A DNA stretch of 29,571 nucleotides from a virus, in the IMG/VR virus record IMGVR_UViG_3300037674_001397, positions 1 to 29,571 of that record; one strand, 5' to 3'. This document shows positions 1 through 29,571 of the stretch, piece by piece (positions within the stretch are counted from its first letter, which is position 1; the number at the start of each line of letters is the position of its first letter). The translations under genes were made by a program, and so were the position numbers. The notes under the pieces were generated by a model, which did not search any database, was not told the origin of the DNA, and worked only from the letters and a program-made list of their open reading frames with translations.

Positions 1-1
1 A

Positions 2-1462
2 GCGATGAATGCTATACAAAGACAGGCTCTTGCAGATTCTGTTGGAGTTGGTGTAGAAGATTTATCTCAAATGATGGCTAAGGGTGGAAAAAAATTAGAA
101 GAGGATTATCCAAAAGCACAATTAAAAACATTAGAGGATCTTCAAAAAGCGGCAGCAATTAGAGATAATTTGCTTGGAAAAATTGTGGCGATGCTTGGAG
201 GTCTATTATCATTTTTAATGACCGGTGGACTTCTGGGTAAACTGTTTAAAGGTTTAAAAAATAAGCTTGGATTTGGAAAACAACCAAGAAGTAAAACAGG
301 ATTGACTAAATCAGGTAAACCTGATATGAGGACTAAGAAGGGTCGAGATTTGGCCAAGAAAGCAGCGAAGAAGGCAGCAAGAGGTCCATCGAAGATTAGT
401 AGAGCGAGTAAGTATCTAAAGAGTACAAGGGTGGGTAAAGCTGCGAGTACTGGAATGAAAGGTGTTAGAGGTATGGCAGGTGGCGGTGCCGGGGTAATAG
501 CGAAAGGACTTGGTAGAGTTGCTCTTCCGTTAGCTGCGGCTCTTGATGGTTTACATTTATTTTCAGAATTTACTAAAAAAGATGCGACCACGAAAAGTAA
601 GTCGGAAGCAACAGGATCAGTTGCAGGTGGATGGGCTGCCGCTGCTGGAGGTGCAAAACTTGGAGCTGCGATTGGTGCATTTGGAGGTCCAATAGGGGTT
701 GCAATTGGTGGTGTACTTGGAGGAGCTGCAGGTTATTTTATTGGAAGTAAATTAGGAAAAGCAGTAGGTGGTGGCGCTGCTGATATTGCCGCAAAGATAG
801 GACCTAAAGTTTCTGCAACTTGGGATTCAATAAGTGCTAGTACATCAGCTTTTGCATCAAGCGCAAAAGAAAAAATTAGTGGTTGGGCATCAAGCGCAAA
901 AGAAAAATTTACATCTTTTGCATCAAACGCAAAGGACAAATTTCAAGCGTTTAAAGATAAAGCTGGTCCAGTTTTATCAGGTTTAAAAGATAAGTTTGTA
1001 ACATTTGCTAAGAAAGGTGGACTGGTTGGTATAGCAATGAGCAAAAGTAAAGAAGCATTATTGTCCCTGGGTAAAGCTGCGAGTACTAAAGTAAAGGCCG
1101 GTTTAGATAAAGCTAGTCAGGCGTTTACAGCATTTAAAGAAAGTGGTGGATTAAAGGGTTGGTTTAGTAGAGTAGCACAAGGTGCTAAGGATATTGTTCT
1201 AGGATCTAGAGAATCTGGTGGACCAATTACAAAATCTGGTACTTATATGGTTGGAGAAGCCGGACCAGAATTAGTTAACCTTTCAAGAGGATCTAACGTT
1301 GTACCAAACGATAAAATACAGGGTGGATTAGCAAAGGGTGCTGGTTCTGATGATTTAATTGGAGCTATCAACGCACTAAGAATAGAATTAAGATCAATAA
1401 ATACTAATACGAAACGTGGAGCAGATGCTGCTGAAAGAACTAAAATAGGAGCATCGGTATAA
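2..1462 (+). CDS. Tail tape measure protein, C-terminal part (partial)
   Basis: The reading frame is open to the left edge, so the true start lies outside the window; the first ATG at 5 is probably internal. The visible 485 residues look like the C-terminal part of a tape measure protein, which sets tail length and lies inside the tail tube. Seen: hydrophobic, Gly/Ala-rich segments near residues 55-82 and 208-252; a basic Lys/Ala-rich stretch between them; near residues 280-320 a threefold repeat of the type FASSAKEK/WASSAKEK/FASNAKDK; and close to the C-terminus the motif VGEAGPELVNLSRGSNVVP, common at the end of tape measure proteins. It is followed one base later by a large baseplate-like gene, which fits the usual order of contractile tails. 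The family assignment rests on the motif and context. Confidence 0.8.
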   Translation, partial: AMNAIQRQALADSVGVGVEDLSQMMAKGGKKLEEDYPKAQLKTLEDLQKAAAIRDNLLGKIVAMLGGLLSFLMTGGLLGKLFKGLKNKLGFGKQPRSKTGLTKSGKPDMRTKKGRDLAKKAAKKAARGPSKISRASKYLKSTRVGKAASTGMKGVRGMAGGGAGVIAKGLGRVALPLAAALDGLHLFSEFTKKDATTKSKSEATGSVAGGWAAAAGGAKLGAAIGAFGGPIGVAIGGVLGGAAGYFIGSKLGKAVGGGAADIAAKIGPKVSATWDSISASTSAFASSAKEKISGWASSAKEKFTSFASNAKDKFQAFKDKAGPVLSGLKDKFVTFAKKGGLVGIAMSKSKEALLSLGKAASTKVKAGLDKASQAFTAFKESGGLKGWFSRVAQGAKDIVLGSRESGGPITKSGTYMVGEAGPELVNLSRGSNVVPNDKIQGGLAKGAGSDDLIGAINALRIELRSINTNTKRGADAAERTKIGASV

Positions 1463-1463
1463 T

Positions 1464-4400
1464 ATGGGTTTAAAAGACATAGATTTAAGGAGAGCTCTAA
1501 AATCATTTCCGTATATTATAGATGGAACGCCTCAACAATTTGAAGCTAATGGAGGTGTTGTCCATGGAAAAATTAAGGGCATACACGGTGGACTTCTACC
1601 TAATAATGATCCGCCTCACCCACAGACGCACACAGCTCTTGATGATGACGTGGGAGCTAAAGGAACTCCACAGTATATAAACGTTAAGGGAGGACCGGCT
1701 GAAACAATTCCTTTTCCGGAAAAATATGATCCAAACGTGGGAGGAATTCACGGTGGAATTGAAGGACCGGCTCCTGCTCAACCACCCCACCAAGAAGATC
1801 ATAGTCATTTAGATGATGCACCATTAAGTGGAGTTAATCCACAAACCTTTGTTTATAATGGTTACACAGTATTGGGTGTTCCGACTCCAATAGAATCAAA
1901 ATTTGTAGATGGAGAGAATGCAGATTGGCCTTCTCAAACTATGATGTCAGGTCAAATAGCAGGAAGAACTGCATCCCAACCGGAAGGTGTCGGTAGTTTG
2001 GGAAATCCTCAAACGTTTACTATAACACATGCAGCCGGTGAAGCTACAATTACTGGATTACAGGGCGAATTTAATATATCAGAATTAGGTTTGTTAGCTG
2101 AAAAAAGTCTTCTTATGAAAACATGGAAAGGTTCTGTAGAATTAGATCTCGAAAATTTTCCAGCTCCAAAATTTTACAATCCGGATGGGTGGAAATCAAG
2201 TGAAACACACGGTACAGATTTTACATGGCCAACATATAGGGGTTTGGGAACTTCTTCTCCTGAAAAAGAAGGTTTTAGATTTGGTGGAGGTCATGCACAA
2301 CAGGGATTTACGGTTAATTTATTTGGAGCAAGAACTATAGACGGTCCTATAGTAGAAGATGTAGTCGATAACTATACACGATTAGTAAAAGAATCCGGAT
2401 TTTGGGGTAACTTTGTTAACAAGCAATCAAGTCTTCAGGAAGATTCAATATACAAACAAGATGTATTTACCACATTTGATGGTATACTTTTTGAAATGGG
2501 ATTTGAACCAGGAACAAGAGCTGTTAGAATTGGAAATACATTTAAACCAAATACAAAGCCAGCATACACTAAAGATGTACCAATTGGTGGTGGAGGTGGA
2601 GTAGGTGGGCCACCAACATTAACTAGTAACAAATATAAAGGTCTTAAGGGTGTAAAATATAATAGCCCAATTGATGTAGAAGCTGGTAAATTTGAAGGTG
2701 ATACGGAATATGATTACGATAGTGTACCAAAACTGTTGTGGTTATACGATAATATGATAGTTGGTGAGGGTAAAGTAAGTCCAGTTGAAGGGTGGCAAAT
2801 TAAAAATGATCTTAATTGGAGACTTCCAGGTTCAAGTGGTACAATAACTGCCGACGCTTTACAAGGTATGAGTAACTCAGCGGCTAGCTCATGGAATAGT
2901 TGGGTAGCAAATGCGATGCAAGGATATGCTTATCCAATAGTTCCATCGATAAATTTAATAAATTCTACTCCAAAGTATGCTACACATACTCAAGCAAGAT
3001 ATTTTACTAAAAAGGGTTTAGAAGACGAAAAAACTGGAACACCAGAAGCAGAATTAACAACTAACGTATTAGAAGAAGCTTCTCAGTTTATAGGGAAAGA
3101 TCAAATAACTAAAGGATTTTTTCAAGATGGTGCGCTTGGTGCGAAAGCTCCTAGAATGGCATTCTTATTAGATGCTATTATTTTTGCTGCTAAAGATTCT
3201 GCTGCTTTTACTGAAGCGTGGATAAAGCACATGGGAAACAATAAAGATGAATTGTCTTATGTTTCTCCTCCAATGTCTACACTAGCAAGTCCTCATGGAA
3301 CCTCAACAATGGGAGTTCCCAATAAGGATTCTCAACCTCACACTTCTGATAGACCATATATTAAAAAATCAGATTGGTCAGATTTTAAAGATGATCAAGA
3401 TAATAAAGCCAATCCATTTTATTTTTACTCAAAAATGGGCGATACTTCAAATGGAATGGGTGTACCAAATGGTGAAGATAAACTACACGACCAATCTGAA
3501 ACTAACTTTTTTGGAACAGACGAAAAAAATAAAATAGTATCCTTAAAAGATCCAATAGGACCACACAGTAAAGGAGGTATGCCAACAATAAAAAGTTATA
3601 TGACTTTAGATGAAAAGGGAGAGACAGAGATAAGTAAAACAATTCCTAAAATAGTTGGAGGAATAGATATACCTGATGAAGAAGGCGGCGATGATGAGAA
3701 GGTTACTTCGATAAATTCAGACAAAATGGGAAGTCAAACAAAAAATACAGTTGGACTTCTTCATAAGTATTCTACTTTGGCTTATCCTGCTTTAGGAGCT
3801 TTCGATGATAAAGATCAAGCAGATGAAGGTGGAGCAAAATCGTTGATGTATTCTGAAACATTGAGATCTCCTTCAGAAATGAATGAAACAATTAAAACTG
3901 AGTTTGGAGGAAAGGGTGCAGAGAGACCACCCTGGTTATCTGCTCTTAGTGGACCAGCAAAGGACGGCGCTAGAGATCTTGGTAAGAAAAAGACATACGC
4001 AATTGGAAGACAGGGAATGATGCCAGTTGGTGTGGATGATGCAGATAAGGTGGTATCTGTTGATGGTAAAGCTAACATTAATAAGGTTGATGGCAAATAT
4101 ATTAATGATTATGTAGATAAAGTTAATGCTATTCCGTACGGTTCTAGAGAATGGGGTCCGGATAAAACTGACGTAGAAGATTTAGATTTTATTCCTTTAA
4201 TTTTTCATGATTTATGGAATAAGAAGGATATAGTTTTTAGAACTATGAATTTAGGAGCTATTACGGATACTGTTACACCAGAATGGACAGAACAGGATTT
4301 TATTGGAAGGAGTGTTCCAGCAGCCACTTACAGTAAAACTGATAGAAAATTTTCTTTTGATTTTGATGTATATCCAAAGACACGACAAGAATTTCCTATA

Positions 4401-4817
4401 CTATTAGAGAAGGTTAATTATTTAGTTGGTTTATGTTATCCAAATTTAGATAAGTTTATGAGACAAGCAGGACCACTTATTAAGTTAACTGTTGGTGATA
4501 TTTTAAGATCTCAAATGGGATATTTAACTGGATGTACAGTAACGTTTCCAGATGATAGTCCATGGGAAATTGATAAAGGTTTAAGATTTACAAAGAGAAT
4601 AAACCTGTCGATAGATTTTACGTACATAGGTGGATACATTCCAATTGCGACTGGTAAACATTATGGATTGAGTTGGTTGGATGGGCAATCAATGGCAGCT
4701 ACTGGTGTAGGGTATGAGAAGTTTCCTGGTAGAAATAAGGGAACGGTAAATCCGGATGAAGATGGAAATAAAATACCAGGCATAAATAATCTATTCGCAG
4801 AATTGGGTCAAGAATAA
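1464..4817 (+). CDS. Large baseplate/tail protein (1117 aa), family uncertain
   Basis: A structural protein of the tail or baseplate is inferred from position: it sits between the tape measure gene and a LysM wedge protein. The N-terminal 110 residues are rich in His, Pro and Gly and repeat the motif GIHGG twice. The middle is long, Gly/Ser/Asp-rich and has no motif I recognise. The last 200 residues (from about 900) look like a compact beta-rich domain with stretches such as KFSFDFDVYPKTRQEFP and GYLTGCTVTFPDDSPW; this reminds me of the small tail-tube/baseplate junction proteins of T4-like phages (gp48/gp54 position), but that is a weak resemblance. The stop codon shares one base with the next start (TAATG), so the two genes are probably translationally coupled. 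Confidence 0.55.
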   Translation: MGLKDIDLRRALKSFPYIIDGTPQQFEANGGVVHGKIKGIHGGLLPNNDPPHPQTHTALDDDVGAKGTPQYINVKGGPAETIPFPEKYDPNVGGIHGGIEGPAPAQPPHQEDHSHLDDAPLSGVNPQTFVYNGYTVLGVPTPIESKFVDGENADWPSQTMMSGQIAGRTASQPEGVGSLGNPQTFTITHAAGEATITGLQGEFNISELGLLAEKSLLMKTWKGSVELDLENFPAPKFYNPDGWKSSETHGTDFTWPTYRGLGTSSPEKEGFRFGGGHAQQGFTVNLFGARTIDGPIVEDVVDNYTRLVKESGFWGNFVNKQSSLQEDSIYKQDVFTTFDGILFEMGFEPGTRAVRIGNTFKPNTKPAYTKDVPIGGGGGVGGPPTLTSNKYKGLKGVKYNSPIDVEAGKFEGDTEYDYDSVPKLLWLYDNMIVGEGKVSPVEGWQIKNDLNWRLPGSSGTITADALQGMSNSAASSWNSWVANAMQGYAYPIVPSINLINSTPKYATHTQARYFTKKGLEDEKTGTPEAELTTNVLEEASQFIGKDQITKGFFQDGALGAKAPRMAFLLDAIIFAAKDSAAFTEAWIKHMGNNKDELSYVSPPMSTLASPHGTSTMGVPNKDSQPHTSDRPYIKKSDWSDFKDDQDNKANPFYFYSKMGDTSNGMGVPNGEDKLHDQSETNFFGTDEKNKIVSLKDPIGPHSKGGMPTIKSYMTLDEKGETEISKTIPKIVGGIDIPDEEGGDDEKVTSINSDKMGSQTKNTVGLLHKYSTLAYPALGAFDDKDQADEGGAKSLMYSETLRSPSEMNETIKTEFGGKGAERPPWLSALSGPAKDGARDLGKKKTYAIGRQGMMPVGVDDADKVVSVDGKANINKVDGKYINDYVDKVNAIPYGSREWGPDKTDVEDLDFIPLIFHDLWNKKDIVFRTMNLGAITDTVTPEWTEQDFIGRSVPAATYSKTDRKFSFDFDVYPKTRQEFPILLEKVNYLVGLCYPNLDKFMRQAGPLIKLTVGDILRSQMGYLTGCTVTFPDDSPWEIDKGLRFTKRINLSIDFTYIGGYIPIATGKHYGLSWLDGQSMAATGVGYEKFPGRNKGTVNPDEDGNKIPGINNLFAELGQE

Positions 4818-5122
4818 TGTACAACAGATATAAAGAAGCAAGTATTAAAATACACAAAGATAATAGAAAACGATATTATAAGCCTTCGTTGTATCCTGAT
4901 ATTCCAGAAAAAGATACGGACATAATTCACATGGTAAAACCCGGTGAAAGGTTAGATCTTTTAGCACACCGGTATTACGGTGATGTTGGTTTATGGTGGG
5001 TAATAAGTAGAGCAAATAGACTTGATCCGTCAGACGTTGGATTAGATGCTGCGATCGAGCTTAGAATACCGAAAGACGTGGGAGAAGTATTACGTTCGTA
5101 CAAAGCTTTAAATTTAGGTTAG
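4817..5122 (+). CDS. LysM-domain baseplate wedge protein (T4 gp53-like)
   Basis: A 101-residue protein with one LysM-like domain spanning roughly residues 35-92: HMVKPGERLDLLAHRYYGDV, then WWVISRANRLDP, and a closing LRIPKDV. This pattern (a short N-terminal arm followed by a LysM fold) is that of baseplate wedge protein gp53 in T4-like phages, where the domain is structural and not known to cut peptidoglycan. The start is fixed by the TAATG overlap with the gene before it. A generic LysM tail protein (as in P2-like phages) is the alternative; both imply a contractile-tail baseplate. Confidence 0.75.
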   Translation: MYNRYKEASIKIHKDNRKRYYKPSLYPDIPEKDTDIIHMVKPGERLDLLAHRYYGDVGLWWVISRANRLDPSDVGLDAAIELRIPKDVGEVLRSYKALNLG

Positions 5123-5126
5123 TTTA

Positions 5127-8100
5127 ATGGCCGGTTTTAGAAAAAATATTCATAAAAATATAAAAATAGGATTAGATGCAAGAGTAAAGGCGTTATCTAA
5201 CTATTCAAAAACCTCTAGTGGAGAATTACGTTCTCCATTATTGGGTCCTGTATCTGATAGTGATGATTATGCGTTAACGTATGAGGAGCAAACTTCAAAG
5301 AGTCCGTACGTTAGAATGATTTCTCCAGGTACTGTAACAACACAAGTTTTATACGGAACGTTTAACGCTACATTAAAACAGGAAGTAGAAGATGCCTTTA
5401 CTGGACTTTCTACTGGTGGAGATTCTCCTGATTTTTTTGAAAGTGTTCAAGATAGAATAGGACCCTCGGATACATCATATTATAATATGGATCCGGAAAA
5501 ACATACTGGAGATATGGCTTTCGGTCGACCAAAACCAGGAATTACAAGTGCAAAGGTGGAGTTTATAAAGTACGGTGGAGCAGTTAGAAAAGCAACCGTT
5601 AACTGGGTTTGTTTCTCTTTAGACGAATTACAAATGTATACAGAAGGTTCTTTTTTATCAGCTGGAAGAAATATTATACTTGATTGGGGATGGGTTAGAA
5701 GTGGTAAGGGTAGTGAACAAGTTCCAAAGATTTTAATGGTAGAAAACGATAAGATTGTTTTAGACAGTAGATTATTTTCTCCTGATATAGTAGAAAGCAA
5801 TACAGAGGGTGGAAAAAAGAAAGTAAAAAATCATCCTTCTTCATGGGATATGCTATGGAAGGAACATTATGGAGATTGGGGTGGAATGATTGGAATTATT
5901 TCTAACTTTAGTTGGACTATGAATACTGATGGAAGTTTTGGGTGCATGACAGAAATAATGGCAAAAGGATCAAGTGTTTTTGATCAACCGATTCCTAGCC
6001 CGAAAAAAGAACAGATGAGTGAATTACCTATGGGTCAACAGACTTTTGATAGGTTTATGGTAGATTTGATGAAGGATGCGGCAGATGGTAAAGTTGATGC
6101 TGATATATTAGCAGGTCCGGCTCTTAATATTAAAGAGAGATGTAATACTTTAGATATTGAAATATTAACAAAATGTTTTGGTAACGTTTTAGAAGCTAAA
6201 GCAATAATGAGACAAGCTGTATCGGATGCTCAAAACTCCGGTGAAGATGTAGATCAGGCTATAGAAGATTTAGAAGTAATAGAATTACCTTGTGTTCGTT
6301 CAGCAGAGAAGAATAATATAGTTATCATTTTACGTCCTACGAAATCCGGAACTCTACCGGAAGCAGCCGGAGGAGATCTACAAATTTTAGAATATTTTGA
6401 TGAAGATCCTGATACGTTAGAATTTGAAAAGGCAGTAAAAAAAGCTGGAGACATATCTACGGATATTTGGGTTAGGTGGGGCTGGTTTGAAGATAATGTT
6501 GTATCTTACTATGCAGTAGAAAGAACTAAAGAATCAGATTGTGCAGAAGCTGAGTTTAGATCGGTATCCACCACAGCAGATGAAACTGGACAGTTGAATT
6601 CTGTTGTGATAGCAAATTCAGAAAATTTATACACTATTGATCCAAACGTTTGTCTACTTCCAGGACAGTATCCTGCAAGTTGGCATCAAAAACCACCTGA
6701 TGAGATAGACGGAGTTTCACGGGCAGAAATAGCAGAAAAGCAAATATATTACGAATTAGCTGCGCATATTAATGCTAATTGTGAAAAATTTGCAGTAGAT
6801 TCGGATGATTGGAATAAGGGCGGTTATCTTAGAAATATAATGGTTAATTTATCTCAAATTCAAGCCGCATTTTCAGGTCCTGGAGAATCTATTCAAAGTG
6901 CCATGCTTAAGTTGGCGAATAGTTTAAATGCTGGAGTAAAAGTTTGGAATTTTGACGTTGATAAGTCTGATCCTGGAGATGGTCCAACTACTGCAATAAC
7001 AACTTATTTTATTCATACTCCTGATAGTGGACCTGAGGAAGAAGAAGTTGTTGAAGATAATAGTAAGCCAGAAAATTCATACGTTTTTGAAAATAATGGA
7101 TTTAATTCTCTAGTAACTGATATTAATATGTCGTCTACTCTTCCAGATAAATTTGCAATGATGGCTGGATACGGACAAACTAGAGCAGAAGAGGATTCTA
7201 AACCTTCTGCACAAACAAATCCAGATATTGTTAGAGCATTGTTAAGAGATAGAGGAGATACGTCCGAAGAAGCCAAACAAGCTAAAGCTATGGGAGAATT
7301 TTTCTCTAATCCAAAGAATAAACAAGTTATAGGAACTTTACAAAAAACTCAATCTGAATACGCTGAGTACGGCCATTTAGATGGTAAAAATAAGATTGGT
7401 GAATTACATGAGACGGGATTGTCTTTAGAGAACGGTGGTAGTCAATGGAATCACACCTTTGGAGATACTCTTATAGCATTGAATCCAACTTCTAAAGCAA
7501 ATTACGCTAAGCAGTTCGAATCGAAATACATAGATTCTGTGTCTGCTGGACAATCACAAATAGTAGCTACACAAGGTGGAGAAATTAAGGCATTGTCCGA
7601 ACAGAAAGATTTAAATATTATGGCTTGGCCGTCTACAGATGCCAATGATCCTCTAAATAAAAAATTAAGATTAGAATTTAAAAAACCTTACGATCAAACT
7701 GGAAAATTAAGATCTCATTTTATATCTACTATTAAGTGGTACCATGAGGATTCTCCACTTACGAAAGTAGGAGCTAATTCAAAAACACTAACGTTACCTA
7801 TAACTTTAAGCATGACAATAGATGGATGTTCCGGCTTATTTGCCGGCAACATGTTTAGGTTGTCGTATTTACCAGCTGAAATGTATGGTCAAACTGATAT
7901 GAATTCAGGAGCTAGAGTTGGATCACCACCGAAATCGTATTTCCACATGAATGGAGTATCTCATGATATTTCTGCTACTGGTTGGAAAACTGAAATAGAT
8001 GCAACATTGAATAAGTATAATCCAGGTAATGTAGATCAGGAAAATGCAGACAAACAAGCGTTGGCCAAATGGAAAGAGAAAAATGCGAAAAAATTAAAAG

Positions 8101-8183
8101 TAAAATTTGCAGAAAATTTAAGAAAGATGGCAATACCTGATGAGAATGAAGCTACTGGAATAGAGATTGTTGAAGGAGGATAA
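5127..8183 (+). CDS. Large putative baseplate hub protein (1018 aa)
   Basis: I do not recognise a named family with certainty. The protein has an N-terminal region (to about 120) rich in Ser/Asp, then a domain from about 130 to 300 with PGITSAKVEFIKYGGAVRKA and AGRNIILDWGWVRSG. A related pattern (PGIT, then a basic strand, then an L-W-G-W end) occurs in large tail or hub proteins of T4-like marine phages. The C-terminal third contains another beta-rich segment (ITLSMTIDGCSGLFAGNMF, then FHMNGVSHDI) like the tail-tube-like domains of hub proteins. It starts four bases after the LysM gene and overlaps the next gene by one base. A role at the baseplate centre is an inference from size, pattern and neighbours. 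Confidence 0.5.
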   Translation: MAGFRKNIHKNIKIGLDARVKALSNYSKTSSGELRSPLLGPVSDSDDYALTYEEQTSKSPYVRMISPGTVTTQVLYGTFNATLKQEVEDAFTGLSTGGDSPDFFESVQDRIGPSDTSYYNMDPEKHTGDMAFGRPKPGITSAKVEFIKYGGAVRKATVNWVCFSLDELQMYTEGSFLSAGRNIILDWGWVRSGKGSEQVPKILMVENDKIVLDSRLFSPDIVESNTEGGKKKVKNHPSSWDMLWKEHYGDWGGMIGIISNFSWTMNTDGSFGCMTEIMAKGSSVFDQPIPSPKKEQMSELPMGQQTFDRFMVDLMKDAADGKVDADILAGPALNIKERCNTLDIEILTKCFGNVLEAKAIMRQAVSDAQNSGEDVDQAIEDLEVIELPCVRSAEKNNIVIILRPTKSGTLPEAAGGDLQILEYFDEDPDTLEFEKAVKKAGDISTDIWVRWGWFEDNVVSYYAVERTKESDCAEAEFRSVSTTADETGQLNSVVIANSENLYTIDPNVCLLPGQYPASWHQKPPDEIDGVSRAEIAEKQIYYELAAHINANCEKFAVDSDDWNKGGYLRNIMVNLSQIQAAFSGPGESIQSAMLKLANSLNAGVKVWNFDVDKSDPGDGPTTAITTYFIHTPDSGPEEEEVVEDNSKPENSYVFENNGFNSLVTDINMSSTLPDKFAMMAGYGQTRAEEDSKPSAQTNPDIVRALLRDRGDTSEEAKQAKAMGEFFSNPKNKQVIGTLQKTQSEYAEYGHLDGKNKIGELHETGLSLENGGSQWNHTFGDTLIALNPTSKANYAKQFESKYIDSVSAGQSQIVATQGGEIKALSEQKDLNIMAWPSTDANDPLNKKLRLEFKKPYDQTGKLRSHFISTIKWYHEDSPLTKVGANSKTLTLPITLSMTIDGCSGLFAGNMFRLSYLPAEMYGQTDMNSGARVGSPPKSYFHMNGVSHDISATGWKTEIDATLNKYNPGNVDQENADKQALAKWKEKNAKKLKVKFAENLRKMAIPDENEATGIEIVEGG

Positions 8184-8923
8184 TGGCAAATACTGCACAA
8201 AATACTGATGGTACCCTTCCTCCAATCTTTGAAGATGGTGGAAGTGAATTAGTATCAAAATTGAATAAAGCTCCTTCATCAATAGAGGAGCGAAAAATAG
8301 AAAGATCAGAAGGACCATTTATGACACAGATTGGTGAGTTTGGATACTGGGAAGATAAAGGCACTTTAGTTAGAAAGGATCAACCGTATCATATTCATTA
8401 CTTAAAAAATAAGAAAGTTATTTACGAGTTAGATGTTAATGGTCAGAGAATAGTACGTGACAGACGAGTACCTCAAGAAGTTTATTACTCTGTTCATAAT
8501 AAACGAAGGGACGAATATCCAAGCAAGTCTTTCCCAACAGCAAAAAATTTACCGTTTAAACAGAAATATATTACTAGGGTATTCGCTCAAAATAAATTAT
8601 ATCCTGAAGCCGAAGTTATGGAAGTTAAAAGAAAAACTAAGACGAATTCGTATAGATTTACTAGCATTAAATGGCAAATTTCTGGAAGTCCAGGTAAGGC
8701 AGAATTATTTAATAAAAAACAGTTGATGATGGCTTCAAGAGTGTTTCCAGATTTAGCAGAACGCATTCCATTGTTACAGCTTCATGAATCTAAAGTACTT
8801 AGAACTGAAACATCCATTGATATGCTGTTAATAAATCCGAATTATAGTGGAAGTATGCTAGATTATCACGAATGGAACACACCACCTCCATCTCTAGATC
8901 TAGATAAAGAATTTGGTCTCTAA
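8183..8923 (+). CDS. Putative tail/baseplate protein of unknown family (246 aa)
   Basis: Last gene of the tail module. A strong GGAGG ribosome-binding site lies just before the ATG, inside the end of the previous gene, and the two genes share one base (TAATG). The protein is soluble, with no membrane segment or signal peptide, mixed charge, and an aromatic middle (residues 45-115) that could be a beta-rich structural domain. The C-terminus is Pro-rich (NTPPPSLDLDKEF). I recognise no family. A structural role is inferred only from coupling to the hub-like gene upstream. Confidence 0.5.
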   Translation: MANTAQNTDGTLPPIFEDGGSELVSKLNKAPSSIEERKIERSEGPFMTQIGEFGYWEDKGTLVRKDQPYHIHYLKNKKVIYELDVNGQRIVRDRRVPQEVYYSVHNKRRDEYPSKSFPTAKNLPFKQKYITRVFAQNKLYPEAEVMEVKRKTKTNSYRFTSIKWQISGSPGKAELFNKKQLMMASRVFPDLAERIPLLQLHESKVLRTETSIDMLLINPNYSGSMLDYHEWNTPPPSLDLDKEFGL

Positions 8924-8934
8924 TTGATGAAAAA

Positions 8935-8971
8935 TTGACTTTTCACGTGTAATTGTTATATATATTATTAA
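8935..8971 (+). promoter_or_regulatory. Promoter before the PolA-like gene; possible leaderless start
   Basis: TTGACT at 8935-8940 and TATATA at 8959-8964, with an 18-base spacer, lie in the first non-coding gap after the tail genes. The expected transcription start (about 7 bases after the -10 box) falls on or next to the ATG at 8972, and there is no Shine-Dalgarno sequence, so the first gene could be read from a leaderless message. The spacer length matches the two promoters at 14550 and 15213. Confidence 0.6.
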
Positions 8972-10240
8972 ATGGTTATAGAAAACAATAAGCAATATTC
9001 TACGCTTATAGATTTGATTCGTGGTAAAGATGTAGCAATAGTTGTAATTCGAGATGACTACAGAATACATCCCAGAAAATCTAAGGCTATTGTTGCGTCG
9101 TTATGTTGTGGATCAGAAAAATACGATATAATATTTAGCCATTCAGAATCTACTTCGAATTTACATCCTGCAAACATTCAAGAATTAAACGTTGCAAAGA
9201 GATTTTGGGTTGATGATGCTAAGCAATTTTATCATTTAACCGGGTTTAAAAATATCTATGATGTTAAAATTATGAATTGGGCTAATGATAAAGAATATCC
9301 TGATTTACCGATACCGGGTGTTTTTGATTTTGTATACAATAGAGCTAAAAAGGATGGAAATAAAATAGTACCATTGATGAAGGTTTTAGAGTATTCTAGA
9401 GATCGTTTACTAAATTTGGGAAAGATGAGCGATGAACTAAGCATTACACGGTCTGCTTTAAAGTATAATAGGTCATCAATTTATTTGGCGAATATTGAAT
9501 CTGTTGGTATGAAAACAATTGATGATTATTGGTATTCAAACTATAATATGTATACTTCAACTGGAAGACCGTCAAATACTTTCGGCGGAATAAATTTTGC
9601 AGCGTTACCAAAGGAAGATGGAACAAGAAAACAAATAATTTCTAGACATGAATCCGGAATGTTAATAGAATTTGATTATGATGCATACCATTTAAGATTG
9701 TTGGGAAATGTGTTAGATTATAAATTTCAATTTGATAAGTCCTTACATCAATATTTTGCAGATGAAGTCTATCATTGTACGTATGAAGAAGCAAAAACTA
9801 AATCATTTCAAATTTTGTATGGAAATTTACCAATAGATGAAAAAAGAAATCCGTTTTTTTACGGAGTTGATAGACTTGCTCATGCTATCCAAGATGAGTT
9901 TAGTAAGTACAAATGCTTCAAATCTCATATTTATAAGAAACCGTTTGGAATGGAGAGCGTAATTGACGTCAATAAAAATAAACTGCTTAATTATTACACT
10001 CAGTCATACGAAACCGAACGAAATATGGAAGTTATTGGTAAAATCCAATACTATTTAAGGGAGAAGAAAACAAAAATGATTTTGTATACTTACGATAGTT
10101 TCCTATTTGATTTTGATATAAAAGAAGGATTAGATATTATTAAAGAGCTTAAAAAAATATCAGAAATAGATTCGTTTCCAGTTAGGGTAAAAGCTGGATC
10201 AGACTACGATTCACTGAAAGATATAACAGCGAGGTTATAA
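8972..10240 (+). CDS. Reduced family A DNA polymerase-like protein
   Basis: The C-terminal 230 residues carry a diverged but ordered set of DNA polymerase I (family A) motifs. STGRPSN with INFAALPK followed by a basic GTRKQII corresponds to the TGR..P.LQNIP region. Motif A is FDYDAYHLRLLG with the metal-binding Asp at 235. Motif B is AKTKSFQILYG with its Lys at 275. Motif C is TYDSFLFD with Asp 375. Both catalytic Asp and the motif B Lys are kept, but the motif A Glu is His, the motif B Arg is missing and motif C lacks the His and Glu of HDE. The protein has 422 residues, well short of Pol I, and I see no 3'-5' exonuclease motifs in its N-terminal 180 residues. The phage also has a full family B polymerase at 26726. 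It could be a repair or priming polymerase, or an inactive derivative. It is coupled by TAATG to the next gene. Confidence 0.65.
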   Translation: MVIENNKQYSTLIDLIRGKDVAIVVIRDDYRIHPRKSKAIVASLCCGSEKYDIIFSHSESTSNLHPANIQELNVAKRFWVDDAKQFYHLTGFKNIYDVKIMNWANDKEYPDLPIPGVFDFVYNRAKKDGNKIVPLMKVLEYSRDRLLNLGKMSDELSITRSALKYNRSSIYLANIESVGMKTIDDYWYSNYNMYTSTGRPSNTFGGINFAALPKEDGTRKQIISRHESGMLIEFDYDAYHLRLLGNVLDYKFQFDKSLHQYFADEVYHCTYEEAKTKSFQILYGNLPIDEKRNPFFYGVDRLAHAIQDEFSKYKCFKSHIYKKPFGMESVIDVNKNKLLNYYTQSYETERNMEVIGKIQYYLREKKTKMILYTYDSFLFDFDIKEGLDIIKELKKISEIDSFPVRVKAGSDYDSLKDITARL

Positions 10241-12948
10241 TGGACATAAAACAAATAATAAGTAATGCAATAGACGAAGTATCATACAAAACTTCAGACG
10301 GTATGGTTAATCTTCATGACACGTATCACATGTATATGGTTCAAGAAGAATTAAAAAAGCATATCGATCCAGATGTTGTTAATTTGATTTTAGAGAAGGA
10401 TGAAGAAAAAAAGCCAGCCAAAGAACAAGATCCAGAAAAGTATCAATCTATTGGTGGATCAGGATATGCTCTTAAAGCAAAACTTGGTAAGGATTGGAAA
10501 ATAGGAGATGATGTTCCTGCTGGAATTCAAAGGTTTACTAAAGATGATAGCGGCAAATTCGTTCCTCAGGGTGAGAAAGAAGATCCTGAAGCGGGTGCAG
10601 GTGGAGAAAAAATGGATTTTACTCCGTCCGATGAGAAGGAAGAGGAAGAAGCAGATTTACAAAATGCAGATTTCGATCCTAAAAATGCTGATATAGAAAC
10701 AAATCCAAGAACTAGAAATAGTTTAGCCGATAAACTAGATTCAGTTGTTACACAAATTCCGTTTGAAAGTGATGAAGATAAAGCTGCGTTTCAAAGGGTT
10801 ATAGATGCCATTAGAAGTGGAGAAGAACCTTCAGAAGAAGATTGGAAAATATTTAACAAGTATGCTCGTGTTAAGGAAACTAGCGGCCAGTCAACCCCAG
10901 AATTTGCGATATACATTTGCAATACTACTCCAGGTGATTTTAGACAGGGTAGAAGAATTAAGGTTGAAATGCATACTAGTAAGAATGCACATGATCTACG
11001 AAGAAAGATGGAAGCTCAAGGTGCAAAGGCTGCTTCTGCAAGTACTACTGCTGGGAAGGCTCCACCAAAATTAGCGGGAAAATTAATAACTATGACTAAG
11101 ATGGCTAAGTCTAAACACGGTGGTGGAGTAAAAGAACATAAAGTTACCCGAAAACCAAAAACTGGTGGACCAGTACAGGAAGTTAGATTTGGAAATAGAG
11201 TTTTAAAGAGAATTCCAGAACCGGATGAAGACAAGTTAATTGCTGAAGTATTGGATAGGTTTGTTGAAATAATGAAAGGACCGCCCAAACGTAGTAAAAA
11301 GGATGCGACAAGATTAGCTAAGAAAAGAATCAAGACTATCAGACGAAATAACAAAAATATAGATCAGTACGAAAATATTGATGTAGTTGAAGAAGCTAGA
11401 TTAGTTAAGTTCGACCCGGATGATCAGGATTCTAGTACTCCGGAAGGAAGAGCAAAAGTTGCTAAAGAAGGACCTAAAAATTTAGCCGCTATGATGAGAG
11501 AGGAAATGGAAAAACATGGTCCTCTTACTGAAGCTGAAGAAGCAATGTTGAAACGATTAGAGGCATTGGGTGATATAGACGATCCAGCAGAATACGAAAA
11601 AGAGGCTATGAAATTATTAGCAGATATGCAAAAAGTTGAAAGTATGAGAAAGGGTGTTCCGGATATAGCTGAAGGCGTTATTATGTGTGTTATGAATAAG
11701 AAAGGTTTAGACTGTATAGCACCAGCTGGAGAAACGTATAAGGTAGCTGATTTGATTGTGTTCCCACCAGCAGATGATCCTGAGAATCCAAATTCGGCAG
11801 AATACATAGTTTGGTTGGAAAGTACAGGTGGATTAAGTGTTAAGTGGAAAGGTGGAGCGGCTTCAGGAGCGAGAGCAAAAATTGAAGTAACGGCATTTCA
11901 ACATGAAGAGACACAAGAACGGTGCACAAAGCTTTTAGATTTACATAATAATTTTATGGGAACTGCATCGCAACCATTAACACGAAAAAGAATTGATGAT
12001 GGAAAAGCAGAATTAGACGAACAAGAAAAATGGGCTAGAGAAAATGATTTACTAAATGATGATGATTACGATGAAAACGGTGATTTATTAATTCCACCCG
12101 CTAAAACTAAAACTTGTAAACAGTGGGCAAAGGATTCAATAGCGGATTGGCAAGCTAAAGGTAAATTACCGGCTGACTGTACACCAGCATTAAAAGCAAT
12201 GCGTCCGGAGGTAGAATGTTTAACTGCAGAGAATAAGAAATTACTTGAAGATGGATTAGAACAGTATTGTAGGGGTGGAGTAATGTTATCTCACATACAC
12301 AATAGGGATTTAGATTTTCAACCATACGGTAACGCAAATGGTACTGCTGATTCGTTAGAATTATCAAATGGAATAGACTGCGTAAATCACATGCACTTTC
12401 AACCAAATCCAGGTTTTGGCTTTAAAAAGGACGACAATGGAAATCACATTGTTAGACCCAATGCAGTTTATGCTGGACATTTAGAGAAAGTTTGTGATGA
12501 AAAACCAACTGTTGAAACAAAACCATATTCAGAACAACAGGCTTTAGATGAAACAGGAGAATATTTTGAAAATGATGGAGCTTATAACGCAATGCCTGGT
12601 TTAGCAGAGGATGAGGATGATTTAGCTCAACAAATTCAAAATGCTCCTGAAGAAATTCTGTCCGATGATGATTTAAGAAACTTGATTAACAGCGATGCTG
12701 GAGATGTATTAGATGCGGATGATCCCATGGCACATGCTGAAAAGAAAGCTATAGAATATGAAAAGAGCTGGGATTATATAACAAAAAATATTAAGAGTGG
12801 GAAACCACAAGAGGCACCAATAGTTGTAAGAGATAAGACAGGTCAAATGTGGTTATTAGCAGGAAATACTAGATTAATGGCTCAGACCGGCCATGGAAAT
12901 AGAATACCAGTAAAAATAATTGATTATGATGGGGTGTTTAAAACATGA
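10240..12948 (+). CDS. Giant polyvalent-type protein with ParB-like C-terminal domain (902 aa)
   Basis: An assembly of several regions: an N-terminal 40-residue helical segment (YKTSDGMVNLHDTYHMY); an acidic low-complexity linker (about 95-165); a basic region rich in Lys/Arg around 295-380, probably nucleic-acid binding; a middle with many Cys, Asp and Glu; and a C-terminal stretch at about 865-900 with PIVVRDKTGQMWLLAGNTRL, which matches the core of the ParB/sulfiredoxin-like fold (P-I-V-V, then L-x-G-N-T-R). Large multidomain phage proteins of this kind (polyvalent proteins) are often packed into the head and injected with the DNA, or help take over the host. That role is inferred. It ends on a true TGA stop that overlaps the next start (ATGA), showing that TGA is used as a stop in this genome. 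Confidence 0.45.
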   Translation: MDIKQIISNAIDEVSYKTSDGMVNLHDTYHMYMVQEELKKHIDPDVVNLILEKDEEKKPAKEQDPEKYQSIGGSGYALKAKLGKDWKIGDDVPAGIQRFTKDDSGKFVPQGEKEDPEAGAGGEKMDFTPSDEKEEEEADLQNADFDPKNADIETNPRTRNSLADKLDSVVTQIPFESDEDKAAFQRVIDAIRSGEEPSEEDWKIFNKYARVKETSGQSTPEFAIYICNTTPGDFRQGRRIKVEMHTSKNAHDLRRKMEAQGAKAASASTTAGKAPPKLAGKLITMTKMAKSKHGGGVKEHKVTRKPKTGGPVQEVRFGNRVLKRIPEPDEDKLIAEVLDRFVEIMKGPPKRSKKDATRLAKKRIKTIRRNNKNIDQYENIDVVEEARLVKFDPDDQDSSTPEGRAKVAKEGPKNLAAMMREEMEKHGPLTEAEEAMLKRLEALGDIDDPAEYEKEAMKLLADMQKVESMRKGVPDIAEGVIMCVMNKKGLDCIAPAGETYKVADLIVFPPADDPENPNSAEYIVWLESTGGLSVKWKGGAASGARAKIEVTAFQHEETQERCTKLLDLHNNFMGTASQPLTRKRIDDGKAELDEQEKWARENDLLNDDDYDENGDLLIPPAKTKTCKQWAKDSIADWQAKGKLPADCTPALKAMRPEVECLTAENKKLLEDGLEQYCRGGVMLSHIHNRDLDFQPYGNANGTADSLELSNGIDCVNHMHFQPNPGFGFKKDDNGNHIVRPNAVYAGHLEKVCDEKPTVETKPYSEQQALDETGEYFENDGAYNAMPGLAEDEDDLAQQIQNAPEEILSDDDLRNLINSDAGDVLDADDPMAHAEKKAIEYEKSWDYITKNIKSGKPQEAPIVVRDKTGQMWLLAGNTRLMAQTGHGNRIPVKIIDYDGVFKT

Positions 12949-13352
12949 TTAAGTTAAAGGATATACTTATGTTTGAACAAAAAGTTTCAGATACGGCCGG
13001 GATTATTTTAAAGAATGATACTGCCGGAATAGTTTTATGTAAAGAAGAAGAGTGGTGGGGAATTCCTAAGGGAAGAGTGGATCCTGGGGAAACACCGCTT
13101 GAAGCTGCAGTTCGGGAAGTTTTAGAGGAGGTTTCTATTTTGTTGTCTCCTCATGGTTCGCACGTTAATGAACCAATAAAATTGAAAACAGTAGAAGAAA
13201 ATAGTAGAGGTGGAAAATTTTATATTTTTAAATGCTATGTTAAACTTCCAATGGTACTAAAGAAAAGTGCTGAACATGAAGCAGTCGGATGGTTTATGAC
13301 CCATCGAAATATGCCAGATAATATCGATCCACGAATTAAGGGGCTAATATAA
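12945..13352 (+). CDS. Nudix hydrolase
   Basis: A 135-residue Nudix fold protein that hydrolyses nucleoside diphosphates linked to another group; the substrate cannot be told from sequence. The Nudix box runs from GRVDPGETPLEAA to REVLEEVSI (G-x5-E-x7-R-E-x-x-E-E), near residues 43-66; all acidic metal ligands are present, but the usual Gly just before the final hydrophobic residue is Ser. WWGIPKG precedes the box, as is common. It overlaps the 902-residue gene by four bases and joins the next gene by TAATG. Phage Nudix enzymes clean up modified or damaged nucleotides or act on NAD-type molecules or RNA caps; none of these is favoured by the sequence. Confidence 0.85.
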   Translation: MIKLKDILMFEQKVSDTAGIILKNDTAGIVLCKEEEWWGIPKGRVDPGETPLEAAVREVLEEVSILLSPHGSHVNEPIKLKTVEENSRGGKFYIFKCYVKLPMVLKKSAEHEAVGWFMTHRNMPDNIDPRIKGLI

Positions 13353-13741
13353 TGAAAACTCAACTTCTTTGTACTTTTTGTAAGACGTATGATTTTGATG
13401 ATACAGTAGATCTTATTAAAATGGCTGCGAATGTTGTTTTTGAAAAGATTTACGTTTTTCAACATGTTGATGATCAAGAATCTTTGATTTGTACGTATAA
13501 TGTAGAAAAAACGGAAGATTTTGTTCAGAATAATAAGACTATGGCAATTCATAGAAAAAAGGAAACTAATACTTTGTATACTATCAATGCGTTAAATGAA
13601 GCAATTCGAAAGGATAACGACGGAATATTAGATAAGAAATTTTCTTTGGAGTGGAGTCAATATCAAAATAGTTTATTGCTCACTAATGATGCAGGACTTA
13701 ACGTAGTTAGAACTAAACTGTATAAAATAGTAAATGTTTAA
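13352..13741 (+). CDS. Unknown small phage protein with N-terminal CxxC
   Basis: A 129-residue protein that I cannot place in a family. A CTFC motif sits at residues 7-10 and the rest is mixed alpha/beta with many Asn and Lys. There is no signal peptide and no second Cys pair, so zinc binding by this protein alone is doubtful. Its start shares a base with the Nudix stop codon (TAATG), so the two are probably made together. Only its coding nature is well supported. Confidence 0.6.
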   Translation: MKTQLLCTFCKTYDFDDTVDLIKMAANVVFEKIYVFQHVDDQESLICTYNVEKTEDFVQNNKTMAIHRKKETNTLYTINALNEAIRKDNDGILDKKFSLEWSQYQNSLLLTNDAGLNVVRTKLYKIVNV

Positions 13742-13783
13742 ATATTTATATTAAATTGAAACTGTGTTTAAGCGAGAATTGCA

Positions 13784-14254
13784 ATGAATAAAAAACAAAT
13801 ACTTAGAAAAATAATTAGAGAAGAAATTAAGAAAGTTATTACTGAAGGAACTAGAGCACTAGTTGGTGTAGAGGCTCCTAATGGTAAAGTAACTGTTTTC
13901 TATACTCATTATGATGGTTACCCACAACATACTGGAAAAATGCTTAAGAAACATTATAGCAATTCTGGAATTGTTAAAAAACTCATGGCTCTCGGAAAAC
14001 ATGGTGTATCTTTCTTAGATAAGAGTATTAAAGGTGGTCCTGATCATAGCTTTAAAGATCCTAAAAAGGGTGAAACTATTTTCTACGGAAGAGATAGAGG
14101 CGAAAATGACAGAATGACATTCTCTTTTAGAGACAGGGAAAAAGCTGATTTTGATTGGGGTACTGAATATATGTATATTTGGAATATGAAAGAAAAGAAG
14201 TGGTACTATAAATCAGCCCATTCAAATCCACGAGATTGGACAGAGTTGAAATAA
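13784..14254 (+). CDS. Conserved-type phage protein with GYPxHxG motif
   Basis: A 156-residue soluble protein. The first 20 residues (KKQILRKIIREEIKKVI) are a basic amphipathic helix often seen at the N-terminus of small phage proteins. From residue 25 it reads ALVGVEAPNGKV, then HYDGYPQHTGKMLKKHY and KLMALGKHGVSFL; this pattern (a short strand pair, YDGYPxHxG, a helix ending in HY, then L-x-x-L-G) recurs in uncharacterised proteins of T4-like phages, and no function is known to me. The stop codon is followed at once by the TTG of the selenoprotein candidate, so the two are likely co-translated. Confidence 0.6.
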   Translation: MNKKQILRKIIREEIKKVITEGTRALVGVEAPNGKVTVFYTHYDGYPQHTGKMLKKHYSNSGIVKKLMALGKHGVSFLDKSIKGGPDHSFKDPKKGETIFYGRDRGENDRMTFSFRDREKADFDWGTEYMYIWNMKEKKWYYKSAHSNPRDWTELK

Positions 14255-14533
14255 TTGGCTTCTACAACCCAAAACATTAACGTTACACAAAACTCCATAA
14301 TAAAATTTGCAATTGAATATTGTATGCAGTGAAGTTATGAACCAAGAGCTTTCAGTTTGAGAGATGAATTAAGTACAGCATATTCAGAATCAGAAATAGA
14401 AATGATTGAAAGCAGCGGTGGAGTGTACAACGTATACGTTAACAATGATCAGATCTTCGATAAAATAGCATCAGATAGATTTCCAAATGATGGAGAGATT
14501 TTAGCATTAGTCGAACGATTTAATTTTATTTAA
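14255..14533 (+). CDS. Putative SelW/Rdx-like selenoprotein with in-frame TGA (Sec26)
   Basis: Read through the TGA at 14330-14332, this frame encodes 92 residues that match the SelW/SelT/Rdx thioredoxin-like family along their whole length: a strand FAIEYC, the redox motif C23-M-Q-U26, then SYEPRAFSLRDEL, a Gly-Gly strand SSGGVYNVYVNND and a C-terminal FPNDGEILALVERF. The TGA falls exactly where family members have the Sec or Cys of the CxxU/CxxC pair. A SECIS-like hairpin follows it. The start is inferred: TTG at 14255 directly after the previous stop, with only a weak AGAG before it and no in-frame ATG before the Cys; two other genes here seem to start with the same TTG-GCT. Family members are oxidoreductases of uncertain substrate. 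If TGA is a stop, only a 25-residue peptide is made and this is a broken gene. TGA ends two other genes here, so it is not a plain sense codon. Confidence 0.72.
14349..14363 (+). promoter_or_regulatory. Candidate bacterial SECIS hairpin
   Basis: CTTTC at 14349-14353 pairs with GAGAG at 14359-14363 (one G-U pair) around the five-base loop AGTTT. The loop starts 21 bases after the TGA, within the usual bacterial range, and has a G at its second position, as bacterial SECIS loops require. The lower stem is poorly paired, so this is a modest candidate that depends on the CxxU evidence. Confidence 0.4.
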
Positions 14534-14538
14534 AAAAG

Positions 14539-14580
14539 TTATAAAAAAATCACATTTTGAGAATTTTACAGTATATATAT
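14539..14580 (+). promoter_or_regulatory. Promoter before the structured RNA
   Basis: TTATAAAAAAAT begins at 14539, followed by TCACAT at 14550-14555, then TATATA at 14574-14579 (18-base spacer). The whole 45-base block is nearly the same as the block before the SSB gene at 15202, including TTTTGAGA at the same distance. It faces into the non-coding stretch, so it probably drives the RNA described at 14615. Confidence 0.55.
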
Positions 14581-14582
14581 TT

Positions 14583-14613
14583 TATAGAATATATATTATT
14601 CTATATGTTTTTT
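14583..14613 (+). terminator. AT-only hairpin with T-run (terminator or operator)
   Basis: A perfect 9-base inverted repeat, TATAGAATA at 14583-14591 and its complement at 14597-14605, has a five-base loop and is followed by TG and a run of T (14608-14613). As RNA this could end transcription coming from the accessory block, though an A-U stem with one G-C pair per arm is weak. It also overlaps the expected start site of the promoter just upstream, so it could be a protein-binding site instead. Confidence 0.35.
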
Positions 14614-14614
14614 G

Positions 14615-15067
14615 AAAATTTGGAAAATGAAAGTGTGTGAGTTGATCGCTTGCACATGGGATTGACAGAAAAAATCCTTTCCAGAAGAGGGGGTTATTGT
14701 TGAGTAAATTCACCCGTGGTGGGTTCCTAAAGGCCGAAGTGCTGGCTCAAATGTGAGTAATAGGAAAACGACAGTTTAGAATTGAAAGATATGTCATGAA
14801 CTATACGAAAAGAGCTACTTTTCTGCTTCATTCTGAGAGAGTGATAGAAATATCGAGATTCTCAGCCTAGTGTTACCTAAAAACCCGTGAGTGATGGGGA
14901 AGGTGTAATGACAGGAGTTGTGTCCACTCCAGCGAAGTTAACCACTTTAAGGAGTAACCGATCGTAACTGATTGGGTTGTTAGCATGAAGTCAAATAAAA
15001 TCATTCATGACCCGTGACATTTGTAAGTGTATGCAAATCTTACATCCCCAATATATTTTCCAATTTT
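14615..15067 (+). ncRNA. Putative large structured phage RNA (about 450 nt)
   Basis: No open frame of any length fits here, but the strand is full of nested, well-paired helices. The ends pair with each other: 14615-14628 with 15055-15067 (13 pairs and one bulged base). Inside are 14633-14641/14649-14657; 14724-14729/14761-14766, enclosing a CTCA/TGAG hairpin at 14746-14757; 14833-14838/14860-14865, enclosing GATA-GAAA-TATC (a GNRA tetraloop) at 14843-14854; 14914-14918/14926-14930; 14956-14963/14970-14978; 14984-14988/15005-15009; and 15022-15027/15039-15044. GC content is visibly higher than in the flanks. A promoter sits before it and a long hairpin after it. It lacks group I intron, RNase P and tmRNA landmarks. 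Size and setting resemble the large ornate phage RNAs (GOLLD, ROOL), but I cannot match it to either. Confidence 0.6.
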
Positions 15068-15071
15068 ATAG

Positions 15072-15137
15072 AGATTGCCGTACTAGCGTTTTAGTCTCCA
15101 CTATATAATGACTTAAAAACCTTTGCGGCAATCTTTT
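15072..15137 (+). terminator. Long hairpin with T-run after the structured RNA
   Basis: AGATTGCCG at 15072-15080 pairs perfectly with CGGCAATCT at 15126-15134; inside, TTTTAGTC pairs with GACTTAAAA with one bulge. The outer stem runs into TTTT. It may end the structured RNA transcript or be its last domain. The gap to the RNA's closing helix is only four bases. Confidence 0.5.
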
Positions 15138-15201
15138 ATACATGAAAAGCTATTATTTTCCATGAAAAACAGTTACAAGTCAACAACAAATATGAAAAAA
15201 A

Positions 15202-15250
15202 TTATAAAAAAATTAACTTTTGAGATTGTTCAAGAATATATATTTATGTA
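15202..15250 (+). promoter_or_regulatory. Promoter of the SSB gene
   Basis: TTATAAAAAAAT at 15202, TTAACT at 15213-15218, TTTTGAGA directly after it, and TATATA at 15237-15242 (18-base spacer). It is a close copy of the block at 14539. It leaves an untranslated leader of roughly 45 bases before the SSB start. Confidence 0.65.
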
Positions 15251-15293
15251 TTGAACATTAACTATTAACTAATAAAAAATAAGGAGAAATGTT
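15251..15293 (+). promoter_or_regulatory. Unstructured SSB leader with TTAACTA repeat and strong RBS
   Basis: The leader is almost only A and T, with ATTAACT repeated in tandem (about 15258-15271), and ends in AAGGAG at 15281-15286, seven bases before the ATG. In T4 the gp32 protein represses its own translation by binding an unstructured A/U-rich leader; this leader would suit the same control. That is an inference by analogy. Confidence 0.4.
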
Positions 15294-16070
15294 ATGGACA
15301 TTGCCGCAATCAAAGCACGATTAGGCCAACTTCAACAATCAGCAAACAAGACTTCTTCCCTTTGGAAGCCAAGTCCTGGAAAATCTCAAATTCGAATCGT
15401 TCCGAATAAAGCAAATAAGGACAATCCGTTTATTGAGTTGTACTTTCATTATGATATGGGTGATAAATTTTATCTATCACCGATTTCGTTTGGAAGACCT
15501 GATCCAATTGAAGAGTTCGCAATTAAACTTAAAACATCCGGTAACGGGGATGATTACAAATTAGGAAGAAAAATCGAAGCCAAAATGCGTACATACGCCC
15601 CAGTAGTTGTACGTGGTGAAGAGAATGAAGGTGTAAGGTTTTGGGGTTTTGGTAAAATGGTTTACCAAGAACTTTTAAGCATCATTGCTGATCCTGATTA
15701 TGGTGATATTACTGATCCCGTTAATGGTAGAGACGTTGTAGTAGAATTTAAAACCAGTGAAGAAACTGGTCGTTCTTTTCCAACGACAACAATACGTGTT
15801 AAACCGAATCAAACACCGGTTACTGATAATCCAGATGTCATGAAGACAATTAAGGATACTCAGAAGAATATCACGGAAATCTACCAGGAGATGAGTTACG
15901 ATGATCTACATAAAGTACTTTCTGAATGGTTGAATCAAGATGGAGAAGGCGAAGATGATTCAGTTAGCGCTAAAAAAGTAGCGATTCCAGCGAAGTCGAC
16001 GAATGATAAGGTTAAAGAAGCTGCTACCACCGATGTGAGCAGTGCATTTGACGAATTATTCAATAACTAG
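15294..16070 (+). CDS. Single-stranded DNA-binding protein (T4 gp32-like)
   Basis: A 258-residue protein of the gp32 type: coats single-stranded DNA at the fork and in recombination and interacts with polymerase, helicase and recombinase. Seen: a basic N-terminal segment, SLWKPSPGKSQIRIVPNKA at 22-40, PFIELYFHYDMG, then FYLSPISFG with DPIEEFA, RTYAPVVVRGEE, and VYQELLSIIADPDYGDITDP, all in the order of the gp32 core. The C-terminus is acidic and ends in SSAFDELFNN, like the tail used for partner binding. The Cys/His zinc site of T4 gp32 is not seen. It has its own promoter, strong ribosome site and terminator, so it is probably a separate, strongly expressed unit. Confidence 0.9.
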   Translation: MDIAAIKARLGQLQQSANKTSSLWKPSPGKSQIRIVPNKANKDNPFIELYFHYDMGDKFYLSPISFGRPDPIEEFAIKLKTSGNGDDYKLGRKIEAKMRTYAPVVVRGEENEGVRFWGFGKMVYQELLSIIADPDYGDITDPVNGRDVVVEFKTSEETGRSFPTTTIRVKPNQTPVTDNPDVMKTIKDTQKNITEIYQEMSYDDLHKVLSEWLNQDGEGEDDSVSAKKVAIPAKSTNDKVKEAATTDVSSAFDELFNN

Positions 16071-16092
16071 CACACGATAATACAACAATATA

Positions 16093-16120
16093 ATGGGCCC
16101 GGTGGTCCGGGTCCATTTTT
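16093..16120 (+). terminator. Rho-independent terminator after SSB
   Basis: A ten-pair stem (16093-16102 with 16107-16116, one G-T pair), mostly G-C, with a TGGT loop, followed directly by TTTTT. It is the clearest terminator in the window. The next gene starts 15 bases later, so read-through or a promoter inside the SSB gene must supply it. Confidence 0.9.
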
Positions 16121-16135
16121 AGATAGGGGAAATTT

Positions 16136-17230
16136 ATGTCCAAAGACATACTGGCTTCAGAACTTGCTGATAGCCTAAATTCAAAATTCAAGGGCCAAAA
16201 GGTTGCATACTTTTTGGATGGTTCTCACGATTCACCAACAGATATTAAAGATTTTATTTCTACTGGTTCATCTATATTAGATTTAGCAATATCAAATAAA
16301 CCAAAGGGTGGAATTGCAGTTGGTAGGATTACAGAAATAAATGGATTAACTTCTACAGGTAAGTCACTCTTAGGTGCTCATATTTTAGCTGAGACGCAAA
16401 AGAGAGATGGAGTTGCAGTTTATATCGATACTGAAACATCAGTTAGTCGACAATTTTTAGAAGCAATTGGTTGTGATGTTGGAAATTTATTATATCTTCA
16501 TATTGAAACCGTAGAAGAAATATTTCAGGCGATTGAAGATATTATCTTAAAAATTAGAGAATCAAATAAAAACAAACATGTTACTATACTTGTAGATAGT
16601 TTAGCCGCAGCTTCAACTAAAGTAGAAATGGAAGCTGATTATGAAAAAGATGGTTGGGCTACTTCTAAAGCAATTATTATTTCTAAAGCAATGCGTAAAA
16701 TCACTCAAATGATAGGACGCAATAAAATTACATTGGTATTTACAAATCAACTTCGTCAAAAAATGGGAGTTATGTTTGGAGATCCTTATACAACAAGTGG
16801 TGGTTTAGCACTGCCATTCCATTCGTCAACTAGAATTAGGTTGAAAAATATGGGACAGATAAAAGATAAGGACGGAAATACAATCGGTGTAAAGTGTAGA
16901 GCACAGGTTATAAAAAATAGAATCGGTCCTCCAATGAGAAATGCAGATTATGATATGTATTTTGATCGTGGAATTGATGATGAAGGTGGGTGGTTACAAG
17001 TTTTAAAAGATTTGGGTATAGCTACCAATAAAGGTGCTTGGTACACTATTGAGTTCAACGGTAAAGAAAAGAAATTCTTGTCTAAAGATTTTGTAAGTCA
17101 ACTTGAAGATAAAAAGTTTAAAGATTTTTTATATGAAAAGATATGTGAAAATAGCATTCTTGAATATGAAAATGAACGTGGAATTGATGATGTTGAATTT
17201 ACCGACGAAGTCATGAACGAAGATGCGTAG
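16136..17230 (+). CDS. uvsX: UvsX/RecA-like recombinase
   Basis: Strand-exchange ATPase for recombination-dependent replication and repair. Walker A is GLTSTGKS at residues 70-77, Walker B is VTILVDSLAA, and a RecA-type loop reads NQLRQKMGVMFGDPYTTSGG, closer to bacterial RecA than T4 UvsX is. The 364-residue length fits the family. The ATG is preceded by AGGGGAA. The acidic C-terminus is typical of both RecA and UvsX. The gene overlaps the exonuclease gene by eight bases. Confidence 0.92.
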   Translation: MSKDILASELADSLNSKFKGQKVAYFLDGSHDSPTDIKDFISTGSSILDLAISNKPKGGIAVGRITEINGLTSTGKSLLGAHILAETQKRDGVAVYIDTETSVSRQFLEAIGCDVGNLLYLHIETVEEIFQAIEDIILKIRESNKNKHVTILVDSLAAASTKVEMEADYEKDGWATSKAIIISKAMRKITQMIGRNKITLVFTNQLRQKMGVMFGDPYTTSGGLALPFHSSTRIRLKNMGQIKDKDGNTIGVKCRAQVIKNRIGPPMRNADYDMYFDRGIDDEGGWLQVLKDLGIATNKGAWYTIEFNGKEKKFLSKDFVSQLEDKKFKDFLYEKICENSILEYENERGIDDVEFTDEVMNEDA

Positions 17231-18239
17231 CAATTACGCACAAATTTTAGACCAACTCAAAGACAACGTATCAAAGCCACAAAGTGTTAATGATCATGTC
17301 TTAATTGTAGACGGTCTAAATAACTTCATTAGAGCTTGGTCTGCTTCCCCTGCGACTAATTCTGATGGAGTTCATATCGGTGGAATGATAGGGTTTTTAC
17401 AAAGCGTCGGCTTAGCAGTAAGAACCCTTCTTCCAACGAGAGTTATAATAGTATTTGATGGTGCAGGTGGTTCTCAAAGAAGACGTAAAATTTACAGTGA
17501 ATATAAGGGAAATCGTAAACCACCAAAACGTCCTCATAGATTTCAGGGTATGGATGGAGAAAATGATGCTACAAGTATGCGCAGACAAATTAATAGATTG
17601 GCTCAATATTTGTTATTGCTTCCAGTAAACACAATTTCAATTGAAAAGATAGAGGCTGATGATAGTATAGGTTATATTACTACTAAATTATTACCGGATT
17701 CTAAGATTTCTATTATGTCTTCTGATAAGGATTTTTTACAACTGGTAAATGATAAGGTTTCAGTATGGTCTCCAACAAAAAAGATATTATACGATAGAAC
17801 AAGAGTAGAAGAAGAATTCGAAATGCCTCCAGAAAATATGATTTATTACAGAATAGTAGATGGTGATAAGTCAGATAATATACCAGGAATTAGAGGATTT
17901 GCTCTTAAAACTATTTTGAAAAAAAATCCATTTTTGAAAAGTGAGAAGATAAGTAATATAGAAGAATATATACAAAGGTCAGGTTTTGATAGTTATGAAG
18001 ATTTACTACGTAGAAATTACACATTGATGCAATTGGATGATGTGAATATTTCTGGTAGTGCTAAATTAAAAATACTGGATGTAGTTAATTTGCTCCCTCA
18101 TAGGTTGATAAAATACAAGATTCATAGGTTGTTTTTAGAAGATAAAATAAATCAAGCTATTAGAAATCCTGATGTATGGTTACAAAATACGTTTAATAGG
18201 TTAGACATGGTTATTGAAAATGACTCCTCCAATAAGTGA
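17223..18239 (+). CDS. 5'-3' exonuclease / RNase H (T4 rnh-like flap nuclease)
   Basis: A PIN/FEN-type nuclease that removes RNA primers and 5' flaps during lagging-strand synthesis. Acidic metal-binding motifs appear in order: VLIVDGLNNF (near residue 30), VIIVFDGAGGSQRRR with KGNRKPP, KIEADDSIGYI, SSDKDFLQLV and DGDKSDNIPGIRGF, the last being the helix-hairpin-helix entry. The length of 338 residues is close to T4 RNase H. It begins inside the end of uvsX and stops at a TGA that lies inside the start of the helicase gene. Confidence 0.88.
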   Translation: MRSNYAQILDQLKDNVSKPQSVNDHVLIVDGLNNFIRAWSASPATNSDGVHIGGMIGFLQSVGLAVRTLLPTRVIIVFDGAGGSQRRRKIYSEYKGNRKPPKRPHRFQGMDGENDATSMRRQINRLAQYLLLLPVNTISIEKIEADDSIGYITTKLLPDSKISIMSSDKDFLQLVNDKVSVWSPTKKILYDRTRVEEEFEMPPENMIYYRIVDGDKSDNIPGIRGFALKTILKKNPFLKSEKISNIEEYIQRSGFDSYEDLLRRNYTLMQLDDVNISGSAKLKILDVVNLLPHRLIKYKIHRLFLEDKINQAIRNPDVWLQNTFNRLDMVIENDSSNK

Positions 18240-19596
18240 TTCATTAACAAAATACGGAAGTAGTTTCCAAACTAAGATTATTACAAGTCTTTTAGTTAAG
18301 GAAGAATTTATTCAAACAATATATGATTTAATTCAACCTGAACAATTAGATACAGAAAGTAAGCAATGGTTAGTTAGAGAAATAAAGGCATATTTTTATG
18401 AGTATAAGGTTTTACCAACATTAGATTCTTTAAAGGTAAAGATTACTCCAATAACAAATGAAATATTAAAAGAATCAATTGTTGATGAATTACGTGAGGT
18501 AATGAAATATGTTGAAGCTACTGATTTAGATTTTATTCAAAATGAAACTATACAATTCTGTAAAAATCAAGCATTAAAGAGTGCAATTGTACAGTCTGTA
18601 GACCTCCTTCAACGGGGAGAATATGACAACATCAAAAGAATTATAGACAATGCTATGAGAGCTGGTACCAGAAGGGATATAGGTTTAGAATATGTTAAGG
18701 ATTTTGATACAATTATAGATCAAGTTGCTAGAGACACAGTTAGTACTGGTTTTATGGCAGTAGATGAAATAACCGATGGTGGATTGGCTGGTGGAGAACT
18801 TGGAATTGTTGTTGCTCCATCTGGTATTGGTAAGAGTTGGGTTTTACAGGCTTTAGGTGCCAATGCTTTAAGAGCTGGAATGAATGTAATGCACTACACT
18901 TTAGAATTAAATCAAGCCTATGTTGGACTGAGATACGGTGCTATATTTTCTAAGATTGAAACTTCTATGATACCAGATAAGCGAGATAAAGTAAAGAAAA
19001 TGATAGAGGACCAATGTAAGGGTGAACTATTAATAAAATATTATCCATCGAAAGCAGCTAGTGTACAGACTATTTATACACATTTAAAAACCGTTGAATT
19101 AATGGGTCATTCCCCAGATATAATTTTGTTAGATTATGCTGATTTGTTAACTGATACATCAGGAATTGGAGAGTTACGACATCAATTGGGAAACATATAT
19201 GAAGAATTACGTGGACTAAGTGGTGAGTTTGGAATTCCAGTATGGACGGCATCTCAATCAAATAGGTCAAGTTTGGAAGAAAACGTTATTGGTGCAGAAA
19301 AAATTGCAGAATCGTACAGTAAGGTCATGACGGCTGACTTTGTAATGAGTTTATCTCGAAAAATTGAAGATAAGGTTGCTAATACTGGACGTATACACAT
19401 AATTAAGAACAGGTTCGGACCGGATGGATTAACTTTTCCCACTACTATGAATACAGCCATCGGTCAAATAGAAGTGTATGAATCGGGAACCTCCAGTGGA
19501 ATGACCGTCCAAAACAGGATGGATAATGGAAACGAATATGTCAGAAAATTGCTTAAAAAGCGCTACGATGAATTTGAAACTCAGCAATCGGATTAA
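18220..19596 (+). CDS. Replicative DNA helicase (DnaB/T4 gp41-like)
   Basis: Hexameric 5'-3' helicase of the phage replisome. The N-terminal 150 residues are helical, as in DnaB-type proteins. The RecA-like core has Walker A PSGIGKS at residues 200-206 and Walker B DIILLDYADLL, followed by WTASQSNRSS, the sensor-type motif of this family. I chose ATG 18220; a TTG at 18214 in the same frame is also possible and would add two residues. The gene overlaps the exonuclease by 20 bases, so the two are coupled. No primase is seen in the window. Confidence 0.88.
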   Translation: MTPPISDSLTKYGSSFQTKIITSLLVKEEFIQTIYDLIQPEQLDTESKQWLVREIKAYFYEYKVLPTLDSLKVKITPITNEILKESIVDELREVMKYVEATDLDFIQNETIQFCKNQALKSAIVQSVDLLQRGEYDNIKRIIDNAMRAGTRRDIGLEYVKDFDTIIDQVARDTVSTGFMAVDEITDGGLAGGELGIVVAPSGIGKSWVLQALGANALRAGMNVMHYTLELNQAYVGLRYGAIFSKIETSMIPDKRDKVKKMIEDQCKGELLIKYYPSKAASVQTIYTHLKTVELMGHSPDIILLDYADLLTDTSGIGELRHQLGNIYEELRGLSGEFGIPVWTASQSNRSSLEENVIGAEKIAESYSKVMTADFVMSLSRKIEDKVANTGRIHIIKNRFGPDGLTFPTTMNTAIGQIEVYESGTSSGMTVQNRMDNGNEYVRKLLKKRYDEFETQQSD

Positions 19597-19611
19597 TTTA
19601 TAGGAGTTATA

Positions 19612-21585
19612 ATGGCCGAGCCATTTGTTTTATCAGAAGGATTTATAAAGAAATATAAATTAAAAAAACCACCATTTGGGTTTAATGGTCTTGGGGAATT
19701 AGTTTATATGCGAACATATTCTAGAATTAAAAAAGACGGTAAAAATGAAATGTGGTGGGAAACTGTCCGAAGAGTTGTAGAAGGCACATATACCATGCAA
19801 AAAAATCATATTGATAGTTATCAGCTTGGATGGAATCCATGGCAAGCGCAGAGATCAGCTCAAGAAATGTATGATAGAATGTTTAATATGAAGTTCTTAC
19901 CACCTGGTCGTGGATTGTGGGCGATGGGTACTTCTATTACATCTGAAAGAGGTTTATACGCTGCATTAAATAATTGTGCATTTGTTTCAACTGCTACTAT
20001 AAAGGATGATTACGCAAAACCATTTACTTTTTTAATGGACGCAAGCATGTTGGGTGTAGGAGTTGGTTTTGATACAAAGGGTGCAGATCAAATTTTAGTT
20101 AAAGGTCCAAATAAAGATAGGACCGATGATGAATACATAATACCAGATACTAGAGAGGGCTGGGTTGAATCATTAAGATTATTGATGGAGAGTTACTTTC
20201 ATGCGACTGCTCCTATGGAATTTGATTATTCAAAAATTAGATCAGAAGGCGAACCAATAAGGGGTTTTGGTGGAGTTTCAAGCGGTCCTGAGCCGCTTAT
20301 AGAATTACATGAAACAGTTAGAAAGGTTTTAGATTCACAATTAGGTGAACCAATTTCAGTTACAACAATCGTAGATGTAATGAATCTCATTGGTAAATGC
20401 GTAGTAGCGGGAAATGTTCGTAGAACTGCTGAAATAGTTTTTGGTGACCCGAACTCAGATGAATATTTAGATTTAAAAAATTATGATGTCAATCCACACA
20501 GGGAACAATATGGTTGGACTTCAAATAATTCAGTATATGCAGAATTAGGTATGGATTATACGGAAACGTGTGCACGTATTATAAAAAATGGAGAACCTGG
20601 ATTTGCATGGTTAAAAAATATGAAAAAGTATTCTCGTATGAAAAATGGCGGAGATAACAAAGATCATAGAGCATCTGGTGGAAATCCATGTTTAGAACAA
20701 ACGTTAGAATCGTATGAGTTATGTTGTCTTGTAGAAACATTTCCAAACAATCATGATTCATTAGATGATTATAAACGGACATTAAAATATGCATATTTAT
20801 ATGCCAAAACAGTAACACTTGGTAAAACTCATTGGTCAGAAACAAATAGAGTTATGTTAAGAAATAGACGAATTGGATGTTCAGTAAGTGGTGTTGCACA
20901 ATTTATTACCAACAGAGGATTAGATACACTAAAGAGGTGGCTAAATAAAGGATATGACGTAATACAGGAGTGGGATTGTATGTATTCAGATTGGTTTGCA
21001 ATTCCTAAATCAATAAAAACTACTTCAGTAAAACCTTCAGGTACAGTTTCATTATTAGCAGGAGCGACTCCAGGATTACATTACCCTGAGAGTCGTTTTT
21101 ATATTAGACGGGTACGGTTGGCTAAAAATTCAGATTTATTAGAACCATTGAAAAAAGCAAATTATAATATTGAACCAGCTTTTGGATCTGAAAGATCGAC
21201 GGTTGTTGTTGAAGTACCCATAGATTGTGGAGATGGTATAAGAACGGCTCCAGAATTAACAGTATGGGAACAATTCAGTTTAGCCGCGTTTTTACAACGA
21301 CATTGGGCAGATAACCAAGTAAGTTGTACTGTAACGTTTGATCCAGAAACAGAAGGAAATCAATTACCAGCTGTGTTAAATTATTTTCAATATCATTTAA
21401 AGGGTATAAGCATGCTTCCAAGGTTAGATACTGGAGCATATAAACAAATGCCTTATGAATCAATTGATGAAAAAACATATAAGAAAATGTTATTAAAATT
21501 AAAAAAATTAAGTTTTCGAAAGGTTAAAGGAAACGAAGCCATTGTTGAACGATTTTGCGATGGTGATGTTTGCGAGGTCTTATAA
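19612..21585 (+). CDS. nrdJ: Adenosylcobalamin-dependent (class II) ribonucleotide reductase, monomeric type
   Basis: Makes deoxynucleotides from ribonucleotides, using adenosylcobalamin (B12) to form the radical. Seen: LPPGRGLWAMGT near 97; a first redox Cys at 122 (NNCAF); NPCLEQTLESYELC at 358-371, holding the radical Cys 360 and Glu 362; KPSGTVSLLAGATPGLH, the phosphate-binding loop; and a C-terminal Cys pair CDGDVC at 649-654 that re-reduces the enzyme. NPCxEQ and the 657-residue length fit the monomeric triphosphate reductase type. TAGGAG precedes the ATG by a normal distance. A class II enzyme needs no oxygen and no second subunit but ties the phage to the host's B12 supply. Confidence 0.9.
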   Translation: MAEPFVLSEGFIKKYKLKKPPFGFNGLGELVYMRTYSRIKKDGKNEMWWETVRRVVEGTYTMQKNHIDSYQLGWNPWQAQRSAQEMYDRMFNMKFLPPGRGLWAMGTSITSERGLYAALNNCAFVSTATIKDDYAKPFTFLMDASMLGVGVGFDTKGADQILVKGPNKDRTDDEYIIPDTREGWVESLRLLMESYFHATAPMEFDYSKIRSEGEPIRGFGGVSSGPEPLIELHETVRKVLDSQLGEPISVTTIVDVMNLIGKCVVAGNVRRTAEIVFGDPNSDEYLDLKNYDVNPHREQYGWTSNNSVYAELGMDYTETCARIIKNGEPGFAWLKNMKKYSRMKNGGDNKDHRASGGNPCLEQTLESYELCCLVETFPNNHDSLDDYKRTLKYAYLYAKTVTLGKTHWSETNRVMLRNRRIGCSVSGVAQFITNRGLDTLKRWLNKGYDVIQEWDCMYSDWFAIPKSIKTTSVKPSGTVSLLAGATPGLHYPESRFYIRRVRLAKNSDLLEPLKKANYNIEPAFGSERSTVVVEVPIDCGDGIRTAPELTVWEQFSLAAFLQRHWADNQVSCTVTFDPETEGNQLPAVLNYFQYHLKGISMLPRLDTGAYKQMPYESIDEKTYKKMLLKLKKLSFRKVKGNEAIVERFCDGDVCEVL

Positions 21586-21616
21586 TAAAATTCACATACA
21601 AAGCGGACAGGCAGTT

Positions 21617-21657
21617 GACGCACCTGTGGAAAAATGCGTCTTAACTTCGTTAACGAA
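21617..21657 (+). other. Two inverted repeats before the TonB receptor gene
   Basis: In the 94-base gap, GACGCA (21617-21622) pairs with TGCGTC (21635-21640), and a 12-base palindrome TTCGTTAACGAA lies at 21646-21657. TTGACG at 21615-21620 could be a -35 box, but I see no good -10 box. The palindrome may be an operator or a small hairpin in the leader. No cobalamin riboswitch landmark is present. Confidence 0.35.
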
Positions 21658-21679
21658 CGGAAAAAGAAGGAGAACGTTT

Positions 21680-24409
21680 ATGAAACGTAATCTAATAGTA
21701 TCACTTATGATGATGACTGGATTGTTTGCTCAATCTGTTGTTGGAGTTGTAACTGATGCGAACTCAAATCCATTGGCTGGAGCAAACGTAGTAGTCGAGG
21801 GTACAGATAACGGTGGTGTAACCGATGTAGATGGAAAATACACCATTGATGTAGGTGCTTCTGGCGACTACGATTTAACTGCTTCATTCATTGGATATTC
21901 AACAGTAACTAATGCAGTTACCGTTGATGACATAGTTGGAACAGTTAATTTCCTGTTGGAAATTGACGCTGTTTCAATGTCAGCATTGGAAGTCTTGGCT
22001 TCTAGGGCTGACGAAAATACACCGGTTGCATATACTACCGTGGGTAAAGAGGAAATGGAAATGAGACTAGGTTCTCAAGACATTCCAATGTCTCTTAATA
22101 TGACACCTAGTGTCTATGCTACTCAACAAGGTGGTGGTGCGGGCGATGCTCGTATAAATGTGAGAGGTTTTAATCAGCGAAATGTTGCGGTTATGATCAA
22201 CGGTGTTCCACAAAATGATATGGAAAATGGTTGGGTTTACTGGTCTAATTGGGATGGAGTTGCAGACGCAGCGCATTCAATTCAGATGCAAAGAGGTTTG
22301 TCTGCAGTAAATTTAGCTACCCCTTCCATTGGTGGAACTATGAACATCTTAACCGATCCTGCATCCCATGATAAGGGAGGCAAGTTCAAACAAGAAGCTG
22401 GTGAAGGTGGTTTTTTAAAGACTACCCTTAATTACAACTCTGGTCTTATTGATGATAAGTTAGCTATAAGCGGAACAATCGTACGTAAGACTGGTGATGG
22501 GATTGTTGATGGTACTTGGACAGATGCGTGGGCATATTACTTAGGTAGTAGCTACCAGATGAACGAAGATCATCGACTAGAACTGTACGCGATAGGTGCA
22601 CCACAACGACATGGTCACAACCTATACAAACAGAATATTGCTACTTATTCTCAAGAGTTAGCTGGAAGTATCGATGGATATGATGCTACCGCTTTCGCAG
22701 AAGGTGAGAAATTCGAGCATGAAGCTGGTAGGTTGTTCAACCAAAACGTGGCACCAGTCGATGCATCATATAGTGGACAACAGTATTACTATATGTACGG
22801 TGCAAAGACTGTTGATAGGCACGATCCAAATTCTCTAAATGAAAGAGAGAATTTTTTCCATAAGCCTTTAGTCAACTTAAACCATTTTTGGTCGATAAGT
22901 GATGACGCAAGGTTAAGTTCAGTAGCATATTGGAGCGGTGGTTCCGGTGGTGGTACAGGAACTTATGGTAGCGTAAGTAGATTCCCTGCGGTAGAAGACA
23001 ATGCTTGGTACGCAAGCTCTCCGTGGACTTGGGACTGGAATGGCGAAATTGCTCAAAACTCAGCAAACGTTGATTCAGCTTGGTCTGATACAGAGAACAG
23101 GTCAACAGGCATACTTCGTAACAGTATCAATCGTCAGAATACTTACGGCTTGATTTCTAAACTAAGTTACGATGTTAGTGACGAGTTAGAAATCCAAGTG
23201 GGTATTGACTGGAGAGCTGCCGGTATAGAACACGCACGTGAAGTCCGTGATCTACTCGGTGGTGATTACTATGTAGACTATGCTGATGATAACTTTGAAG
23301 ACGGTAAAGTTGTTAAGTTAGGTGATGAGATCGCCTATCATAATGAGACTACTGTTGATTGGTTTGGTACATTTGCACAGGGTAAGTACACGACTGATAA
23401 GTTTAATGTATATGGTATGGGCGGTTTGTCCACAATCAAATACTCTTATCAGGATCACTTCACTGTTGCAGATGAGAAGATCGAAGCAGATGCTATTACA
23501 ACTTTTCAATTGAAAGGTGGAGGGGTGTATAACCTCGACGATAGAATGTCAGCATTCGTAAATGCTGGATACGTTCAGAAACCGCCTATCATGGATAATG
23601 TAATCTACTACGATGGAACAGTTTCATCAGATCCAGACAATGAGAAGTATCAAAGCTTCGAATTTGGTGGTAAGTACAATAGCGACAAAGTTAATGTCAA
23701 GCTAAGTTCATATAATACTAAGTGGATTGACAGAAACATTGTTAAAAATGTATCTACCGGACAAGGTGATAGTGGTGATACTGATCTTATCTTCCTGCGT
23801 GGTGTTAAACAAGATCACAGCGGTTGGGAAGTTGAAGGTAAAGTAGCACTTCATGACATGGTTGATCTAGATCTTGTACTCAGTAAAGGCAAATGGGAAT
23901 TTGTTGATGATGCAGAAGGTTCATACGAAGAGCAAGAGTTTAATGAAAACGGTGAAGTCATTGGTATGATGTCAACCGATTACGCATACGCTCTTAAGGG
24001 ACTTATGGTTGGTGATATGCCACAAACAGCTTATGCTGGTGGTTTAACAGTAAAGCCAATGGCAGGTCTAGAGATACAAGGACTATACAGAATGTATGAT
24101 GACAATTATGCAGATTGGAGTCCTGATTCACGTGAGATCGATGGTGATGCAGATAGAGATCAAGTTTGGAAAGCTCCAGGGTACGGAAGATTAGATCTTC
24201 ATGCCTCATACAGGCTTCCAAAAATTGCTGGTCTTGATATGACAATATCAGCACATGTTTTCAATGCATTGGATGAAGTATATGTTCAGGATGCAGTTGA
24301 TAACAGTCAGTACAATGGGTTTGGTGATAAAATGCACCTAGCTCATAACGCGGAAGTATTTCTTGGGACACCAAGATACGCTAACGTAGGAATTTCAGTT
24401 AACTTTTAG
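21680..24409 (+). CDS. TonB-dependent outer-membrane receptor with carboxypeptidase-regulatory-like domain
   Basis: Outer-membrane active transporter driven by TonB. I place the start at ATG 21680: AGAAGGAGA lies just before it, and it gives a proper signal peptide, MKRNLIVSLMMMTGLFAQS, that the longer frame would bury. Then a carboxypeptidase-regulatory-like domain (about 20-105: VVGVVTDANSNPLAGANVVV, DVDGKYTIDV), a plug domain (about 120-235, with RINVRGFNQRNVAVMINGVP and TPSIGGTMNIL), and a barrel ending in ANVGISVNF with the aromatic C-terminus of outer-membrane proteins. The length of 909 residues is full. The form is that of Bacteroidota/Marinimicrobiota receptors. Base use differs from its neighbours (more G+C, CGT Arg codons), suggesting recent gain from a host. 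Substrate unknown. Confidence 0.9.
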   Translation: MKRNLIVSLMMMTGLFAQSVVGVVTDANSNPLAGANVVVEGTDNGGVTDVDGKYTIDVGASGDYDLTASFIGYSTVTNAVTVDDIVGTVNFLLEIDAVSMSALEVLASRADENTPVAYTTVGKEEMEMRLGSQDIPMSLNMTPSVYATQQGGGAGDARINVRGFNQRNVAVMINGVPQNDMENGWVYWSNWDGVADAAHSIQMQRGLSAVNLATPSIGGTMNILTDPASHDKGGKFKQEAGEGGFLKTTLNYNSGLIDDKLAISGTIVRKTGDGIVDGTWTDAWAYYLGSSYQMNEDHRLELYAIGAPQRHGHNLYKQNIATYSQELAGSIDGYDATAFAEGEKFEHEAGRLFNQNVAPVDASYSGQQYYYMYGAKTVDRHDPNSLNERENFFHKPLVNLNHFWSISDDARLSSVAYWSGGSGGGTGTYGSVSRFPAVEDNAWYASSPWTWDWNGEIAQNSANVDSAWSDTENRSTGILRNSINRQNTYGLISKLSYDVSDELEIQVGIDWRAAGIEHAREVRDLLGGDYYVDYADDNFEDGKVVKLGDEIAYHNETTVDWFGTFAQGKYTTDKFNVYGMGGLSTIKYSYQDHFTVADEKIEADAITTFQLKGGGVYNLDDRMSAFVNAGYVQKPPIMDNVIYYDGTVSSDPDNEKYQSFEFGGKYNSDKVNVKLSSYNTKWIDRNIVKNVSTGQGDSGDTDLIFLRGVKQDHSGWEVEGKVALHDMVDLDLVLSKGKWEFVDDAEGSYEEQEFNENGEVIGMMSTDYAYALKGLMVGDMPQTAYAGGLTVKPMAGLEIQGLYRMYDDNYADWSPDSREIDGDADRDQVWKAPGYGRLDLHASYRLPKIAGLDMTISAHVFNALDEVYVQDAVDNSQYNGFGDKMHLAHNAEVFLGTPRYANVGISVNF

Positions 24410-24418
24410 TTGAGATTA

Positions 24419-24491
24419 GGGGCTGTAGCTCATTTGGGAGAGCGCCGCACTTGCACTGCGGAGGTAGTAGGTTCGATCCCTATCAGCTCCA
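24419..24491 (+). tRNA. tRNA-Ala(UGC)
   Basis: A full cloverleaf of 73 bases: acceptor GGGGCTG pairing with CAGCTCC, D-arm GCTC/GAGC, anticodon stem CCGCA/TGCGG around loop CTTGCAC (anticodon TGC), T-loop TTCGATC, discriminator A. The CCA end is not encoded. It starts nine bases after the receptor stop codon. Confidence 0.95.
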
Positions 24492-24496
24492 CTATT

Positions 24497-24568
24497 GACC
24501 CCGTCGTCTAGTGGTTAGGACATCAGGTTTTCATCCTGGGAACAGCAGTTCGATTCTGCTCGGGGTTA
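24497..24568 (+). tRNA. tRNA-Glu(UUC)
   Basis: A full cloverleaf of 72 bases: acceptor GACCCCG with CGGGGTT, D-arm GTC/GAC, anticodon stem TCAGG/CCTGG around TTTTCAT (anticodon TTC), T-arm AGCAG/CTGCT with loop TTCGATT, discriminator A. CCA is not encoded. It lies five bases after tRNA-Ala. GAA and GAG are frequent in the phage genes, which fits a supply role. Confidence 0.95.
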
Positions 24569-24577
24569 CAAAAAAAG

Positions 24578-24611
24578 TTATAAAAAGTGAAAAAAAGCAT
24601 GTACTTATATA
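24578..24611 (+). promoter_or_regulatory. Possible promoter after the tRNAs
   Basis: TTATAAAAA at 24578-24586 and TATATA at 24606-24611 repeat two elements of the promoters at 14539 and 15202, but they are 28 bases apart instead of 35 and no good -35 box is seen. It would drive the nucleotide-metabolism operon. Confidence 0.35.
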
Positions 24612-24635
24612 GTAAAAAAGGTGTATATTCTTAGT

Positions 24636-25115
24636 ATGGAAAAGATAGTTATATTTGATTTAGATGGAACTCTTGCAATTATCGATAGACGAATGCAATT
24701 GGCTACCGGTGGTAAGAGTACCGAATCTGATTACAAGAAAATAAATTGGGATGTGTTACACGATCCAGCTAACGTTCAACTTGATGTACCTAATGTACCA
24801 ATTGTAAAAATTTGTCAGTTATTTGCAGAAAATGGTTACACTATTTACATTTTTTCTGGAAGATCTGATAGAACCGAAAGAACTACTAGATCTTGGTTAG
24901 CACATAATCGTATACCATTTCATAAATTGGTTATGAGACCGCATACTAAACAAGAGATGTATACCCCAGATGAGGTGTTAAAGAAGCGTATGTTAGATAA
25001 ACATATAGCGGATAAAAATGATGTTTTATGTGTATATGATGACAGACAAAAGGTAGTAGATATGTGGAGAAGTGAAGGATTGCTTTGTTGTCAGGTTGCA
25101 CCCGGTAATTTTTAG
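24636..25115 (+). CDS. HAD-family phosphatase, polynucleotide 3'-phosphatase-like
   Basis: A 159-residue HAD hydrolase. Motif I is FDLDGTL near residue 6, motif II is FSGRSD, motif III is a Lys around KKRMLDK and motif IV is YDDRQKVVDMW. This spacing is that of the C-terminal phosphatase domain of T4 polynucleotide kinase, which removes 3' phosphates from RNA or DNA; there is no kinase domain here. A small nucleotide phosphatase is the alternative, and the nucleotide operon around it would suit that. I prefer ATG 24636 over the GTG at 24621, as it gives a normal HAD N-terminus. Confidence 0.75.
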   Translation: MEKIVIFDLDGTLAIIDRRMQLATGGKSTESDYKKINWDVLHDPANVQLDVPNVPIVKICQLFAENGYTIYIFSGRSDRTERTTRSWLAHNRIPFHKLVMRPHTKQEMYTPDEVLKKRMLDKHIADKNDVLCVYDDRQKVVDMWRSEGLLCCQVAPGNF

Positions 25116-25123
25116 GAGAAGCT

Positions 25124-25990
25124 ATGAAAAATAGATATAAGAATCTCAATAATTCATTTTATTGGGTTGTTAGTGACGTACTAAAAAAAGGTATGACAGT
25201 AAATTCTAGAGGATCAGAACAGAAAGAATTATGTTTTTATAAAACGATAATTGAAGATCCTACTGATATATTAATAAATTATCCTAGTCGTAAGTTTAAT
25301 CCAAATTATGCGTTTACTGAGTGGCTTTGGTATTTGTCACAAGTAAAAAATACTAATAATATTGGTAAGATGGCAAAAATATGGGATATGATTAAAGACG
25401 AGAATGGTGAATGTGAATCAAATTATGGTTCGTATATGTTTCCAATTGAACAATGGTCTTGGGTTGCTAATGAGCTTATTAGTGACGTTGATTCTAGACG
25501 AGCAACAATTGCTATTAATCAACCATACCATAAAAATCAAAACTTAAAGGATATTCCATGTACACAATATGTACAATTTTTTATTCGTAATGGTTATCTT
25601 GATATGGGTGTGTATATGAGATCAAATGATGTTATCTTTGGTTTTTGTAATGATGTGTTTACATTTGGATTGTTTCATCAATTAATGTTTAATGATTTAC
25701 TGGAACATTATCCAGATTTACAACTTGGTGAATATCATCATCATGCGGGTAGTATGCACATTTATGAACGTCACTATAAAATGGCAGAAAAGATTATGAA
25801 AGATGGGGCAGGTTGGTATAAAAAAGATTTGGAAAAGATAAAGTTGAGGGATAGAATTACTTCAACTTATATTTTGGGTAGAGAGTATTATCTTCCAAGA
25901 AAGGAATTAACAAAAGAACAAATTCAATTAGCAACACAAAATTTAGCGGTTGCAATGTTGGATTTTGAAGGAGCGTGTCCAATTGGCTAA
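25124..25990 (+). CDS. ThyA-fold enzyme, likely dCMP hydroxymethylase
   Basis: A 288-residue member of the thymidylate synthase/dCMP hydroxymethylase family; it uses methylene-tetrahydrofolate to modify C5 of a pyrimidine nucleotide. Catalytic Cys is at 146 (IPCTQ), R166-S-N-D169 binds phosphate and sugar, SRRATIAI supplies the partner Arg pair, and MHIY gives the His/Tyr at 212/214. At residue 177, where thymidylate synthase has Asn that reads uracil (LPFN), this protein has Asp (FCND). The same Asn-to-Asp change is the hallmark of T4 dCMP hydroxymethylase, so cytosine is the likely base. The His after the catalytic Cys is Thr. Good site TAGGAGA before the ATG. Confidence 0.8.
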   Translation: MKNRYKNLNNSFYWVVSDVLKKGMTVNSRGSEQKELCFYKTIIEDPTDILINYPSRKFNPNYAFTEWLWYLSQVKNTNNIGKMAKIWDMIKDENGECESNYGSYMFPIEQWSWVANELISDVDSRRATIAINQPYHKNQNLKDIPCTQYVQFFIRNGYLDMGVYMRSNDVIFGFCNDVFTFGLFHQLMFNDLLEHYPDLQLGEYHHHAGSMHIYERHYKMAEKIMKDGAGWYKKDLEKIKLRDRITSTYILGREYYLPRKELTKEQIQLATQNLAVAMLDFEGACPIG

Positions 25991-26315
25991 AAAAGAATCA
26001 ATATTAAACCGAGCAGAAAAAATTATTAATGATAGATCTGAAGAGAAAGAACGAATGTATGGTCCATTTTCTGAAGGTATGCGTAGAGCTGCGATGATTG
26101 CAACTGGTATGACTGGTAAAGAGTTTACTGGTTCAGATATTTACGCAGCAATGGTTGCATTAAAATTAAGTCGTCATTCTTATTCGTATAGACAAGATAA
26201 TTTACTAGATGCTTGTGCGTATTTGGGTGCATTAGAAAATTATGTAGAAGAGTTTGGTTATAAAGATACAGAAAAACCTGTTGAATTAGGAGAAAATTCA
26301 AATGAAAATAAGTAA
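25983..26315 (+). CDS. DUF6378-like protein (MazG-like all-alpha type)
   Basis: About 110 residues, all helical. The core EKERMYGPFSEGMRRAA, a DIYAAMVALKLSRHSY helix, and DNLLDACAYLGALENY match the DUF6378 pattern: YG near the start, then a helix with K-x-x-R, then D-N-x-x-D-x-x-x-Y. These proteins are thought to belong with MazG-like nucleotide pyrophosphatases, but no activity is shown that I know of. Start: TTG at 25983 with AAGGAG nine bases upstream, overlapping the previous gene by eight bases. The TTG at 25950 in the same frame has no ribosome site and adds residues that do not fit. Confidence 0.7.
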   Translation: MAKKESILNRAEKIINDRSEEKERMYGPFSEGMRRAAMIATGMTGKEFTGSDIYAAMVALKLSRHSYSYRQDNLLDACAYLGALENYVEEFGYKDTEKPVELGENSNENK

Positions 26316-26745
26316 AGTTAGAAAGGTTCGTACTCCTCAAAGAGCGAATAAAAACGATGCTGGTATAGATTTCTTTATACCGGATGATTTTAATGATGGT
26401 AAAATTCAGTATCTCAATCCTGGAGAAAGTGTTTTGATACCAAGTGGTATACATGTTAATGTTCCAGATAATCATGCTTTAATAGCATTCAATAAATCTG
26501 GAATTGCAGTAAAAAAGACGTTACTAGCAGGAGCTGCGGTTGTAGATGAAGGTTATCAAGGAGAAATGCACATTCATATTATTAATGTGGGTGATAAGTC
26601 ACATCCAATATCACCAGGAGATAAGATAATGCAGTTCATTTTAATTCCAATGTTTTATGATTCTGTAGAAGAAGTACCCTATGAAAAATTATATGAAGAA
26701 CAATCAAGCAGAGGAGATGGTGGATTTGGCTCAACCGGAGTTTAA
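26302..26745 (+). CDS. dut: dUTPase (trimeric type)
   Basis: Hydrolyses dUTP to dUMP and pyrophosphate, keeping uracil out of DNA and supplying dUMP. All five family motifs are present in a 147-residue protein: NDAGIDFF, NKSGIAVK, VVDEGYQGEMHIHIIN, GDKIMQFILIP and RGDGGFGSTG at the C-terminus. The second motif has NKSG where PRSG/S is usual. AGGAGA precedes the ATG, which lies inside the end of the previous gene. The coding of its last motif also holds the likely start of the polymerase gene. Confidence 0.95.
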   Translation: MKISKVRKVRTPQRANKNDAGIDFFIPDDFNDGKIQYLNPGESVLIPSGIHVNVPDNHALIAFNKSGIAVKKTLLAGAAVVDEGYQGEMHIHIINVGDKSHPISPGDKIMQFILIPMFYDSVEEVPYEKLYEEQSSRGDGGFGSTGV

Positions 26746-29179
26746 GCTTTCTAGAGTCTGCTCTTCTTTTAATAGGGGACAGTGGAAAATACATTTATTT
26801 GGTTATGATGGTGATAATAGACCACAAAAGAAGATTGCTATTTTTGATGATTATTTTTATTATTCTAAAAAACATATAGCCGATGTTAGTGGTATTAGAG
26901 GTTTTACCGTAGAAGATGGTAAATCGTATAAAAGTTTGTATGATGATGAAGTAGTTAAGGTAACTTACAGATCTATTAAAACTAAAAACGAATTTGTTAA
27001 GAGTCATCCAGAAAGAATTCATGAAGCGGATGTTCTTCCAGAACAAAAGTATATTTTAGATAATAAAATTGAATGGTCTGAGTACAGAAATATCATGTAT
27101 TTTGATATTGAAACGTGGTATGATGATGAAGATCCAAAGGGAAATATGCCAGATGCGGCAAGAATGCCAATCACAGCCATTGTTGGTTACTCTACATTTG
27201 ATCAAGAATATTTTGTATTCTCATGGAATCCAGAAAAAACCAAAGACTTTATAGAACCAAAACTTGTTACGAAGGATAACATAAATTATAGTTTCTTTGC
27301 AAACGAAGAAGACATGTTATTTTCATTTATTGAATTTGTTAAGTTATCTCATGTTGATGTTTTAACTGGTTGGTATTCCGGACAATACGATTTGCCTTAT
27401 ATTATTAATAGATCAAAAGCATTGGGTATGGATTCTAGAAAAATATCGCCAATTACTGAGTTGAAAATGTATAAGAAGGGAGATTATTTCAGAATTTATA
27501 TGAAGGGCCTTGATCACGTTGATATGCAAGATGCACTTCAAGATTTAGGTTATAATTTACCAAATTGGAAATTAGCCACAGCTGCTGAAGTTATTCTAAA
27601 AGATCCAGATGTTGAGAAATTAAAGGTTGCAACATGGAAAAATTGGTTAGATGATTATACGGGATTTTTAGAATACGCAGTACGAGATGTAGAGATATTG
27701 GTTGAGATAGAGAAAAAATTAAAAATATTTGAATTGTATAATACATTACAAGCCACAGCCGGCTTAGTTAATATGAGTTTGGTTATGATGAAATCTGTAG
27801 TTGTAGATTCGTTTATCTTATCATCGTTTCATAATAAAATAATATTCCCAACTAGAGTAACAGCTCCAAGACAGAATTATACTGGAGCAGTAGTTTTAGA
27901 TCCAATGGAACCAGGTGTACATCGTGACATGTGCATTTTAGATTATACATCACTGTATCCTACAACAATTATGACATTTAATATTTCTCCAGAAACGTAT
28001 ATCGTTAGTGCAGATGATTGTAAAAAGGTGGGTATGAAAATTGAAGATGTTATGAAGTCTCTAACCGATGATGGAATAGGCTATATTGATACTGGTTATC
28101 ACGAGGATCTGTTTGGTGGACGTTATTTATTTTATGATCATAAACATAAGCTTGGTCTTATGCCGTTTCTACTTAAAAAATTATTTCTTACTAGAGTTGA
28201 AGCAAACGAAAAGTTAAAGTTGAGTACTACTCCAGAAGAGGAAAGGTTATCACTAAATGTTAAACAACGTGCACTTAAATTGATATTGAATTCTGCTTAT
28301 GGTGCTATGGGTTTTAATTACTTTAGATTGTATAAACCAGAGTGTGCAGACGCAATTACATTTTTTGCAAGAGAAGCATTAAAATATGCAGTTGTTAAAT
28401 TTCACACTGAATTAAAGCATCCAGTAATTTATGGTGATACTGATTCTATTTTTGTTAAGCAGAATGGTTATACTATTAGTCAAATTATGGATAAATTAGA
28501 TGATTTTAGGGGAATGTTAAGGAATGATTTTGCTAAGAAATACATACAACGTGTAGATGATGATTATTTTTATATGGATCTTAAGTTTGAAATGGATTTA
28601 GATTACATGTATTTTAGTAATGCTAAAAAACGATATTATGCGATTGAAAGAAATAGTCAAAAATCATATATTAAAGGTTTAAACATTATTAGAAAAGATG
28701 CACCGAAATATGCTAAACTTAAACTTGATGATTTAGCTGAAAAGGCAGTTAGACAAACATTGACAGTTGATGAGTTAGTTGATCTTAGAAAGGAAATAGA
28801 AATTACACCGTATACGGAATTGGGAATAACTAAATCTTTTACTAAAAAGTTTTTTGCGTATACTAAGAATAAACCCCAACATTTGACTGCGGCTTTATGG
28901 GTAAATGACATCCTAAATGCGGGAATAGATCACATGGATAAACCATTGTTATTTTATGTCATATCTAATTGCCAAAATGACTTAAAACCTAGAGAAAGAA
29001 ATACGGCTATATGTTTAAATGAGGAACAGTTAAATTTAATTGACGAAAATCCGGACAAGTTTAAATTGGATTATGATACATTTTTTCAAAAACAAATATT
29101 AGATCAGATAGAAGAGTTTGATCAAATACCGTCCGTTAAAAAAGTAGTTGAAGAATATAAGGAGATAATAAATGGCTAG
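26726..29179 (+). CDS. Family B DNA polymerase with proofreading exonuclease
   Basis: Main replicative polymerase candidate, 817 residues from the TTG. The exonuclease domain has MYFDIETW (Asp 127, Glu 129), GWYSGQYDLPYI (Asp 222; the usual Asn is Tyr) and YAVRDVEI (Asp 321). The polymerase domain has motif A LDYTSLYPT (Asp 406), motif B KLILNSAYG, motif C YGDTDS (Asp 571, Asp 573) and KKRYYAI after it. The start is a choice: TTG 26726 has GAGGAG nine bases before it and matches the TTG-GCT starts at 14255 and 25983; ATG 26681, 26693 and 26717 are in frame, but 26717 directly touches the GAGGAG. It overlaps dut by 20 bases. Confidence 0.93.
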   Translation: MAQPEFKLSRVCSSFNRGQWKIHLFGYDGDNRPQKKIAIFDDYFYYSKKHIADVSGIRGFTVEDGKSYKSLYDDEVVKVTYRSIKTKNEFVKSHPERIHEADVLPEQKYILDNKIEWSEYRNIMYFDIETWYDDEDPKGNMPDAARMPITAIVGYSTFDQEYFVFSWNPEKTKDFIEPKLVTKDNINYSFFANEEDMLFSFIEFVKLSHVDVLTGWYSGQYDLPYIINRSKALGMDSRKISPITELKMYKKGDYFRIYMKGLDHVDMQDALQDLGYNLPNWKLATAAEVILKDPDVEKLKVATWKNWLDDYTGFLEYAVRDVEILVEIEKKLKIFELYNTLQATAGLVNMSLVMMKSVVVDSFILSSFHNKIIFPTRVTAPRQNYTGAVVLDPMEPGVHRDMCILDYTSLYPTTIMTFNISPETYIVSADDCKKVGMKIEDVMKSLTDDGIGYIDTGYHEDLFGGRYLFYDHKHKLGLMPFLLKKLFLTRVEANEKLKLSTTPEEERLSLNVKQRALKLILNSAYGAMGFNYFRLYKPECADAITFFAREALKYAVVKFHTELKHPVIYGDTDSIFVKQNGYTISQIMDKLDDFRGMLRNDFAKKYIQRVDDDYFYMDLKFEMDLDYMYFSNAKKRYYAIERNSQKSYIKGLNIIRKDAPKYAKLKLDDLAEKAVRQTLTVDELVDLRKEIEITPYTELGITKSFTKKFFAYTKNKPQHLTAALWVNDILNAGIDHMDKPLLFYVISNCQNDLKPRERNTAICLNEEQLNLIDENPDKFKLDYDTFFQKQILDQIEEFDQIPSVKKVVEEYKEIING

Positions 29180-29561
29180 AGTAATAAAGGATACTCCGGG
29201 TTCACAAGAGAAGAAATACAATACTTCTACTTTTGTGGATTATTTAGAGGATCAGTATCCAGCAATGACATCAGAATTTAAGAGATTACAAAAGCAACAG
29301 TATGAGTTGTTTTGTAGGAAACAGCATGATTACGGTCCAGGAAATATTGCAGTTGGAACTCAGTTGCAAACAGAAGATGAGATAAAACTATCTCTTACTG
29401 GATTATGGTTTCGTATGAATGATAAAATTCAAAGATTAAAGAATATGCTTCTTAGTGGTAGAGAATCTGCAGTGGATGAACCATTAGAGGATGCATACTT
29501 GGATGTTTCTAATTATGGTATTATGGCAACTATAGTAAAAAACGGAAAATGGGGAAGATAA
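29172..29561 (+). CDS. DUF1599 / nucleotide modification associated domain 1 (Nmad1)-like protein
   Basis: A 129-residue helical protein. FCRKQHDYGPGNIAVG, then TGLWFRMNDKIQRLKNML and DEPLEDAYLDVSNYGIMATI reproduce the DUF1599 pattern (K-x-x-D-Y-G-x-x-N, G-x-x-x-R-x-x-D-K-x-x-R, E-D-x-x-x-D-x-x-N-Y). The family was named Nmad1 because its genes go with enzymes for modified phage DNA bases; its reaction is not established to my knowledge. It starts inside the end of the polymerase gene (eight bases), and its stop shares a base with the next start. Together with the ThyA-like enzyme it supports modified phage DNA. Confidence 0.8.
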   Translation: MARVIKDTPGSQEKKYNTSTFVDYLEDQYPAMTSEFKRLQKQQYELFCRKQHDYGPGNIAVGTQLQTEDEIKLSLTGLWFRMNDKIQRLKNMLLSGRESAVDEPLEDAYLDVSNYGIMATIVKNGKWGR

Positions 29562-29571
29562 TGGACGAACC
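29561..29571 (+). CDS. Start of the next gene (partial)
   Basis: An ATG formed in a TAATG overlap with the Nmad1-like gene, with GGGGAAG before it, opens a frame reading M-D-E that runs off the window. Only the start is seen, so nothing can be said about its product. Confidence 0.5.

Follow-up and report, generated by a model that had tools for sequence, protein, structure and literature searches.

Open reading frame 14255-14533 of a viral DNA stretch of 29,571 nucleotides (IMG/VR record IMGVR_UViG_3300037674_001397, positions 1 to 29,571; hereafter the window) is interrupted by a single TGA, which raises the question of whether this marine phage carries its own selenoprotein or merely a broken gene. 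The preliminary description, based on the sequence alone, proposed a SelW/Rdx-like selenoprotein with TGA at the U of a CxxU motif, translated by the selenocysteine machinery of the host. Our analysis confirms the observation and supports this interpretation, although Sec insertion itself is inferred from sequence and not directly proven. The features of the gene are as follows.

14255-14533, plus strand: selW coding sequence, 92 residues with UGA read as selenocysteine, with a TTG start abutting the upstream stop TAA
14321-14323, plus strand: Cys23 codon (TGT) of the CxxU motif
14330-14332, plus strand: in-frame TGA, the selenocysteine codon (Sec26)
14349-14363, plus strand: bSECIS-type hairpin with a 6-bp stem and apical GUU at 14355-14357, 20-34 nt counted from the U of UGA

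The codon preceding the frame (14252-14254) is an in-frame TAA, so TTG at 14255 is the first possible start. The closest relative, found on viral contigs L010/L015, begins with GTG at the same place and shares the N-terminus (VASTTSNIDVTT..., consensus MASTTxNIxVT). With TGA read as Sec, the frame contains C-M-Q-U at residues 23-26. Profile searches placed the protein in the Rdx/SelW family far above cut-off (Pfam PF10262, 66.5 bits versus 22.6, E 2.5e-18; TIGR02174 CXXU_selWTH, 54.8 versus 34.2). The closest profile, NF041051 SelTWH_Campy, scored 86.5 bits, just below its cut-off of 88, and we therefore did not file the protein under this equivalog. Solved SelW-related proteins matched by sequence. 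Moreover, an AlphaFold2 model built on 28 relatives (pLDDT 86.6) predicts a thioredoxin-like fold, and all 22 PDB matches with E<=0.001 are Rdx/SelW-family structures, the best having TM-scores by query length of 0.69-0.77. In the model, C23 and U26 lie between the first strand (residues 16-23) and the first helix (residues 29-42), as in thioredoxin-fold redox sites. The viral structure library contained no SelW-like match with E<=0.001.

A nonsense mutation or assembly error in a Cys-type SelW gene, that is, a decaying host-derived gene, could also produce a frame broken by a single TGA, and many Rdx proteins elsewhere have Cys. However, two contigs from other IMG/VR records are identical over about 1.5 kb around the TGA. 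We next scanned 2.9 million IMG/VR viral contigs for the pattern EYCxxU[Y/W]xPRA with TGA, which gave 19 contigs. One of these (L011) is a chance match, whereas the other 18 encode Rdx frames on both sides of the TGA and represent 11 distinct sequences. The same scan with TGT/TGC gave one hit (L023), which is not an Rdx. A scan with a second pattern that does not touch the Sec codon gave 11 loci, ten on contigs already read as TGA and a new one (L194) that also has TGA. Thus, these scans revealed no viral Cys version. Downstream codons evolve with dN below dS in diverged viral pairs (L006/L010, 0.19 versus 1.45; L006/L008, 0.16 versus 0.39), while the very close pair L019/L022 is uninformative. 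Taken together, these data make an error or a pseudogene very unlikely.

Altered codes appear to occur in some phages, and a reassignment of TGA in this phage or its host (for example, to Trp or Gly) would make the codon unremarkable. This seems highly improbable. As the preliminary description stated, TGA serves as a stop at 12946-12948 and 18237-18239, which accounts for 2 of 22 window genes, and 16 of 45 long ORFs of the identical 70-kb contig (IMGVR_UViG_3300021442_000581) end in TGA, with only short extensions if read through. No other in-frame TGA was seen in the listed genes, and the position is the Sec site of the family. The 70-kb contig of the same phage also carries glycosyltransferases, nucleotide-sugar epimerases, a GtrB-like protein and a radical SAM protein, suggesting glycan modification.

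The hairpin downstream of the UGA behaves as expected of a bacterial SECIS. In 26 viral and Neomarinimicrobiota sequences, 91.7% of cells pair, with a covariation score of 0.696 against 0.213 (sd 0.032) in shuffles (0/500), and the signal is sharply lost when the alignment is slid by one column. The viral sequences alone give 0.396 against 0.216 (0/500). These shuffle counts are not probabilities because the sequences are related. The isolated hairpin of the window is not stable against dinucleotide shuffles (minimum free energy z 0.56, not significant), and its support comes from covariation and from a synonymous-codon control, in which only 2% of variants encoding the same peptide fold as well for the window, with a median of 1% for the viral set and 9% for the host set.

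We then asked whether selW belongs to the phage genome. The gene is flanked by phage genes on both sides, including those for gp32, UvsX, DnaB, DNA polymerase, a baseplate wedge protein and a tape measure protein. The neighboring features discussed here are as follows.

13784-14254, plus strand: upstream phage gene (phrog_1987), a syntenic neighbor in L010/L015
14534-15293: gap between selW and gp32, holding a structured RNA resembling manA RNA (best match 14875-15043, plus strand)
15294-16070, plus strand: gp32-like ssDNA-binding protein, the downstream neighbor in all four syntenic lineages
19612-21585, plus strand: class II (B12-dependent) ribonucleotide reductase with a Cys-rich C-terminus (FCDGDVCEVL), a candidate redox partner (inferred)
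21680-24409, plus strand: full-length TonB-dependent receptor (Pfam Plug/CarbopepD_reg), used as host marker
24419-24569: tRNA-Ala(TGC) and tRNA-Glu(TTC), side by side just downstream of the TonB receptor gene

In four related phage lineages (the window, L010/L015, L012/L014 and L018), selW sits directly upstream of the gp32-UvsX-exonuclease block, and UvsX is 78-88% identical to that of the window. In other viral lineages (L004, L006, L008 and L019), no window genes were found next to selW. The manA-like RNA (RF01745) scored 40.4 bits (E 7.7e-9), below the gathering score of 55.2; the gap is kept in L010, L012 and L018, and 36 of 66 predicted pairs show changes on both sides.

SelB, SelD and tRNA-Sec were not found in the phage contigs, all of which are fragments. 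No SelB or SelD match was detected, and the tRNA-Sec matches were sub-threshold and coincided with tRNA-Cys/Tyr/Ala/Glu/Gly. The phage TonB-dependent receptor is 60-68% identical over its full length to proteins of many Neomarinimicrobiota (SAR406) genomes, suggesting a host in this phylum; a 67% identical copy is present on L016, another viral contig with Sec-SelW. This assignment rests on one horizontally mobile gene, so that the host is probable rather than shown. In 245 genomes of the phylum, SelB is over cut-off in 166, tRNA-Sec in 153 and Rdx in 143, and every listed Rdx match that covers the CxxU site has exactly one TGA. Of 12 genomes chosen for good TonB hits, 10 have tRNA-Sec over cut-off and 8 have SelD over cut-off, each SelD itself with an in-frame TGA (e.g. 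G132:C11:16125-17048, a Neomarinimicrobiota genome locus).

The Neomarinimicrobiota SelW carries the UGA and hairpin in the same register but is 37-47% identical to the window protein. Twelve viral SelW sequences form one side of a branch (88/73; 90% of bootstrap trees), apart from Neomarinimicrobiota SelW, in a tree with few columns and weak forks; a larger, quicker tree placed L004 apart. A direct origin from Neomarinimicrobiota SelW is therefore not supported, and the gene may come from elsewhere or be old. The tree suggests, but does not prove, one virus-borne lineage passed among phages rather than repeated recent capture.

Taken together, we conclude, with a probability of about 0.92, that the gene encodes a phage selenoprotein of the SelW/Rdx type. 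In this model, host SelB carrying host Sec-tRNA(Sec) recognizes the hairpin at 14349-14363 and decodes the UGA at 14330 as selenocysteine during infection, giving a predicted thioredoxin-fold protein with a C23-x-x-U26 redox site. The sequence data establish the family, the single TGA at the Sec position, the conservation of TGA and the downstream frame across a viral clade, selection on the hairpin and the phage context; Sec insertion by host machinery is strongly inferred in the absence of mass spectrometry or reporter data.

The role of the protein is only weakly inferred, and the probability given above does not extend to it. Rdx proteins are thought to be thiol-based oxidoreductases of unknown exact function (PMC10650576). 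The most likely role is a selenol/thiol oxidoreductase made for the replication phase, either keeping replication or nucleotide enzymes reduced, such as the class II ribonucleotide reductase in the same gene block, or protecting against oxidants. The reductase lies in the examined stretch in three of the four syntenic lineages, and no glutaredoxin or thioredoxin was seen in five related contigs, but the link to the reductase is one of proximity only. It is about as likely as not that the protein is mainly antioxidant or signaling, without any link to nucleotide metabolism, given that mammalian SelW binds glutathione (PMC10650576) and that no window genes were found next to selW in other viral lineages; the position beside the replication block in four lineages and the lack of a detected Trx or Grx argue against this view. 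Because Sec decoding probably competes with termination, the UGA might alternatively act as a selenium sensor, with translation stopping at residue 25 when the host lacks selenium and the phage modulating its programme accordingly. This seems unlikely, since no regulatory architecture was seen and the full frame is under purifying selection. More tentatively, a virus-only lineage of Sec-containing SelW may have spread among marine phages and become fixed beside the replication block in one phage clade, so that productive infection of SAR406-like bacteria would depend on host selenium metabolism, with SelW as the phage's dedicated reductant, for instance for its class II ribonucleotide reductase.

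Bacterial SelW-like selenoproteins share with the phage protein the family, the CxxU motif, a similar length and a SECIS-type hairpin within the frame downstream of the UGA. The phage protein differs in being encoded by a phage within a virus-only clade, and the window and L010/L015 proteins add an N-terminal extension. SelW-like proteins are the most abundant marine selenoprotein family in the GOS data (427 Sec versus 56 Cys; PMC2398784), and no mention of phage or virus origin was found in that paper. A later GOS study noted many viral copies for RNR II, plastocyanin and Cu-Zn SOD and stated that the other families examined lack or have very few viral sequences (PMC9402790). A 2019 review names molluscum contagiosum GPX1 and fowlpox GPX4 as the only proven virus-encoded selenoproteins (PMC6769590). 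These are likewise host-type selenoprotein genes carried by viruses that rely on host Sec machinery, but they are glutathione peroxidases of eukaryotic viruses with a eukaryotic SECIS, whereas here a bacterial virus carries SelW and an in-frame bacterial SECIS. Two viral SelW queries found no match among the 50,697 annotated phage records of INPHARED, and our literature searches, which mostly did not cover subscription journals and preprints, found no phage selenoprotein; hits on C. difficile phages and selenoproteins were only reference-list entries. A conserved phage selenoprotein would show that bacterial viruses can depend on host selenium, that standard gene callers truncate such genes at UGA, so that phage selenoproteins are likely missed, and that an in-frame UGA plus SECIS can serve as a host clue for viruses of uncultured bacteria.

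Follow-up and report, generated by a model that had tools for sequence, protein, structure and literature searches.

The window analysed here, a 29.6-kb virus record with a T4-like replication module (IMGVR_UViG_3300037674_001397, positions 1 to 29,571), raises the question of what occupies a long gap in which no ORF of at least 60 aa is found on either strand (14254-15294). Downstream of this gap lie genes for a gp32-like single-strand DNA binding protein, a UvsX-like recombinase, an exonuclease and a DnaB-like helicase. A sequence-only reading had proposed a large structured non-coding RNA at 14615-15067, with paired ends and possibly of a new class. Comparison of homologues supports such an RNA, with a conserved, covarying fold and an extent of ~14584-15138 (~550 nt) that exceeds the earlier call. 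The best explanation of the whole, which we consider probable, is a stand-alone, covalently linked pseudo-dimer of the manA RNA (RF01745) that would act in trans. Its parts are listed in Table 1.

Table 1. Parts of the double manA RNA and of its flanks, in coordinates of the window
Feature	Position	Strand	Support
Promoter-like box (GAGAATTTT...TATATATATTTT), immediately 5' of the RNA	14559..14583	+	
5' terminal hairpin ATAGAATA-TATAT-TATTCTAT, probable transcript start	14584..14604	+	many homologues, by eye
Outer closing helix	5' strand 14614..14627; 3' strand 15056..15067	+	partner exchange
Copy A, divergent manA domain: P3A, multibranch with GUGGUG loop, P8 strands, P9A	14630..14864	+	
P1 hairpin (manA 5' hairpin)	14633..14657	+	two-sided change in 7/8 pairs
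P2, manA closing helix: copy A GGGAT with copy B ATCCC	14658..14662 with 15044-15048	+	
P8i: copy-A P8 5' strand with copy-B P8 3' strand	14791..14798 with ~15013-15020	+	
hpA hairpin within copy-A P8	14807..14823	+	individual folds
P8ii: copy-A P8 3' strand GCTTCAT with copy-B P8 5' strand ATGAAGT	14825..14831 with 14985-14991	+	
P9A hairpin, corresponding to GGUA...AAUCC in manA; contains the GAAA loop	14833..14864	+	
Copy B, manA domain	14865..15049	+	RF01745 match
3' hairpin AGATTGCCG...CGGCAATCT, then a short T run; terminator-like	15072..15138	+	
Conserved loop TTTTAGTCTCCAC of the 3' hairpin	15089-15101	+	
Second promoter-like box, 5' of gp32	15222..15247	+	
gp32-like single-strand DNA binding protein, usual 3' neighbour of the RNA	15294..16070	+	PHROG 1192 and 224

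Folding of the window sequence alone gave a z-score of merely -1.63, with 7 of 100 shuffles folding equally well, and single-sequence folding is therefore no proof of a structured RNA; the proof is supplied by comparison. Iterative nhmmer searches of 80 IMG/VR gp32 loci recovered a ~420-nt element on the same strand in 27 of them, some clipped by contig ends. A scan of viral contigs with an internal motif returned at least 119 stretches, with the RNA in 106 among the matches listed, whereas 118 stretches picked by this motif in bacterial and archaeal genomes all lack the RNA and were reused as negative controls. An RNAalifold consensus of 18 sequences has 93 pairs, 71 of them with two-sided changes. 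The main alignment (A2) comprises 35 representatives of less than 87% identity picked from 80 distinct full-length copies. Its consensus has 106 pairs with 94.8% of cells paired, versus 37-46% in controls with slid partners; because the structure was derived from the same alignment, this control favours the observed structure on paired cells, and more weight attaches to the counts of two-sided change. Two-sided changes were found in 73 pairs and 651 cells (at most 105 cells in the slid controls), and none of 500 shuffles matched the observed values.

The closing helix that had been proposed to join the ends is real and conserved, with slightly shifted boundaries. It was overlooked by the alignment and is supported via partner exchange: across 80 sequences the strands pair with their own partners at a mean of -9.65 kcal/mol, versus -7.48 (sd 0.22) with exchanged partners, and 0 of 200 exchanges reach the value for own partners. 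Within the fold, P2 is paired in 100% of cells, yet shows two-sided change in just two of its five pairs. The hairpin hpA formed in 34 of 35 individual folds as judged by eye (the exception being L084) and is missing from the RNAalifold consensus because of gap placement; the helix placed there instead (helix 11, GAUU/AAUC) was rejected, as it shows no two-sided change and the individual folds favour hpA. The GNRA hairpin of the sequence-only reading does exist as a GAAA hairpin at 14843-14854. By eye, a GAAA loop recurs at the P9A position in only 3 of 35 copies (the window, L127 and L051) and is thus no feature of the family. A loop-loop contact between GUGGUG of copy A and UAACCA of copy B, noticed by eye, is plausible and was dropped, as it does not covary.

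To which family does this RNA belong? At curated Rfam thresholds the window yields two tRNAs and nothing else. A permissive Rfam scan of 14480-15320 gave a single match, manA, at 14875-15043 (40.4 bits, E 7.8e-9), which accounts for the 3' part of the region and leaves 14607-14870 unassigned; a whole-record search with RF01745 gave 14833-15048 (40.9 bits, E 4.4e-11). Both scores lie below the curated cut-off of 55.2, and a default cmscan misses this manA because the window copy is divergent; we regard it as a divergent manA relative on the strength of its sibling records, not of its own score. At the gathering threshold, 7 of 20 loci matched manA in the 3' half. A survey with RF01745 covered 50 records, 49 viral and one Proteus genome as a control, and found the 3' match in all 49 viral records, above the cut-off in 31. 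Neither an RNase P RNA nor a self-splicing intron was found in the window by Rfam, nor a tmRNA by Rfam and ARAGORN.

manA is a riboswitch candidate that dates from 2010 and is still unexplained. In marine sequences and in cyanophages it was described as part of the 5' UTRs of metabolic genes, and it was also reported in gamma-proteobacteria (PMC2864571, in part). Its Rfam structure was corrected in release 14.3 (PMC7779021, in part), it serves as an example in PMC7657543 (in part), and the manA of phage S-CREM1 is listed in PMC9964418 (in part). An RF01745 search of 394 genomes of the Proteus order gave no match under strict filters and with no positive control, and is therefore silent on the gamma-proteobacterial manA. 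The double RNA resembles manA (Weinberg 2010) in that both halves match, the helix order is the same and the carriers are marine T4-like phages. Unlike the known manA phages, the lineage of the double form has no close cultured member in our phage collection. The nearest relatives of the window gp32 in that collection are from Microcystis phage Mel-JY01 (47.5%) and Flavobacterium Immutovirus phages (38.9%), so that no isolate in it is a close relative of the lineage; DNA searches of cultured phages with the window or L037 as query returned short chance matches or none. The lineage that carries the double manA is one of uncultured T4-like phages and differs from the known manA phages.

Is the RNA transcribed on its own, or as part of a gp32 message? 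The motif TATATATW occurs within 120 nt upstream of the RNA in 72 of 78 distinct homologues versus 42 of 1560 random windows, and the box together with TATATAT in 67 of 78 versus 17 of 1560, which bears out, as a promoter-like box, the promoter that had been suspected to face the RNA. Inverted repeats at the place of the 5' hairpin differ in sequence among many homologues (by eye). The long hairpin noted earlier behind the RNA is likewise present and has a terminator-like counterpart in 52 of 78 loci (9 of 390 shuffled); in the window itself, the short T run makes the hairpin fail the terminator test.

The strongest rival is a tandem, riboswitch-like leader that regulates gp32 in cis, in which a pair of manA aptamers and the terminator behind them would govern read-through into the gene. 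It would agree with the classification of RF01745 as Cis-reg in Rfam and with its description as a riboswitch candidate (PMC2864571, in part), and the terminator-like hairpin does lie between the RNA and gp32. Of 145 loci with the RNA, some of which share a contig, 122 have gp32 on the same strand 3' of it, mostly at a spacing of 160-200 nt. An ORF begins within 150 nt of one-domain manA in 82 of 95 copies, the manA of P-SSM2 lying 15 nt upstream of purL, and the single form may accordingly have a cis role. However, gp32 has a box of its own after the hairpin: a TATA-like box within 130 nt was found in 26 of 27 gp32 loci with the RNA and is kept in 32 of 39 loci without it (61 of 1600 control windows). 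The RNA itself is lacking at 53 of the 80 gp32 loci, 39 of which extend at least 700 nt upstream; together with the 27 carriers this makes 66 testable loci, 39 of them without the RNA. It also adjoins unrelated genes. About half of the 23 loci without a downstream gp32 are clipped by contig ends, and the remainder have other neighbours, such as an Hsp20-like ORF (L097) or an SbcC-like gene 5' of the RNA (L132, L162, L185), both named from sequence appearance and not by a family search. Finally, one-domain copies lie flush with tRNAs: the annotated manA of S-CREM1 fills the space between tRNA-Leu and tRNA-Asn, and that of S-SSM7 ends flush with tRNA-Gly. The gp32 loci without the RNA, the separate gp32 box, the other neighbours and the flush tRNAs together favour a free RNA, and we regard the leader as unlikely. 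Promoters just 5' of one-domain manA (77 of 96 by a loose and 16 of 96 by a strict definition; 45 and 5 of 1920 in the control) would fit a leader or a free RNA alike and were therefore counted for neither. Judging from these loci, which argue for manA as an autonomous transcript, the double manA is likely to be transcribed on its own.

Several further observations concern the surroundings. A tRNA lies within 600 nt of the double RNA at seven loci, four of which (L154, L159, L338 and L341) apparently represent one virus, and within 100 nt of one-domain manA in 8 of 104 full-length viral copies. A single cluster of S-CREM1 (OP535465 9745-10643; L330) alternates tRNAs with wcaG, manA and abiF RNAs, a setting into which the label of cis-regulatory leader for wcaG and manA fits badly. 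Annotated hypothetical protein genes overlap manA on the same strand in P-SSM4 (164884-165057) and S-SSM7 (151441-151572), and these ORFs are probably spurious. At L132, L162 and L185, ~670-690 nt follow the RNA before the next sizeable ORF on the same strand, with an additional 73-aa ORF 305 nt after the RNA in L185; this long stretch is possibly a further non-coding RNA. The loop motif TTTTAGTHTCCAC of the 3' hairpin has 108 matches in 211 viral loci, 103 of them within 160 nt 3' of the RNA, and none in 118 control loci; it is almost confined to this element. At the other five (L004, L005, L006, L013, L053) the hairpin and an upstream box precede gp32 without a double manA, and since the hairpin is solitary there, it may be a separate small RNA. 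Between the RNA and the terminator-like hairpin, L161 carries an extra structured-looking element (~1525-1600) that has no match in Rfam; a similar element is seen in L111, L115, L163, L169 and L174, and GGAAAGTATCC...CCCTAACTTTCC occurs in most of the six.

The identity of the 5' half is less apparent from the window. On its own, this half scores 11.3 bits (E 1.1) against RF01745, which is not significant. One might therefore suppose that manA comprises the 3' half only and that an unrelated domain was inserted beside it. However, the RF01745 survey found a second match on the 5' half in 17 of the 49 viral records, with 13.9 to 44.7 bits, a best E of 6.5e-13 and matches spanning model positions 1-192; the Proteus control has no match. 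Whole-record searches gave two matches each in G004, G007 and G008. In our reading, the 5' copy stays hidden in the Rfam scan because the tool retains the better of overlapping matches. The 5' half of L119 alone, compared with all 4227 Rfam families, matched manA and no other family (44.7 bits, E 1.3e-10). The link to the window is provided by a copy-A model, R1, built from 31 of the 35 representatives with the window, L051, L127 and L154 excluded, against which the window 5' half scores 69.4 bits. R1 retains a pairing of GGGAUUG with CGAUUCU that RNAalifold proposed for copy A alone and that we held to be an artefact of cutting the domain at P2. In the reverse direction, a search of 294 kb with R1 recovered S-SSM7 manA in register (24.9 bits, E 7.5e-5; next match 13.3 bits), and with filters off S-CREM1 reached 14.3, P-SSM2 10.9 and P-SSM4 2.7 bits, where noise extends to 13.0. 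The reverse test is thus clear for one of four cyanophage manA RNAs, and its weakness in the other three is the second point in favour of an unrelated domain. Against it, the elements GAAUAA...UAA, GUGGUG loop and GGUA...AAUCC also follow one another in copy A as they do in manA. By these matches and motifs, manA is present twice, as the 3' half and, in divergent form, as the 5' half, and we consider an unrelated 5' domain very improbable.

Least probable of all is the ornate RNA class unrelated to manA that the sequence-only reading had envisaged: the RNA has no Rfam match at default thresholds, and its size and tRNA-linked setting resemble ROOL and GOLLD (PMC12286853, in part), but manA matches on both halves, above the curated cut-off for the 3' half in 31 of 49 siblings, and the manA order of helices and motifs identify it as a tandem of two manA domains. 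From the earlier comparison with GOLLD and ROOL, the setting stands, a phage RNA sometimes found beside tRNAs, while the likeness does not extend to their Rfam models, which gave no match to the RNA at gathering and permissive thresholds.

How are the two copies combined? The helices P1, P2, P3, multibranch, P8 and P9 and the motifs follow in manA order and are present twice, apart from P1 and P2, which the copies have in common; by eye, the copy junction lacks the inner P2 strands (A3' and B5'). Known manA RNAs have one domain of ~190 nt with an internal P8, whereas in the double RNA the P8 strands are exchanged. Our one-domain set of 105 RNAs (103 distinct viral copies from a GGGAGTGACTGAATAA scan plus P-SSM4 and P-SSM2) closes P8 inside the domain in every case, with a mean of -7.60 versus -3.17 for exchanged partners (0 of 200). 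For the tandem form, the P8 strands were assigned by their place between multibranch, hpA and P9 and by the Rfam alignments of copy A and copy B, which put these strands on P8 with the pairs marked as non-standard. The 5' strand of copy A pairs with the 3' strand of copy B (P8i) in 35 of 35 copies, at a mean of -8.94 versus -3.57 exchanged (0 of 200), and six of its eight pairs show two-sided change. The 5' strand of copy B pairs with the 3' strand of copy A (P8ii), again in 35 of 35 (-7.90 versus -4.49 exchanged; 0 of 200). Within-copy pairing passed in one of 35 copies for A5'/A3' and in none for B5'/B3', with means the same as those of shuffles. Topologically the tandem pairing is nested and thus ordinary secondary structure; the swap lies in which copy gives each strand. 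Because P8 forms between the copies and not within them, we file the RNA as a manA variant and not as an ordinary member. The swapped helices break the intradomain pairs of the curated manA model, which for this reason detects half the molecule, and a curated RNA model may thus see half of what is there. We consider it very likely that the RNA consists of two manA domains with swapped strands.

How might such a molecule work? We propose one stand-alone RNA of ~550 nt, in which a 5' hairpin, copies A and B in a single fold and a terminator-like hairpin follow one another. P2 is built from the 5' strand of copy A and the 3' strand of copy B, and the P8 strands are exchanged, an anatomy that corresponds to a strand-exchanged dimer with its chains fused. 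The RNA would have a transcript of its own, driven by a promoter similar to the gp32 one. It may act in trans, serving a protein or another partner as a structured scaffold with two equivalent manA faces. On the sequence evidence, we lean slightly towards such action in trans. Judging from the cross-paired double copy, pairs may be the form in which manA RNAs work, and those with a single domain may fill the same role as homodimers. By analogy, a dimeric state of the one-domain RNAs is conceivable, and we put it forward tentatively. The wider proposition, that manA RNAs are trans-acting phage RNAs and not riboswitches, with a strand-exchanged dimer as working form that is here one covalent molecule, is equally speculative. 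The covariation of the duplicated form shows which strands are exchanged and makes a direct prediction, namely dimerisation through P8. If confirmed, the molecule would be a clear example from nature of a non-coding RNA in which duplication has led to domain swapping and, if true, the RNA equivalent of a domain-swapped protein dimer fused into one chain.

Tandem riboswitches, for example the tandem glycine aptamers, also contain the same RNA domain twice in succession. Unlike these, the double manA has exchanged helices and no fixed regulated gene. The available text of a review on tandem riboswitches (PMC9481103) mentions neither manA nor the word 'swap', and that of PMC7266159 does not mention manA. 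GOLLD and ROOL are likewise large phage RNAs, often near tRNAs, and homo-oligomeric; their oligomeric structures have been reported together with that of OLE (PMC12286853, in part). The double manA differs from GOLLD and ROOL in that its two units are covalently joined. An abundant non-coding transcript of ~800 bases has been described in phage ICP1 (PMC7567579, in part). No report of a tandem manA was found among titles and passages of the openly accessible literature on RF01745/manA. The RNA belongs to an established class; its architecture, a double manA whose P8 strands are exchanged, appears to be new. One viral contig, L421, carries two separate one-domain manA copies (125-312 and 3650-3834) ~3.3 kb apart, and such copies are possible raw material for tandem forms.
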